Below are positions 1 through 51,777 of a stretch of DNA of 51,777 nt, piece after piece. A model generated the notes under the pieces. The model worked only from the letters and a program-made list of their open reading frames with translations, did not search any database and was not told the origin of the DNA. A program made the translations under genes and the position numbers. The stretch comes from a virus: positions 1 to 51,777 of IMG/VR virus record IMGVR_UViG_3300018910_000019; one strand, 5' to 3'. Position 1 is the first letter of the stretch; every line of letters starts with the position of its first letter.

Positions 1-138
1 GTGGCGCAGCGGCGCGCGCTGCTGCGGCTCGCGGCGGCCTCCGCGCGGGACGGGCAGATCCGCCTGCTCGGCGCGGTGAGCGACGCGTCCTGGGCGGCCG
101 GGCAGCACGGGGTGACGGTGGTACATCTGAAGACGTGA
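1..138 (+). CDS. 3' end of an unrecognised host gene (partial)
   Basis: The frame is open from the first base and stops at TGA 136-138, giving the last 45 residues of a protein that begins outside the window; the GTG at base 1 need not be a start. The tail is Ala/Arg-rich and ends VTVVHLKT. I do not recognise a family. Its stop overlaps the GTG start of the next gene (GTGA), so the two are probably translationally coupled and co-transcribed. High GC and strong G/C third positions fit a Streptomyces chromosome. Confidence 0.6.
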   Translation: MAQRRALLRLAAASARDGQIRLLGAVSDASWAAGQHGVTVVHLKT

Positions 139-560
139 CCTCCCAAGAACCGCACGAGTCCCAGGAATCCCCGCGCGAGCCCCAGGCCCCGCACCAGTCC
201 CAGGAATCCCCGCAAGAGCCGCAAGAACCCCCGAGCGAGCCGCTGGACGTGGCCCGGCTGCAACGCCGGCTCGCCGAGTTCGCCGCGGCCCGCGACTGGC
301 AGCCGTACCACACCCCCAAGAACCTGGCGGCCGCGCTCAGCGTGGAGGCCTCCGAACTGGTCGAGATCTTCCAGTGGTCGACGCCGGAGGAGTCGATGCG
401 CGTGATGGCCGACCCGGACTCCGCGCACCGGGTCAGGGACGAGGTCGCCGACGTCCTCGCCTATCTGCTCCGGCTGTGCGACGTGCTCGGCATCGACCCG
501 CTCGCCGCGCTGGACGCGAAGATCGACCGCAACGAGCGCAGGTTCCCCGCACCGGAATGA
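135..560 (+). CDS. MazG-like nucleotide pyrophosphohydrolase (host)
   Basis: A 141-aa protein. Residues 1-37 are a low-complexity Ser/Gln/Glu/Pro stretch; the rest is a compact all-alpha NTP pyrophosphatase fold. The metal-binding pattern is visible: E71, E74 and E77 in one helix, then E103-V-A-D106 in the next (the ExxE...ExxD signature). This family hydrolyses non-canonical (d)NTPs to NMP and pyrophosphate. The GTG start overlaps the upstream stop. It belongs to the host flank, left of the prophage. The repetitive N-terminus could mean that the true start lies further in. Confidence 0.85.
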   Translation: MTSQEPHESQESPREPQAPHQSQESPQEPQEPPSEPLDVARLQRRLAEFAAARDWQPYHTPKNLAAALSVEASELVEIFQWSTPEESMRVMADPDSAHRVRDEVADVLAYLLRLCDVLGIDPLAALDAKIDRNERRFPAPE

Positions 561-611
561 CCTGATCCGGTATCACTCTCCGGAGTCAAACTCTGTGGCG
601 AATCCGAATTG

Positions 612-620
612 TTGTCCACA
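612..620 (+). promoter_or_regulatory. Single DnaA-box-like 9-mer
   Basis: TTGTCCACA matches the Streptomyces DnaA-box consensus exactly and lies in the gap between two host genes. It is a lone copy, so a chance match or a DnaA titration/regulatory site is likelier than an origin. Confidence 0.3.
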
Positions 621-731
621 GATTTCCGTCTTCCTCTGGCCTTTTGCCTCCCTGACCCTCACTCTGGGTAGTGAACCAGTGGAGGTTGGGCGGACGCGCC
701 GTCGGCGCGTCGGGACAGACGGGGACAGCGC

Positions 732-1202
732 ATGGACGCGGTGCGGCTCATCCTGACGAGCAGGCGCGCCCTCGCGGCGAGCGGCGAGGTGCCGAAGATC
801 ATGACGGAGGTGTGGCAGGCCCAGGCGCTGGCGCAGGCGATCGGCAGCCGCCTCGCCGTCTTCGGCCCACCCGAACTACGCGGCGAGGCCCTGGGGTTGA
901 CGGAACTCGCGGGCCGCGGCTGCGGGGTCCTGGAGACACCGGACCTCGCCCCGGGCGAACTGCGCGCGGCCCAGCTCACCGAACTGGGCGACGCCCGCCG
1001 GGCGCTGACCCACCTCGCCGGGCTGCTCGGCGAGGTCGGCATCGCCCTCGTCGGCATCGCCTGCGCGGCGCCCGACGAGGCGACGTACTGGCAGTGCATG
1101 GAAGCCATCGACGCGGCGGACGAGTCCCGGGACCGGGTCCGCGAGCTGCTGCGCAGACTGGCGGACAGAGAGCAGGCGATACCCCAGCGGGAGGCGGGCT
1201 GA
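732..1202 (+). CDS. DUF6099-like host protein
   Basis: A 156-aa alpha-helical protein starting at ATG 732 after the purine-rich sequence GGGGACAGCGC. No catalytic motif, signal peptide or membrane segment is visible. The helical sequence with LxxARRALTHLAGLLGEVG resembles the uncharacterised family DUF6099 found in Streptomyces chromosomes; this is from memory and moderately sure. It is host DNA left of the integration site. The preceding gap holds a hairpin (GACGCGCC/GGCGCGTC, about 693-711). Confidence 0.6.
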   Translation: MDAVRLILTSRRALAASGEVPKIMTEVWQAQALAQAIGSRLAVFGPPELRGEALGLTELAGRGCGVLETPDLAPGELRAAQLTELGDARRALTHLAGLLGEVGIALVGIACAAPDEATYWQCMEAIDAADESRDRVRELLRRLADREQAIPQREAG

Positions 1203-1278
1203 GCCCCGCGCTCCCGCGAATCGGCTCCCGCCGCCGGGTGCGGTCACGCCCGCTCGCCATGGTGCTCCGCGCTCTTTC

Positions 1279-1320
1279 GCGGATGCGGATGCGGGTGCGG
1301 GTGCGGATGCGGGTGCGGGC
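1279..1320. repeat. Hexamer tandem repeat (GCGGAT/GCGGGT)
   Basis: Seven tandem six-base units (GCGGAT, GCGGAT, GCGGGT, GCGGGT, GCGGAT, GCGGGT, GCGGGC) in the intergenic host sequence. A period of six makes it open in several frames on both strands, which explains the long arginine-rich spurious frames here. Confidence 0.75.
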
Positions 1321-1391
1321 AGTGCGGGGCTGGTCGCGCAGATCCCCGCGCCCTGACAAGGTTCCCGCGCCGGAGCGAGAACGGACCCCTC

Positions 1392-1586
1392 TCACGCCAC
1401 GGGAGGCTCCGCCCCCTGGCAGCCCCGTTCCTCGACGGCCCCCGCGGGCTCGCGGCCCGCCGCCTGGAGGTCCGCGTCCAGGGCGGACAGATCCGCGTTC
1501 AGGGCCGCCATCAGCTCCTCCATCTGCTGCAGCAGCCCCTTCGGCTGAGCGGCACCGCCCTGCTGCGGCACGGTTTCCTCGGACAT
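1392..1586 (-). CDS. Small helical host protein
   Basis: A 64-aa protein starting at MSEETVPQQ. I chose this start because GAGGAGG lies 5 nt upstream on the minus strand; the frame is open further upstream but has no comparable ribosome site. The middle (LLQQMEELMAALNADLSALD) is a short amphipathic helix. The family is not recognised. It is divergent from the oxidoreductase gene that carries the phage attachment site and lies in host DNA. Confidence 0.6.
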   Translation of the reverse strand: MSEETVPQQGGAAQPKGLLQQMEELMAALNADLSALDADLQAAGREPAGAVEERGCQGAEPPVA

Positions 1587-1848
1587 GACGGCCTCCTCGG
1601 CCCGTGGCCCCGCGAGGGGCCGGTACGGGTGGCGCTCCGGCGACGACACGCCGGTGCGGGAGCCGGGCGGTCCGGCTCCGCCCGAGCCAACGATCACCAC
1701 CAGACCGGGTCACTGGCCCGGGCAAGCCCCCGCACCGGGGTTGACGTTTTTCACCCGCCCGGGCACGACGGGCGCACAGCACGGCGCGGGGGCGCCCCAC
1801 CGGACCCCGCACCACCCCGCCCGGACCCCGGCGAGGCAGGATGGAACC

Positions 1849-2061
1849 ATGGATCTCCGAATCTTCACCGAACCCCAGCAGGGCGCCACCTACGAGACCC
1901 TGCTCACCGTGGCGAAGGCCACCGAGGATCTCGGGTTCGACGCGTTCTTCGGAACCGGTACCGTATCTACCCATGGAGCTAGTTGCCCTGGGGGACAGGG
2001 ACCACCAAGACATGGTCAGGGCAGTGACCTACGGCCGGCAGAGCCACAAGAGCGAGACTGA
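1849..2061 (+). pseudogene. LLM-class F420-dependent oxidoreductase, 5' fragment cut by prophage
   Basis: ATG 1849 opens a protein beginning MDLRIFTEPQQGATYE and running to LGFDAFF (residue 34, base 1950). This is the typical N-terminus of luciferase-like, F420-dependent oxidoreductases of Streptomyces. After base 1950 the frame leaves the family: the expected continuation (an R-S-D-H-Y type motif) is replaced by phage-encoded residues and a stop at 2061. The remainder of the gene should lie beyond attR, outside the window. The flavin/F420 barrel cannot form from this fragment. Confidence 0.75.
1930..1975. other. attL (left prophage junction)
   Basis: Left of about 1950 the sequence encodes the conserved start of an LLM-class oxidoreductase; right of it the coding similarity ends and the integrase follows within 60 bp. 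This is the arrangement expected of attL made by a large serine integrase, whose att sites share only a few core bases. The crossover lies near TTCGACGCGTTCTTC (1936-1950). The exact dinucleotide cannot be fixed without attR or an empty site. Confidence 0.65.
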
Positions 2062-3748
2062 CAGCCAGGCATCCCCACTTATGCAGAAGGAGAAGGGGAT
2101 CGCGTACATCAACTCACAAGACAACTGGAAGCACGTCGGACACTACGAAGACGTGGGCCTGTCTGGGTACGACCCCAACGTCTACCGACCGGACTTCGAG
2201 CGGATGATGGAGGACGCACGGCAGCGCAAGTTTGACGTCGTCGTCATCTACATGCTATCGCGACTCACGCGTCAGGGCGCCGCGGAAGCACTGAAGATCC
2301 AAGAGGAGCTTGCACAGCACGGAGTCGCGATCGTCTCGACGCAAGAACCCTTCATCAACACGTCAGATGACAACCCGTTCGGCGTTGCCTTCTTCGCGCT
2401 GATCGCCGGACTTGCGCACCAAGAATCCAAGAACAAATCGAAGTTCATCCGCGACGCCTTCGCGGAACTGAAGGCGAAGGGCTCGCACTCCACCGGCCCG
2501 GTCCCTTACGGCTTTGACGCCGAGTCGGTTCAGGTCGACGGGGTGACCATTCGTGTTCTCCGGCCGGGCGAGACGAGTGACGAGGAAATCGGCCCGAAGT
2601 CGACGCCTGCGGATAACGTGATGCACATCATTCAAGAGGCTGAGCGAGGAGTGAAGGAGAACGCTATCGCTTATGCCCTGACCGAGAAGAGGGCCAAAAC
2701 GCCGCTCGGAAGTCTCGACGAGGAAGCGGCAAAAGCTCGCCGAGAGGCTGCATCAAAACGCCGCAAGGGCGGTGCATCTGACACAGCAGACTACGAATGG
2801 TCATCCACCGTTGTCCGCCGGATACTTCGCGATCCGCGTTTGGCTGGCTTTGCTATCGGCCCTGTTGACCCCAAGACGAAGCGCCGGCAGATCCTTCGGG
2901 ACGAGAACGGCCAGCCTGTGCGGCCTCACGAAGGCTTCATCACTCCAAAGCGCTGGTACGACCTCCAGGCGATCCTAGACGGACGTAAACGGGAGCGCGT
3001 CGTGGACCGAGCCGGGACGCTGACATTCCTCGGCTCGTGGGGAGTCCTGCGCTGCGGGCTGTGTGATTCCGGAATGACGGTGTCGAACACAGACAGCACC
3101 TACGTATGCAACCTTCGCCGGAGCGTGGGCACCGTCGGTAAGCACGTCCTCCGAATCAGGCAGGAGGATGCCGACGCCATCGTTGCGAGTCGTCTATGGA
3201 CCAAGGTGGCCAGCCTGGACCCGGAGGACGATGATGACATCGCCATCCTCGCGGCTGCCGCGGAGAGGTTCGCTGTCCAGGGTGCCGACCCGGAGGCCGC
3301 CGCAGAGCTGGCGGAACAAGAGGCACAACTCGCCCACGTCCAGCAGAGCATGAAGGATCTCTACGCCGACCGAGACGAAGGGCTGTACGAGGGCAAGACG
3401 GGGCGCCAGGCGTTCAAGGACACCATCCGCAAGTACCAGCAGCACGAAGCGCGCTGCATGGCGCGCATCGACGAACTGAAGGCCGCTGCCACCGTTGCAA
3501 CGCGCCTCCCCATCGACGACTGGTTCGCCGACTCCGACGAAGGCAACCCCTTCGAGCCGGGCGGGCTGTGGGACAGGTGGGATGTGGCCGACAAGCGCGC
3601 CTTCCTGTCTCTCTTCGTCGACTCAGTGTCAGTCGGCCCGGCCGGCACGAAGCGGGGCTCTCGCCTCGAACGGGCTGAGAAGCGCATCGAAATCACGTGG
3701 GCGAGCCCTGCGGAAGACGAGGAAGATAACGAGTCGGTAACAGGCTAG
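2012..3748 (+). CDS. int: Large serine integrase
   Basis: Catalyses attP x attB recombination through a covalent phosphoserine intermediate. From ATG 2012 the protein has 578 aa. Resolvase domain: catalytic Ser11 in TYGRQS, and the arginine motif LSRLTRQG near residues 82-89. Then a recombinase domain, a zinc ribbon (C348, C351, C366), a coiled coil at about 427-497, and an acidic tail. Overall it resembles phiBT1/phiC31 integrases rather than R4. ATG 2012 gives the usual short N-terminus; ATG 1973 is an in-frame alternative with a poorer ribosome site. The frame stays open upstream into host DNA (to ATG 1841), so a longer chimeric product is possible in the lysogen. Confidence 0.95.
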   Translation: MVRAVTYGRQSHKSETDSQASPLMQKEKGIAYINSQDNWKHVGHYEDVGLSGYDPNVYRPDFERMMEDARQRKFDVVVIYMLSRLTRQGAAEALKIQEELAQHGVAIVSTQEPFINTSDDNPFGVAFFALIAGLAHQESKNKSKFIRDAFAELKAKGSHSTGPVPYGFDAESVQVDGVTIRVLRPGETSDEEIGPKSTPADNVMHIIQEAERGVKENAIAYALTEKRAKTPLGSLDEEAAKARREAASKRRKGGASDTADYEWSSTVVRRILRDPRLAGFAIGPVDPKTKRRQILRDENGQPVRPHEGFITPKRWYDLQAILDGRKRERVVDRAGTLTFLGSWGVLRCGLCDSGMTVSNTDSTYVCNLRRSVGTVGKHVLRIRQEDADAIVASRLWTKVASLDPEDDDDIAILAAAAERFAVQGADPEAAAELAEQEAQLAHVQQSMKDLYADRDEGLYEGKTGRQAFKDTIRKYQQHEARCMARIDELKAAATVATRLPIDDWFADSDEGNPFEPGGLWDRWDVADKRAFLSLFVDSVSVGPAGTKRGSRLERAEKRIEITWASPAEDEEDNESVTG

Positions 3749-3912
3749 GGAGTCGATGTCGAGGCCTGCGGAGGGGCGGGAGCGTCGCGCGAGCCGGGCG
3801 CAGACGTCGAGCCGCCTCCGCGTCCTCCACAGGCGCCTGTGGATAACTCCAGAGAGTTACCAGTGACGCCCAAGAGGCCACGCATAGTAGCTACTTAGGT
3901 CATTTCTCTAGC
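3749..3912. other. Non-coding block after the integrase with two palindromes
   Basis: No gene is seen from 3749 to 4268 (520 bp). The first part holds an 18-bp perfect palindrome TCCACAGGCGCCTGTGGA (3826-3843) immediately followed by TAACTC-CAGA-GAGTTA (3844-3859). A GC-rich inverted pair (GCGGAGG...CCTCCGC) just after the integrase may be its terminator. The palindromes could be operator sites; the function is unknown. Confidence 0.5.
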
Positions 3913-3920
3913 CAAAGTGT

Positions 3921-3988
3921 CAAACTAACTAGTGTTTTCAAGTCCCTCTTAACGTGTTAAGGGCCGACTGAAAACAGGGGTTAGTTTG
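3921..3988. repeat. Long inverted-repeat element, copy 1
   Basis: Outer arms CAAACTAAC (3921-3929) and GTTAGTTTG (3980-3988), middle arms TGTTTTCA (3933-3940) and TGAAAACA (3969-3976), and an inner TTAAC/GTTAA stem form a nested hairpin. The flanks extend the symmetry (CCAAAGTGT left, ACAGTTTGC right). A second copy is at 31679-31747: the middle arms differ in sequence but still pair, which suggests selection on structure. Confidence 0.75.
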
Positions 3989-4195
3989 ACAGTTTGCGCA
4001 CACCCTGCCGGAGGACGCTACCAAGATCATCCCCGCGTCACGCGCACCCCATAAACATAGTAGGTGGGGAGGACGTGGCGGCCGTAGCGTGTAGCGTGCG
4101 GCCCGCTCCCCTCCTTGACGGCCGGCGTCGCTCCCGCGCTCCGTGGCTCTCTCCTCCCACGTTGCAGCGTGGTTGAGCGCCCGGCCGTCCTCGAC

Positions 4196-4232
4196 GTCAC
4201 ATCGTCTGCGGTTTCCCCCATAACGAATGTGT
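4196..4232 (+). promoter_or_regulatory. Conserved phage early promoter-like element, copy A
   Basis: GTCACA, 11 nt, then TTCCCCCATAACGAATGTGT. This is one of five copies in the window with identical spacing, each just before a transcription unit. It ends 36 bp before the ATG at 4269. GTCACA could be the -35 region and TAACGAAT the -10 region, 19 nt apart. Confidence 0.7.
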
Positions 4233-4268
4233 GGGACCGCGAGCGTCCCGACCGACTTGGGAGGCTTC

Positions 4269-4448
4269 ATGGACGACATGATCAGACCGTCATGCAACGA
4301 TCCGCAGTGCCCAGAGCCCGGCATCATCGCCGGGTGGTGCCCGGGTCACGCGATTCAGCGGTACCGGCGCCAGGCCATCCGGACGACACCAGAGCGGTAC
4401 CTGAGCGGGCGCACACGGCGCCGCATGGCCTCGGACAAGAGGCCGTAG
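4269..4448 (+). CDS. Small putative zinc-binding early protein
   Basis: A 59-aa protein, first gene after promoter element A. The ATG at 4269 is preceded by GGGAGG with 5-nt spacing; the longer GTG-started frame lies inside the promoter element and is rejected. It has a C-x4-C-x9-C-x2-H pattern (C9, C14, C24, H27), suggesting one zinc site, then a basic tail (RYRRQ, GRTRRR). DNA or protein binding is plausible but no family is recognised. The next gene starts 9 nt downstream. Confidence 0.65.
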   Translation: MDDMIRPSCNDPQCPEPGIIAGWCPGHAIQRYRRQAIRTTPERYLSGRTRRRMASDKRP

Positions 4449-4457
4449 ACTCACGGC

Positions 4458-4628
4458 ATGGACGAGGAGCTGTGGAAGCTGACGGAGGAGGCGGAGCGCG
4501 ACGCAGAGCTTGGCGCGCTGCTCGACGTCAGCATCCCCGACGTTCCGGACGCTCCCGAGATGCCGCCGCACGTGAGCGCCAGGCTCGACCAGGCAGCCGC
4601 GGAGCGCAGCGACCGAGAGTCGCACTGA
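4458..4628 (+). CDS. Small acidic hypothetical protein
   Basis: A 56-aa, strongly acidic, helical protein from ATG 4458, nine bases after the preceding stop and probably in the same transcript. It starts MDEELWKLTEEAERDAELG. No family is recognised. No strong Shine-Dalgarno is visible, so translation may depend on coupling to the upstream gene. It ends 150 bp before the tRNA cluster; that gap shows nothing convincing. Confidence 0.5.
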   Translation: MDEELWKLTEEAERDAELGALLDVSIPDVPDAPEMPPHVSARLDQAAAERSDRESH

Positions 4629-4778
4629 ACGGCTGTACCCGGACGGACGCTTAGCCAGCGACCCTTGTCCCGGGGCAGAGGACGCGGCGGGGTGGCACCC
4701 ACAGCAACGCGCGGCGTCCACGACGAGCCGGAACAACGGGGATGGCGGCATGTCCGTGCGGTCCGCCGGCTCGTCATT

Positions 4779-4851
4779 GCTTCCGTAGCTCAGTGGCCAG
4801 AGCCCCCGCCTGTCGAGCGGGTAGTCGCCGGTTCGAGTCCGGTCGGGAGCG
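4779..4851 (+). tRNA. tRNA-Asp (GTC)
   Basis: Complete 73-nt cloverleaf: acceptor GCTTCCG/CGGGAGC (one G-U pair), D stem GCTC/GAGC, anticodon stem CCCGC/GCGGG with loop CTGTCGA (anticodon GTC), 5-nt variable loop, T arm with TTCGAGT. CCA is not encoded. It decodes GAC/GAU, very common codons in these phage genes. Confidence 0.93.
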
Positions 4852-4927
4852 CAAGGACGTCAAGCACCGTGGGACCTCTCGCGGACAGCCTCTGACGGCC
4901 AACACCCGGGCCTCACGGTCCGGACGC

Positions 4928-4984
4928 GAGCCTGTGACCGTGTGGGGTCAGGTAGCTGCTCCGGTTCGATGCCGGGCGGGCTCA
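4928..4984 (+). tRNA. Shortened tRNA-like RNA (possible tRNA relic)
   Basis: A canonical T arm (stem TCCGG/CCGGG, loop TTCGATG, 4960-4976) is followed at once by CGGGCTC and A. CGGGCTC pairs over 7 bp with GAGCCTG at 4928-4934, as an acceptor stem would. Only 25 nt, not the usual 41 or so, lie between, and they form one hairpin (TGACC/GGTCA, 6-nt loop). It therefore looks like a tRNA lacking one arm: a decayed gene or a tRNA mimic. No anticodon can be assigned. Confidence 0.45.
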
Positions 4985-5127
4985 CAGGGGGCGTCCCGTG
5001 CGCGACTGCGCAGCGCGCGCCTGAACTCCGTGACCGCCGGCAGGCGGGGGAGCGGAGAGAAGAGCAGCGGCAGCGACGCCGCGAGGCTGCTCACGCTGTC
5101 CGACGGCGGGACCCGGGCAGCACATCA

Positions 5128-5203
5128 CGGGACGTGGCCAAGCTTGGACTAAGGCGCCCGCTTTGGGAGCGGGAGATCGCGCGTTCGAATCGCGCCGTCC
5201 CGA
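5128..5203 (+). tRNA. tRNA-Pro (TGG)
   Basis: A 76-nt tRNA: acceptor CGGGACG/CGTCCCG, anticodon stem CCCGC/GCGGG with loop TTTGGGA (anticodon TGG), T loop TTCGAAT, discriminator A, and no encoded CCA. TGG reads CCA and wobble Pro codons, which are rare in very GC-rich hosts, so it may supplement the host pool. Confidence 0.93.
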
Positions 5204-5254
5204 CTGACGCAGTGGTGACGTATTGGCCACGCCGGTCCGGATCTGATACATGAG

Positions 5255-5283
5255 AAAGGCCCCGTTTACCCCCCGGGGCCTTT
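5255..5283 (+). terminator. Terminator after the tRNA cluster
   Basis: Perfect 10-bp stem AAAGGCCCCG/CGGGGCCTTT with a 9-nt loop, ending in TTT. The AAA/TTT ends make it able to act in both directions. It closes the tRNA unit, and could also stop minus-strand transcripts coming from the lipoprotein side. Confidence 0.8.
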
Positions 5284-5407
5284 CGTACCCCGCTTGCGCG
5301 GGGAGCACTTGCTATCAACGCCCTACATCGGGCCATCCCCGCTGACGCGGGGACCATACACCTGTCATCGTGAGCATCTGGGACATCCCCGATGTCTCGG
5401 GGAGCAC
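5280..5407 (-). CRISPR. Three type I-E CRISPR-repeat-like hairpins (degenerate mini-array)
   Basis: Three 29-nt units at 5280-5308, 5329-5357 and 5379-5407, read on the minus strand. Each has a five-base start (GTGCT or ATGGT), a CCCCG-stem/GNNA-loop/CGGGG hairpin and an eight-base tail. Loops are GCAA, GTCA and GACA. In the unit at 5379 the closing C-G pair is changed to A-T on both sides, keeping the stem. The layout matches class I-E repeats such as E. coli's. The spacings are only 20 and 21 nt instead of about 32, and no cas genes are in the window, so this is not a normal array. Repeat mimics (RNA anti-CRISPR) or processing hairpins are alternatives. Confidence 0.45.
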
Positions 5408-5425
5408 GAGGAAGACGCTAGCAGA

Positions 5426-5466
5426 CCAACCCCGCCGCGGAGGAGAGTTCCCGCGAGCGGGGTTGG
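5426..5466. repeat. CCAACCCCGC inverted repeat
   Basis: Perfect 10-bp arms CCAACCCCGC (5426-5435) and GCGGGGTTGG (5457-5466) with a 21-nt loop, just before the ribosome site of the gene at 5485. It could be an mRNA leader hairpin or an attenuator. It lacks the tetraloop of the CRISPR-like units. Confidence 0.55.
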
Positions 5467-5484
5467 CGACGTTCAGGAGGATGC

Positions 5485-5694
5485 ATGGCGCACATGCTGG
5501 GCGCCGCAGGCTTCGCAGGTACAGGATGCTCCCCGAGGTGCCGACGGACGCACACACCCCGTCCGAAGCACACAGCGAAGGTCATGCGGCTTCGCGAGCA
5601 TGCGGACTGGCGTCGCGACTGGGCGGACGACGTTGACTACTCGTGGTACGAGCGCAACTCCGCGATCCTGATCGACCTGGGCCTGATTAGCTAG
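5485..5694 (+). CDS. Small basic hypothetical phage protein
   Basis: A 69-aa protein from ATG 5485, with AGGAGG 4 nt upstream. It has a Gly/Ala-rich start (MAHMLGAAGFAGTG), a basic C/H-containing centre (CSPRCRRTHTPRPKHT) and an aromatic/acidic tail (DWADDVDYSWYERNS). It looks like a conserved Streptomyces-phage hypothetical; no function is known to me. It converges with the lipoprotein gene and overlaps its stop by 8 bp. Confidence 0.65.
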   Translation: MAHMLGAAGFAGTGCSPRCRRTHTPRPKHTAKVMRLREHADWRRDWADDVDYSWYERNSAILIDLGLIS

Positions 5695-6319
5695 CTGGCA
5701 GCTCCACCACGAACGCCGGCTCCCCGGACGGATCCTCCGTCCCGTAGTAGCCGACGGTTCCGCCCTTGCGGGCGACGTCGAGGATGAGGGTCCCGGTGAC
5801 GGACTGCCCCGGCTTGTAGGTCGTGTCCAGCTCCGGACCCTCGCCGACGCCCTCCAGCGTCGTCGCGTCCTGCGCGGCTGTCTGCTCGTCCTCCCACCGC
5901 ATCATCCCGTAGGTCATGATCTCCGCGGGCGCCTTGCCGACGTTCTTCAGCGTGAGCTTCAGCTCGACGTACTGACCGTGCTCGGGCTCGTTGGTCGTGT
6001 CGACCTCCGCCGGCGTCACATAGCGGGCGCTCTCGACGGTGACGGACATCTGTGTCGTCACCTTGTAGTTCTCGCCGTACTCATCGGTCTCACCGATATC
6101 AAACTTCTCCGTCTCGCCGACGCCCACGACGGGCGCAGGGGCGGACGACGCCGCCTCCTCGAACGGCTCCTGCGACGGCTGCTCTTCAGCGGGCGGATCC
6201 ACTGACGCGGACAGCGTCGGAGCGGGTCGGTCCTTGTCCGGCTCCGACGAGCACCCCGTCAGCAGAGCAGCGGACAGCACAGCAGCCGGCACCACGGCAC
6301 GGCGAACGTAGGCGCGCAT
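5687..6319 (-). CDS. Secreted lipoprotein, DUF4352-like (candidate moron)
   Basis: The only convincing minus-strand phage gene, 210 aa from MRAYVRR with GGGGGG just upstream. It has a signal peptide and lipobox LLTGC (Cys23), an acidic Pro-rich linker at about 27-70, then a beta-rich domain (VELKLTLKNVGKAPAEI, GTLILDVARKGGTVGYYG) like the immunoglobulin-like DUF4352 domains. It would be anchored outside the membrane. The opposite orientation, between tRNAs and packaging genes, is typical of genes expressed from the prophage, for example superinfection exclusion; that role is inferred. A palindrome GTGGCC...GGCCAC (6341-6358) lies upstream. Confidence 0.8.
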   Translation of the reverse strand: MRAYVRRAVVPAAVLSAALLTGCSSEPDKDRPAPTLSASVDPPAEEQPSQEPFEEAASSAPAPVVGVGETEKFDIGETDEYGENYKVTTQMSVTVESARYVTPAEVDTTNEPEHGQYVELKLTLKNVGKAPAEIMTYGMMRWEDEQTAAQDATTLEGVGEGPELDTTYKPGQSVTGTLILDVARKGGTVGYYGTEDPSGEPAFVVELPAS

Positions 6320-6340
6320 AGCGCATCCCCCCATGACTCA

Positions 6341-6358
6341 GTGGCCCTCCCTGGCCAC
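6341..6358. promoter_or_regulatory. Palindrome between divergent lipoprotein and HNH genes
   Basis: GTGGCC-CTCCCT-GGCCAC lies 22 bp upstream of the lipoprotein start and 45 bp before the HNH gene. Its position in a divergent intergenic region suggests an operator; no copy was noticed elsewhere. Confidence 0.35.
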
Positions 6359-6403
6359 CCGGAGCAATCAGCGTAAGGCACAGGCGTAGGACGAGGAGGC
6401 GCA

Positions 6404-6709
6404 ATGGCGTGGGAAGGAAGCACGCGCAGGAGCCGACTCCCGAAGGACTGGCCCCGTATCAGGGCCCGCGTCCTGCGCAGGGACAAGGGCGTCTGTCAGG
6501 CTCGCTTCTCTGACGGTCGATTCTGCGGAGCAGTGGCCACAGACGTGGACCACATCGTCCCCGGGGATGACCACAGCATGGCCAACCTGCGGGCACTGTG
6601 CGGGTGGTGCCACGCCAGGAAGAGCGCGCAGGAAGGCGGCCAAGCAGCGGCCCTTATGCGCGTGCGTACAGACCGGCCGAAGCCCGCACACCCAGCACTG
6701 GAGGACTAG
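6404..6709 (+). CDS. HNH endonuclease near terminase
   Basis: A 101-aa HNH nuclease. Zinc ligands C31, C41, C66 and C69 frame the core DVDHIVPGDD (His50), NL (N61) and WCH (H70). It starts at ATG 6404 after GAGGAGG. HNH proteins next to terminase are common in cos-packaging phages and assist terminase cutting, so a packaging role is likely. It is the first gene of the rightward packaging and structural unit, divergent from the lipoprotein. Confidence 0.88.
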   Translation: MAWEGSTRRSRLPKDWPRIRARVLRRDKGVCQARFSDGRFCGAVATDVDHIVPGDDHSMANLRALCGWCHARKSAQEGGQAAALMRVRTDRPKPAHPALED

Positions 6710-6712
6710 CCC

Positions 6713-6964
6713 ATGAGCGGCGCATACGTGGTGCTGGAGGAGGCAGACGACACGGGCGAGAGCGGCGTCAGCGTGACGCGAGTGCTCGTTGACGGTGTCG
6801 ATGTCGGTCGACTCGCGAAGGCGCCGAAGATCAACGTCGGTCAAGACGGGCGCTGCACGACGATCACGCTCACCCTGGTCCCAAGCCGCCTGGAGATCCG
6901 CGGTGAGTTGGCCGACGGAGAGCGTCGCGAGCCGCGCGCCGGCTTCGCAGCCAAGATCGACTAG
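6713..6964 (+). CDS. Hypothetical protein
   Basis: An 83-aa beta-rich protein from ATG 6713, 3 nt after the HNH stop, so co-translated. Features: VDGVDVGRLAKAPKINVGQD then TTITLTLVPSRLEI, suggesting a small beta sandwich. No catalytic motif; family not recognised. A 265-bp non-coding gap follows. Confidence 0.6.
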   Translation: MSGAYVVLEEADDTGESGVSVTRVLVDGVDVGRLAKAPKINVGQDGRCTTITLTLVPSRLEIRGELADGERREPRAGFAAKID

Positions 6965-7055
6965 CCACAGACCAGGGGGGTGATCCCCTCCGGGACGATC
7001 TCCTGACCGACAAGGTGCTGGGCCTCGCGCTCTGTACGGGTCTGGGGATCCAAAC

Positions 7056-7153
7056 TGTAACGGTAGAGAGTCATCGGCTGAGAGGTCGGGAGACGGCTGC
7101 ACAGCGCCTCCTAGGGGCATCTGAGCGGCGCTCCAGGCGCCTCTACCGTTACA
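7056..7153. repeat. 13-bp inverted repeat TGTAACGGTAGAG
   Basis: TGTAACGGTAGAG (7056-7068) and its exact complement CTCTACCGTTACA (7141-7153) flank 72 nt. The core TACCGTTAC recurs a third time at 7201-7209. All three lie in the gap between the HNH-linked gene and the primase-like gene, upstream of terminase. It could be a cos/terminase-binding or promoter-control region; which is not clear. Confidence 0.6.
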
Positions 7154-7229
7154 CGGCGGGTCTCTAACCTCCTGAAGAAATCCCAGGTCAAGCCTGGTAT
7201 TACCGTTACGGGCCGCATAAGATGGAGCC

Positions 7230-7829
7230 ATGAACACACGAACCTGCGAGTGGTGCCCGGAGCATCTGGGGGCGAGGCATTCGCACCGTGCCCGGTTCTG
7301 CTCGACTCGTTGCCGTGTGGCTTCCCATCGGGCGGAGAAGAAGCGGGTGATCCCGCTGGAGCTGACGTCCCGCGACAGGTGGGTCCGACGCGCCGGCGAC
7401 AAGAGGCCGTTGACGACGACCGGCAGGGCCGCGTCAAGCACTGACCCTCGCACCTGGAGCACCTACAAGAACGCTGCGGAATCCGTGGCGGGCGTCGGAC
7501 TGGGCTTCGTCCTATCCGACGTCGATGACGTGGTCTGCATCGACCTGGACCACTGCCTTAACCCGCTCACCGGGCGACTCGCTCCGTGGGCCGCAGCCAT
7601 TCTCCGCGACGCGGGCGCCACCTACGTAGAGGTGTCCCCGTCCGGCGACGGTCTGCACATCTGGGGCCGCGCTGACGTCCGACAGGGACGCCGCATCCGA
7701 CGCCCCGACGGCACGGCCGTGGAGATCTACGGCACGGGCCGATACATCGCAATGACGGGGCGCCGACATGGCTCCTCCCCGTCCATCCTCGCGGACCTCT
7801 CCGCGGTGGTTTCCAAGCTGACGGCGTAG
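7230..7829 (+). CDS. Lone primase/polymerase (PrimPol, AEP-like) domain protein
   Basis: A 199-aa protein. The N-terminal treble clef has C6, C9, C24, C28 and a following H. It continues into an archaeo-eukaryotic primase-like core: the metal pair D105-x-D107 in CIDLDHCLN, the SPSGDGLHIWGR strand with H143, and VEIYGTGRYIAMTG (165-177). The set resembles the primase-polymerase domain of NrS-1-like phage enzymes but without their helicase part. ATG 7230 follows GATGGAG. It sits in the packaging module, far from the replication genes, which have their own primase-helicase. Activity is inferred. Confidence 0.7.
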   Translation: MNTRTCEWCPEHLGARHSHRARFCSTRCRVASHRAEKKRVIPLELTSRDRWVRRAGDKRPLTTTGRAASSTDPRTWSTYKNAAESVAGVGLGFVLSDVDDVVCIDLDHCLNPLTGRLAPWAAAILRDAGATYVEVSPSGDGLHIWGRADVRQGRRIRRPDGTAVEIYGTGRYIAMTGRRHGSSPSILADLSAVVSKLTA

Positions 7830-7876
7830 CTCCCGACATGGGCGGCGTCTGCCGTCCGATCCCGGGAGGTACCCCC

Positions 7877-8038
7877 ATGGCTCAGCCCATGCCGCACTTC
7901 ATCTTCGAAGACGGCACACTCCGCGAGTTCACCCCGGAAGACATGCAGCGGCTCGTGGACACCGTAAACGTAGTGTTCGCCCGGATGCAGGCTGTAGGCG
8001 CCGTGATCACCACATCGAACGCCGACGAGGTGGCCTGA
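7877..8038 (+). CDS. Small hypothetical protein before terminase
   Basis: A 53-aa protein from ATG 7877, with GGGAGG 8 nt upstream; an earlier in-frame ATG at 7838 lacks a ribosome site. One amphipathic helix (EDMQRLVDTVNVVFARMQAVG). Its stop overlaps the small-terminase start (TGATG), so the two are coupled. Function unknown. Confidence 0.65.
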   Translation: MAQPMPHFIFEDGTLREFTPEDMQRLVDTVNVVFARMQAVGAVITTSNADEVA

Positions 8039-8484
8039 TGGCCGGCCGCGGACCCGCCCCAAAGGACCCGTCGAAGCGACGCAGGCGCAACGCCACTGAG
8101 CCGGAGACCGTCATCGTCAACGACGGCGAACTCCGCGGCCCTGAGCTGCCGGAGGGCGTCCTCCCGGGCGACGAAGAGTGGCACCCCATGACGGTCAACT
8201 GGTGGCGCACCTGGCGCACGTCGCCGATGGCGGCCACCTTCCTCGACACCGACTGGGCGTTCCTCCTCGACGCCGCCCTGATGCACCACACGGCGTGGAC
8301 TAAGGGCAAGTGGGAATTCCTGTCCGAAGTCCGGATGCGTTCCGCCAAGTTCGGCGCTACGCCCGAGGACCGAGCGCGTCTGAAGCTCAAGGTCGACGAC
8401 CCCTCAGCGCCCGTCTCCCGGCCTGTCAGCCGCACGGATGGGGTAACTGACATCAACTCGCGCAGAGCGCGTCTCACAGGCTAG
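8038..8484 (+). CDS. Terminase small subunit
   Basis: A 148-aa protein beginning MAGRGPAPKDPSKRRRRNAT, the usual opening of actinophage small terminases. A helical, Trp-rich centre (WWRTWRTSPMAATF) and a helix-turn region around 100-115 follow. It would recognise phage DNA and hand it to the large subunit encoded 9 nt downstream. The start is coupled to the preceding gene. Confidence 0.85.
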   Translation: MAGRGPAPKDPSKRRRRNATEPETVIVNDGELRGPELPEGVLPGDEEWHPMTVNWWRTWRTSPMAATFLDTDWAFLLDAALMHHTAWTKGKWEFLSEVRMRSAKFGATPEDRARLKLKVDDPSAPVSRPVSRTDGVTDINSRRARLTG

Positions 8485-8492
8485 GAGACCGC

Positions 8493-10202
8493 GTGCCGCA
8501 CGTAACCGTGCGCGCCCCCGGTCACGACCGCTCCCGCTCGCTCGGGTGGATGGCGGTCGCATGGATGGAGTACTTCGTCGTACACGGCCCTGGTGACGTC
8601 CAGGGCGAGCCGGTACGCCACGGTGACGAATACACGGGCTTCGTCGTGGACTGCTACGCGGTCGATGACGCTGGCAAGATGCTCTACGACTCCGCGTTCT
8701 TCTCCCGCCCGAAGGGCTGCGACAAGAGCGGACTCGGCGCCCGTATCGGCCTGTTCGAGGCTTTCGGCCCCTGTCGCTTTGACGGCTGGGCTGAGGGCGG
8801 GGAGGTCTACCGTGACCCGTGGGGGCTCGGCTTTGAGTACGTCTACGAGCCTGGCGAGCCGATGGGCCGGCCGGTCCGCGTTCCCTACCTCCGCATCATG
8901 GCGACGGAGGAGGGCCAGACCGGCAACGTCTACGACACCATCTATTTCAACCTGACCGACGAGGCGTCGCCCCTGTCGCAGATTCCGGGCGTCGATCCGG
9001 GACTTACCAAAATCAACCTCCCCGACGGCGGAGAGATAACGCCGTCGACCGCTTCGTCCTCTTCGAAGGACGGCGGTAAGGAGACGTGGGTCTGTTTCGA
9101 CGAAACCCACCTCTACAACACGCCTGAACTTCGCCGCATGTACGCCACGGTGACCCGTAACCTCCGCAAGAGGAAGAAGGGCGCCGGAACGTGGTACCTC
9201 GAAACGACGACCATGTTCGCCCCGGGGCAAGACTCCGTCGCTGAGCGCACCTACGAGGAAGCCGAAGCGATTCGCGAGGGGAAGAAAAAGCGCGGGCGCG
9301 CGCGACTCCTCTACGACCACCGTTACGGCGTCTGCAAGAATCTGAAGAACGAGGACGAACTCCGCGCCGCTCTCGTGGACGCCTACGGCGACGCGATGGA
9401 GTGGATGGACCTCGAAACGCTCGTCGACGACTTCTACGACCTGCGTAACGACTCCGCGGACGGAAAGCGGTACTTCCTCAACTCCCGGACCTCCTCCTCC
9501 GATGCGTGGATGGAGCCCGACGCGTGGGAGGTCTGCCGCCGGCCGGAACAGCTCCAGCCCGGCGACCTCGTCACTCTCGGCTTCGACGGCTCCATCCGCG
9601 ACGATGCCACGGCGCTCACAGCCTGCCGGGTGTCAGACGGCCATCTCCAGCTCCTCGGAGTCTGGGAAAAGCCGGAGGGCACCGAAGGTGAGGGTTGGCA
9701 AGTCGACCGTGAAGCGGTCGACAACGCTGTTGCTCGCGCCTTCGACCGATACGAGGTTTGTGGCTTCTACTGCGACCCGCCGCACTGGCAGGACTACGTA
9801 GACAAGTGGACGTCGGAATACGTCGATCAACTCCAGATCAGCGCCACGCAGGCGCGACCGCTGGAGTGGTGGACTAACCGGCCGACAGCTATGGAACACG
9901 CCCTCGACCGATTCGTAGAGGCCGTCGACGACAAGGCACTCAGCTTCGCCGGAACCGACAAGGCGGACGACGACGAGTCGGAGTGGTCGAAACTCGGCGC
10001 CACGCTGACACGCCACGTTCTGAACGCGAAGCGCCGGCCGATGGGCCGCAACCACATGGGCATTGGCAAGGAACACGCCAAGAGCCCAAAGAAAATCGAC
10101 GCCGTCATGGCGGCTGTCCTCGCCTACGAATGCCGCGCTGATGCGGTGGCCGCAGGCATTACCAAACGTAAGAAGCGGTCCAACCGCCTCGTCGCTTTCT
10201 AG
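8493..10202 (+). CDS. Terminase large subunit
   Basis: A 569-aa packaging motor: ATPase plus nuclease. Walker-A-like PKGCDKSG at 73-80 (deviant, but with K79/S80), Walker B VCFDETH near 200-206, and an RNase-H-like nuclease from about 360 (LGFDGSIRDDA, YCDPPHW, then a late Asp in KIDAVMAAVLAYE). GTG 8493 follows AGGAGA. Length and order match siphovirus TerL. It is followed by the portal gene. Confidence 0.95.
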   Translation: MPHVTVRAPGHDRSRSLGWMAVAWMEYFVVHGPGDVQGEPVRHGDEYTGFVVDCYAVDDAGKMLYDSAFFSRPKGCDKSGLGARIGLFEAFGPCRFDGWAEGGEVYRDPWGLGFEYVYEPGEPMGRPVRVPYLRIMATEEGQTGNVYDTIYFNLTDEASPLSQIPGVDPGLTKINLPDGGEITPSTASSSSKDGGKETWVCFDETHLYNTPELRRMYATVTRNLRKRKKGAGTWYLETTTMFAPGQDSVAERTYEEAEAIREGKKKRGRARLLYDHRYGVCKNLKNEDELRAALVDAYGDAMEWMDLETLVDDFYDLRNDSADGKRYFLNSRTSSSDAWMEPDAWEVCRRPEQLQPGDLVTLGFDGSIRDDATALTACRVSDGHLQLLGVWEKPEGTEGEGWQVDREAVDNAVARAFDRYEVCGFYCDPPHWQDYVDKWTSEYVDQLQISATQARPLEWWTNRPTAMEHALDRFVEAVDDKALSFAGTDKADDDESEWSKLGATLTRHVLNAKRRPMGRNHMGIGKEHAKSPKKIDAVMAAVLAYECRADAVAAGITKRKKRSNRLVAF

Positions 10203-10214
10203 GGAGGTTCGTGA

Positions 10215-11738
10215 GTGCCTATCGATGCATCGGAGGTTGAGTCTCCCGGGTGGTGGCTCCAGCGTCTGGGGAAGAAGATCCTCGACGAGCGGGACGACCG
10301 CATCGACGAAGACGGCGAGGTTGAGCCGGGGCTCGACACCCTGAGGAAGTACGCGGAGAACAGGGCGCCGCTTCCTCGTGTTCCCGGCGTCGACCCGCGC
10401 GAGGCTCACGAGTGGATGAAGGACGCTCGAACGAACTGGGCGTCCCTCGTCATCGACTCGCCGGCAGAGCGACTGCGCGTCGACGGCTTCCGCTTCGGTG
10501 AGCCTGACGACGACAGCGACGACGCCCGCAAGGCCGACGCAGAGGCTAACCGCATCTGGCAGGAGAACAGCCTCGACGCTGACGCGGACCTCGTCCACTA
10601 TGGCGCCCTCTCGCAACGACGTGCGTTCGTCCTTGTCGAACGTGGCGACGATGGTCGTCCGGTCCTGACGCACGAAACTCCCCGCCAGGTCGCCGTGGAG
10701 CACGAACAGGGAAGCCGTCGCAAGCTCGCCGCAGGCCTGAAGATGTGGCGCGACGACTGGACCGGTAACACCCGGGCGACGCTGTGGACGCCGCAGACGA
10801 TCTATGAGTTCGTCACCAAGTCAGACGCACCGACGTTCTCCGGCCACGCTGCCGCTCTCCGCGGCTGGGACGCTTTTGCGCTGCCGAATCAGGGCGATGG
10901 AAGTCGGGCGAACGACTTGGGAGCCGTGCCCTTCGGCGTCTTCACCAACCGCAGGAACCGCCGACTGAGCGGCTTCGCGGAGCATGAAGACGTTCTCACG
11001 GTGCAGAACAGGATCAACCTGTCGTTGATCATGCTCGTTGCCGCGATGAAGTACGGCGCCTTCAGGCAGCGTTGGGCCTCCGGGCTGGAAGTCGACGAAG
11101 ATCCGATGACGGGCGAGAAGATCCAGCCCTACAAGCTGGACATCAAGTCCCTTTGGACGTCGGGCGACCCGGAGACGAAGTTCGGCGAGTTCGCCGCGAC
11201 GGACCTGAAGCCGTATGTGGCTGCCGTCCAGGCAGCTGTGCAGGATCTCGCAGCCATCTCCCGCACACCGCCGCACTACCTGATCGGGGCCATCGTCAAC
11301 GTCTCCGGTGATGCCCTGAAGGCCGCGGAAACCGGTCTGATCAGCAAAGTCGGCGACCGTCAGCGGAACTTCGGCGAGAGCTGGGAAGCCGTCATGCGGT
11401 TGGCATTCCGCGTTCTCGGCGATGAGACAAAGGCGACGTCCTACGCCGCGGAGACCATCTGGCGCGACCCGGAGTCCCGGACCGTCGCCGAACTTGCCGA
11501 CGCTGCCGTAAAGAAGTCGACCGCTGGCGTCCCGTGGCGTCAGCGCATGGAGGACATGGGCTACACCCCGGCGCAGATCTCCCGCATGGAAATCGACCGC
11601 GCGGCAGACGCCCTGAACGCGCAGACTGCCGCGGACGCTGCGGCTCCCCCTCAGCCGACGTCGCTTGACGACGCTCGCGCGGCCCGTGACCAGCGGACCG
11701 TGATCGGACGGAGCGCGGATGACGCTGACGCGGCTTGA
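10215..11738 (+). CDS. Portal protein
   Basis: A 507-aa portal of the SPP1 gp6-like group, forming the dodecameric DNA channel at one capsid vertex. Visible: helical N-terminus, VIDSPAERLRVDGF strand region, long alpha region with QNRINLSLIMLVAAMKYG, and an acidic Ala-rich tail. GTG 10215 has AGGGAGG 7 nt upstream. It overlaps the next gene by 20 bp, typical of portal/MuF pairs. Confidence 0.92.
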   Translation: MPIDASEVESPGWWLQRLGKKILDERDDRIDEDGEVEPGLDTLRKYAENRAPLPRVPGVDPREAHEWMKDARTNWASLVIDSPAERLRVDGFRFGEPDDDSDDARKADAEANRIWQENSLDADADLVHYGALSQRRAFVLVERGDDGRPVLTHETPRQVAVEHEQGSRRKLAAGLKMWRDDWTGNTRATLWTPQTIYEFVTKSDAPTFSGHAAALRGWDAFALPNQGDGSRANDLGAVPFGVFTNRRNRRLSGFAEHEDVLTVQNRINLSLIMLVAAMKYGAFRQRWASGLEVDEDPMTGEKIQPYKLDIKSLWTSGDPETKFGEFAATDLKPYVAAVQAAVQDLAAISRTPPHYLIGAIVNVSGDALKAAETGLISKVGDRQRNFGESWEAVMRLAFRVLGDETKATSYAAETIWRDPESRTVAELADAAVKKSTAGVPWRQRMEDMGYTPAQISRMEIDRAADALNAQTAADAAAPPQPTSLDDARAARDQRTVIGRSADDADAA

Positions 11739-12528
11739 CCGGCAGTATGGATCCGCGGTCCGCGGCATCTGGGCGAGCGTGCTGGGGCGCGTGGGTCGGT
11801 CCTGGACTGACCTGCGGTCCTGGCGTGACGCCGACGTCCGCACATTCCAGCGCCAGGCGCTCCCCATCATCCTCGCTGGCGAGCGGCAGGTAGCGACGCT
11901 CACAGCGTCCTACCTCGAACAGACCTACCGAGACGTCGACCGACGGGCCCGGCGGGTGTCGCTCGACCTCGACGCAGTGACGGGTGCAGCCCTTCGGGGT
12001 GTGGAGCCTGCCGACGTCTACGAGCGGCCTTTCGTCGAGGTATGGACGGCACTCTCCAACGGTGAGTCTCTGGGCGCTGCCGTCGCTCGCGGGGCTCACC
12101 GCCTGGAGACGATTGCAAAGACGGACCTTCAGCTAGCCCGCACCCACACCGTGCGGGAAGTGGCCGACGAACAGCCGGGCGTGGAGTACACCATCCGCGA
12201 GTTGTACGGCGAGTACGACTGCGCACTTTGCATGATCGCCTCCACGCAGCGCTACCACAAAAAGGATCTCGCACCGATCCATCCCGGGTGCGACTGCATC
12301 GTCAAGACGGTTAAGGCCGACTACGACCCTGGTCAGATCATCGACGAGCAGTTCCTCGAAGCCGTCCATGACGCTGTGGAGAACGCGCTCGGGAAGTTCG
12401 ACCGCGGAGGCCGTGCGGTCGACTACCGCAAGCTCATCATCGCTCGCGAGCACGGAGAGATTGGTCCCGTGCTCGGTTACCGGGGCCAGCGGTTCACGGG
12501 CCCCGACGACATCAACCTTCCGACCTGA
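11719..12528 (+). CDS. MuF-like minor head protein
   Basis: A 269-aa head morphogenesis protein. The helical N-terminal half is followed by a MuF-type module with conserved cysteines and histidine: DCALCMIAS, then IHPGCDCIV (about 170-195). Such proteins enter the procapsid with the portal and take part in head assembly or DNA injection. It overlaps the portal 3' end. The tail carries no added toxin or enzyme domain. Confidence 0.88.
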   Translation: MTLTRLDRQYGSAVRGIWASVLGRVGRSWTDLRSWRDADVRTFQRQALPIILAGERQVATLTASYLEQTYRDVDRRARRVSLDLDAVTGAALRGVEPADVYERPFVEVWTALSNGESLGAAVARGAHRLETIAKTDLQLARTHTVREVADEQPGVEYTIRELYGEYDCALCMIASTQRYHKKDLAPIHPGCDCIVKTVKADYDPGQIIDEQFLEAVHDAVENALGKFDRGGRAVDYRKLIIAREHGEIGPVLGYRGQRFTGPDDINLPT

Positions 12529-12567
12529 CGCCCGCCATGGGCCGACGACACCCGACAGGGGTTCACC

Positions 12568-13137
12568 ATGAGCACGCCTCCTGAGCCGACCACACCTCCG
12601 GCCCCGCCCGCTGTCAACGAACACGGCTACCCCGACGCGACTCCCGTCGCCGACATGACGCCGGAACATCAGGTCGCCTACTGGAAGCACCACGCTCGCA
12701 AGCATGAGGCGGCTGCGAAGTCGGCCCCCGACGCTGCGGAGCTGGAGCGCCTGCGCGCTGCGGAAGCGGAGCTGAACACCCGCAAGGCTGCGGAGATGTC
12801 CGAGGCGGAGCGCGTTCAGGCGGAGAAGGCTGCTGCGGAAGCTGCGGCTGCGACAGCGAAGGCCGAAGCGGAGGCCGCGACGCGTAGAGCACTCCTGCTG
12901 GAAATCGCCTTCGACAAGGGCCTGACGCCTGCGCAGGCGGCTCGTCTCCAGGGCTCCACGAAGGAGGAGTTGGAGGCCGACGCCGACGCGCTGAAGGCGC
13001 TCTTCGGCCAGGCCGCCGGCTCCGGCGGTACTGGCACCCCGCCTCCGCGCTCCGGCGGCCCCCGCGGGTCTGAGGTCGGAGCCACGAAGTCCGTGAGCGC
13101 GGGTGCCGAACGCTACCGCGCCAAACACGGCAAGTAA
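12568..13137 (+). CDS. Scaffolding protein
   Basis: A 189-aa protein with a Pro-rich N-terminus, a long charged coiled coil from about 45 to 115 (Ala/Glu/Lys heptads), then a globular end (FDKGLTPAQAARLQG) and a basic tail. This is the standard composition of capsid scaffolds, which guide procapsid formation and then leave. It sits between the MuF gene and the decoration/capsid pair. Confidence 0.88.
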   Translation: MSTPPEPTTPPAPPAVNEHGYPDATPVADMTPEHQVAYWKHHARKHEAAAKSAPDAAELERLRAAEAELNTRKAAEMSEAERVQAEKAAAEAAAATAKAEAEAATRRALLLEIAFDKGLTPAQAARLQGSTKEELEADADALKALFGQAAGSGGTGTPPPRSGGPRGSEVGATKSVSAGAERYRAKHGK

Positions 13138-13164
13138 CCACCACCTTCAACGGAGGGAATCCGT

Positions 13165-13560
13165 ATGGACCTCAGCCTTAAGACTGAGAGCTTCGTCCAG
13201 GACCGTCGGGATTGGCTGGGGTCCGCCCACGGCACCGACGCGCCTGTCAGCGTGACGCTCGACGTCTCGAAGTTCACCGCTGGCACCCACTACCCGAACG
13301 GCTTCATCAAGAGCGGCATTCCGCTCGGCAAGGTCACCGCGACCGGGCTTTACGGCCCCTACGACAACGCTGCGACGGACGGCCGTGAGACCTGCGTGGG
13401 CTTTCTCTTCACCGCGCAGGACGTGAATGCCCGCGCCGTCACCTCGACGAAGGTCGTCGGCTCGATGCTCCTGCACTGCTTCATCCGTGAGGCGAAGCTT
13501 CCCGTCCCCCTCGACGCCGCCGGCAAGACCGATCTTGGTGCCCGCGTCGTCTTTGTCTGA
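13165..13560 (+). CDS. Head decoration protein
   Basis: A 131-aa lambda gpD-like protein. Beta-rich with TFTAGTHYPNG-type loops (here FTAGTHYPNGFIKSG), KVTATGLYGPY and the terminal GARVVFV strand. It would bind the mature capsid at its three-fold sites. ATG 13165 follows GGAGGGAAT. It precedes the capsid gene by 13 nt, the classical decoration/capsid order. Confidence 0.88.
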   Translation: MDLSLKTESFVQDRRDWLGSAHGTDAPVSVTLDVSKFTAGTHYPNGFIKSGIPLGKVTATGLYGPYDNAATDGRETCVGFLFTAQDVNARAVTSTKVVGSMLLHCFIREAKLPVPLDAAGKTDLGARVVFV

Positions 13561-13573
13561 GAGGCCCTGATAC

Positions 13574-14596
13574 ATGCAGCTCATCACTGAGTACGCGACG
13601 CCGGCGGAACTGACCGGCTACGCCCGGGAGGCGCTGCGGGACCGGGAAGAGAACACCTTCTCCCTGAACCGTTGGCTTCCCAACGACACGATCAATGATC
13701 TCGTCTACCGCTTCAACCGTGGAGGCGGTGGCCTCGTCGAGGCGGCTGTGTTCCGGGCGTTCGACGCTGAGTCGGACATCGGGTCGCGGTCCGGCGCCGC
13801 TCGCGTGACCGGCGAACTGCCTCCGATCTCCCGGAAGTACCCGCTGGGCGAGTACGACCAGATCAAGATGCGGAACGTCGACACGCAGAAGGCGGAGATC
13901 CGCGACGCGATGGAGGCCGACGCCATCAAGGGCGTGAGCGCCATCGCCGCGCGTATCGAGCTCGCTCGCGCCGACGCCATCTTCAACGGCGGCGTCACGA
14001 TCAACGAGAACCGCGTGAGCGCTGGCGTCGACTACGGCCGCAAGGCGGAGCACTCCGTCACGGCCGCGATCCCGTTCAGCTCGACGGAGACGTCCCTCGC
14101 CTACGACTACTTCATGGCGTGGCTGGACGTCTACAACGACACCAACGGCGGCCTCCCTGCCGCAACCCTGATGTCTCGCAAGGCATACAACTTCCTGCGC
14201 CGGAACAAGCAGCTTCGGGAGCTTGCCTACCGTGGCGCGTCGTCGGCTCCGACCGTCCTGACGAAGGACGACCTGTCGAACATCCTCGGCGACTTCGACA
14301 TCCCGCCGATCACGATCTACGACGCGAAGGTTTCCGTCGACGGCGTGGCCACTCGTGTGACGCCGGAGGACAAGCTGGCGTTCCTGCCCGCGCAGGGTGA
14401 CGCGCTCGGCAAGACCCTCTGGGGCGTCCCGGTCGAGGCCAACGACCCCCGCTACGGCCTCCAGGGCGACGCTGCCGGCGTGGCCGTGGGCGCGTACAAG
14501 TCGGAGGACCCGCAGACCGTCTGGACCCGTGCGACGGCGATTGCCCTCCCAGTCCTGGGCGCCCCTGACCTGACGTTCATCGCCGACGTCCTCTGA
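13574..14596 (+). CDS. Major capsid protein (gpE-like)
   Basis: A 340-aa protein of the lambda gpE type capsid family: N-terminus MQLITEYATPAELTGYAR, conserved NRWLPN, the P-domain region with DAMEADAIKGVSAIAARIE, and a C-terminal ADVL. It lacks the long prohead delta domain of HK97 capsids, in agreement with a separate scaffold gene. Confidence 0.93.
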   Translation: MQLITEYATPAELTGYAREALRDREENTFSLNRWLPNDTINDLVYRFNRGGGGLVEAAVFRAFDAESDIGSRSGAARVTGELPPISRKYPLGEYDQIKMRNVDTQKAEIRDAMEADAIKGVSAIAARIELARADAIFNGGVTINENRVSAGVDYGRKAEHSVTAAIPFSSTETSLAYDYFMAWLDVYNDTNGGLPAATLMSRKAYNFLRRNKQLRELAYRGASSAPTVLTKDDLSNILGDFDIPPITIYDAKVSVDGVATRVTPEDKLAFLPAQGDALGKTLWGVPVEANDPRYGLQGDAAGVAVGAYKSEDPQTVWTRATAIALPVLGAPDLTFIADVL

Positions 14597-14619
14597 TCAG
14601 AAACGCGAGGCACTTACGC

Positions 14620-14862
14620 ATGGCAACCCTTAACGGCTACGTCCACGTGACGGACGACAAGGGCACGGCCCACGTGTTCGGCCCCGCGGATGACGTCCCG
14701 GCGTGGGCCGCGGAACTGATCACAAACCCAAAGGCGTGGGCGGTGCCGCCGACAAGCGCTAGTCGTTTGGCGGAACCCGCCCCCGCTCCGGCCAAGCCTG
14801 CCGCGAAGCGGGCGGCGCCACGGCGAAAGGCGGGCGGTAGTGGCACTGTTCAGCCCGACTGA
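14620..14862 (+). CDS. Small Ala/Pro/Lys-rich head-region protein
   Basis: An 80-aa protein: a short ordered start (MATLNGYVHVTDDKGTAHVF), AWAAELI, then a disordered Ala/Pro/Lys tail. It overlaps the connector gene by 23 bp. Function unknown; proteins like this often sit between capsid and connector genes. The DNA for the junction of the two parts contains an operator-like site at 14756-14773. Confidence 0.7.
   Translation: MATLNGYVHVTDDKGTAHVFGPADDVPAWAAELITNPKAWAVPPTSASRLAEPAPAPAKPAAKRAAPRRKAGGSGTVQPD
14756..14773 (+). promoter_or_regulatory. Operator-like 18-bp dyad, copy 1 (intragenic)
   Basis: GCGCTAGTCGTTTGGCGG differs at two positions from the sites at 30100 and 51553 (opposite strand). 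It is the only copy inside a gene. The rare codons it requires (AGT, CGT, TTG) stand out from the surrounding GC-rich usage. Confidence 0.5.
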
Positions 14863-15220
14863 GCTACGGACGCTCCTCAAACGCCCGCTGTCCGACGCGG
14901 AGTGCGCGCTTGCCCACGACCTCACGGAGGACGCCTTCCTCGGTGAGGTCGGGGACCGGCTGACTGACCCGCCCCAGCGCGGAGTCAGAGCCGTCGCCCT
15001 GGCCGTCGCCTCTCGTGTCCTGACCAACCCCTCGGGCATTCGGAGCGAGCAAGCGGGCGGCATGCTCGTGAGCTACGCCGACTCGGAGACGGGCGTGATG
15101 CTGTCGGACGACGAGCGACGCCGGCTCCGTCGGGCCGTCGGCCTCGCGTCCGGAGCCTCGTCGCTGAACATCGCACCGGATGACGCCTGTCCTCCCCTGC
15201 GAGTGTGGAGGGCGCTGTGA
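14840..15220 (+). CDS. Head-tail connector protein (gp6-like)
   Basis: A 126-aa helical protein in the position of the HK97 gp6-like adaptor. GTG 14840 lies inside the end of the previous gene. Helices around LSDAECALAHDLTEDAF and RGVRAVALAVASRVL resemble head-tail adaptors. It should join the portal and the head-closure protein encoded next; its stop overlaps that start (GTGA). Confidence 0.78.
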   Translation: MALFSPTELRTLLKRPLSDAECALAHDLTEDAFLGEVGDRLTDPPQRGVRAVALAVASRVLTNPSGIRSEQAGGMLVSYADSETGVMLSDDERRRLRRAVGLASGASSLNIAPDDACPPLRVWRAL

Positions 15221-15570
15221 GCCTGATAACTCAGCTGATGTCTGAGACGCTGACCATCGAGCGTCCCGGGCCGCGAGTCCGCGACTCGACCGGCTCCTAT
15301 GTCGACGGCCCGCCCGTTCAGATCCCCGTCGAGAGCTGCGCGATCATGAGCCCCTACGGCGTCACGGTCGGCAGCTCGACGGAGACGCAGGACGCGTCCA
15401 TGACCGTCGAGACGCGACGCGTCTTTGCTGCCCCCCTGGGCACCGATGTACGGCCGGCGGACCGCATCCTCCGCGGCGCAGAGAAGTGGGAAGTCGTCGG
15501 TGAGCCGATGATCTTCCCGCTGACCTCACTCGCCCGCGTGGAGGCGGTCGTAAGGCGGGTGACTGGCTGA
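15217..15570 (+). CDS. Head closure / stopper protein
   Basis: A 117-aa beta-rich protein beginning MSLITQLMSETLTIERPGP. It has strands with TVETRRVFAAPLGTDVRPADRIL and KWEVVGEPMIF, typical of small beta-barrel head-closure proteins. I chose GTG 15217 (GTGA overlap with the upstream stop, GGAGGG upstream) over GTG 15205. Confidence 0.75.
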   Translation: MSLITQLMSETLTIERPGPRVRDSTGSYVDGPPVQIPVESCAIMSPYGVTVGSSTETQDASMTVETRRVFAAPLGTDVRPADRILRGAEKWEVVGEPMIFPLTSLARVEAVVRRVTG

Positions 15571-15911
15571 TGGCGTATCGATCGAAGTATCACGGTCGCT
15601 ACTCCGGCATTGGCGCGATGCTCTCGCGACCGTGGCTACAGGCCAAGTGCGTGGCCACGGCGGAGGAACTGAAGACCGTCGCCGAAGGCCGATCGCCCCG
15701 CGAAACAGGCGAGTACGCGCGGTCGTTCCACGTTGTGCCGATCATGCGCAACGTTCCCTTCCGGGGACAGCCGCGCATGCGTGCGAGCGCACGCCTGATC
15801 AACGACTCTGACCACGCCTCCATCGTTGAGCGCGGCAACGGTCGCACGCCCCGGTACGCGGTGCTGAGCAAAAGTGTCGACGACCTGAAGGCGGTCAACC
15901 GTGTCCGTTGA
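15570..15911 (+). CDS. HK97 gp10-like tail completion protein
   Basis: A 113-aa protein with YSGIGAML, a helix VATAEELKTVAEGRSP, RETGEYARSFHVVP and NDSDHASIVERGNGRTPRY, the usual gp10/minor-tail completion pattern. It overlaps both neighbours (TGATG upstream, 11 bp downstream), so the neck genes are tightly coupled. Confidence 0.78.
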   Translation: MAYRSKYHGRYSGIGAMLSRPWLQAKCVATAEELKTVAEGRSPRETGEYARSFHVVPIMRNVPFRGQPRMRASARLINDSDHASIVERGNGRTPRYAVLSKSVDDLKAVNRVR

Positions 15912-16269
15912 CATCGAGGCCGTCCTCAACCCGTGGGCGGAAGCGACGACTGGCGCGCAGGCAGGCGCCGAGACGCCACCCGATCTGGAGACGCGGCTCC
16001 CCTTCATCCGCATTGAGCGGGGCGGGGGAGGTGACCGGATGTTTAGCGGACACCCCCGGGTCTTCGTGGATGTCTTCGCGCGTACTGCCGACGAGGCTCG
16101 GACCCTGGCGAACAGCCTGAGTGCCGCCCTGATTGCCCTCCGCGGCCCCGTGAACGGCGCCGTCGTCCGCGACGTCCGCTGTGACTCCGGCCCGTCCCGG
16201 CAGCCGTGGGCCAACGAGACGATCCACCGACGTGGCGCCACCTACACCGTGAGCTTCCGGGCCGCGTAA
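15901..16269 (+). CDS. Tail terminator protein
   Basis: A 122-aa alpha/beta protein (gpU-like position), GTG start inside the previous gene. Pattern: N-terminal helix, LPFIRIERGGGGDRMF, HPRVFVDVFARTADEARTLANSL, and a final strand TYTVSFRAA. It would cap the tail tube at the head end. It ends the neck cluster; the next gene is the tube protein. Confidence 0.78.
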   Translation: MSVDIEAVLNPWAEATTGAQAGAETPPDLETRLPFIRIERGGGGDRMFSGHPRVFVDVFARTADEARTLANSLSAALIALRGPVNGAVVRDVRCDSGPSRQPWANETIHRRGATYTVSFRAA

Positions 16270-16282
16270 CCCCCTGACCATC

Positions 16283-16312
16283 TGACCCGCCGTCAACGAG
16301 GCGCGCGGGTCA
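16283..16312 (+). terminator. Weak hairpin before the tail gene
   Basis: TGACCCGC/GCGGGTCA (8 bp, 14-nt loop) with no clear T tract. It may only partly terminate, or set mRNA ends before the highly expressed tube gene. The downstream leader ATGCCCTGGAGGG recurs before the endolysin gene (26946). Confidence 0.45.
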
Positions 16313-16333
16313 TTCGCATGCCCTGGAGGGCTC

Positions 16334-16924
16334 ATGGCGGATACCCGCAATGCCGACCTGACTTTTGGCGCAACTGACTGGCTGATTCACATGGCGGCCG
16401 TGAACACGGCCAGCCCGACCGGCTTCGCTGACCCCGCTGCCGCATGGCAGTGCCTCGGGTGGGTGACGACCGAGGGCGGTCTTTTCAAGGTCGAGGAAGA
16501 GTCGCAGGACGTCAACGCAGCCGGCTCTCTGGAGCCGATCCGAACCCTGATGACTCGCTCGACGAAGAGCCTTCAGGTCACCTTCCTGGAAGGCCTTAAC
16601 CCGCTCGTCCGCGCGCTGTACGACAACGTCCCCGTGACGTCGCTCCAGCCGACCGACGGCATCGCAAGCTATGCGTTCCCGGACAAGCCGAACGATCTTC
16701 GGTACGCGTTCCTTGCCGACACCATCGACGGTGACAAGCGCATTCGGCTCTACATGCCGAACGGCAAGGTCGTGGAGCGGGGCGACGAGCAGCCGCAGAC
16801 CGAGGACGTCATGCCGGTTCAGATGACCTTCCGCTTCTACAAGGGCGCGTCGTCCGCGGCCGTGACGCGAAGCATCGACTACGGCGACGTCGACGTCAGC
16901 GGATTCTTCCCTGCCGCACCGTAA
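16334..16924 (+). CDS. Major tail (tube) protein
   Basis: A 196-aa protein. It has the tube-protein profile: WVTTEGGLFKVEEESQDVNAAGSLEPIRT, then beta strands (KSLQVTFLEGL, KRIRLYMPNGKV, MPVQMTFRFYKG) and an acidic C-terminus. ATG 16334 follows CTGGAGGG. Isolated by hairpins on both sides (16283 and 16930), in keeping with high, separate expression. Confidence 0.88.
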   Translation: MADTRNADLTFGATDWLIHMAAVNTASPTGFADPAAAWQCLGWVTTEGGLFKVEEESQDVNAAGSLEPIRTLMTRSTKSLQVTFLEGLNPLVRALYDNVPVTSLQPTDGIASYAFPDKPNDLRYAFLADTIDGDKRIRLYMPNGKVVERGDEQPQTEDVMPVQMTFRFYKGASSAAVTRSIDYGDVDVSGFFPAAP

Positions 16925-16929
16925 ATGCC

Positions 16930-16965
16930 AGCGGGGCCCGTATCTGCGCGGGTCCGGGCCCCGCT
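16930..16965 (+). terminator. Strong hairpin after the tail-tube gene
   Basis: Perfect 10-bp AGCGGGGCCC/GGGCCCCGCT with a 16-nt loop, 5 nt after the stop. No T tract, but I-shaped terminators are usual in Streptomyces. An operator-like site follows at 16984. Confidence 0.7.
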
Positions 16966-16983
16966 CCAGCTCCACAACGACCC

Positions 16984-17001
16984 GCGCTAAACGTTTCACG
17001 C
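16984..17001 (+). promoter_or_regulatory. Operator-like 18-bp dyad, copy 2
   Basis: GCGCTAAACGTTTCACGC, centred on the palindrome AAACGTTT. The same 21 bases (through CTTC) occur at 39438. It lies between a terminator and the tail-chaperone gene. Confidence 0.65.
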
Positions 17002-17019
17002 TTCTAAGGAGACCCGCGC

Positions 17020-17343
17020 ATGTCTGAGACCATCACCCCCGCTGAGGCGCAGGAGACCGAGGCCACCGAGGAGTACGTCACGGCGAAGCTGGGCGAGCAG
17101 TCGCTCCGCGTCAAGACGGTTGAGCACTGGAGGCCGTCGTACCTGCGCGCCCTGCGGCTGGGCGACTACGACACGTGGGCGGAGGGCGCCCTCCACCCGG
17201 AGGACGTTGCCGCTTTCATCGACGCAGACGCCACTTTCCGTGAGATCAACGAGTTCACGGCGGCTGCGATGGAGTCGGCCGGCGAGCCGGTGGGAAAGCG
17301 CTCCGCACAGCCGCGCTCCTCGCGGAGCACGCGGAAGCGCTAG
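17020..17343 (+). CDS. Tail assembly chaperone (gpG-like)
   Basis: A 107-aa acidic protein (MSETITPAEAQETEATEEY) with WRPSYLRALRLGDYDTWAEGALHPED, the usual N-terminal part of actinophage tail chaperones. It binds the tape measure during tail assembly. Near its end the heptamer G-GGA-AAG (17292-17298) is in the reading frame for -1 slippage, producing a longer gpGT-type fusion. The start is preceded by AAGGAG. Confidence 0.88.
   Translation: MSETITPAEAQETEATEEYVTAKLGEQSLRVKTVEHWRPSYLRALRLGDYDTWAEGALHPEDVAAFIDADATFREINEFTAAAMESAGEPVGKRSAQPRSSRSTRKR
17292..17298 (+). promoter_or_regulatory. Programmed -1 frameshift site GGGAAAG
   Basis: GGGAAAG reads G-GGA-AAG in the gpG frame, the same heptamer used by phage lambda G/T. 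Slipping to GGG-AAA leads into an open frame to 17753. GC-rich downstream pairing (CCGCGCTCCTCGCGGAG) may stimulate it. Confidence 0.88.
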
Positions 17344-17753
17344 AGGCGGACCTCCTCCGGTTCTACCAGGGCGTAGACCTCCTCGACGTCTACCGGGGGC
17401 GCCTGTCGATCCGGCGGTTGCGAGTGCTCATCGAGCATCTGCCGCCGGAGTCGGCGACGAAGACGGCGATCCGAAACAGCATCCCGCCGGAGGAGCTGGA
17501 GAAGGCGGGCGAGAGTCGTCCCGACCAGGCTCCCTGGAGCGGAACGGAAACCCTCCTTGCGGCTGTCAAGGACGAGGTTCGCCTCCTTCGCATGGCACTC
17601 ATCGCAGTCAACGGCGGCAAGCCCGGGGAATTCACCCCCACACCCCGCCCCGGCATCCCGCCGAAGAGCGCGCAGAAGTCGCGCAAGCGACTTTCACAAG
17701 ATCAGCGCCGCGCGCTTGACCCGCGGCTGAGGAACCAGCCGAAGGAGGCGTGA
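17298..17753 (+). CDS. gpT-like extension of the tail chaperone (-1 frame)
   Basis: After slippage at 17292-17298 translation continues KALRTAALLAEHAEALEADL and on to FYQGVDLLDVYRGRLSIRRL and IEHLPPESATK, giving a fusion of about 244 aa (93 + 151). The stretch has no good start of its own before 17418, supporting expression only by frameshift. The T part binds the tape measure and recruits tube protein. Its stop overlaps the tape-measure start. Confidence 0.86.
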   Translation, partial: ALRTAALLAEHAEALEADLLRFYQGVDLLDVYRGRLSIRRLRVLIEHLPPESATKTAIRNSIPPEELEKAGESRPDQAPWSGTETLLAAVKDEVRLLRMALIAVNGGKPGEFTPTPRPGIPPKSAQKSRKRLSQDQRRALDPRLRNQPKEA

Positions 17754-20700
17754 TGGCCGGCGACCTTGACATTGTCGGTGGAGCAGCGGTTGACGTTGTA
17801 CCCATCGTCCCGAACTTCCACCGCAAGCTCAGCCAAGCCGTCCTGCCGATTGCTGACCAGGTGGGCGCAGAGGCCGGGCGGCGCATGGGCGAGCGCATGT
17901 CCGACACCATGCGCGCGTCACTGGCGGGCGAAGGCCAGCGCATCGGCAACGACCTGGGCGACGCCATCGGCGATGCCTTGGCCCGCCGCATCGTCACTGC
18001 GATCCCGAACGCGGTCAACAACGGCGGCCAGGCTGCGCGACGAGCGTCCGCCCGTCAGGGTGACAACAACGCCGGCGCCTTCGCCCGGTCCTTTGAGAAC
18101 CGCCTCCGCGCGGCCTTCCAGTCGCTTCCGCGGCCCGACGTCCGGCTGAACGACACCGGGTTCAACGCCGACCTTGCCCGCCTCCGAGCGCGCATGGAGA
18201 CGCTGAGCGGGAAGACGATCGGCGTCGACATCGACGCAGCGACGGCCATTGCGGAGATGCAGGCGATTGACGCCAAGTTGGCGGAGCTGGGATCTCGCTC
18301 GCCGAACATTCAGGTTCGCGCCGACATCGCGACCGCCCGCGCCGAACTCGCCGCGATGCAGCGGCAGGTTGACGATCTCGATCGCGACGACGTCCACATC
18401 AGGGTCCGCGCGAATACGACGCAGGCGCACGCCGCCCTCCTCCAGCTCTCCGTAGCACTCGGCGCCGTTGCGGCACTGCCAGTCATCCCCGTCGCTGCCG
18501 CAGGCATCGGCGCCATCGCCTCCGCGGCGTTCGTCGCTGCCGCCGGCGTGGGTGCGTTGGCACTGGCCGCCGTCCCCGCCATCAAGGGCGTGACCTCCGT
18601 AATCCAGGCCAAGAGCGCTGCGGAGAAGGAGGCGGCGCAGGCGACGGACAACAGCGCTGCCGCCAACGTCCGCGCACAGCAAAGCGCCCTACAGATGGCC
18701 GGCGCCCAACAGGCGCTGGAGGCAGCGCACCGCAACGCCGCCCGCTCCATCGCTCAGGCCAACCGCCAGATCGAGGACGCGGAGCGTGCTCTCGGCCAGG
18801 CTGCGGCCCGTGCCATGGAGCAGCGCGAACAGGCTGCGGAGCGCGTCGAGGACGCGGAGCAGTCCCTCGCTGACGCCAAGCGCCAGTCCCGCCAGGCGGA
18901 GGAAGACCTCACGCAGGCACGGCGGGACGCGGCGCAGCAACTCGAAGACCTCGAAGCCCGCCTCGCGGGCGGCGCACTCGACGAGCGGGAGGCCGCTCTC
19001 CGCGTCCAGGAGGCCTACGAGGAGCTGCAACAGACCCTCGCCGATCCGACGGCTACGGACCTCCAGCGCGAGCGAGCACAGCTTGCCTATGACCAGGCCG
19101 TCCAGAACCAGAAGGATCAGGCGGCGGAGTATCGCCGTCTCCAGCAGACGGCCGCGGAGGCGCATAAGGCCGGTGTCGACGGCAACGAGAACGTCAAGCG
19201 CGCCACTGAGGCCGTCGCCAACGCGCAGCGGAACGTGCGTGATCAGTCCGAGGCGCTGACCGACGCACAGCAGGAGGCAGCGCGCACGCAGGTCGAGGCG
19301 GCTCAGTCCGTCGCCGACGCTCAGCGCAACCTTGCCGACGCCGTGGCTAACGCGGCCAACACCCAGACGCAGGCTGCGGAGTCCATCGCCACGGCAGAGC
19401 GGGGCGTCGAGTCGGCTCGGCTTGCGTCGATCGACACCACGGCGAAGGCGAAGACGAAGGCGGACGAGTACCGCGAGGCACTAGCTAAACTCACGCCGGA
19501 ACAGCGCGACCTCTACGACTCCATCGCCGGTCCGAACGGTCTGACGTCGGCGTTCAAAGAGTGGTCGAAGTCGCTCCAGCCGGACGTACTACCGATCTTC
19601 ACACGTCTCGTCGACGGTGCGAAGGATGCTCTTCCCGGTCTGACGCCGCTCGTCAAGAATTCCGCGGACGGGATCCAGGAACTGATGGACCGTGCGAGCG
19701 CGGACCTGAAGGGCGATCCGTTCTGGAGTCGCTTCAAAAAGGGGGTAGCTGAAAGCGCTCAGCCGGCCATCGTTGGGCTGGGCGTAGCGTTCGGCAACGT
19801 CTTCAAGGGCATGGCGGGAATTCTTGAGGCTTTCTTTCCGCACATGGAATCCATCTCGCAGCGCATGGAGGACATCACTGGGCGCTTCGCCGAGTGGGCC
19901 ACGGGACTTAAGGGCTCGCCCGAGTTTGAGAGCTTCCTGCAATACGCTAGCGACATCGGTCCTCTGGTAGCCGAAACCATCGGCGACATCTTCTCCGCGG
20001 TGTTCGACGTCGCGAAGTCACTGGAGCCCGCGTCGCGATTCCTGCTCACGGTGTTCGGTTACATAGCCGAGTCCATAAGCTGGATATCGGAAAACGCTCC
20101 GTGGGCCATCAACGCAATCTACGCGCTCTTCATCGTCTCCCGCCTCTGGGCTATCGCGATGTCGATGAACCCCATTGGCGCGATCATCCTGGGGCTTATC
20201 GCTCTGGCGCTCGCAGTCAAGTACGCGTGGGACCACTTCGAGTGGTTCCGCGACATCGTCACGGCTGTCTGGGAGGGAATCCAGGGCGCGGCAGAGTGGG
20301 CGTGGACGAAGGTTATCCAGCCGGTTTTCACTGGGATCTGGGACGCCATCAAGTGGGTCGGCGACGCTCTTGTGTGGCTCTGGCAGGAGATGTTCGGCCC
20401 AGCGTGGGACGCTATCTCGCTTATCGTCCGGACGGCCGTCGCGATCATCCTGACGGTGATCCTCACACCCCTCTGGCTGGCGATTCAGGCCGTGGGGCTC
20501 CTCGTCATGTGGCTGTGGGAGGACTGCTTCAAGCCGACGTGGGACCTCATCGTCGGACTTGTCACGTGGGTCTGGGACTACGTGCTCTCCCCGTTCTTCA
20601 CGGCTGTCTGGGATGCGATTAAGTGGGTCGGCGACAAGTTCGTCTGGCTCTATGACCACGCCATTGACCCCGCCTTCGGCTGGATATCAGACAAGATTGA

Positions 20701-22513
20701 CTGGCTGTGGAACACGATTCTTTCACCGACGTTCGGCTTCATCTGGGACGGCGTGAAGTGGGTCGGCGACAAGTTCGTCTGGCTCTATGACAAGGGCGTC
20801 AAGCCGGCGTTCGACTGGATCTCCGAGAAGGCGGATTGGCTCTACGACAAGGGGCTGAAGCCTGCGTTCGACACCATCAAGGAAGCCGTGGGCCTCGTCG
20901 GCGACGCTTTCGAGGACGCTAAGGACGCCATCGGTGAAGCCTGGGACCAGGTAAAGAACATTACGAAGGGCCCTGTTAACTTCGTAATCAAGTGGGTTTA
21001 CACGAACGGCATTAAGGCCGTCTGGGACAAGGTGGCAAAGTTCGTCGGACTGGATGAACTGCCTGACGCCCCCAAGCTCCTCGCTCGGGGCGGCACCGTC
21101 GGCGACGGCTGGTCTGTCGCTAAGCCCATGAAGACGAATCGACCGACGGCCATCGTCGGTGAGGGAAATCCTCGCTATCCCGAATATGTCATTCCGACGG
21201 ACCCCAAGTACAGGAGCCGCGCACTCTCCCTACACCGCCAGGCCGGAACTCAGCTTCTCGAATCCGGCGGCATCATCGGCGGAATCACGGACGCGTGGGA
21301 CTGGACGAAGGACACGGTCTCTGACGTCGTCGGCAAGGGTATCGACTGGGCAAAGACTGGCGCCGATCTTCTGACGGATCCGTCGAAGATCTGGAACGGC
21401 CTTATGCGGCCGATCCTCGGTAAGGTCTCCGACGGAGTCCGCAGCGCAGCGGAGTGGGGCAAGGTCATCGGCCGATTCCCCGGGAAGATGGCGACGGGCC
21501 TGAAGGACAAGCTCATCAACGCTGTCTCCTCCATGTTCGCCGGCGGAGACTTCGGTCTCTGGCAGAAGCCCGTGGATGCGGCGTTCGGCACGCGCTTCGG
21601 TGTCGCCGGATCGATGTGGGCCTCCGGGCACCACACCGGCCTGGACTTCCCCGCTCCCGCGGGCACTCCAGTCCGGGCGGTCGCGGACGGCTCGGTGACG
21701 AAGGTCGGCGGGTCGGGGCCCTACGGGAACCACTTGCTGATCGGGCACGGAGGAGGACTCTCCTCCCTCTACGCCCACCTGTCGAAGATCCTCGTCGACG
21801 CCGGTCAGCACGTTGCCCGTGGGCAGACGATCGGCCGCGTGGGCTCGACGGGCAACTCCTCCGGCCCGCACCTCCACCTGGAGGCGCGCGTCAACGGCCG
21901 TGCCGTGGACCCCATGCCATACATCCAGGGCGGCGGCCCGCTTGGCTCGAAGTCTCCAGCCAGCGCCAAGGCCTACGCAAAGAGCATTCTCCCGCAGTTC
22001 GGTTGGGGCCCGTCGCAGTTCCCGCCGCTCGAAAAGCTGTGGGAGGGAGAGTCCAACTGGCGCTGGAACGCGGAGAACCCGTCCTCCGGGGCCTACGGCA
22101 TTCCGCAGTCACTCCCGGCGTCGAAGATGGCGTCCGCGGGCCCCGACTGGCGGACGAATCCCGCGACGCAGATCCGATGGGGCCTGTCGTACATCAAGAA
22201 CAGGCCGGACTACGGATCACCAGCCGCTGCGTATCAGAAGTGGCTCAGCCGCAGCCCGCATTGGTACGACGACGGCGGACTCATTCCGCCGGGCCTCTCC
22301 CTCGTCGCCAACGGCACGGGCAAGCCGGAACCGGTCTTCACCGACGGCCAGTGGTCCGACATCCGGGCCGCGAAGAGCGGCGGGACGGCGACGCTTCAGG
22401 CGGATGTCCGGGTCTTCGTCGGCGATCGGGAACTGACCGACATCGTGCGCACGGAGATCGACGTATACGACTCCGACGCCGCAACCGCACTCAACAACGG
22501 AAGGTGGGTCTGA
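17753..22513 (+). CDS. Tape measure protein with M23 peptidase and lysozyme-like domains
   Basis: 1586 aa, setting tail length. Coiled coil at about 290-590 (Ala/Gln/Glu-rich), hydrophobic segments near 780-960, and Trp-rich repeats (KWVGDKFVWLYD type) at about 860-1025. C-terminal wall-degrading part: M23 metallopeptidase at about 1285-1390 with H-x3-D in HHTGLD and HLH near 1373, then a lysozyme/SLT-like domain at about 1412-1505 (LWEGESNW, GAYGIPQ). These would open peptidoglycan during injection. ATG 17753 (AAGGAGG, TGATG overlap) is preferred over GTG 17750. Confidence 0.94.
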   Translation: MAGDLDIVGGAAVDVVPIVPNFHRKLSQAVLPIADQVGAEAGRRMGERMSDTMRASLAGEGQRIGNDLGDAIGDALARRIVTAIPNAVNNGGQAARRASARQGDNNAGAFARSFENRLRAAFQSLPRPDVRLNDTGFNADLARLRARMETLSGKTIGVDIDAATAIAEMQAIDAKLAELGSRSPNIQVRADIATARAELAAMQRQVDDLDRDDVHIRVRANTTQAHAALLQLSVALGAVAALPVIPVAAAGIGAIASAAFVAAAGVGALALAAVPAIKGVTSVIQAKSAAEKEAAQATDNSAAANVRAQQSALQMAGAQQALEAAHRNAARSIAQANRQIEDAERALGQAAARAMEQREQAAERVEDAEQSLADAKRQSRQAEEDLTQARRDAAQQLEDLEARLAGGALDEREAALRVQEAYEELQQTLADPTATDLQRERAQLAYDQAVQNQKDQAAEYRRLQQTAAEAHKAGVDGNENVKRATEAVANAQRNVRDQSEALTDAQQEAARTQVEAAQSVADAQRNLADAVANAANTQTQAAESIATAERGVESARLASIDTTAKAKTKADEYREALAKLTPEQRDLYDSIAGPNGLTSAFKEWSKSLQPDVLPIFTRLVDGAKDALPGLTPLVKNSADGIQELMDRASADLKGDPFWSRFKKGVAESAQPAIVGLGVAFGNVFKGMAGILEAFFPHMESISQRMEDITGRFAEWATGLKGSPEFESFLQYASDIGPLVAETIGDIFSAVFDVAKSLEPASRFLLTVFGYIAESISWISENAPWAINAIYALFIVSRLWAIAMSMNPIGAIILGLIALALAVKYAWDHFEWFRDIVTAVWEGIQGAAEWAWTKVIQPVFTGIWDAIKWVGDALVWLWQEMFGPAWDAISLIVRTAVAIILTVILTPLWLAIQAVGLLVMWLWEDCFKPTWDLIVGLVTWVWDYVLSPFFTAVWDAIKWVGDKFVWLYDHAIDPAFGWISDKIDWLWNTILSPTFGFIWDGVKWVGDKFVWLYDKGVKPAFDWISEKADWLYDKGLKPAFDTIKEAVGLVGDAFEDAKDAIGEAWDQVKNITKGPVNFVIKWVYTNGIKAVWDKVAKFVGLDELPDAPKLLARGGTVGDGWSVAKPMKTNRPTAIVGEGNPRYPEYVIPTDPKYRSRALSLHRQAGTQLLESGGIIGGITDAWDWTKDTVSDVVGKGIDWAKTGADLLTDPSKIWNGLMRPILGKVSDGVRSAAEWGKVIGRFPGKMATGLKDKLINAVSSMFAGGDFGLWQKPVDAAFGTRFGVAGSMWASGHHTGLDFPAPAGTPVRAVADGSVTKVGGSGPYGNHLLIGHGGGLSSLYAHLSKILVDAGQHVARGQTIGRVGSTGNSSGPHLHLEARVNGRAVDPMPYIQGGGPLGSKSPASAKAYAKSILPQFGWGPSQFPPLEKLWEGESNWRWNAENPSSGAYGIPQSLPASKMASAGPDWRTNPATQIRWGLSYIKNRPDYGSPAAAYQKWLSRSPHWYDDGGLIPPGLSLVANGTGKPEPVFTDGQWSDIRAAKSGGTATLQADVRVFVGDRELTDIVRTEIDVYDSDAATALNNGRWV
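20621..20791 (+). repeat. 45-residue repeats in the tape measure
   Basis: The 36 bases at 20621-20656 recur exactly at 20756-20791 (period 135 bp, 45 codons), encoding KWVGDKFVWLYD. A diverged third copy starts near 20350. Near-identity at DNA level suggests recent duplication or gene conversion, a simple way to change tail length. Confidence 0.8.
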
Positions 22514-22514
22514 G

Positions 22515-22667
22515 ATGCCCGAAGAGCCGGAGATCGTCCCTCCGATCACCGACTATGAGCCGGAGATCGTCGTTCCCGAGCCCGAGCCGGAGCCGACCAC
22601 GCCTCCGTCGGAGGACGGTAGCCCGATCATCGACGGACCCTCGTACCCGGCTCCGGGCGGAGGCTGA
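22515..22667 (+). CDS. Small Pro/Glu-rich protein
   Basis: A 50-aa protein beginning MPEEPEIVPPITDYEPEIVV, with repeats of PEP, PEIV and PPxxD and a GGG end. ATG 22515 is one base after the tape-measure stop, and GTG of the next gene follows its stop by 2 nt. The unusual composition and tight spacing suggest a real but unstructured linker or chaperone-like protein. Function unknown. Confidence 0.6.
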   Translation: MPEEPEIVPPITDYEPEIVVPEPEPEPTTPPSEDGSPIIDGPSYPAPGGG

Positions 22668-22669
22668 CG

Positions 22670-24865
22670 GTGGCCATCGCAGGGAACTTGCTGTCCGAGA
22701 ACGCGGAGAGCGTCGAGACTGACGCCTCCGCGTGGGCGGGCCTCCAGAACAGCTCCGGCCTGACGCGCGCGGGAGGGGGGACGCTGGGGAGTAACTGCCT
22801 GCAATTCTCCTCTCCAGCAACCGGACTGGAGACACACATCGGGCTTGTCACCCGAGTCGCAGTGACTCCCGGCGCGGAGTATTGGGCCTGCGCCAGTCTG
22901 TGGCCGCCAACAACCGGTGTGCAGACCCGGATGGAAATCCGGTGGTACAACTCCGGTGGGACGCTGATCAGCACCTCGACAGGTCCCGTTGTCACGCCTC
23001 CGACCGTGACGTGGCGACAGATAGCAGCGATCGGCACAGCGCCGGCGAATGCTGCGACGGCCAACGTCGTTATGCGCGTGACTCCGACTGTGAACGGTCA
23101 GACGTGGTTCAGCGACCGACACTTCCTGGGGCTGACGTCGACTTCGCGTGTCAGCGCAAACTTGCTCCCGTTCAACACCGAGTCGATGGAGATCGACGCA
23201 TCCGCGTGGTCCGCCACTGGCGGGACGCTCGGGATCTCAACTAGCTCCTCCGGGTGGTATCAGTCGCTGCTCTACACCTCCAGCTCCGCGGGGCTGGGGC
23301 AGGTGCAGACGGTTCAGGCAACGCCCGTGACGCCAGGCACCGAGTACGCCGCCTACGCACAGGTCACCCCGGGAACGGCTGGTCTGGCGCAGGAAATCCG
23401 GCTCGTCTGGCTCGACGGGACCGGAACGACGATCAGCACTGCCACCGCGAGTCGCACGCTCGCTACGGGCCAGTGGACACGATGCGTCGTCGCGGGAGTG
23501 GCACCTCCCGGCGCAGCGACGGCGCGCATCGTTCTTGCTCCGACGGCCACGGCTGCCAGCCAGGCATGGGCCTACGACCGTGTGGTCCTGGCGCCGACGA
23601 GTGCCCTCATGGTGGCGGGCAATCTGTTGCCCTACAACGTCAGCGACATCGAGCAGGATGCGTCCGGCTGGACGGTAACAGGCGGGACGGGGACGCAGAC
23701 GACGGAGCAGGTGCTCGGAGGAGCATACGCGCTGAAACTCGTCACGGCTGGCGGCGACCTTGTAGCCACGGCGACGGTTCCGGCAGGGCGAGTGACGTCC
23801 GGGCTGGGCTACCAATTCGGTCCCTGCGTCTACAAGCCCACCAACCGCATCTATCAGACCCGCATCGAGTGGCTGAACGAAGCGGGCGACGCCATCCGCA
23901 CACGGTGGCAATCGTGGATCGGGAACCCCGGCGCATGGCTCGTCGGCCGCATGGGCGACCTGGCGCCCGACGGGGCCGTCTCGGCGCGGATTAGTTTCAT
24001 AGTCCCCGATGCCCCTGCCGGTGAGGTGTGGTACGTCGACCGCACGGAGTTCGTGCAAGGCGGGTTGACGGTCAAGGCGGAACCGGCTGGAGCCGGAGGG
24101 GTGGCGCTAACAGTCCGTGGGCTGACGACGGGCGGACCCACCTACAAGTGGTCTCTTCTGCGCCTCATCCCCGGCAAATCCGCCGCCCCGGTCCGGGGAT
24201 GGACTGGCGACCTGATCTCTCAGTCAATCACCGGGGACATTGCCGTAGCCGCGGACTACGAGGCCCCGCTAGGTGTACCGGTCCAGTGGCGCGTAGCGCT
24301 CTACGACACCAGCGGCGTTCTCCGGCTGAGCTACACATCGGACCCGGTCACCCTGGATGCGCCGGCCACCGACGTGTGGCTGAAGGACCCCGGCCTTCCG
24401 CAACGGTCGGTCCGTGTCACGGTGTCCACTCCCATGCCGACGTGGCAACGCCCATCGCGGCAGAGTGTCAGCCACGTTCGCGGCCGACGGCTCCCAGTCG
24501 TCATCAGCGACGTCCGCGGTGGGCGAACGGGCGATCTCACGATCGTCACGGAAACCGAGGCGGACCGGCGGGCGCTGTGGTGGGTGCTCGACGCCGGAAG
24601 CACACTCCTCCTTCAGTGGCCCCCCGGGTGGGGCGAGGAAGACATGTACGTCCAGGTCGGGGACGTACAGTCCGCGCCTGTTGTCGACTACGCCGAATTC
24701 CAGGACCGTGCGTTCGTCCTCCCCCTGACGGAGGTCGACCGTCCCATCGGCGGCGTCACCGGTAGCGCAGACCGCACCTGGGAGACCGTCGCCGGCGAGG
24801 GTGCGACGTGGGCCGATGTCCTGGCTGGCCGCTCTACGTGGCTCGACGTCTACACGGGAGCGTGA
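22670..24865 (+). CDS. Minor tail protein with three carbohydrate-binding-like repeats
   Basis: 731 aa from GTG 22670. Three tandem domains of about 155 residues begin GNLLSENAESVETDASAW, ANLLPFNTESMEIDASAW and GNLLPYNVSDIEQDASGW. Each has the beta-sandwich look of galactose-binding/CBM modules with WYDR/FSDR-like ends. A C-terminal tail-hub-like part follows (from about 480, with YTSDPVTLDAP, LLLQWPPGWGEEDMYVQVGD). It probably links the tail tip to surface sugars. Confidence 0.82.
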   Translation: MAIAGNLLSENAESVETDASAWAGLQNSSGLTRAGGGTLGSNCLQFSSPATGLETHIGLVTRVAVTPGAEYWACASLWPPTTGVQTRMEIRWYNSGGTLISTSTGPVVTPPTVTWRQIAAIGTAPANAATANVVMRVTPTVNGQTWFSDRHFLGLTSTSRVSANLLPFNTESMEIDASAWSATGGTLGISTSSSGWYQSLLYTSSSAGLGQVQTVQATPVTPGTEYAAYAQVTPGTAGLAQEIRLVWLDGTGTTISTATASRTLATGQWTRCVVAGVAPPGAATARIVLAPTATAASQAWAYDRVVLAPTSALMVAGNLLPYNVSDIEQDASGWTVTGGTGTQTTEQVLGGAYALKLVTAGGDLVATATVPAGRVTSGLGYQFGPCVYKPTNRIYQTRIEWLNEAGDAIRTRWQSWIGNPGAWLVGRMGDLAPDGAVSARISFIVPDAPAGEVWYVDRTEFVQGGLTVKAEPAGAGGVALTVRGLTTGGPTYKWSLLRLIPGKSAAPVRGWTGDLISQSITGDIAVAADYEAPLGVPVQWRVALYDTSGVLRLSYTSDPVTLDAPATDVWLKDPGLPQRSVRVTVSTPMPTWQRPSRQSVSHVRGRRLPVVISDVRGGRTGDLTIVTETEADRRALWWVLDAGSTLLLQWPPGWGEEDMYVQVGDVQSAPVVDYAEFQDRAFVLPLTEVDRPIGGVTGSADRTWETVAGEGATWADVLAGRSTWLDVYTGA

Positions 24866-24872
24866 GTCACTG

Positions 24873-25982
24873 ATGTACCCAGTCAGCAGTACGTTCCTGA
24901 AGACCCTGGCTACCTCACACACGATGGTGGCCCGGGTCGACGCCTACCACGGCGGGCAGCTCGTGATGAGCGGCGTCCCTTTCGCCGACGGATCCGTCAC
25001 TGTCGACCGTGGGAGCAAGACGCGGCGATCGATCTCGCTGACGATCCCTGACCCGAAACACATCCCTTGGTCGGAGTCGGCGCTCCTCGCCCCCTACGGG
25101 CAACAGATCGTGGCACAGCGGGGAATTCGCTACTCAAACGGTGTCGAGGAGTGGGTTCCTCTCGGCACATTCCGCATTGACCAGCCAAACGGCGACGTCC
25201 ATCTAGGCCCGGTAACCGTTACGGGGACGACGATGGAATCGGCGATCATCGATGACAAATTCCAGGTGCCGACAAGCACCCGCGGATATGGCGGATGCGT
25301 CGATGCTATTGGTTTGCTGATCCGTCAGACGCTGCCGAATGCGGTGATCGTCAACCTTACCTCTGGCAGTCGGAATCCTGCGTGCGCCGTTGCGACGTGG
25401 GACGCCGGCGCTGACCGTTGGGACGCCGTTACCCAGATCGCGCGAGCGATGAACGCGGAGATATACGTCGACGCTCAGAATCGCTTCGTCATCACCGATC
25501 TCCCCGACCTCATAAACGGCCCCGTTGCGTGGGATGTGTCGGATGGTGAAGGCGGAACGCTCGTCTCGTCGTCGCGTTCCCTGTCAAGAACGGGCGTTTA
25601 CAACGCCGTTGTGGCGTCAGGAGAGAACGCAGCATCGGGAGCAGCACCAGTTAGCGCCGTTGCCCGCGATGAGAATCCTTCCAGTCCCACACGATGGGGC
25701 GGCCCATTCGGCAAGGTCACGAAATTCATATCGTCGTCTCTCTGGATGTCGGTCAGTGCCTGCCAATCAGCAGCCAGTTACGCCCTATTCGACGCCACGG
25801 CCCCCAGCGTGCAGGTCTCCATCGACACGCTTCCAAACCCCGCGCTGGAAGGAAACGACATCATCCGTCTGACTCACTCGGGTCGAAAGGAGCGGCACAT
25901 CGTGCAATCCCTGTCGATCCCGCTGACGGCAGACGGAGATTTCTCGCTGACCCTGCGGGGCGGGAAGGAGGACGAGGCGTGA
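24873..25982 (+). CDS. Tail tip protein, DUF5047-like
   Basis: A 369-aa protein starting MYPVSSTFLKTLATSHTMV at ATG 24873. Features VTVDRGSKTRRSISLTIPDP, the domain near IYVDAQNRFVITDLPD, and HIVQSLSIPLTADGDFSLTLRGG match DUF5047-type tail proteins of Streptomyces phages, a gp27-like hub layout. GTG of the next gene overlaps the stop. Codon use becomes less GC-rich from here on. Confidence 0.78.
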   Translation: MYPVSSTFLKTLATSHTMVARVDAYHGGQLVMSGVPFADGSVTVDRGSKTRRSISLTIPDPKHIPWSESALLAPYGQQIVAQRGIRYSNGVEEWVPLGTFRIDQPNGDVHLGPVTVTGTTMESAIIDDKFQVPTSTRGYGGCVDAIGLLIRQTLPNAVIVNLTSGSRNPACAVATWDAGADRWDAVTQIARAMNAEIYVDAQNRFVITDLPDLINGPVAWDVSDGEGGTLVSSSRSLSRTGVYNAVVASGENAASGAAPVSAVARDENPSSPTRWGGPFGKVTKFISSSLWMSVSACQSAASYALFDATAPSVQVSIDTLPNPALEGNDIIRLTHSGRKERHIVQSLSIPLTADGDFSLTLRGGKEDEA

Positions 25983-26233
25983 GACTGACCCGGCAGCTCG
26001 TCGATGCAGTTCAGCGCCTTGTCGTGGAGACCGTAGCCCAGCGGTCGGCCTCCTGGGGACTGGCTACCGTGACGGCCGTGAACGGCGACGGAACGGTCAA
26101 CTTGTCCACTCCACGAGGCCCCATGACGCAGATCCGTCGACTGAAGTCGTATACCTCCCCCGCCGTTAACGACGTCGTCAAAGTATCAAGAAACCCCAAT
26201 GGAAATTGGGTTGTCGACGGAGCGCTTGCATGA
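25979..26233 (+). CDS. Small OB-fold-like baseplate protein
   Basis: An 84-aa protein from GTG 25979, overlapping the previous stop (GTGA) with AAGGAGG upstream. ATVTAVNGDGTVNLSTPRGP and NDVVKVSRNPNGNWVVDGAL are typical of the small OB-fold proteins following phage tail hubs. I infer a tail-tip role. Confidence 0.72.
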   Translation: MRLTRQLVDAVQRLVVETVAQRSASWGLATVTAVNGDGTVNLSTPRGPMTQIRRLKSYTSPAVNDVVKVSRNPNGNWVVDGALA

Positions 26234-26266
26234 CCGAATTCGTAAACGAGCAGGAGACGCGTAGCC

Positions 26267-26899
26267 ATGCCTAGAAGTGACCAGTACAGCCAGGGAGTGC
26301 AATACCCGGTCCTCGGCGACGCACCCGACATTGAGACGGCGCTCTCCACACTCCTAGGCGGACTCGTTCCCCGCGTTGTCATGCGTTTCCCGAATGCCAA
26401 CGCGCGTGCAGCGGCGTTGACCGGCGCCACGAAGCCCGTTCCCGGGATGATTACTTACCTGATCGCAGAAGATCGATGGGAAGGCCGTCAGGCTGACGGT
26501 ACTTGGCTGCTATTGTCCGATGGGCCGTGGAAGCCACTGACCTTCAAAACGGGCTACACCGCGCATTCCGGATCGCCTGGTTGGCGTGAGAAGGCCGGTG
26601 GAGGAATAGAGCTTCGAGGGCGCGTCCGGAGAACGAATGGCGGGCCGTTCGAGGACAGCGGAAATCTCGTTCCGTTCGCGTCGATTCCGTCCAGCAAGGC
26701 TCCTGCATCGTTCCGCTATTTCCAGGTTCCGGCAAAGAGGATCACCGTGAACGGCGTCACCCGGTATACGGCGCGCGTCGAGGTAGCGCCCGATGGAACG
26801 CTTCAATACACCGTCGAGAACGGCGGAGGAGTCGGCACAGCGACGGACCCCGGATGGATCGCTATCGACGGCATAATGTTCAGCCCCGCCGGCGACTGA
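26267..26899 (+). CDS. Minor tail / tip protein
   Basis: A 210-aa protein starting MPRSDQYSQGVQYPVL. It has PGMITYLIAEDRWEGRQADGTW, a short conserved segment of many actinophage tail-tip proteins, then a Gly-rich beta domain (GIELRGRVRRTNGG) resembling a receptor-binding sandwich. Last gene before a strong terminator, so it closes the tail operon. Receptor binding is inferred. Confidence 0.75.
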   Translation: MPRSDQYSQGVQYPVLGDAPDIETALSTLLGGLVPRVVMRFPNANARAAALTGATKPVPGMITYLIAEDRWEGRQADGTWLLLSDGPWKPLTFKTGYTAHSGSPGWREKAGGGIELRGRVRRTNGGPFEDSGNLVPFASIPSSKAPASFRYFQVPAKRITVNGVTRYTARVEVAPDGTLQYTVENGGGVGTATDPGWIAIDGIMFSPAGD

Positions 26900-26920
26900 C
26901 GCACACCGCACGACATTCAC

Positions 26921-26944
26921 GCCCCGCAGCGCCGGGGCCTTTTT
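26921..26944 (+). terminator. Terminator of the tail operon
   Basis: GCCCCG-CAGCGC-CGGGGC followed by CTTTTT: a classical intrinsic terminator between the tail-tip gene and the endolysin. Confidence 0.9.
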
Positions 26945-26966
26945 GATGCCCTGGAGGGGATCGCGC

Positions 26967-27896
26967 ATGGGTGAGATTTGGATCAAGGAAGCGGAACGGC
27001 TGGGCGACGGCTCGATCGGCGGCGCGATGGACACGCCCGGGGCTCCGCCGCGGGTCGTCTGGCACACAACGGAAAGCGGGCACGGTGACACGTTCTTTAA
27101 GAACATCGGTGATTACCTGATCCGCATTGGGATGGAGCCACACGTCCTGTACGACCCAAGCACCGACCGCCTTGGCCAGTACGGCCCGCTGAACGAGAGC
27201 GCTCGCGCCCTGCGGAACGATGGGCTGACGAGGACGAACCGCACCGGGCGCGTCTGCATACAGATCGAGGTTCTGGCGAAGGCGTCCCGCCCCTTCACGG
27301 AGTACTGGAAACCCGGCCCCAACTTCCGCGCCCTCATGCGCGCCATTCGTTCCTGGGGCGTGCCCGACGTCTGGCCCGCGGGTGCACTCGCGGACCGCTA
27401 CGCCGACCCCGACGTCAGCCGCTCGCGCACCGTGTGGGCGACGCGGGGAGGGCACTACGGCCACAGCCAGGTTCCCGGAAACGACCACTGGGACCCGGGC
27501 GCGATCGACAAGAGCGCCATCTTCAGGGCTGCGCCGAAGGAGCCTGCGCCCGCGCCTTCCGCTCCGAAGCCGACGACGCCGACGACGCCGGCGAAGCCTG
27601 CGGTGCCCACCGTCGATCTCTCCAACCTGATCGCCGCTGCCCGACGTGACCCGGGCCTGAAGCAGGGCGGAACCACTCACCCCGCGGACGTGCGGATCGT
27701 GGAAGCGGCACTGAAGGCGGAGGGACTGCTCTCCGCGACGTATGCCGGAGACGGGTCCTTCGGCTCGTCGACGGTCGCCGCCTACCGCAAGTGGCAACAG
27801 CGCTGCGGCTACACCGGATCCGCGGCCGACGGCATCCCCGGCAAGGCGTCGCTGGAGAAGCTGGGCGCCAAGCGCGGCTTCAAGGTCAAGGCGTGA
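26967..27896 (+). CDS. Endolysin: amidase with C-terminal peptidoglycan-binding domain
   Basis: 309 aa. N-terminal amidase_2/PGRP-like domain (VVWHTTESGHGDTFF with H33; a late zinc-ligand region HYGHSQVPGNDHWDPG near 162-177) that cleaves the amide between muramic acid and L-Ala. Then a Pro/Thr linker and a PG_binding_1 domain at about 235-300 (VRIVEAALKAEGLL, AYRKWQQRCGYTG). ATG 26967 has GGAGGGG upstream; the frame's earlier start is rejected. No signal peptide, so a holin should release it. Confidence 0.92.
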   Translation: MGEIWIKEAERLGDGSIGGAMDTPGAPPRVVWHTTESGHGDTFFKNIGDYLIRIGMEPHVLYDPSTDRLGQYGPLNESARALRNDGLTRTNRTGRVCIQIEVLAKASRPFTEYWKPGPNFRALMRAIRSWGVPDVWPAGALADRYADPDVSRSRTVWATRGGHYGHSQVPGNDHWDPGAIDKSAIFRAAPKEPAPAPSAPKPTTPTTPAKPAVPTVDLSNLIAAARRDPGLKQGGTTHPADVRIVEAALKAEGLLSATYAGDGSFGSSTVAAYRKWQQRCGYTGSAADGIPGKASLEKLGAKRGFKVKA

Positions 27897-27900
27897 GCCC

Positions 27901-28203
27901 GTGGAACTCCTGATCGCGCTTATCGGCGCCCTCGGCGTCGTCAGTGCGGCGACTGTGACGGCCATCGTCCCCGCCCTCCTGCGTCGCACTCGCGGCGCAG
28001 TGGAGGCGGACGGGGCCGTCACCCGGGAGGCCGTGGCGGACGCCGTCACGGCTCTCGGGTCCCGGCTCGACGCCCGCATCAACGACGTGCGAGACGACAT
28101 CGACGACGTCCGGGAGGACGTCACGCGCATCCGTGAGTGGCAGGCCGGCCACGACGCGGAGCACCTGCTCATCGGCCGACAGACTCCCCGAGGAGACGCG
28201 TAG
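27901..28203 (+). CDS. Small membrane protein, DUF2746/holin-like
   Basis: 100 aa from GTG 27901: one N-terminal membrane helix (MELLIALIGALGVVSAATVTAIV), a basic patch (LLRRTRG), then a coiled coil (RINDVRDDIDDVREDVTRI). This matches DUF2746-like actinophage proteins placed beside endolysins. A holin or holin-partner role is inferred from position. Confidence 0.75.
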   Translation: MELLIALIGALGVVSAATVTAIVPALLRRTRGAVEADGAVTREAVADAVTALGSRLDARINDVRDDIDDVREDVTRIREWQAGHDAEHLLIGRQTPRGDA

Positions 28204-29100
28204 ATGCCAGAGCTACCGATCAACGTTGCGTCCGTGACGCTCTCAGGGCGATACATCCGGCCTGACGGCAGCCCGCTATCGGGAAGCCTGACCTTCGAGC
28301 CCCCAGCACACCTGACGTTCCCTGACGCCGACATCATCAGCGCCGGCGCCGCAACGGTGGAGCTGGACGCCACCGGAGCATTTACCGTCAACCTGATCGC
28401 GACGGATGCAGCCGGCGGGGATCCGTCGTCCTGGACTTACACCGTCGTCGAGAGGCTGCGGAATACGAGCGGCCGGACGTTTCATCTGAACCTTCCGTCG
28501 GCCTCCCCAGTCGTAGACCTGGCGGACATCGCTCCCACGAACCCAGCGCTTGGAGACTACGTCGTTGTGCAGGGGCCTCCAGGACCCGCAGGTCCACCGG
28601 GACCGGAAGGACCACAGGGACCGCCGGGAGAGGTCACGGAGGCGGAACTCGCAAACGCCGTGGCGGGGCTCGCGTCGCTGACCGGCGCCACGTTCACCGG
28701 AGTGGTCACGGTGAGCGGCGCCAACTTCGCTGTCATGGGTACCAACAAGGGTTACCGTTTCCGTCCCCTGGGGTCCCGGCTGGACTTGGAGGCCACAGGG
28801 TCGGACCTCATGGTGAACGTTTTCTCAGGCCCCGCGTTTGACGGCACTCAGCGCTCGTACCTGCGCTTGGAGGCTGGTGTCCAGCTAGCCCACGCCATCG
28901 GGAAGTGGCAGTTCTCCGCAACGGCCGACTCCGCAGCGGTGCACGTCCTTGACGGTGCTGCGAACCAGTTGGGCTTCCATGGAGCAACGCCGGTAGCGAA
29001 GCAGACCGTGACGGGTTCCCGTGCCAGTGGAGCGGCGTTGGCCGATCTCCTGACCAAGCTGGCAACGCTGGGCTTGATCACCGACGGAACAACTGCGTAG
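28204..29100 (+). CDS. Tail fibre with collagen-like segment
   Basis: 298 aa. The N-terminal beta domain is followed by a short Gly-x-y run (GPPGPAGPPGPEGPQGPPG, about 124-142), a trimerisation helix region (VTEAELANAVAGLASLTGATF) and a C-terminal beta-helix-like fibre (FAVMGTNKGYRFRPLGSRLD). Collagen triplets with such tips are usual in Streptomyces phage fibres. It lies after lysis genes, away from the other tail genes. Receptor binding is inferred. Confidence 0.85.
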   Translation: MPELPINVASVTLSGRYIRPDGSPLSGSLTFEPPAHLTFPDADIISAGAATVELDATGAFTVNLIATDAAGGDPSSWTYTVVERLRNTSGRTFHLNLPSASPVVDLADIAPTNPALGDYVVVQGPPGPAGPPGPEGPQGPPGEVTEAELANAVAGLASLTGATFTGVVTVSGANFAVMGTNKGYRFRPLGSRLDLEATGSDLMVNVFSGPAFDGTQRSYLRLEAGVQLAHAIGKWQFSATADSAAVHVLDGAANQLGFHGATPVAKQTVTGSRASGAALADLLTKLATLGLITDGTTA

Positions 29101-29109
29101 CCACGCCGC

Positions 29110-29146
29110 GTCACACCGTCCCTTGATTCCCCCACTACCTATGTGT
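29110..29146 (+). promoter_or_regulatory. Conserved phage early promoter-like element, copy D
   Basis: GTCACA, 11 nt, TTCCCCCACTACCTATGTGT. It begins 10 bp after the fibre stop and ends 25 bp before the dNMP kinase start, where rightward early transcription would begin. Confidence 0.7.
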
Positions 29147-29171
29147 CAGCACACGGAGGGGAGAGGGACGG

Positions 29172-29771
29172 ATGAACATCGGCATCATCGGCCGCGCGCG
29201 GGTCGGCAAGGACACCGCCGGCAAGTGGTTCGTCGACGGGCGGGGCTACCGGCGCCTGGCCTTCGCGGACGCGCTGAAGGAAGCGGCTCTCCGCCTGGAC
29301 CCGATCCTCCAGGCGGAGGAATCCCGCGGGGACTGGGGGGACGGTGACCTTCGCGTCTCGGAAGCCGTCCGACTCTTCGGGTGGGAGGCCGCAAAAGACC
29401 AGTTCCCCGAGGTCCGCCGCATCCTCCAGGAACTCGGCGCCGCCATGCGCGCCGTCGACCCGGACATCTGGATTCGCCCTGTCCTGGCGCAGGCGATCAA
29501 GGCCAACGACGCCGGCGTACCGGTCGTCGTCACTGACGTCCGTTACCGCAACGAGGCTGCGGCCCTCGTCCGCGCCGGCTTCTACCTCGTCCACATCAAC
29601 CGGCCCGGGGTCCCCCAGCTCGACCACGAGTCGGAGCGGGATCTCGGGCCGGAGGATGCGCGCTACCTCGTGAACAACTGGGGTGCGATCGACAACCTCT
29701 ACTCGCAGCTCGAAAGGGTCTGGGACGAGGTTCACGCCATCGAGTCCATCAAGCACGCAGCTCGCCTCTGA
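29172..29771 (+). CDS. Deoxynucleoside monophosphate kinase
   Basis: 199 aa, P-loop kinase. Walker A GRARVGKD (7-14), FADALKEAALRLDP lid/substrate region, and PVVVTDVRYRNEAAALV as the Walker-B-like strand, as in phage dNMP kinases. It phosphorylates dNMPs for phage DNA synthesis; phiC31 has a similar gene. First gene after promoter element D. Confidence 0.87.
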   Translation: MNIGIIGRARVGKDTAGKWFVDGRGYRRLAFADALKEAALRLDPILQAEESRGDWGDGDLRVSEAVRLFGWEAAKDQFPEVRRILQELGAAMRAVDPDIWIRPVLAQAIKANDAGVPVVVTDVRYRNEAAALVRAGFYLVHINRPGVPQLDHESERDLGPEDARYLVNNWGAIDNLYSQLERVWDEVHAIESIKHAARL

Positions 29772-29786
29772 TCGAAAGGCACTCAC

Positions 29787-30032
29787 GTGACCAAGCTGTG
29801 GCACTACCTGAACGGCGCCTACCTCCGCGCCCTCCTCCGGCTCCAGGCGTTCTCCGCACAGGAGCCCGTGCGGCTGCGAGCGGCGCTGACGTCAATCGCA
29901 CTGATTGCTGCCCTGTACGTTCCCGGCGTGGTGTCTGCCGACCTGGCGGACGAGATCGGCGTAGTCGGCGCCGTCGTGCTGCCGATCGTCGTCGGCGAGT
30001 CGGCCCGTAAGAAGGTCACGCCGGTCAAGTAA
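29787..30032 (+). CDS. Small membrane protein, holin candidate
   Basis: 81 aa from GTG 29787. A charged N-terminus (up to about 30) then two hydrophobic segments (LTSIALIAALYVPGVVSA; IGVVGAVVLPIVVGESA) and a basic end (RKKVTPVK), a class II holin-like plan. It is separated from the endolysin by two genes and shares the kinase transcript. The leader CGAAAGGCACTCAC also precedes the gp3-like gene. Confidence 0.65.
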   Translation: MTKLWHYLNGAYLRALLRLQAFSAQEPVRLRAALTSIALIAALYVPGVVSADLADEIGVVGAVVLPIVVGESARKKVTPVK

Positions 30033-30052
30033 CGGCAAAGGTCTACACCATG

Positions 30053-30086
30053 AGCCCCGTCATCCAAAGGGATGGCGGGGCTTTTT
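30053..30086 (+). terminator. Strong intrinsic terminator
   Basis: 13-bp stem AGCCCCGTCATCC/GGATGGCGGGGCT (one G-U) with a 4-nt loop followed by TTTTT. It closes the kinase-holin unit. Confidence 0.92.
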
Positions 30087-30099
30087 GCGTTTTCGTGGT

Positions 30100-30117
30100 G
30101 CGTCAAACGACTAGCGC
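30100..30117 (-). promoter_or_regulatory. Operator-like 18-bp dyad, copy 3
   Basis: GCGTCAAACGACTAGCGC, identical to the site at 51553; its complement is GCGCTAGTCGTTTGACGC. It lies 28 bp upstream of a TATACT box and 41 bp upstream of the SprT-like start, a good place for transcription control. Confidence 0.65.
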
Positions 30118-30145
30118 TCTCAAGTGGACGCGGGTAGATGCGCCC

Positions 30146-30151
30146 TATACT
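30146..30151 (+). promoter_or_regulatory. Candidate -10 box for a leaderless transcript
   Basis: TATACT ends 7 nt before the ATG at 30159, so transcription would start at or next to the start codon. Leaderless mRNAs are common in Streptomyces. No good -35 is visible. Confidence 0.45.
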
Positions 30152-30158
30152 CCGGCGC

Positions 30159-30773
30159 ATGCCGACCTCACCCGGCCCGCTACTGCTCGCGCTGCAACGC
30201 CTCTGGGAGCGATTGCGCCGAGACGTACCGGACCTTCCACCAGTCATCCCAGCCGTGTCCTCGAACCGAAGGCGCACCGACCACAGCGCTAGCCGGTGGT
30301 CCAGAGACGAAGAGGGGGCCGTCACCGGCCTCGTCGTCACGGCCGACGTCCTCCAGGAGGGGCCGGAGGCCGTCCTCGAGATGGTGTTGCACGACGCCGC
30401 GCACATCCTGAACTGGGTACGCAATGTCCCGGACACGGCCACCCGAGGCGTGTACCACAACGGCGCCTTCCTCGTCGCTGCGGAGGAGGTGGGGCTCGAA
30501 TGGACGGACAGCAGCGACCGTGTACCGGGCAAGGGCTACGCCAATCCGACGATCAGCGCCGCTGCGCTGGAGCGACATAGGGAGGACGTAGCCGCGCTGA
30601 GCGCCGCGATTGACGTCACCTTGCCGCATCTTGAGGTGCCGACGACCACTAGCCGCACCAATCGCCTCACACTGCGCTGCAACTGCGATCCGCCGCGGAC
30701 CTTCCGTATTTCCCGGACCATCGCAGCTCAGGGGCCCATCGTGTGCGGCATCTGCAACTCGCCCTTTGCCTGA
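30159..30773 (+). CDS. SprT-like zinc protein with HDAAH in place of HExxH
   Basis: 204 aa. VLHDAAHILNWVRNVPDTATRGVYHNGAF (78-103) follows the pattern of SprT-like metallopeptidases found on actinomycete plasmids and phages: H78, H82 and H100 as metal ligands, but Asp79 replaces the catalytic Glu. A C-terminal zinc ribbon (C-N-C, then C-G-I-C) follows at about 173-201. ATG 30159 fits the TATACT box; ATG 30138 overlaps it. Known SprT proteins act on DNA-protein crosslinks. The Glu-to-Asp change may weaken activity or leave a binding role. Confidence 0.75.
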   Translation: MPTSPGPLLLALQRLWERLRRDVPDLPPVIPAVSSNRRRTDHSASRWSRDEEGAVTGLVVTADVLQEGPEAVLEMVLHDAAHILNWVRNVPDTATRGVYHNGAFLVAAEEVGLEWTDSSDRVPGKGYANPTISAAALERHREDVAALSAAIDVTLPHLEVPTTTSRTNRLTLRCNCDPPRTFRISRTIAAQGPIVCGICNSPFA

Positions 30774-30802
30774 CAGCGATCAATGACGCGGCTGGCGTGC
30801 GG

Positions 30803-30816
30803 TAAGGTCTACCTTA
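30803..30816. promoter_or_regulatory. Dyad TAAGGT-CT-ACCTTA
   Basis: A 14-bp near-perfect dyad whose left half also reads as a -10 box (TANNNT), 57 bp before the start of the regulator-like gene. It would suit an autoregulatory operator; only one copy was seen. Confidence 0.4.
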
Positions 30817-30872
30817 AGAGAGTCATTCGCGGTAGCCTCTCCGGGTCAGCCGCGCGTCGTGGAGAGGTCGGA

Positions 30873-31628
30873 ATGAGTCCGAAGGACGTCGCCCTACGAG
30901 GCGACACCGTGACGTCAGTCGACGTCGCCACGGTCCAGACACTTGACCTTGAAACCATCGAGAACGAGGCAGAGCCGGCACTCATCGCCCGCGGAGCTGC
31001 CTACGCCCGCGAGTACGCCAGGATCGAGGACAAGCCAGCCATCCTGGCGATGAACATCGCCGTTGTGATGCTCGCGTTGCGTCGGCGCTACGGCGACATG
31101 GCCGGCCGTTCCTACGAGTACCGCAAGGCGGCCACTGAGGTCTACAGCCAGGCAGGCGTCACGGGTGACCAGCTGAGCCGGCTGAAGACCAACGTTCGCT
31201 ACCACATGGGAAACGCTCTGCGCCGTGTCCTCACGCCACGGGAGTTGAAGGCGCTGGGGTACATCGAGGACGCCCCAGTCGAGCGTCAAAGGGACCGCAG
31301 GGCGACAGACCGTGCCCTCCTCTCTGCCGTGAGCACGTCACGCGCTGCACACGAATCCACGCCCGCAAAGCCGTCGAGCAAGGCGGCAGCGAAGACGGCC
31401 GCTCCTGCCGCGCAGGTGTCGAGCGCTGGACTGACCGTTCGCGCCACGGCCGACCACCTCCGCCTGGCTGAGGTCGCCGCCGGCCTCGTGGGGGAGCTAG
31501 ACACTGACGTCATCGACGAGCACATGACCGACGGGCAGCGTGCCAAACTGGACGAGCTGCTTGCACAGATCGAGAAGCAAGCCCGACGCCTGCGACGCCA
31601 CATGAAAAAGCCCAGGTCAGGCGGCTGA
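30873..31628 (+). CDS. Putative DNA-binding regulator (candidate immunity repressor)
   Basis: 251 aa from ATG 30873 (GGAGAGG 5 nt upstream; the frame extends further but without a ribosome site). Helical N-terminal half with YSQAGVTGDQLSRLKTNVRYHMG (about 92-114), which looks like a helix-turn-helix or winged-helix unit. Then RELKALGYIE, a disordered Ala/Lys/Pro linker, and a C-terminal coiled coil (DELLAQIEKQARRLRRHM) for oligomerisation. It sits between operator-like sites in the only regulator-like region seen. Immunity function is inferred; no family is recognised. Confidence 0.5.
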   Translation: MSPKDVALRGDTVTSVDVATVQTLDLETIENEAEPALIARGAAYAREYARIEDKPAILAMNIAVVMLALRRRYGDMAGRSYEYRKAATEVYSQAGVTGDQLSRLKTNVRYHMGNALRRVLTPRELKALGYIEDAPVERQRDRRATDRALLSAVSTSRAAHESTPAKPSSKAAAKTAAPAAQVSSAGLTVRATADHLRLAEVAAGLVGELDTDVIDEHMTDGQRAKLDELLAQIEKQARRLRRHMKKPRSGG

Positions 31629-31678
31629 TCGTCGCCGACGTCGACCGGCCTCCGCCTCTTCCTTCCTGGCCAAAGTGT

Positions 31679-31747
31679 CAAACTAACCCCCTATTTCTAA
31701 ACCTTCTTAACGCGTGTTAGAGGGAAGTGAAATAGGGGGTTAGTTTG
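31679..31747. repeat. Long inverted-repeat element, copy 2
   Basis: Perfect 19-bp arms CAAACTAACCCCCTATTTC (31679-31697) and their complement (31729-31747), enclosing a smaller imperfect hairpin (CTTCTTAAC/GTTAGAGGG). Outer bases and flanks (GCCAAAGTGT left, TTTTGC right) match copy 1 at 3921. It also precedes GGAGGACGC...AAGATC and then a promoter element. Confidence 0.8.
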
Positions 31748-31804
31748 GCGTTTTGCATGCGGTCTGGCCGACGGGGAGGACGCGGAAGATCTTCGACGGC
31801 TCGC

Positions 31805-31841
31805 GTCACATCCGGCCGCCGTTCCCCCATAACCAATGTGT
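31805..31841 (+). promoter_or_regulatory. Conserved phage early promoter-like element, copy B
   Basis: GTCACA, 11 nt, TTCCCCCATAACCAATGTGT; the last 20 bases are identical to copy C. It ends 30 bp before the RecB-like nuclease start. Confidence 0.72.
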
Positions 31842-31871
31842 CAGAGCGAGTGACACACGGTTGGAGGCCGA

Positions 31872-32675
31872 ATGGCCGGAGTGAGTACGATCAAGCGCGG
31901 GCAATCCCGCTTCTACATCGACCCGGACGACGGAGACATCAAGGTCCCGGGCGTGACGTCCGTGGGCAACATGCTGCCCAAGGATTTTTTGACCTTCTGG
32001 GCGGCGAAGGAGTCCGCGGAGGCGGCCGTCAACAACTGGGACATCGTCAGCGAACTCGTCAAGCGCGACCCCGCCGGCGCCGTCGACTACCTGAAGAACG
32101 CGCACCGGAGGAAGAGCAAGGCCGCGACGGACCTGGGCAGCGCCGCTCACGACTACTTCGAGCGCCTGGCGCGCGGGGAGGTCGTACACGACCGGCACGT
32201 CCACATGGACGTGAAGCCGCATGTCCGCTGGTTCCGGGAGTTCCTTGCCGAGATCAAGCCGCGCTTCCTCTACCTGGAGGAGACGGTCTGGAGCGACACA
32301 CACCGCTACGCCGGCTCCTTCGACGCCATCGCGGAGGTGGACGGGGAGATCGTCCTCCTCGACTGGAAGACGAGCGCGAGGGTCTACGACTCCGTGGCGC
32401 TCCAGCTCTCCGCCTACCGCTACGCGGACCGCATCATCCTCGCGGACACCGGAGAGTCGGTCGACGTTCCGGAGATGCAGGGAGGCGCAGTCCTCCATGT
32501 CCGCCCGGAGGGCTGGCAGCTCGTCCCGGTGAAGTGCGACGAGGAGATCTTCGCGCACTTCCTGAGCCTCCGGCACACCTTTGAGTGGGAGTCGGCGGTG
32601 AAGAAGAAGGTCGTCGGCCGGCCGATTGCGTCGGGCGGGGAGTTGGTCACCGGGACGCAGCGCCGTGCCGCGTGA
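31872..32675 (+). CDS. RecB/Cas4-like PD-(D/E)XK exonuclease
   Basis: 267 aa. Nuclease motifs in order: GSAAHDYFERL (H93), YAGSFDAIAEVDG (D151), IVLLDWKTSA (D164, K166) and LQLSAYRYAD (Q178, Y182), as in RecB-family phage exonucleases. No iron-sulfur cysteines, so closer to phage exonucleases than to classical Cas4. Likely partner in DNA recombination or replication. First gene after promoter element B; GGAGG lies upstream. Confidence 0.88.
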   Translation: MAGVSTIKRGQSRFYIDPDDGDIKVPGVTSVGNMLPKDFLTFWAAKESAEAAVNNWDIVSELVKRDPAGAVDYLKNAHRRKSKAATDLGSAAHDYFERLARGEVVHDRHVHMDVKPHVRWFREFLAEIKPRFLYLEETVWSDTHRYAGSFDAIAEVDGEIVLLDWKTSARVYDSVALQLSAYRYADRIILADTGESVDVPEMQGGAVLHVRPEGWQLVPVKCDEEIFAHFLSLRHTFEWESAVKKKVVGRPIASGGELVTGTQRRAA

Positions 32676-33156
32676 GCGGTTGACGCGTGACGCGCGGTTC
32701 TGGGCGAAGGTGGCCCTTCCGACGAGCGCGGACGGATGCATGGTGTGGACTGCGCACTTGAAGACGAGCGGATACGGGGAGTTCACCGGCCCGGGTCGGC
32801 GCAACGTTTCGGCACATCGGTACGCCTACACGATGCTCGTCGGCCCGATACCTGACGGGATGCAGCTAGACCACCTATGTAAGGAGCGTCGGTGTGTCCG
32901 GCCGGACCACCTGGAGCCTGTAACCCTCGTGCAGAACGTGATGCGAGGGGACAGTCCCGCAGCCCGGAACGCCCGGAAGACTCAGTGCCCACGTGGGCAC
33001 GCCTTGGCGGGCGCGAACCTCTATACGAAGCCTGACGGACGGCGTGTTTGCCGTACTTGCCGACGAGCGCAAGAGCGAAATCTGTCGCCCGAACAGCGTG
33101 CGGCCAGGAACGCGTATGTGCGCCAGTGGAGGCGCACACGGAAGGAGAGCGAGTGA
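32665..33156 (+). CDS. HNH endonuclease with C-terminal zinc ribbon
   Basis: 163 aa from GTG 32665, overlapping the exonuclease by 11 bp. HNH_3-type core: SAHRYAYTMLVG, MQLDHLCKERRCVRPDHLEPVT, NVMRGDS. Then CPRGH...CRTCRR zinc ribbon at about 110-135 and a basic tail. This architecture is common among free-standing homing-type endonucleases in actinophages. The overlap with an essential-looking gene suggests it is adapted to the operon. Confidence 0.85.
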   Translation: MPRERLTRDARFWAKVALPTSADGCMVWTAHLKTSGYGEFTGPGRRNVSAHRYAYTMLVGPIPDGMQLDHLCKERRCVRPDHLEPVTLVQNVMRGDSPAARNARKTQCPRGHALAGANLYTKPDGRRVCRTCRRAQERNLSPEQRAARNAYVRQWRRTRKESE

Positions 33157-33416
33157 GTACCGACCACCCGCGCACGGCCGCGGAGTACCGCAAGCAGGAA
33201 CTGGAGCGGAAGCGGCGGGAGGCCTTCGAGCAGAAGGCGACCCACCTCCTCGCGGCGCTGGTCCTCGTTCCGCTCCTGGCCTTCGTCCTCATGCTCGCCG
33301 TCGGCGCCGTTCACGGCTTCGCGCCGGCAGTGCCCGCGATCGGCTACGGGACGACGATCCTCCTCGTCCTGGGCGCGGATGCCCTGTCGACGGTGACGAA
33401 GAAGTTCCGCAAGTAA
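33153..33416 (+). CDS. Small two-helix membrane protein
   Basis: 87 aa from GTG 33153 (GTGA overlap, GGAGAG upstream). Charged N-terminal helix (EYRKQELERKRREAFEQK) then two membrane helices (LLAALVLVPLLAFVLMLAVG; GYGTTILLVLGADALSTV) and a KKFRK end. Unknown function; membrane localisation is clear. It ends before a terminator. Confidence 0.7.
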   Translation: MSTDHPRTAAEYRKQELERKRREAFEQKATHLLAALVLVPLLAFVLMLAVGAVHGFAPAVPAIGYGTTILLVLGADALSTVTKKFRK

Positions 33417-33430
33417 CGCAAGCCACACAC

Positions 33431-33457
33431 GCGGGGCGTCCACTCCGGGCGCCCCGC
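33431..33457 (+). terminator. Terminator hairpin
   Basis: GCGGGGCG/CGCCCCGC with an 11-nt loop followed by TTC. It separates the nuclease/HNH/membrane unit from the RNA ligase. Confidence 0.75.
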
Positions 33458-33480
33458 TTCGTATGCATGGAGGAGAGAAC

Positions 33481-34152
33481 GTGCACGAGTTCACTGAGTG
33501 GCCCAAGACGAAGCGGCTCTTCCGGGACATCGTCGTGACGGAGAAGCTGGACGGGACGAACAGTGCGATCCACCTGACGCCAGTCGCCGACTGGGAAGCG
33601 GACCTGATCACATCGGTTCCCGGTGACAGCAGTCTCCACGTGGTGGAAGTCGACGGCGTGAAGTGGGCCGTCACCGCACAGTCCCGGCGTCGCATCATCA
33701 CCCCCGGCAAGACGACCGACAACTACGGCTTCGCCGGCTGGGTCTACGACAACGCCGCGGACCTCGTCCGGATCCTCGGTGAGGGTCTGCACTTCGGCGA
33801 GTGGTGGGGGCGGGGGATTCAGCGCGGGTACGGGCTCGACGGAAGGGTGTTCAGCCTCTTCAACACGGCTCGGTGGTTCGAGACGGGGGAGGACGGCTAC
33901 GACTCCATGTCGACGCGTGCCGAACTGTCCGCGCTCGCGGGGCAGATTGGTGCTGTTCCCGTCATCTATCAGGGCACCTTCTCCGAGGCGCGGATTCACC
34001 ACGCCCTGATGAGCCTGAAGCTTCACGGTTCGCACGCGGCCCCCGGCTTCATGAACCCCGAAGGCGTCTGCGTGTACCACTCGCAGAGCCGCAACGTCTA
34101 CAAGGTCACGCTCGACAACAACGACGCTGGCAAGTGGGAGGCCGCAGCGTGA
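33481..34152 (+). CDS. RNA ligase (Rnl2-like nucleotidyltransferase)
   Basis: 223 aa from GTG 33481 (GGAGAGA upstream). Nucleotidyltransferase motif I EKLDGTN (K22 as the AMP-accepting lysine), HFGEWWGRGIQRGYG as motif III/IIIa, EGVCVYH as motif IV and VYKVT as motif V. It seals RNA nicks via adenylated intermediates. Together with phage tRNAs, a tRNA repair role is plausible but inferred. Its stop overlaps the lipoprotein start. Confidence 0.87.
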   Translation: MHEFTEWPKTKRLFRDIVVTEKLDGTNSAIHLTPVADWEADLITSVPGDSSLHVVEVDGVKWAVTAQSRRRIITPGKTTDNYGFAGWVYDNAADLVRILGEGLHFGEWWGRGIQRGYGLDGRVFSLFNTARWFETGEDGYDSMSTRAELSALAGQIGAVPVIYQGTFSEARIHHALMSLKLHGSHAAPGFMNPEGVCVYHSQSRNVYKVTLDNNDAGKWEAAA

Positions 34153-34340
34153 AACGACTGACGTTCCTCGCCCCGCTCATTGCGGCTCCGCTCCTGCTCA
34201 CGGCCTGCGACATCGAAGAGCCGGCGGAGTCCTGCGGCGTGGAGATCGACATCGACGCCCCGCGCGGCTCGAACCCGAAGATCAAGACACCGAAGGCTCC
34301 GGCCAATAAGGCTCCGTCGACGACCGGGAGGCGCCGCTGA
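34149..34340 (+). CDS. Small lipoprotein
   Basis: 63 aa from GTG 34149, overlapping the ligase stop (GTGA). Signal peptide MKRLTFLAPLIAAP and lipobox LLTAC (Cys20), then a short acidic and a Lys/Pro-rich tail. It should be anchored on the outer face of the membrane. Possible roles include superinfection exclusion or lysis timing; unproven. Start of a long cassette of tiny genes. Confidence 0.75.
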   Translation: MKRLTFLAPLIAAPLLLTACDIEEPAESCGVEIDIDAPRGSNPKIKTPKAPANKAPSTTGRRR

Positions 34341-34423
34341 TGGCCACCGAGGACGACATGCGCAGCCCCGATTGGTGCTGGACCCACGGCTGCCACCGGT
34401 CCCAGTGCCCCGGCCCGCACTAG
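34340..34423 (+). CDS. 27-residue Cys/His-rich mini-protein
   Basis: ATG 34340 overlaps the lipoprotein stop (TGATG). The 27 codons end WCWTHGCHRSQCPGPH: three Cys and three His closely spaced, able to bind a zinc ion. Its TAG is followed at once by GGAGGAGAG, the next gene's ribosome site. Coupling at both ends and the composition argue for a real gene. Confidence 0.55.
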   Translation: MATEDDMRSPDWCWTHGCHRSQCPGPH

Positions 34424-34431
34424 GAGGAGAG

Positions 34432-34644
34432 ATGACCAAAGAGGAGTACGCCGCGGAGCTGGAGCGCGAGCGGCGTGAGCGGAATGAGCGGGCTGAGTAC
34501 GTCGTCCGCGAGGAGCACGGCGCACACCACCTCATGCGCCGCAATAGCTCCGGACAGGCGTGGGGCGTGACCCGGTACATCAGCCCCGAGACGGCCGCTC
34601 TGGCGGCGGCGTTCCTGAACAGGCTGAAGGAGGACGAGGCGTGA
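34432..34644 (+). CDS. Small helical protein
   Basis: 70 aa, ATG 34432 after GGAGGAGAG. Highly charged N-terminal helix (KEEYAAELERERRERNERAEY) followed by HHLMRRNSSGQAWGVTRYI and an alpha-helical end. It may bind nucleic acid. No family recognised; coupled to the next gene by GTGA. Confidence 0.65.
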   Translation: MTKEEYAAELERERRERNERAEYVVREEHGAHHLMRRNSSGQAWGVTRYISPETAALAAAFLNRLKEDEA

Positions 34645-34754
34645 TCGAGGAAGGCCCGACCGAAGTCTCCGGCGTCCGCGGAGAGACCGAGTGCCCGCGC
34701 TCGCACGCCGACACGGAGGACTACCCCTGCCACGTCTGCGGCGCTGACGTGTAG
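34641..34754 (+). CDS. 37-residue zinc-finger-like protein
   Basis: GTG 34641 overlaps the upstream stop. TECPRSHADTEDYPCHVCGADV has the pattern C-x3-H-x7-C-x2-C (some spacing uncertain), a single zinc knuckle. Followed by a strong terminator, so it is the last gene of this unit. Confidence 0.6.
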   Translation: MIEEGPTEVSGVRGETECPRSHADTEDYPCHVCGADV

Positions 34755-34774
34755 CGCCAGGCACACACGCACTG

Positions 34775-34824
34775 CCTAGCCCCCGGTTGCTTCGGCGCCG
34801 GGGGCTTTCGGCGTAGGAGCACAG
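34775..34824 (+). repeat. Terminator-plus-leader cassette, copy 1
   Basis: CCTAGCCCCCGG...CCGGGGGCTTT then GGCGTAGGAGCACA: the stem (34778-34806) and the downstream leader, including a ribosome-site-like GGAG, are repeated almost exactly at 42810-42858. It is a terminator directly joined to the leader of the next operon. Confidence 0.8.
34778..34809 (+). terminator. Intrinsic terminator in cassette copy 1
   Basis: AGCCCCCGG/CCGGGGGCT with an 11-nt loop and a TTTC tail. Confidence 0.85.
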
Positions 34825-34837
34825 AAGGGAGAGACGC

Positions 34838-35206
34838 ATGGAAACGCCCGGCATGCGAGAGCTGAGGTACTGGGTGGACGGTACTGCCGACCCGGACACG
34901 GCCGACGTGACTGCGGAACGCCTCTACGCCGCAATTGCCAAGGAGGCCGTCGACGTCGAGCACCTGAAGCAGCGCGCGGAGGCCACGAACGCCGGCCTAG
35001 TCGACGAGATGCGCGGTGAGGTCTACGCCTGCCGCGCCGTGCTGCGAACGCTCCAGAGCTTCGCCAAGCAGCGCGACGACGACACCGCCAAGCGCGTGTA
35101 CGCCACGATTTCCCGCTTCAACCTCGGCGAGATGTTCCGCCCCGGCGGGGGCGCGGACCGCTACCTGATCCCGATCGAGCTGACCGACGAGGAGAACGCA
35201 GCATGA
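34838..35206 (+). CDS. Hypothetical helical protein
   Basis: 122 aa, ATG 34838 preceded by GGGAGAG. Mostly helical: VTAERLYAAIAKEAVDVEHLKQRAE and ACRAVLRTLQSFAKQRDDDTAKRV. It begins an operon of coupled genes (ATGA overlap with the next). No recognised family. Confidence 0.65.
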   Translation: METPGMRELRYWVDGTADPDTADVTAERLYAAIAKEAVDVEHLKQRAEATNAGLVDEMRGEVYACRAVLRTLQSFAKQRDDDTAKRVYATISRFNLGEMFRPGGGADRYLIPIELTDEENAA

Positions 35207-35400
35207 TCAACGGCGGAACCACCATCCACACGGCCGACGGCTCGTCGGTCAACGTCACCCCGCGGGGCCTGGAGTACGACCTCCACGTCCGCAACGCGAA
35301 GGGGGAGACGGTCGCCACGGTCGTCATGAACCAGGACGACCTCGACGCGCTGTACGAGGAGCTGGACGCGCACACCACGGTCGAGTGGGAGGCGGCATGA
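35203..35400 (+). CDS. Small beta-rich hypothetical protein
   Basis: 65 aa, ATGA overlap with upstream. Beta hairpin-like IHTADGSSVNVTPRGLEYDLHV then NAKGETVATVVMNQDDLDALYEEL. Function unknown. Coupled downstream as well (ATGA). Confidence 0.65.
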   Translation: MINGGTTIHTADGSSVNVTPRGLEYDLHVRNAKGETVATVVMNQDDLDALYEELDAHTTVEWEAA

Positions 35401-35603
35401 GCGCCTGGGCAGAGATCGTCAACGCCAACGGCTCTGACGAGTGGCTAGAGCTGTGCAGCCGCGCGCTGGAGGAAGTGCAGCGGGAGACGTCGCGACGGAA
35501 TGCGCGCCGGCTCCGCACGGAAGCCGACACGTCCCGAGTCATGGCCTGGCGTGCCGGTCTCAGGTTCGGGGCGTCCCTCATCGAGCCGGAGGCGTCTTCG
35601 TGA
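35397..35603 (+). CDS. Small helical hypothetical protein
   Basis: 68 aa from ATG 35397. SDEWLELCSRALEEVQRETSRRNARRLRTEAD is one long amphipathic helix, perhaps DNA-binding; no family recognised. It overlaps both neighbours by 4 nt. Confidence 0.62.
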   Translation: MSAWAEIVNANGSDEWLELCSRALEEVQRETSRRNARRLRTEADTSRVMAWRAGLRFGASLIEPEASS

Positions 35604-36088
35604 ACGAGCCCCAGCTCCACGACACTGTCATCGACGGTGGCCGGTGGTATCGCATCGTCGCTTTCAGCGAAGACCGCGGGACGAAGCTCGATGACGGCCG
35701 GTGGGTCTGCGCGAGCAAGTTCGCCCCCGTCACCCGCGCGTGCTGGCGGTACGAGCCACGAGGATCGACGAAGCCGGCCAGCGCCCGCGAAACCCTCACC
35801 ACCACCCTGACGAACCTCCTCGCCCGCACCCGCAACGGCCGCATGGACGCGCACCGCGCGGAGGCGGAACGGCTCGTCGAGGAGGCGCTGAAGGAGCATG
35901 CGCACGAGTTGGCGGAGGAGATCCGCCGTGACGTCGACGCAGGAAAGTTCTGTGTAAGCGAAGTCGACGGAGCATGGGAGGCCGCGGACCGCATCGACCC
36001 GGTGGAGGCGCGCTGCGTCGGCTGCGGCAGCCCGCAGAACAACGGCCAGGCGCACGGTTACGGCGCGGAGTTCGGGGGGTGTGTCTGA
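35600..36088 (+). CDS. Hypothetical protein, first of three with a (L/R)IDP tail motif
   Basis: 162 aa from GTG 35600. RWYRIVAFSEDRGTKLDDGRW (SH3-like strand pair), then helices (AERLVEEALKEHAHELAEEIRRDV) ending WEAADRIDPVEA and a C-x2-C (CVGC). The helix-plus-IDP segment is shared with the next two genes, suggesting gene duplication or a shared domain. Confidence 0.65.
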   Translation: MNEPQLHDTVIDGGRWYRIVAFSEDRGTKLDDGRWVCASKFAPVTRACWRYEPRGSTKPASARETLTTTLTNLLARTRNGRMDAHRAEAERLVEEALKEHAHELAEEIRRDVDAGKFCVSEVDGAWEAADRIDPVEARCVGCGSPQNNGQAHGYGAEFGGCV

Positions 36089-36516
36089 TGCACATTGGCC
36101 GATCCTTCGGCGGCGGAGGCCACATCGAAGCCACCTGCCCGTGCCCTCTCGAGCCGTGCGGTCTCATCGACACGGAGAAGGTGGTCGACGAGTGCGGGCA
36201 GCACCCGCCGGCCCGCTGCAAGACGATGCGCACGGGCCACCCCGCGGAGGACTGCCCCGGCGTGGGCCGCGACGTCGTCATCGCCATCGGCAAGACGGAG
36301 GCGGCTCGTCAGGCCGTCATCGAGGCTGCTTCGATGGAGCCGGAGGGGTTCGTCAACGCGTCGATCCTGGGCGCCCTTGACGACTACCGCGCAGCCGTGG
36401 AGCACGAGGCCGCGGAACGGATCCGCAACTCGAAGCGGCTGCGGGACTACACCGACGACCACATGGGCGACTGCAATGCGGCGGCCGATCTCATCGACCC
36501 GGAGGTGACCTGGTGA
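36088..36516 (+). CDS. Cys-rich protein with AADLIDPEV tail
   Basis: 142 aa, ATG 36088 overlapping the previous stop (TGATG). N-terminus with five cysteines and several His in the first 55 residues (CPCPLEPCG, DECGQHPPARC, DCPG), likely zinc-binding. Then helices and AADLIDPEVTW, the tail shared with both neighbours. Function unknown. Confidence 0.65.
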   Translation: MHIGRSFGGGGHIEATCPCPLEPCGLIDTEKVVDECGQHPPARCKTMRTGHPAEDCPGVGRDVVIAIGKTEAARQAVIEAASMEPEGFVNASILGALDDYRAAVEHEAAERIRNSKRLRDYTDDHMGDCNAAADLIDPEVTW

Positions 36517-36827
36517 ACCGATTCCAGCGCGAAACCCTGGCGAAGCATCCGACTCCGCCGACCACTCCCCTTGACGCCCTGGCGCACTGTCTTGCCATCT
36601 TCGCCGACGAGCCGGACGAGATGGTTGTCCTCACGGCGACGACACGGGTCTATCCGGAGGCGCCCTGGACGGGGCTTCGTCTGGGGGACCTGCGGCGGAT
36701 GCTCGACGACCACGCCCACGCCCTGGCGGAGCGGATCCGTGACGAGGCATGGCCGCACGAGCGGGACGGGCGGGAGAACGACCTCATTTACAAGATCGCC
36801 GACCTGATCGACCCGGAGGTGCCGTAA
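36513..36827 (+). CDS. Protein with IADLIDPEV tail
   Basis: 104 aa from GTG 36513 (GTGA overlap). LDALAHCLAIFADEPDEMVVLTATTRVYP, then DDHAHALAERIRDEA and IADLIDPEVP. The helix AHALAERIRDE and the tail match the two upstream proteins. Unknown function. Confidence 0.65.
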   Translation: MNRFQRETLAKHPTPPTTPLDALAHCLAIFADEPDEMVVLTATTRVYPEAPWTGLRLGDLRRMLDDHAHALAERIRDEAWPHERDGRENDLIYKIADLIDPEVP

Positions 36828-37012
36828 TGCCGCTCAGCATCGGCACAGTCCACGCCCTGGCCGTGCTGGAAGAGGGCACACCGAAGTTCACGCCCCGCAT
36901 GGGTGACGGGACCATCCTCGTCGCCCGCGAAGTGACCACGCTCCTCGTCGCCCTGACGGAAGAAGTCGCGCGCCTGGAGCGCCGCGTGAAGGAACTGGAG
37001 GAGAGGCCGTGA
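36827..37012 (+). CDS. Small coiled-coil protein
   Basis: 61 aa, TAATG overlap. SIGTVHALAVLEEGTPKFTPRMGDG then a coiled coil LVALTEEVARLERRVKELEERP. A self-associating small protein; no family recognised. Confidence 0.62.
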   Translation: MPLSIGTVHALAVLEEGTPKFTPRMGDGTILVAREVTTLLVALTEEVARLERRVKELEERP

Positions 37013-37338
37013 AGTACATCGATCGATCCGGCGACACCTGGGAAGACTCGACGAGCGGCACGGTCCGAATCGTCGTCATGGGCGGGAACCCTGTCACACA
37101 GGCGGAGCCCTGGCCCCGTGAGATGGCAGAAGAGAAGTGGGGTCCCTTCCGGCCCGTTGCCGCCGGAGAGCCACAGGAAGATGTCTCTGACGAGCTTCCG
37201 CGAGTCACTGACGTAATGGACCGGGCGACCGTCTTCCAGACTGCTCACTCCCTCGTGAAGGGCCTGGAGTGGGGCGAAGAGAAGCCGTCCGTGTACGACG
37301 TCCTGAGCGTCGCGAAGTGGCTGGAGGACGCGGAATGA
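37009..37338 (+). CDS. Hypothetical protein beginning MKYIDRSGDTWE
   Basis: 109 aa from GTG 37009. The opening YIDxxGDTWE is familiar from Streptomyces phage and chromosomal hypotheticals; GGNPVTQAEPWPREMAEEKWGPFRPV follows, then a helical end. Function unknown. Coupled on both sides. Confidence 0.65.
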   Translation: MKYIDRSGDTWEDSTSGTVRIVVMGGNPVTQAEPWPREMAEEKWGPFRPVAAGEPQEDVSDELPRVTDVMDRATVFQTAHSLVKGLEWGEEKPSVYDVLSVAKWLEDAE

Positions 37339-37535
37339 CCCGGGACACGGGCGGGTGGAGCCTGACAAAGGATTACGCCCGCCCCGGCACGCTGTGCCTG
37401 TCGGCCGACGAAGGCTCTTACGACGTCGTCTACGACGCCCACCCGCTCACCGTGGCGCAGCTCCGCGCACTGGCGAACGTCCTGGACGAGGCTGCCGCGG
37501 AGTTGGCAGCGGAACAACTGGAGGAGCGCTCATGA
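37335..37535 (+). CDS. Small hypothetical protein
   Basis: 66 aa, ATGA overlap. TLCLSADEGSYDVVYDAHPLTVAQLRALANVLDEAAAELA: a beta hairpin then a helix, with HPLTVAQLRALA typical of small regulatory or partner proteins. No family recognised. Confidence 0.62.
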   Translation: MTRDTGGWSLTKDYARPGTLCLSADEGSYDVVYDAHPLTVAQLRALANVLDEAAAELAAEQLEERS

Positions 37536-37831
37536 GCATGGCCCAACTCGTCGCCGCCGGCGCCCCGGAGCTGCCCGCGGGCTACTTCTACCGGGTGCGC
37601 TCGACGAACATCCGCGCTCTAAAGGTCGAGATCCGCGAACAGCGGCGCTTCCGCTCGCGGCCCGTGGCGCCCACGTGGGTGCTCGAAAGGCCGGAGGAGT
37701 CGGCGGAGGAGTCCATCGTCAAGGCGTGCGCTCGGGCGTTCACGGAGTGGCAGGAGGCCAACGCACGGCGTGCGGCGTACCTGGCCACCACGGCGTACAT
37801 CGGAGACCACGACCCGAAGGGCGGGCGATGA
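37532..37831 (+). CDS. Small basic hypothetical protein
   Basis: 99 aa from ATG 37532. Basic beta region (NIRALKVEIREQRRFRSRP) followed by a helix (ESIVKACARAFTEWQEANARRAAYLATTAYI). It may bind nucleic acid; unknown family. GAGGAGCG upstream. Confidence 0.62.
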   Translation: MSMAQLVAAGAPELPAGYFYRVRSTNIRALKVEIREQRRFRSRPVAPTWVLERPEESAEESIVKACARAFTEWQEANARRAAYLATTAYIGDHDPKGGR

Positions 37832-38241
37832 CAACTGCGAAGGACGCCCGGGGCGTCGAGATCGTGGAAGGGGCGTCGTGCATCTACGGCGCCCCGGTGG
37901 GTCGCTCCATCGCGCTGGTGGAGGGCGTCATCGACGGCTTCACTCCGTCGGGGCGGGTGTGGGTGCGGATTGTCCGGCGTGCGTATGGAGGCGGCTGGAC
38001 CAACTCAAAGGACCGGGTCCATGTCGGCCCGGATCGTCTCGTCATCGTGGACGCGCTGCCTGAGAGCGCCCTCCAGACCGACGCGGAGAAGGTGGCGGAG
38101 CGACGCCGGGAGGCCGTCGAGAGGCACCGTCGCACCATCGCGGACCTGGAAGCGGGCGGCGAAGTGCCCCGATACCTAGGGACGCGAGACGAAGCGCTCG
38201 ACTACCTCCGCCACCGGATCGCTGAGCTGGAGGAGTTGTGA
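37828..38241 (+). CDS. Hypothetical protein with SH3-like start and helical tail
   Basis: 137 aa from ATG 37828. ARGVEIVEGASCIYGAPVGRSIALVEGVIDGF and GRVWVRIVRRAYGGGW form a small barrel-like start; the C-terminus is helical (AEKVAERRREAVERHRRTIADLE). No family recognised. Confidence 0.63.
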   Translation: MTTAKDARGVEIVEGASCIYGAPVGRSIALVEGVIDGFTPSGRVWVRIVRRAYGGGWTNSKDRVHVGPDRLVIVDALPESALQTDAEKVAERRREAVERHRRTIADLEAGGEVPRYLGTRDEALDYLRHRIAELEEL

Positions 38242-38783
38242 CGACCACACCCCTACCCGGCGACTTCGCCCTGGCCCGCGTTCACGGGCTCACGGGCGCC
38301 TTCATCCGCTCCGGCCAACGCCTCATAGGAGACGGCGCTCCCGTCCAGCACGCCTACGTGTACGCAGGGGGCGGCTTCGTCGTTCAGGCCATGCCTGGCG
38401 GGGCGGAGCTGATACCTCTGGAGGACGCGGCAGAGCCGGTTGTGTGGTCGACGGGGAAGATCCCGGTAACCGACGAGCAGCGCATGCGGATCTGCTACGA
38501 GGCGCGCGAACTCGTCGGGACGCCGTATTCCTTCCTCGACTACGCCTCCATCGCGCTCGCGTACTACAGGATCCGCCCCCGCTGGGTACGGGACTACGTG
38601 GCGTCGACGGGACACATGATCTGCTCTCAGCTCGTCGACGAGGTGTACCGGCGGTCGGGTGTCGACCTGTTCCCCGACGGCCGCATCCCGGGGGACGTGA
38701 CACCTGGGGATCTGTGGTGGCTGCTGAACACGAAGCGTGTGTCATCGACGGACCAAGACCTGTGGAGGCTGGCTCATGGCTGA
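38238..38783 (+). CDS. Permuted papain-like amidase/peptidase (YiiX/C92-like)
   Basis: 181 aa from GTG 38238. GDFALARVHGLTGAFIRSGQ, then VQHAYVYAGGGFVVQAMPGG (candidate catalytic His in QHAYVY, near residue 36) and GHMICSQLVDEVYRRSG (Cys near 135). His before Cys is the permuted NlpC/P60 order of YiiX-type C92 enzymes. Substrate unknown: a lipid, amide or peptide bond. No signal peptide. Unusual inside a replication-region operon. Confidence 0.75.
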   Translation: MTTTPLPGDFALARVHGLTGAFIRSGQRLIGDGAPVQHAYVYAGGGFVVQAMPGGAELIPLEDAAEPVVWSTGKIPVTDEQRMRICYEARELVGTPYSFLDYASIALAYYRIRPRWVRDYVASTGHMICSQLVDEVYRRSGVDLFPDGRIPGDVTPGDLWWLLNTKRVSSTDQDLWRLAHG

Positions 38784-39438
38784 GCAATGCTTGACACCCG
38801 ACTACGACGAGGGTCCGTGTCACTGCGACTACTGCGACCCGGGACGTCTGCGAGACGACCGCATCGAGACGTACTACCAGGGGTGGGGCGCCCGTGAGAT
38901 GGCGGAGCGCATCGTCGAGCTGGAGGACGAGATCGGCGCGGACGTCGACGGACTCTCCACCGGCATGCACGCCGACGTGGCAGAGGCGTGGGCGGAGATC
39001 GAACGCCTTCGTGACGGTCGCCGGGCACTGTGGGCCCTTGTCCGAAGCGGACTCCGGGGCCGGTGGGAAGCCCGTCAGGCCGCTCGTCGCTACCGCCTCG
39101 CCTGGAAGTCCGCTCGGCGTCGGGCCTTCCTAGCGGGGCTTCGGATTGAACTGGCGGAGCGGTCGCGGGAACGGCGTACCGCGTGTCTTGTGCGCGCAGT
39201 TGAGCACGCGAACACACACCGACGTCAGCGCGACCGCTACCGCCTCGCCTGGCTCTCCGCCCGTCGGCGTGCCGCGGACGAGGCCAACTTCGGCATGGAG
39301 GCGCTGGAGCTGAGGGACGCGGAGATCCGACGCCTCCGTGCCACGCTCGACGCCGCTCGTGGCGCGACCGCTCCGCGCCTGGAGTTCGTCGGCACGGCGG
39401 ACGAGGGGGATGCGCTGTACCGGCTTGCGGCCAAGTAG
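38776..39438 (+). CDS. Arg-rich coiled-coil protein with internal repeat
   Basis: 220 aa from ATG 38776. A Cys cluster (CHCDYCDPG, 15-23), a helix EMAERIVELEDEIG, then two copies of RYRLAW(K/L)SARRRA about 60 residues apart and a final coiled coil (ELRDAEIRRLRATLDAARG). Strongly basic middle suggests nucleic-acid binding. Its stop codon overlaps an operator-like site, so it ends the transcription unit. Confidence 0.65.
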   Translation: MAEQCLTPDYDEGPCHCDYCDPGRLRDDRIETYYQGWGAREMAERIVELEDEIGADVDGLSTGMHADVAEAWAEIERLRDGRRALWALVRSGLRGRWEARQAARRYRLAWKSARRRAFLAGLRIELAERSRERRTACLVRAVEHANTHRRQRDRYRLAWLSARRRAADEANFGMEALELRDAEIRRLRATLDAARGATAPRLEFVGTADEGDALYRLAAK

Positions 39439-39455
39439 CGCTAAACGTTTCACGC
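39438..39455 (+). promoter_or_regulatory. Operator-like 18-bp dyad, copy 4
   Basis: GCGCTAAACGTTTCACGC, identical over 21 bp to the site at 16984. It starts at the last base of the upstream stop codon and ends 6 bp before promoter element C. Confidence 0.7.
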
Positions 39456-39461
39456 TTCAGC

Positions 39462-39498
39462 GTCACATCCCGCCGCCGTTCCCCCATAACCAATGTGT
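39462..39498 (+). promoter_or_regulatory. Conserved phage early promoter-like element, copy C
   Basis: GTCACA, 11 nt, TTCCCCCATAACCAATGTGT. It ends 60 bp before the gp3-like start and is directly preceded by an operator-like dyad, so this promoter could be repressor-controlled. Confidence 0.75.
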
Positions 39499-39558
39499 AA
39501 GGCCGGACGCACCGGCCGCACACCGACACGCACACACCCTGACGAAAGGCACTCACAC

Positions 39559-40335
39559 ATGGCCAACAACCTCAAGAACATCTGGGACGCCGACCCCGAC
39601 GCCGCTCCGAAGGAAGCCCCGTCCTACGCTGACGACATCGTCGGTCGCTTCCGCTCCGGCCGCCTCGTCAAGTCGGGCCGGACGGAGACGCCGGAGTCGC
39701 TGAACGAGTGGCGCGTCACCACGGGTGACCCGACCGTCGCGAAGAAGGTTGCGGAGCTTCTGGGCGGAGAGCCGGAGAGCTGGGAGACGGACCGCGAGGA
39801 CAACATCGAGATCCTGACGTCCTCCCGGACGGTTCAGATCATCATCGAGCCGGACGGCGTCGACGCCTCGTTCAAGCAGTTCATGCCGGGCGCCGGTCTG
39901 ATCCACCACTGCGACGGTTTCCACTACCTGTCGCCGGACGAGGACAAGGGTAAGAAGTGCCCTTGCCCTTCGCTGATCGCGGAGCGCAAGCTCCAGGCGA
40001 CGCAGATGCGCGGCCCGAAGCCGTCCGTCGACGTGACGTTCCGCATGGCGGACGCGCCGGATCTCGGGAAGTTCAGGTTCAACAGCGGTAGTTGGAAGCT
40101 GGTCGAAGCACTCGGCCCGCTGTTCGCCGACCTCGACCGCTACGGCAACGCGGGCGACGAGGAGAACGGCGTCGAGGGCGCTCCGGTCCGGGCGTCGCTG
40201 ACGATCGAGAACGTGAGCTACGTCCCGAAGAAGGGGCCGCGCGCCGGTCAGACGGTCAGCTACAACAAGCCGGTCATCAAGGTCTTCGGTGCCTACGAGG
40301 CCGCGGAGGACGTCGACGTGGCCAAGGCTGCGTAA
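39559..40335 (+). CDS. Recombination directionality factor, phiC31 gp3-like
   Basis: 258 aa, ATG 39559. GRFRSGRLV, LNEWRVTTGDPTVAKKVAELLGG, WETDREDNIEIL, HHCDGFHYL, CPCPSLIAERKLQA and FRFNSGSWKL follow in the order I remember for gp3-like RDFs (phiC31, phiBT1). Such proteins bind the serine integrase and switch it to attL x attR excision. The cysteines (C in HHCDG, C-P-C-P) probably bind zinc. Unlinked to int, as in phiC31, and under an early promoter, which would favour excision upon induction. Confidence 0.8.
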   Translation: MANNLKNIWDADPDAAPKEAPSYADDIVGRFRSGRLVKSGRTETPESLNEWRVTTGDPTVAKKVAELLGGEPESWETDREDNIEILTSSRTVQIIIEPDGVDASFKQFMPGAGLIHHCDGFHYLSPDEDKGKKCPCPSLIAERKLQATQMRGPKPSVDVTFRMADAPDLGKFRFNSGSWKLVEALGPLFADLDRYGNAGDEENGVEGAPVRASLTIENVSYVPKKGPRAGQTVSYNKPVIKVFGAYEAAEDVDVAKAA

Positions 40336-40359
40336 GGCACGCGCGTTCAGCGCTCAGTA

Positions 40360-40402
40360 AGACGCCCGCTCCCAATGATTCCGGCACTGGGAGCGGGCGT
40401 CT
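40360..40402 (+). terminator. Very strong hairpin after the gp3-like gene
   Basis: Perfect 15-bp stem AGACGCCCGCTCCCA/TGGGAGCGGGCGTCT, 13-nt loop. No T tract, but the stability suggests a terminator or an mRNA 3' end barrier. Confidence 0.82.
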
Positions 40403-40439
40403 CTCACGATTCTACGCACACTGAGGAGAGAGATGCCCC

Positions 40440-41523
40440 ATGCCGATTCTGGAACTCTGCGCCGGTTACGGCGGACTCGGAATCGCGGTTGAAGCCCTGA
40501 CGGGCGACAAGGTCACAGTCGTTGCGGAAGTCCACGGCGCCGCCTGCAAGGTCATGGCGCACCGATTCCCCGACGCCCCGAACATCGGCGACGTGCGCTA
40601 CCAGAACTGGGGCGCGCTGCTCGATGAGGACATCGACACCATCACGGCGGGCTTCCCCTGCCAGGACATTTCCAACGCCGGTCGACGGGAGGGAATCAAG
40701 GGTGAGCGCTCCGGCATCTGGTTCAACATCGCCGAAGGCATACGGGTTCTTCGACCGCGACACGTCTACCTGGAGAACGTGGGAGCACTCCGAAATCGGG
40801 GGCTCGACGCGGTTCTCACATCGCTTCACGAGATCGGGTATGACGCGGCGTGGACATCTATCAGAGCTTCCGACATCGGGGCTCCGCACCATCGCGACCG
40901 CTGGTTCTGCGTCGCGACACCTTCCGACGGTAACTGAGGCGGACGCGCGGCGCGGTCCGGACTTCGCCAAGAGGGACCGCGAAGGATCCGGCGGTGACGA
41001 CCTCGTCACCGCTCTGGCCCGCCTCTTCCCGCGGGAGAAGGCGGAGAAGCTGTTCAAGACGCCGACAGCGAACCTGGCGTCGAACGGCTCCGCGCAGCAC
41101 CCCGACAAACGCAAGGCCGGCGGTCACGGTCCGACGCTGGAGGACGAGGTTGTGTTCCTCCTTAACGTCGACCCCGACGACGTGGCGGACGACGGCCCGC
41201 ACACTCCGGCGGAGTGGTGGGGTGAGTTCGCCAAGTGCGTATACCGGTGGGAAGTCTTCATGGGGCGACAGGCCCCCGTACCGCTCATGCGCGGGCCGCG
41301 GGGCGGACTGAAGCTCGCGCCGAAGTTCGCGGAGTGGATGATGGGCCTCCCGGACGGGTGGGTCACCGACGTCCCTGGGCTCACACGTGAGGAGCAGATC
41401 GGCCGTATCGGTAACGGCGTCTGCCCCCAGCAAGCATACGAAGCCTTCCGCTTCCTGAAGGAGCGGCTACGCGAGTCATTCACGGAAGAGCACACAGAGG
41501 AGAGCAGTAGTGGCGACAGCTGA
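40440..41523 (+). pseudogene. C5 cytosine DNA methyltransferase split by a 1-nt frameshift
   Basis: The first frame (40440-40937) has motif I ELCAGYGGLG (5-14), the catalytic GFPCQ (C74), ENV near 118 and PHHRDRWFCVAT. It stops after PSDGN. The +1 frame continues as LPTVTEADARR and ends with the motif X GNGVCPQQA, stopping at 41523. Removing one C of the CC at 40920-40921 joins them perfectly (VAT-LPTVTE), about 360 aa. So a one-base insertion disrupts an otherwise intact enzyme; programmed +1 shifting or a sequencing error are alternatives. An intact form would methylate DNA against host restriction. Confidence 0.8.
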
Positions 41524-41779
41524 AAAGATCACCGTGGAACGCGTGGTCACGGAAGAGGGCTTCGTCCTGAAGCTCACCGTCGACGAGGCGGAGACTCTGG
41601 TCACCGTTCTGTCCCGCGTCGGTGGGAACCCGATCTTCAGCCCGCGTGGCAAGACGGAGGGCGTCCTTAGCGCGCTCATCGAGGCCGGTGCACCGAACTA
41701 CTGGCCGAACAAACCGGGCCGGCCGTCGGGCCTTGCCGAGGGAACCGTCCAGTTCCGCGACTACCCCGAGGAGGCCTGA
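41510..41779 (+). CDS. Small hypothetical protein
   Basis: 89 aa from GTG 41510 (GAGGAGAG upstream), overlapping the methyltransferase end by 14 nt. VVTEEGFVLKLTVDEAETLVTVLSRVGGN, a beta hairpin and helix, then GTVQFRDYPEEA. No family recognised. Confidence 0.62.
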   Translation: MATAEKITVERVVTEEGFVLKLTVDEAETLVTVLSRVGGNPIFSPRGKTEGVLSALIEAGAPNYWPNKPGRPSGLAEGTVQFRDYPEEA

Positions 41780-41780
41780 C

Positions 41781-42059
41781 ATGGGCAAGGCCCGACTCAC
41801 CGACTTCACCGGAGCCGAGATCCGCCCCGGCGTCGTCATCGCGTACCCGACCCGTCAGGGCAACGTCGTCCGCAACTCGGAGGGCGTCGTCCTGGAAACC
41901 CTGAGCGACCGCTCCACGGGCCGGGTCGTCCCGATGCTGAAGGTCCGCCCGACGGGCCGCGACTCGGGGTTCATCGCGCGTAAGACACTCGCGGTCCAGA
42001 AGGTCAGCGCGGAGCACGTCGTTGTTATCGCGGACACGAACAAGGGGGGGAGCAAGTGA
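41781..42059 (+). CDS. Small SH3-like hypothetical protein
   Basis: 92 aa from ATG 41781. TDFTGAEIRPGVVIAYPTRQGNVVRNSEGVVLE: a small beta-barrel pattern (IRPGxxIAYxxRxG) seen in phage proteins that wrap nucleic acid or partners. Basic, pI high. Function unknown; GTGA overlap with the next gene. Confidence 0.62.
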   Translation: MGKARLTDFTGAEIRPGVVIAYPTRQGNVVRNSEGVVLETLSDRSTGRVVPMLKVRPTGRDSGFIARKTLAVQKVSAEHVVVIADTNKGGSK

Positions 42060-42802
42060 CGGAGACGTTCAAGGTAGGGCAGAAGGTCCGGCACACCCAC
42101 TACGGCGACGGCATCGTCACCTACGGCCCTTACAAGAGCACCTTCGGGGAGGACGCCTACCTCGTGCGGAGGGAGGACGGCATTGAGAAGACGTGGTTCG
42201 GGCGTTTCATCTCCGCTCTCCCGGAGCCCTCGAAGTTCGCCGTCGGTGACAAGGTGGCCGTCCACGGTCGCCCGGAGGGAACCCTCGTCGCCGGCCCCTT
42301 CACGGGGCACTTCGACGACGTGACGTTCTGGGTGGTCGAGCACAACGATGGCGGACACACGACTCCGACGGAGCACGTCCTGAGCAAGGTCGCCGACCCC
42401 AAACCTGAGCCCATCAAGATCGGTGACCGGGTGCGGGTGGTGTACGCGAAGTACGCGAAGTACGCGGAGGAGGCGCACGGCAAGCTCGCGACCGTCCAGT
42501 CAGTGACGGACGGATGGACACCTAGCACAGGCGAGCACCACCCCTACACGCTGCGCGTCGACGGCCTGTCAGGTACGTACTGGGCGCGCGACGTCGAGCG
42601 CGTCACCGACGAGGACGTCTACGAGTACGACGGCGTGATCTACGACCTGTCGGCGAAGTACCAGGACCGTGACGGCGACGTGTGGCACTTCGCACGGTTC
42701 GGAGACAAGGTCGTCGGCCTGATCGGCAGCAAGCCGCAGAACGAGGACGACGGCGACCCCTTCACCTTCGCCGCCAACTACGGCCCCCTGACCCGCATCT
42801 GA
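42056..42802 (+). CDS. Multi-barrel protein, phiSA1p31-related
   Basis: 248 aa from GTG 42056. Three SH3/KOW-like segments: KVGQKVRHTHYGDGIVTYGP, KFAVGDKVAVHGRPEGTLV and KIGDRVRVVYAKYAKY. A C-terminal YDLSAKYQDRDGDVWHFA part resembles the family annotated as phiSA1p31-related in Streptomyces (from memory). Probably a binding platform; no catalytic residues. Ends at a terminator. Confidence 0.65.
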   Translation: MTETFKVGQKVRHTHYGDGIVTYGPYKSTFGEDAYLVRREDGIEKTWFGRFISALPEPSKFAVGDKVAVHGRPEGTLVAGPFTGHFDDVTFWVVEHNDGGHTTPTEHVLSKVADPKPEPIKIGDRVRVVYAKYAKYAEEAHGKLATVQSVTDGWTPSTGEHHPYTLRVDGLSGTYWARDVERVTDEDVYEYDGVIYDLSAKYQDRDGDVWHFARFGDKVVGLIGSKPQNEDDGDPFTFAANYGPLTRI

Positions 42803-42809
42803 CCAACCC

Positions 42810-42858
42810 CCTAGCCCCCGGTGACTTCGGTCCCGGGGGCTTTGGGCGTAGGAGCACA
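42810..42858 (+). repeat. Terminator-plus-leader cassette, copy 2
   Basis: Nearly identical to 34775-34824: the CCTAGCCCCCGG stem, CTTCGG in the loop, CCGGGGGCTTT, and the GGCGTAGGAGCACA leader. The conserved leader is followed by the ribosome site GAGAGGAGAG. Confidence 0.8.
42813..42843 (+). terminator. Intrinsic terminator in cassette copy 2
   Basis: AGCCCCCGG/CCGGGGGCT with TTCGG in the loop and TTT tail; 10 bp after the upstream stop. Confidence 0.85.
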
Positions 42859-42877
42859 CCCCGAGAGGAGAGAACAC

Positions 42878-43048
42878 ATGGCGAAGGTGATCGCGAACAG
42901 CGGCGTGACGGTGGAGCTGAGTGGGCGGGAGGTGGCGTTGATCCGTCAGGCACTCCGCTACTCCGTGAGCGCGAATACGGACTGGTTCGACACGGAGGAC
43001 GAGGAGGCTCGGGAAATCCTCCGAGCGCTGCCGGGTGACAACGAGTGA
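42878..43048 (+). CDS. Small hypothetical protein
   Basis: 56 aa from ATG 42878 (GAGAGGAGAG upstream). VIANSGVTVELSGREVALIRQALRYSVSANTDWFDTEDEEAREIL, a beta hairpin and two helices. First gene after the cassette; no family recognised. Confidence 0.65.
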   Translation: MAKVIANSGVTVELSGREVALIRQALRYSVSANTDWFDTEDEEAREILRALPGDNE

Positions 43049-43239
43049 GCGCCCTCCACGTCATCGACGACGCCAACGCCCCCGCGCTGGGCGACATCCG
43101 TGCGGCCGGCGACGGCGACCTGATCTACATCCGCCCCGCAGCGACGACGCGGAAGGACTTCCCGAAGTACTGGGAGGCCGCGGGGGTGGCGCTGGCGAAG
43201 GGCGCGCAGGTGGTTGTGATGCGACGAGAGGAGAACTGA
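43045..43239 (+). CDS. Small hypothetical protein
   Basis: 64 aa from GTG 43045 (GTGA overlap). LHVIDDANAPALGDIRAAGDGDLIYIRPAATTRKDFPKYWEAAG; alpha/beta. No family recognised. Coupled to the next gene by TGATG. Confidence 0.62.
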   Translation: MSALHVIDDANAPALGDIRAAGDGDLIYIRPAATTRKDFPKYWEAAGVALAKGAQVVVMRREEN

Positions 43240-43595
43240 TGGCGACGGACGGCAGCCTGAACGACCTCGAACAGTGGAGGTCCATCGTCAAGTACCAGAC
43301 CCGAAAGCGGAACCCTGACCACACGTGGGAGAACCGGCACGAGGTCGCCGCCTACCTCGACGAGTGGAGCGAAGAGGTACACACCGATACCCGCGGCCCG
43401 TATCAGTCCGCGGAGAACGCGCGACGCCAGGCGAGTCGGGACGCGAAGGAGCGCGAGAGCCGGGGTTGGGGATGGCGCCATCCCGGGGATAGTGTCGACA
43501 CGGCCCGCGTCCTCCGTGTGGCCATTGAGAGGACCACGCTGGCGTGGGAAGAGGTTGACGTCCGCGACCCCGACACGGGGAAGTGGGGTGGCTGA
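43239..43595 (+). CDS. Charged hypothetical protein
   Basis: 118 aa from ATG 43239. Highly charged: SIVKYQTRKRNPDHTWENRHEVAAYLDEWSEEVH, ENARRQASRDAKERESRGWGWRHPG. Possibly binds nucleic acid; unknown. Coupled on both sides. Confidence 0.62.
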   Translation: MATDGSLNDLEQWRSIVKYQTRKRNPDHTWENRHEVAAYLDEWSEEVHTDTRGPYQSAENARRQASRDAKERESRGWGWRHPGDSVDTARVLRVAIERTTLAWEEVDVRDPDTGKWGG

Positions 43596-43807
43596 TGGCG
43601 CGCCAGATGGTCGGGGACGGCGATGACGTCTACCGGCTCCGCGTGGAGCTGCGCAGCCCCGATTACAAGGGGGAGACCGTTCACTTCTTCGGCCCGTTCA
43701 ACAGCATCGGCGCGGCCCGTGCTCGCCGAACGGTGTACCAGAAGGCGGTATGGGTCAAGTCGGCGCAAATCCAGAGCGCGCATACGGTCTGGAGCGACGT
43801 TCAGTGA
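43595..43807 (+). CDS. Small beta-rich hypothetical protein
   Basis: 70 aa from ATG 43595. VYRLRVELRSPDYKGETVHFFGPFNSIGAARARRTVYQKAV: beta strands then a helix. Resembles the small phage proteins that precede it in style, not a known family. TGATG overlap upstream. Confidence 0.62.
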   Translation: MARQMVGDGDDVYRLRVELRSPDYKGETVHFFGPFNSIGAARARRTVYQKAVWVKSAQIQSAHTVWSDVQ

Positions 43808-43935
43808 TCCGCGAACCCAACACCGTCATCATCCACGCCCTCCCCGACGCGGAGCCTGTGGAGTTCGACTGGTCACCGTGCGTCTATGCCTCATGGATCA
43901 CGCCGGATCTGATGAGGGAGACGGAGGACAGATGA
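43804..43935 (+). CDS. 43-residue hypothetical protein
   Basis: From GTG 43804 (GTGA overlap). MIREPNTVIIHALPDAEPVEFDWSPCVYASWITPDLM; no recognised family. Start and stop coupling with both neighbours support it as a gene despite the small size. Confidence 0.55.
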   Translation: MIREPNTVIIHALPDAEPVEFDWSPCVYASWITPDLMRETEDR

Positions 43936-44192
43936 GCAACATGGAGGCGCAGTGCGCCCCGCACGTGGCGAAGCTGAAGGCTGAGCCGTTCGCGACGATC
44001 ATCCCGGATCGTCGGCCCCCGGTTAAGTGTCACGCTGGGGTCGGCCTAGCGAAGTTGGCCGTCGCCTACCAGACGTGGGGAGGTGCGCGCGGAGGCGAGA
44101 TCTACGAGCGCACCGCCGACGGATGGTCGCTGCTGTACCGCGTCGAAGCGGGAACGCCGGCGGAGGAACTGCCGTGGAGGGGGAGCCAGTGA
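43932..44192 (+). CDS. Small hypothetical protein
   Basis: 86 aa from ATG 43932. EAQCAPHVAKLKAEPFATIIPDRRPPVKCHAGVGLAKLAVAYQTWGG; includes C..H and C-H pairs that could bind metal. Then beta strands. Unknown function. Confidence 0.62.
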   Translation: MSNMEAQCAPHVAKLKAEPFATIIPDRRPPVKCHAGVGLAKLAVAYQTWGGARGGEIYERTADGWSLLYRVEAGTPAEELPWRGSQ

Positions 44193-44392
44193 GCCGTATC
44201 AACGTCCATCGAGTGCCGACGGAGACGCGTCACGGGGACCGTGAGGAGACTGTCCTCCAGCCGATCCACGAGGGCACTGAGATATCCAGCCTGCGGGAAG
44301 GCGAAGAACTGAGGGCCGCCGCCAAGATCATCACTTATCTCGACGCCCTCGACAACGGCGAAGCACTCGTGATCACACGGGAGATCTGGTGA
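44189..44392 (+). CDS. Small hypothetical protein
   Basis: 67 aa from GTG 44189 (GTGA overlap). INVHRVPTETRHGDREETVLQPIHEGTEISSLREGEELRAAAKIITYLDALDNG: a basic start and a helical end. Last of a run of coupled genes, unless the membrane peptide at 44397 follows. Confidence 0.6.
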   Translation: MSRINVHRVPTETRHGDREETVLQPIHEGTEISSLREGEELRAAAKIITYLDALDNGEALVITREIW

Positions 44393-44396
44393 CGTC

Positions 44397-44501
44397 GTGC
44401 AGCAACTCTTGACGGCGCTCACGCTCATCCCCGCCCTCGTCGCACTCGGCTCCATGGTCTTTGGCCTCGTGTGGTGGGGCCTTAGCCGGGGTCGCGCGTA
44501 G
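44397..44501 (+). CDS. 34-residue single-span membrane peptide
   Basis: GTG 44397 to TAG 44501: MQQLLTALTLIPALVALGSM then VFGLVWWGLSRGRA, one membrane helix with a basic end, as in very small phage membrane proteins. The ribosome site is weak (GGAG 14 nt upstream), so translation may depend on coupling with the upstream stop 5 nt away. Confidence 0.45.
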   Translation: MQQLLTALTLIPALVALGSMVFGLVWWGLSRGRA

Positions 44502-44624
44502 TCCATTAAACGAACCTCTGGCCATGAGGCGACGGATCCGCCACACGACGTAACCCGAAAACCTGTTCAATCGTTGTCTAATGCATATGCCACCTCCCAC
44601 ACGGTGCGCACGAAGGGCAGCGAC
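44502..44624. other. Intergenic gap with possible start signals
   Basis: 123 bp of lower GC (TTAAACGAACC, GTTGTCTAATGCATATGCC). A promoter for the resolvase unit could lie here, but no clear -35/-10 pair or copy of the conserved early element is seen. Confidence 0.4.
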
Positions 44625-44810
44625 ATGAACGACGGGGACCGGGAGCCGGTGCGGTGCGGCGAGAAGACGGCGCCGAAGGGCTGTCTGACATACGGCGATC
44701 AGTCCTGGGTGGTCCAGTCGGAGCCGGAGGTCATCGAGGAGGACGAGGGCTCGCAACTCCTGGAGGTGTGGGTCACGAAGGAAGGTGAAGACGGCGGCAA
44801 ATCCAGCTAA
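44625..44810 (+). CDS. Small acidic hypothetical protein
   Basis: 61 aa from ATG 44625 (GAAGGG upstream). DREPVRCGEKTAPKGCLTYGDQSWVVQSEPEVIEEDEGSQ: two Cys, then an acidic stretch. The 3' end overlaps the resolvase start by 26 bp. Function unknown. Confidence 0.58.
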   Translation: MNDGDREPVRCGEKTAPKGCLTYGDQSWVVQSEPEVIEEDEGSQLLEVWVTKEGEDGGKSS

Positions 44811-45201
44811 GGCAAAGGGCACCGCGTGGGAAACCGCGTGGGTCAACTACATACGAGAGCACCACAACCCGGGCGCCCATCGCAACGTGCAGATGGGCGC
44901 TCGTGACATTGGTGACGTCAGCGGCTATTACCTCCACGCCGCGGAGCTGAAGGCGGAGAAGACGATCACGCTCTCCGACTACATCGCGCAGGCCAACCGG
45001 GAGCGGGTCCACGCCGGCGAGCCGTTCGCGTGCGCGGTCGTCAAGCGGCGGATGAAGGGTGTCAAGGACGGCTACGTCGTGCGCGACGTGGAGACGGACT
45101 GCCGCCTCATGAACCGGCTCCGGGACATGGAGGCGGCGCTCCAGGCGGAGAACTCCGAACTCTACGAAGCGCTCGACAAGCAGCACAGGGAGGCAGCGTG
45201 A
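44785..45201 (+). CDS. Hjc-like PD-(D/E)XK resolvase/nuclease
   Basis: 138 aa from GTG 44785. GTAWETAWVNYIREH (E16), RNVQMGARDIGDVSGYYLHAAELKAEK (D41/D44, E54, K56) and a C-terminal helix. This is the E...D...ExK pattern of archaeal-type Holliday junction resolvases (Hjc), also found in actinophages. Likely resolves replication or recombination junctions before packaging. Coupled to the next gene by GTGA. Confidence 0.78.
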   Translation: MKTAANPAKAKGTAWETAWVNYIREHHNPGAHRNVQMGARDIGDVSGYYLHAAELKAEKTITLSDYIAQANRERVHAGEPFACAVVKRRMKGVKDGYVVRDVETDCRLMNRLRDMEAALQAENSELYEALDKQHREAA

Positions 45202-45491
45202 GTACGGAGGAGTTCCATGCCGTCGGCGGTGTGCGGTACCTGTGCCACGAGGATGACCACTACTGCCCGCAGGGAGGCAGCGTGAAGAAGCGCAAGGCAC
45301 TCATCGAGTTCTCAGGCACGCTCACCGTCTACGAGGATGGTGACGAGTACGAGGGCGGGTCGCTGTCCGAGAGCGACGCTCAGGGCTGGCTCTGGCACGC
45401 CTTGGCGCGTGGGGACAAGCACGCTGGTAACTACCTGACGTCGGGCGGCGTCACGTCGATCTCCTACGAGGACTACGACGAGGACGAGTAG
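45198..45491 (+). CDS. Small hypothetical protein with two start sites
   Basis: 97 aa from GTG 45198. CHEDDHYCPQGG, then FSGTLTVYEDGDEYEGGSLSESDAQGWLWHAL. The leader AGGGAGGCAGCGTG occurs before GTG 45198 and again before the in-frame GTG 45282, so two products (97 and 69 aa) are possible. Unknown function. Its stop overlaps an operator-like dyad. Confidence 0.62.
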   Translation: MSTEEFHAVGGVRYLCHEDDHYCPQGGSVKKRKALIEFSGTLTVYEDGDEYEGGSLSESDAQGWLWHALARGDKHAGNYLTSGGVTSISYEDYDEDE

Positions 45492-45508
45492 CGCGAAACG
45501 TTTAGCGG
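45491..45508 (-). promoter_or_regulatory. Operator-like 18-bp dyad, copy 5
   Basis: GCGCGAAACGTTTAGCGG; the complement CCGCTAAACGTTTCGCGC differs at two places from copies 2 and 4. It starts on the last base of a stop codon, as copy 4 does, and precedes a terminator. Confidence 0.6.
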
Positions 45509-45532
45509 ACCAGCGCCGCTAACCACTCACAC

Positions 45533-45558
45533 AAGGGGCGTCCTTCGGGGCGCCCCTT
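45533..45558 (+). terminator. Terminator hairpin
   Basis: AAGGGGCG/CGCCCCTT, 8-bp stem and 10-nt loop. It separates the resolvase unit from the primase unit. Confidence 0.75.
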
Positions 45559-45585
45559 CCGCATGCACGACGAGGGAGAGGGCGA

Positions 45586-45891
45586 ATGGGGAGCCGATTC
45601 GATCCGTACGACAGCGAGCTTCGGAACTGCTGGTGTCCGCGCTGCAAGGCGTTGGCGAATGCCCACGCGAGGCACATACCAAGTGCGCTCGACGATGCCT
45701 CTGAAGACCTGTTCAAGGCACTGAAGGCCGGCACCCACCGCCACGAGGGGCCACGCGTCTCGCTGACGAAGTGGGACCCCATGAAGTACCGCAATGACGG
45801 GTGGCAGTTGCGCGAGGGGCTCGGCATCGGCGTCACCACGGGCGGCGTGACGGGAAGCGTCCGCCGGCACGCGTCACGAGGGGAGAAGTAG
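45586..45891 (+). CDS. Hypothetical protein preceding the primase
   Basis: 101 aa from ATG 45586 (GAGGGAGAGGG upstream). NCWCPRCKALANAHARH gives C-x-C-x2-C near residues 15-20, a possible zinc site; the rest is helical and basic. No family recognised. Stop overlaps the primase start (TAGTG). Confidence 0.62.
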   Translation: MGSRFDPYDSELRNCWCPRCKALANAHARHIPSALDDASEDLFKALKAGTHRHEGPRVSLTKWDPMKYRNDGWQLREGLGIGVTTGGVTGSVRRHASRGEK

Positions 45892-48365
45892 TGCGACTGT
45901 CCGACATCTTGGGGCGATTGGACGGCATCGAGGAGGACCACGACGGACACCTTGCGCTCTGCCCCGCACACAACGATCGGAACCACGCCAGCCTGAAACT
46001 CACGCTGAAGGCGGACGGCATGCTTCTCATGGTGTGCCGGACCGGGTGCCCGAAGCCCAAGATCCTGGAGAAGATGCGGCTTCGGGAGTCCGACCTTTAC
46101 GACGTCGTGAACGACTTGGGCGCGTCGACGATCAGCGCGAAGGCGCCGGAGAGCATCGGCCCCGGTGAGATCGCTGGCCTGAAGATGTTCGTCGACGAGA
46201 CGTCGGCCGCGCTGGAGCCCGACTCAGAGACGGCGTTGTACATCTTCGACCGCTTCGGCGTAACGGTGGAGCTGGCGGAGGACTTGGGCGTCGGCTACGC
46301 GGCCCCGGGCTTCCGTCCTCAGCCGTGGCTCTCCCGGGGCTTCACGCGGTACCCCCGCGTGACTGTGCCTCTCGCCGGTTTCGACGGCGTGGCCCGCGGA
46401 CTCCAGGGGCGCGACCTCTCCGGGAAGTGCCCCGCACGGTGGGTCTCTCTGACGAACGTCGACGGGAAGCAGTGGGCGAAGTACGGCGTCATGCGCTCCG
46501 GTGCCGGCTACGACACCGTACTCATCTGCGAGGGTCCGGGCGACGCGCTGACGGCTGTCGGCGCGGGCTACGATGCCGTGGCCATCCGCGGCGCGGGGCT
46601 CGCCCGTAACGCGGCCCTCGTCGCCGAACTCGCCGACGGCCTCCGGGACCTGGACGTCGTCATCGCCGGCGACCGTGACCGGGCGGGCGCGGGCTTCACG
46701 GACTCCCTCGCCGTCGCCCTCGTCCGTGCGGGCGTCATGGTGCGCCGCCTGGAGATCCCGCACGACGGGGACGACCTGACGGACTGGCGCGAGCGGGATC
46801 CGGAGTCCTTCCCGGGGCAGCTCCACGCGGCTGTGCGATCCGCGGCCGTCGTCGAGCTGGAGGCGCCGGCCCCGGCCCCCGCCTCCTCAACTGAGGTCGA
46901 CGTCCAGGACACGGACGCCGCCCTTCAGTCGATGTCTGCCTCCGCCCGCGAGATGTTCGACTCGACTGACGTCGGGCTCGCCGTGCGACTGCGCGACTAC
47001 ATGCGGCAGAGTGGCGGGGGAGTGCGATACGCCCGCGGGCTGGGGTTCCTCGTGTGGGACGGAACCATCTGGACGCCGAACCCGGATGCTGTCCGCGAGG
47101 CGCTGCACCGTATGGGCGCCGAGATGATCGCGGAGGGGAGTGACTGGGAGCGGAAGCTCGCTCTCAAGGCACTGACGAACAAGCACATCGACGGGATCTT
47201 GAAGGAGCTGCCGTCGGTGCCCGGAGTGCCAGCGAAGGCCGACGCGTTCGACGCGCACCCGGAACTCCTGTCGGTCGCCAACGGAACGATCAACCTCCGT
47301 ACCGGAGCCATGCACCCGCACACCCCGGCGGACATGATCACGAAGCGTCTCGATGTGGCCTACGACCCGTCGGCAGAGGCGGATAGGTGGGAGAGGTTCC
47401 TCACGGAGATCTTTCCGAACCACCCTGAGCTGCCGGAGTACATGCGCCGGCTCGTCGGGTACGGAATCACCGGGTCGACGTCGGAGCAGTGCTTCGCCTT
47501 CCTCCACGGGGGCGGGGCGAACGGGAAGAGTGCCTTCCTCGACGCGATCCTGTACGTCTTCCGCGGGATCACGAAGAGCACCGAATTCAGCACCTTCGAG
47601 CAGCGCACGGCCGTCGGCCAGGCGTCGCCCGAACTCGCCTCGCTCCGCGGGGCGCGGCTGGTGACGGCGAGCGAGACGGAGAAGTACAGCCGACTCGCGG
47701 AGGCACTGGTCAAGCAGCTCACGGGCGGCGACCCGGTGACGTGCAGGTTTTTGAATCAAAATCCGTTCACCTACGTACCCAGCTTCCTCCTGCTCGTCGC
47801 CGGTAACTACAAGCCGGCGATCCTGAGCCAGGACTTGGGTGTCTGGCGACGGGTGAAGCTCGTCCCGTTCGAAGCGACGTTCCGCGGTGCTAAGGCGGAC
47901 ACGTCCCTTCCGGCGAAGCTCAGGGACGAGGCGGAGGGCATTCTCGCGTGGGCCGTTCGCGGCGCGCAGGAGTGGTACGAGCACGGACTCCAGGAGCCCG
48001 CGTCCGTCCAGGCGGCGACGCAGGACTACCGGGAGTCGGAGGACCGCCTCCAGGAGTTCCTTACGGCCCGCTGCGTCCAGGAACGAGGCGCCCGCGTCGC
48101 TCCGATGGCCATTCGCCGTGCCTACGCGGAGTGGGCGGAGGACGCAGGGCTGAGCCGGAAGGAGATCTTGTCCGGTTGGGCGCTGGGCGTCGAGCTGGAG
48201 AGCCGCGACTTCACCAAGAGCAAGCGTGGTGGTCGATGGGGCTTTGAAGGCCTCCGGCTGAAGACCGACGAGGAGATTCAGGCGACGAACGTCGCAGATC
48301 AGGAGCCGGCCGACGAGCCGGAGGCAGGCGCAGACATCTTCGGACAGCAGAAGGAGGCAGCGTGA
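45891..48365 (+). CDS. Primase-helicase (CHC2-like zinc, TOPRIM, D5-type helicase)
   Basis: 824 aa from GTG 45891. Zinc motif C24-x2-H27 and C49-x3-C53; TOPRIM with VLICEGPGDAL (about 210-220) and IAGDRDRAG (about 258); a D5_N-like region; then an SF3 helicase with Walker A GGGANGKS (about 540-547). Such proteins synthesise primers and unwind DNA at the fork; phiC31 has a similar one. The following polymerase gene overlaps by 4 nt. Confidence 0.92.
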   Translation: MRLSDILGRLDGIEEDHDGHLALCPAHNDRNHASLKLTLKADGMLLMVCRTGCPKPKILEKMRLRESDLYDVVNDLGASTISAKAPESIGPGEIAGLKMFVDETSAALEPDSETALYIFDRFGVTVELAEDLGVGYAAPGFRPQPWLSRGFTRYPRVTVPLAGFDGVARGLQGRDLSGKCPARWVSLTNVDGKQWAKYGVMRSGAGYDTVLICEGPGDALTAVGAGYDAVAIRGAGLARNAALVAELADGLRDLDVVIAGDRDRAGAGFTDSLAVALVRAGVMVRRLEIPHDGDDLTDWRERDPESFPGQLHAAVRSAAVVELEAPAPAPASSTEVDVQDTDAALQSMSASAREMFDSTDVGLAVRLRDYMRQSGGGVRYARGLGFLVWDGTIWTPNPDAVREALHRMGAEMIAEGSDWERKLALKALTNKHIDGILKELPSVPGVPAKADAFDAHPELLSVANGTINLRTGAMHPHTPADMITKRLDVAYDPSAEADRWERFLTEIFPNHPELPEYMRRLVGYGITGSTSEQCFAFLHGGGANGKSAFLDAILYVFRGITKSTEFSTFEQRTAVGQASPELASLRGARLVTASETEKYSRLAEALVKQLTGGDPVTCRFLNQNPFTYVPSFLLLVAGNYKPAILSQDLGVWRRVKLVPFEATFRGAKADTSLPAKLRDEAEGILAWAVRGAQEWYEHGLQEPASVQAATQDYRESEDRLQEFLTARCVQERGARVAPMAIRRAYAEWAEDAGLSRKEILSGWALGVELESRDFTKSKRGGRWGFEGLRLKTDEEIQATNVADQEPADEPEAGADIFGQQKEAA

Positions 48366-50320
48366 GGCACTACACCTTCCCTCTCTTGGGGCGCGAGTTC
48401 CCGGTGCGGGTTCCGGAGCGCCCTGAGGAGCTGTCCGAGTTCATCGCGTGGGCCGCGCGGCAGACACAGCCGATCGCGGTCGACACCGAAACGCACGGGC
48501 TTGAGATCCTGTCCGGTGACCCGGAGTACGTCCGCCTGGTCCAGTTCGGTAACCAGGATGAGGCGTGGACCATCCCGACGGAGCTGGGGGAGCCGTTTAA
48601 GGAAGCGGCCCGCCAGGCGCTGCGGATCCTCATACCGGGGCCCGGGATCACGGGCCACAACTTCCACGGCTTCGATGCTCCGGCGCTCCACGTGCACCTG
48701 GGCATGGACTACGACGAGCTGTGCCGCAATGCCATCGACACGATGCTCCTGTCCAAGCTCGTCGACCCGCGCTCCGTGCACGAAGGCGGTATCGGCTCCA
48801 GCCTGAAGCCGCTCTCCGACCACTACATCGACCCGACGGCCGCGGACACGCAGGGCGACTTGACGGCCGTGTTCCGGAGCTTGGGCCTGACGAAGGCGGT
48901 CGGCTTCAGCCGGATCGACCTCTGGCACCCGATCTATCAGTCGTATGCCGGAGGTGACGTCATCCTGACGGCCCGCCTCCGCCCCAAGCTGGAAGCCGAA
49001 CTTCGCCGCTTCGGTGTCCCTCAGCGCCTCGTCGACTACGAACACGAGGTAGCCCGCATCTGCGGGCACATGCAGATCCGCGGCCTCCTGCTCGATCAGG
49101 ACTACACGCGGCATCTGGCCGACGAGCTGAGGAAGGAGGAAGAGGAGAACACGCGGATCGTCCGCTCCTACGGCGTCGAGAAATTGGGCAGTCCCGCGCA
49201 GATTGCCGAGGCGTTGATCGGCATGGGGGAGTCCCTGACGGAGCGCACGGCCGGCGGTGCCATCAAGGCGGACAAGAGCGTGCTGTGTGCACTCGCAGAC
49301 ACGGACCTCTACGGCAACCGACTCCACGTCCGCACGCCCAACCCGCTCGCCGTGGCCGTCATCAAGGCCAAGCGGGCGGCGAAGTGGCGTTCGGCCTACG
49401 CGGACAACTTCCTTGCGACGGTGGACAGGAACGGCCGTATCCATCCGGGCATCCGGACCATGCAGGCGCGGACGGGGCGTATGTCCGTCACGAACCCGGC
49501 GGTGCAGACTCTCCCGTCGGGTGACTGGAAGATCCGCAGGGCGTTCCTGGCGGAACCGGGACACCGCATCATCTCCGTCGACTTTCAGGCCGTTGAACTG
49601 CGCGTTCTGGCGGCCCTGGCGGGGGTGAAGAGGATGAAGGAGGCCATCAACGCCGGCCGCGACCTCCACTCCTTCACCGCGGAGTTGGTCTTCGGCCCCG
49701 ACTTCACCCCGAAGCACCGCAAGATCAGTAAGGCGATCGGCTTCGGCGTGGTGTACGGCGGCGGGGCGACGACGATTCAGCGCCAGACGGGCGCCCCGAT
49801 GGAAGAGGTCAAGCGCGCCGTCGCTGCCTACCACCGTGCCTATCCCGAGGTGCGACGGGCGGCTAACCGGTGGCAGCGTGAGGCGTTCGCGAACGGGATG
49901 GTCACGACGTCCGTGACGGGCCGACGGCTGCCGCTGGACCGTGACCGGACCTACGCCGTGACGAACTACCAAGTCCAGTCCGCGGCCCGGGATTGCTTGG
50001 GTCAGGCCCTGATCAACATGGACAAGACGGGCCTTCTGCCGTACCTCCGACTTCCGGTTCATGACGAGGTCATCGCGTCGGCACCGGAGAGGGAGGCGGA
50101 AGAGATCGCGCGCGCCATCGGCGAGTGCATGACCTTCAACCTGTTCGGCGTCCCCATCGACTCGGACCCCGACGTCAGCGGACAGAGTTGGGGGAGCCTG
50201 TACATGAAGGACCACAAGGACAAGTACATCCCCGATCTGCTCATCGAGCACGATCCGTGGTTCGCCGCGCGGCCGGCGGAGGCGCATCGGATGCGGGAGC
50301 CGGAGGCGGTTGCAGCATGA
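48362..50320 (+). CDS. Family A DNA polymerase
   Basis: 652 aa from GTG 48362. 3'-5' exonuclease: VDTETHGLEI (D41, E43), GHNFHGFDAP; polymerase motif A RIISVDFQAVELR (D near 407), motif B RKISKAIGFGVVYGG (about 453), motif C PVHDEV (about 566-570). It replicates phage DNA with proofreading. Length and motifs match phage T7/phiC31-like polymerases. Overlap with the HNH gene downstream by 4 nt (ATGA). Confidence 0.95.
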   Translation: MRHYTFPLLGREFPVRVPERPEELSEFIAWAARQTQPIAVDTETHGLEILSGDPEYVRLVQFGNQDEAWTIPTELGEPFKEAARQALRILIPGPGITGHNFHGFDAPALHVHLGMDYDELCRNAIDTMLLSKLVDPRSVHEGGIGSSLKPLSDHYIDPTAADTQGDLTAVFRSLGLTKAVGFSRIDLWHPIYQSYAGGDVILTARLRPKLEAELRRFGVPQRLVDYEHEVARICGHMQIRGLLLDQDYTRHLADELRKEEEENTRIVRSYGVEKLGSPAQIAEALIGMGESLTERTAGGAIKADKSVLCALADTDLYGNRLHVRTPNPLAVAVIKAKRAAKWRSAYADNFLATVDRNGRIHPGIRTMQARTGRMSVTNPAVQTLPSGDWKIRRAFLAEPGHRIISVDFQAVELRVLAALAGVKRMKEAINAGRDLHSFTAELVFGPDFTPKHRKISKAIGFGVVYGGGATTIQRQTGAPMEEVKRAVAAYHRAYPEVRRAANRWQREAFANGMVTTSVTGRRLPLDRDRTYAVTNYQVQSAARDCLGQALINMDKTGLLPYLRLPVHDEVIASAPEREAEEIARAIGECMTFNLFGVPIDSDPDVSGQSWGSLYMKDHKDKYIPDLLIEHDPWFAARPAEAHRMREPEAVAA

Positions 50321-50748
50321 CCCCCGCACGTCTCGCCCCACCGACACCGGGTCGCACAGCCAGAGTTGACCGCACGGTGGCGGGATCCCGCCCCTCTGCC
50401 GTGAGGTCTATACCTCGTCCCATGCGCACCACGCCCTCTCTGCGATCCCCGGAACCGCCCCTTCACCCCACCCGCCGTGACGCTCTGCGACGGTGGGAGG
50501 AGTTGGATGAGTGGTCCTGCGCATACTGTGACGCCTCGTTCGGCCGGATGGTTGTAGCGGAGGTGGATCACGTGGTTCCACTTGCGCGTGGTGGTGTTCA
50601 CGAATTCTTCAACCTTGCTCCGGCGTGCGCCGAGTGCAACAGGTCGAAGGGCCCTGCCGACGTCGCTGAGTGGCTGTCCAGAAGCGCAGGTGAGAGCTTC
50701 ACGGCGAAGGATGTGGGCAGCTACGCAAAGCAACCTGACGCCGCCTAG
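50317..50748 (+). CDS. HNH endonuclease
   Basis: 143 aa from ATG 50317. A long Pro/Arg-rich N-terminus (1-55), then C-A-Y-C, VDHVVPLARGGVHEFFNLAPACAECNRSKG (zinc Cys4 plus catalytic His in DHVV). A free-standing HNH nuclease following the polymerase, as is common for homing-type nucleases; a recombination role is also possible. Confidence 0.85.
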   Translation: MTPARLAPPTPGRTARVDRTVAGSRPSAVRSIPRPMRTTPSLRSPEPPLHPTRRDALRRWEELDEWSCAYCDASFGRMVVAEVDHVVPLARGGVHEFFNLAPACAECNRSKGPADVAEWLSRSAGESFTAKDVGSYAKQPDAA

Positions 50749-50996
50749 GGGGCGCGCTTCACAAGTCGTCCACATAACAACTAGGTAACGCCGATTGTTG
50801 AAGTCTGTTGTGTGTCGGCCGACATAACGGCAGGTGAGATGGGGTGACCGACGCAAGCAGAGCGCCCGATCGGTTATGAAGGTCGGACATTTGCACGCCA
50901 AACGCCCGCGTGACTAGCCGTGATCCGGACACGCGGCAATTGCCCGTAGGGGAGAGTGTGACTTACAGTCCTGATCACGCCACAGACGGACATCGA
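50749..50996. other. Gap with palindrome and promoter-like boxes
   Basis: No confident gene before 50997 (if the longer start at 50910 is not used). A perfect 12-bp palindrome TGTCGGCCGACA (50813-50824) lies between two CATAAC boxes. TTGCCC, 18 nt, TACAGT (50940-50969) is a possible promoter for the next gene. Confidence 0.4.
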
Positions 50997-51359
50997 ATGA
51001 GCGAACTCCTCGGCGCACTTGAGCACTTGGTGATCGAGATCCGCCAATTCGTGGCCGCCTACGGCGACGCAAGTACCATGCCTGGCCGCCGACAGTCAGG
51101 GATGGATGCGGACGGGGCCCGGCAGGTGACGCACGGACCGAACCGCCCGACGGAAGTGGTAGCGCTCGACGAGCGCCGCCTGGCCCTACAAGCAGAACTC
51201 AAAACCGGCGCCCACTGGCTGGCATACGCAGTAGCTGCCGCTAGGGGCGTCTCCGCATCCATGGATCGTGCGCTCTCCCGCTGGGAGGGGGAGGACACGA
51301 TTCTCTACCCTCCCGGGGGAAACGTTGATCATTGTAACGGGGCCGCAGAGCACGGATGA
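50910..51359 (+). CDS. Hypothetical helical protein (start uncertain)
   Basis: 149 aa from GTG 50910, or 120 aa from ATG 50997 (MSELLGALEHLVIEIRQFVAAYG). The internal start fits a promoter-like TTGCCC-N18-TACAGT upstream. Helices (DERRLALQAELKTGAHWLAYAVAAARGVSASMDRALSRWEG) suggest a coiled-coil or small four-helix protein. No family recognised. Confidence 0.6.
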   Translation: MTSRDPDTRQLPVGESVTYSPDHATDGHRMSELLGALEHLVIEIRQFVAAYGDASTMPGRRQSGMDADGARQVTHGPNRPTEVVALDERRLALQAELKTGAHWLAYAVAAARGVSASMDRALSRWEGEDTILYPPGGNVDHCNGAAEHG

Positions 51360-51546
51360 CGAGCGGGGCCTCATCGCTGAGGTGGCCGGCGTGCTCGACG
51401 GTCTCCCTGCCTACAGCGTGACCCTCCAGTGGGCCGCCGCAACGGCGCTGTACGTCCTCAGCGGCTGGGAGAAGTGCCCGACGGCAGTAGCTGACGTAGC
51501 CATCGCTGAGACGTTCAAGATCATGGTGAAGTACCTGTCCGCCTGA
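51325..51546 (+). CDS. Small hypothetical protein
   Basis: 73 aa from TTG 51325 with GGGGGA 4 nt upstream, overlapping the previous gene. IIVTGPQSTDDERGLIAEVAGVLDGLPAYSVTLQWAAATALYVL: alpha/beta start and a helical end. An upstream GTG frame start is possible but has no ribosome site. Function unknown. Confidence 0.58.
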   Translation: MIIVTGPQSTDDERGLIAEVAGVLDGLPAYSVTLQWAAATALYVLSGWEKCPTAVADVAIAETFKIMVKYLSA

Positions 51547-51552
51547 GAAGAA

Positions 51553-51570
51553 GCGTCAAACGACTAGCGC
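51553..51570 (-). promoter_or_regulatory. Operator-like 18-bp dyad, copy 6
   Basis: GCGTCAAACGACTAGCGC, identical to the copy at 30100. It begins 7 bp after a stop codon and precedes a terminator. Confidence 0.65.
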
Positions 51571-51577
51571 GTCTACG

Positions 51578-51608
51578 GCCCCCGTTCCCTGCGAGGGACG
51601 GGGGCTTT
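51578..51608 (+). terminator. Intrinsic terminator
   Basis: GCCCCCGT/ACGGGGGC with an inner CCC/GGG, followed by TTTCGTTT. It closes the polymerase-HNH unit. Confidence 0.85.
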
Positions 51609-51653
51609 CGTTTCCCCAATTCAGTGTGTGACGCAGGTCACTTAAGTCTCCGC

Positions 51654-51690
51654 GTCACAACTGTCTCCGATTCCCCCATCACCTAAGTAC
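51654..51690 (+). promoter_or_regulatory. Conserved phage early promoter-like element, copy E
   Basis: GTCACA, 11 nt, TTCCCCCATCACCTAAGTAC. The 3' end is the most diverged of the five. It ends 25 bp before the ATG at 51716. Confidence 0.65.
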
Positions 51691-51715
51691 GCCAACCACT
51701 CACGAAGGAGCGGCC

Positions 51716-51777
51716 ATGAATCAGGTCGAGGTCACGGACGAGCAGATCAAGGCCGCGCAGGCGGGGGACAGCGACGC
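51716..51777 (+). CDS. Start of a gene, sigma-factor-like N-terminus (partial)
   Basis: ATG 51716 follows AAGGAG. The 20 residues present (MNQVEVTDEQIKAAQAGDSD) resemble the first helix of sigma-70-family proteins, where a D/E-x-x-I-x-x-A-x-x-GD-x-D/E pattern is usual. The assignment is tentative, because most of the protein lies beyond the window. Confidence 0.4.
   Translation, partial: MNQVEVTDEQIKAAQAGDSD

Follow-up and report, generated by a model that had tools for sequence, protein, structure and literature searches.

A tandem cassette of type I-E CRISPR repeat-like units, a probable RNA anti-CRISPR, in a Samy-like phage

The repeat-like cassette and its surroundings

The DNA analyzed here (hereafter, the window) is the IMG/VR virus record IMGVR_UViG_3300018910_000019 at its full length of 51,777 nucleotides; the closest named relative of this phage is Streptomyces phage Samy. 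The intergenic region between a tRNA-Pro gene and a putative lipoprotein gene encompasses three CRISPR repeat-like units that fit within 128 bp (Table 1). The original prediction described three 29-nt type I-E-like units, with a period of 49–50, on the minus strand of a prophage. The units lie exactly at the predicted positions, with periods of 50 and then 49, and an integrase ORF (1841–3748) indicates a temperate phage, but the source is a virus record rather than a prophage observed in a host. A scoring model of 29 positions, trained on 28 non-redundant repeats from true I-E arrays, recovered the units as the best three sites on the minus strand, with scores of 12.7, 28.8 (the top of the window), and 11.7 for units 1–3, respectively; when the whole window was Markov-shuffled 20 times, the top single sites scored 1.5–14.4 with the same model.

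As predicted, each of the three units consists of a 6-bp stem with a 4-nt GNNA loop (GACA, GTCA, and GCAA in units 1–3), and the compensated change of a C-G pair to A-T is real and belongs to unit 1. The GNNA loop is not kept across relatives, and the window units resemble one another in the core alone, with loop, flank, and stem varying among them; the top identity to known I-E repeats is just 22/29 to 23/29. An eight-base tail, originally ascribed to every unit, is present in units 1 and 2 but not in unit 3, which stops after the first 21 nt of the repeat, its tail merging into the 5' arm of an intrinsic terminator that overlaps it and takes the place of the 8-nt handle.

The usual distance between a -10 motif and the transcription start is 6–7 nt, so that the extended -10 motif next to unit 1 predicts a start at about 5408–5407, around the first base (G) of this unit. 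Together, the units, the promoter motif, and the terminator look like an independent small-RNA gene of ~155 nt. The minus-strand RNA has a predicted folding energy of -81.6 kcal/mol (z -3.8), better than 200 of 200 dinucleotide shuffles. A need for read-through transcription out of the lipoprotein gene has to be rejected because a conserved terminator-like hairpin and the -10 motif intervene. This hairpin is kept in Samy and other relatives whether or not the cassette is present; its large CCGGGAACTCTCCTCCGGGG-like loop, also conserved in relatives, exceeds the needs of a terminator.

On the other side of the cassette, phage genes for tRNA-Asp(GTC) and tRNA-Pro(TGG) occupy positions 4779–5204, and the tRNA content at this place differs strongly among relatives. 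An Rfam scan of the window at the gathering score matched the two tRNAs and nothing else, and a Cas5 model search for a cas operon adjacent to the units yielded no match anywhere in the 51.8-kb record.

Table 1 Features of the repeat-like cassette and its neighbors in the window
Feature	Position	Strand	Remarks
tRNA-Pro(TGG)	5128–5204	+	Convergent neighbor, far side of the cassette
Intrinsic terminator GAAAGGCCCC...GGGGCCTTTC	5254–5284	-	Score 31, reached by 0/30 shuffles
Repeat-like unit 3 GTGCTCCCCGCGCAAGCGGGGTACGAAAG	5280–5308	-	First 21 nt match known I-E repeats at 20/21; 8-nt handle missing
Inter-unit sequence 2 (pseudo-spacer)	5309–5328	-	20 nt
Second hairpin	5320–5333	-	Predicted to fold the unit 2 5' handle; GCCC (5333–5330) pairs with GGGC (5323–5320)
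Repeat-like unit 2 ATGGTCCCCGCGTCAGCGGGGATGGCCCG	5329–5357	-	Nearest of the three to a full I-E repeat
Inter-unit sequence 1 (pseudo-spacer)	5358–5378	-	21 nt
Repeat-like unit 1 GTGCTCCCCGAGACATCGGGGATGTCCCA	5379–5407	-	Stem with the compensated A-T pair
Extended -10 promoter motif TGCTAGCGT	5415–5423	-	Ends 7 nt ahead of unit 1; evidence from the motif
Terminator-like hairpin of the lipoprotein gene AACCCCGC...GCGGGGTT	5428–5465	-	Precedes the cassette
Putative lipoprotein gene	5687–6334	-	Upstream; conserved neighbor, anchor for finding relatives

Tandem elements in relatives and in other phages

Relatives were located with the lipoprotein gene as the anchor, and a cassette was sought between this gene and the next one. 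Four relatives contain a cassette: Samy (2 units, period 50), L003 (3 units, periods 61 and 43), L005 (2 units, period 43), and L246, a prophage of Streptomyces sp. SID5910 (4 units, periods 52, 49, and 50). All five Samy-like cassettes, including that of the window, open with TG[CT]TAGCGT, and the terminator sequence varies from cassette to cassette. In L006 and L007, both the motif and the units are gone, leaving a clean junction. Being either present or cleanly missing at one site across relatives, the cassette behaves as an optional gene rather than as stray hairpins. The majority of the lipoprotein-gene loci found in Streptomyces genomes have no cassette, which counts against a decoy function.

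Searching viral contigs for two CCCCGC-N4-GCGGGG stems 22–40 nt apart, with the surroundings left unspecified, produced 110 stretches. Generic hairpins without repeat flanks in related phages had been named in the original prediction as the outcome that would speak against it; among the 130 distinct hairpin pairs, 70 carry an I-E handle together with a T before the next stem (on the leader side), compared to 0.46 expected from shuffled gaps. The period is 49 or 50 in 45 of these 70 flanked pairs, against 7.4 expected with periods of 38–56 permitted. A search from promoter motifs with unconstrained spacing detected further elements, with periods mainly of 49–51 or 59–62. Judging from these sequence features, dozens of other phages carry predicted tandem elements of the same kind, many of these phages being unrelated. 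A BLAST comparison of the other elements with named (isolated) phages identified no further clear homolog.

The spacing falls into classes of 43, 49–50, and 61–62. In the pooled phage-type elements, which were separated from true arrays automatically so that a few true-array fragments remain, the periods peak at 43 (6 cases), 49 (37), 50 (18), 61 (38), and 62 (8). REP-type repeats (CGTCAT-CCCCGC..-ATCCAG) that surfaced in the same searches lack I-E handles, are mostly proteobacterial, and were left out of this pool. In Cascade, the footprint of Cas7 is 6 nt, and 12 nt correspond to two footprints; the dominant phage period of 49–50 is 12 nt below that of real I-E arrays (61–62). A period of 55, one footprint short, occurs just twice in the pool; shortening by 12 nt is present, and shortening by 18 nt is less frequent. 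The 20–21-nt length of the window spacers was stated correctly in the original prediction, but it does not serve as the objection to type I-E that was drawn from it, being a recurrent, quantized feature, 12 nt short.

Other traits of the cassette recur as well. Of 39 elements, 18 have a -10-like motif (7.3 expected, although some elements were chosen by that motif) and 21 have a terminator, and the last unit is frequently devoid of a handle, as expected if just its 21-nt hairpin half, the 3' end of a crRNA, is needed. Handles are clade-specific, ATGGYCC in actinophages and ATGAACC in a Pectobacterium prophage. The Streptomyces I-E repeats include CCCCGC-stem and CTCCGC-stem classes (PMC4762764), and given that CTCCGC-stem units are present in 7 of 53 elements, some elements mix repeat classes. 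Large Streptomyces phage-like contigs of ~156 kb contain seven-unit elements (L170:1194–1411, the same as the L011 element, and L012) that include CTCCGC-stem units, the repeat class of S. avermitilis. A similar element with periods of 61, 49, and 49 is found in an alphaproteobacterium labeled Stappia (L148:2078–2253) and in the viral contig L073, so that the class extends beyond actinophages.

The match between elements and host repeats is uneven. A unit of the SID5910 prophage, CTGTTCCCCGCACCCGCGGGGATGGCCCC, is identical in 28 of 29 positions to a repeat from the host's own arrays, which ranks first among 47 repeats, and this genome encodes Cas6e along with I-E arrays. In a second host, with an array remnant only and no Cas6e found, the host's own repeat also ranks first (27/29); in four other hosts, it is not the top match (ranks 5, 5, 14, and 22). 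Cas6e is not enriched in the Streptomyces genomes with elements (5/11, against a base rate of 159/394, or 40%).

A further element belongs to a Pectobacterium prophage fragment (L303), 43% of which aligns with Pectobacterium phage ZF40 at 84% identity. It consists of five I-E-like units (L303:2435–2680; periods 50, 50, 49, and 50) with the enterobacterial handle type, preceded by the promoter-like hexamers TTGACA/TAGCGT. AcrIF8 and Aca2 have both been described from phage ZF40. In the same fragment, a 92-aa ORF (L303:4153–4431) is flanked by the lysis genes and the integrase, in the position of the gp31–gp30 pair of ZF40; it shows no homology to gp31 but may be an anti-CRISPR candidate.

Inter-unit folding and the competing explanations

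The sequences between the units set the elements apart from ordinary arrays. Often, as for unit 2 of the window, a GCCC that closes the handle pairs with a GGGC between the units, and similar hairpins occur in many other elements; the unit 1 handle has no predicted pairing with its spacer. Folding of the handle together with the inter-unit sequence exceeds that of shuffled sequences for periods of 47–52 (z -0.64, n=57, p=2e-6) as well as 59–63 (z -1.34, n=22, p=1e-4), where the p-values disregard kinship among some elements, whereas the spacers of true arrays in the same test show no excess (z -0.12, n=150, p=0.12). In their folding, the inter-units differ from ordinary spacers; a guide should stay free for pairing with its target, but a decoy need not.

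This difference bears on the best surviving alternative, namely, that the cassette is a phage mini-CRISPR array that employs host Cas proteins and short spacers aimed at rival phages or the host. The repeat architecture, the promoter-like motif, and the compatibility of the units with Cas6e would fit such an array, and there is precedent for mini-arrays with targeting spacers in viruses (PMC11656645). Moreover, according to work cited in PMC7296934, type I-E Cascades whose spacers are 6 or 12 nt shorter retain some target degradation. However, the repeats vary inside one element, whereas the described mini-arrays have host-identical repeats, and some of the inter-units, apart from folding, are shared by different phages (the 43-nt class). 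Inter-unit sequence 1, the one window spacer subjected to an exact-match search, gave one 18-nt hit, in a viral contig, approximately as expected by chance, and 989 I-E spacers from true arrays gave weak matches only to the viral loci and none to the window. We consider a targeting array unlikely.

Still less probable, in our assessment, is that the hairpins are generic, serving processing or termination where transcripts converge, or else form the site of some other RNA-binding protein unrelated to CRISPR. The tRNA genes on the plus strand and the lipoprotein gene on the minus strand indeed converge here, and a true terminator adjoins the units, but such hairpins would not be expected to carry I-E bases on both sides of the stem in many unrelated phages, nor clade-specific handles and spacing quantized by 12 nt.

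Marginally weaker again is the case for a captured remnant of a host CRISPR array that is decaying in the phage, for which the degenerate repeats, the small number of units, and the occurrence of some periods of 61 can be cited; furthermore, true Streptomyces I-E arrays (L231, L232, L283, and L286) now and then hold a 49–50-nt unit. Decay, however, would hardly leave the sharp 49–50 period peak, the promoter-like motif and terminator that are retained, and a single site in five relatives. The stems, too, are kept: 160 units contain 946 standard, 6 double-compensated, and 8 G-U pairs and no broken ones, although these counts are not independent proof of selection because unit detection favors intact stems. 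Finally, a decoy at the DNA level that diverts Cas1–Cas2 or offers a recombination target in host arrays is highly improbable: solitary repeat units (SRUs) were once proposed to permit integration into arrays (PMC10651486), but the cassette's own promoter-like motif, terminator, and preserved RNA stems indicate an RNA product, and the limited identity of the window units to known I-E repeats also argues against it.

A probable tandem RNA anti-CRISPR and its relation to known systems

The cassette is, we think, probably a multi-unit RNA anti-CRISPR (tandem Racr) directed against the type I-E Cascade. The steps that we infer are transcription, Cas6e processing, Cas7 assembly, and inhibition. An RNA of ~155 nt, starting near the first base of unit 1 and ending at the terminator, would present a series of repeat-like hairpins, each to be bound and cleaved by host Cas6e. 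The crRNA-like pieces freed in this way would comprise the 8-nt handle, followed by a pseudo-spacer of 20–21 nt and 21 nt from the repeat after it. On these pieces, Cas6e would assemble with a Cas7 backbone of reduced length into complexes without a useful guide, Cas proteins would be drawn off the real crRNAs, and immunity would fall; the lengths of the mimics would fit whole numbers of Cas7 subunits.

The original reading, a Racr-like element or mini-array of the I-E type, finds computational support in the I-E flanks and the promoter-like and terminator features. The decoy reading is further favored by the spacing peaks, inter-unit folding, the handle-less last unit, the SID5910 host-repeat match, the ZF40-like five-unit element, and the inhibition reported for solitary I-E Racrs; the lack of Cas6e enrichment, the low host-repeat ranks, and the unpaired unit 1 handle count against it.

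A broader proposal, which we put forward with slightly more doubt than confidence, is that there exists, in more than one bacterial phylum, a class of phage ncRNAs consisting of tandem crRNA mimics framed by a promoter and a terminator. Their inter-unit length would change in Cas7-footprint steps (periods of 61, 49, and 43 nt, that is, 0, -12, and -18), nucleating undersized, guideless Cascades; the 5' handle would often be tied up in a fold of the same RNA, and some elements would match several host repeat classes, such that one RNA could disarm many I-E variants. If so, RNA anti-CRISPRs are more common and more elaborate than cataloged, the 12-nt quantized shortening is a natural experiment on the counting of Cas7 subunits by Cascade along a crRNA, and tandem RNAs could influence CRISPR immunity in Streptomyces and provide compact off-switches for type I-E tools in these bacteria.

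The closest known systems are the solitary Racrs, among which RacrIE1 and RacrIE2 inhibit I-E immunity, and RacrIF1 works via Cas6f and Cas7f, with substantial inhibition left when the 5' handle is altered (PMC10651486, Camara-Wilpert et al. 2023). Like these, the window units are intergenic and phage-borne, mimic a known CRISPR repeat in both sequence and stem-loop, and have no accompanying cas genes (as searched with the Cas5 model); a promoter, recognized as a motif, is located just upstream and is retained along with the cassette. For both, the proposed action is to capture Cas6 and Cas7. On these sequence features, the window cassette is a tandem Racr-like element but, with three units in 128 bp, not a solitary Racr as defined by SRUFinder, which implies no other repeat within 100 bp. 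The elements described here differ in having 2–7 tandem units with quantized short spacing, often a handle-less last unit and, in some cases, mixed repeat classes. In SRUFinder, full matches within 100 bp were clustered as arrays and dropped, and candidates with partial flank matches were discarded (PMC10651486), so that a tandem class would be missed by that search and, if our proposal holds, RNA anti-CRISPRs are under-cataloged by design. We found no description of such a class in the literature within reach of our search, and the predicted tandem decoys in other phages appear to be undescribed so far.

Viral CRISPR mini-arrays, for instance those of Saccharolobus portogloboviruses (PMC11656645), similarly combine several repeats and inter-repeat sequences with the absence of cas genes, but have host-identical repeats and targeting spacers, in contrast to the degenerate repeats and short, folded inter-units without evident targets seen here; because its repeats differ from each other and its spacers are short and folded, the cassette is not a standard mini-array. 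With the I-E arrays of Streptomyces (PMC4762764), it shares the 29-nt repeat, the CC(T)CCGC-N4-GCGG(A)GG-type stem, and the ATGGTCC-type handle, but those arrays consist of near-identical repeats with 32–33-nt spacers and a period of 61–62, whereas the window element has spacers of 20–21 nt and a period of 49–50.
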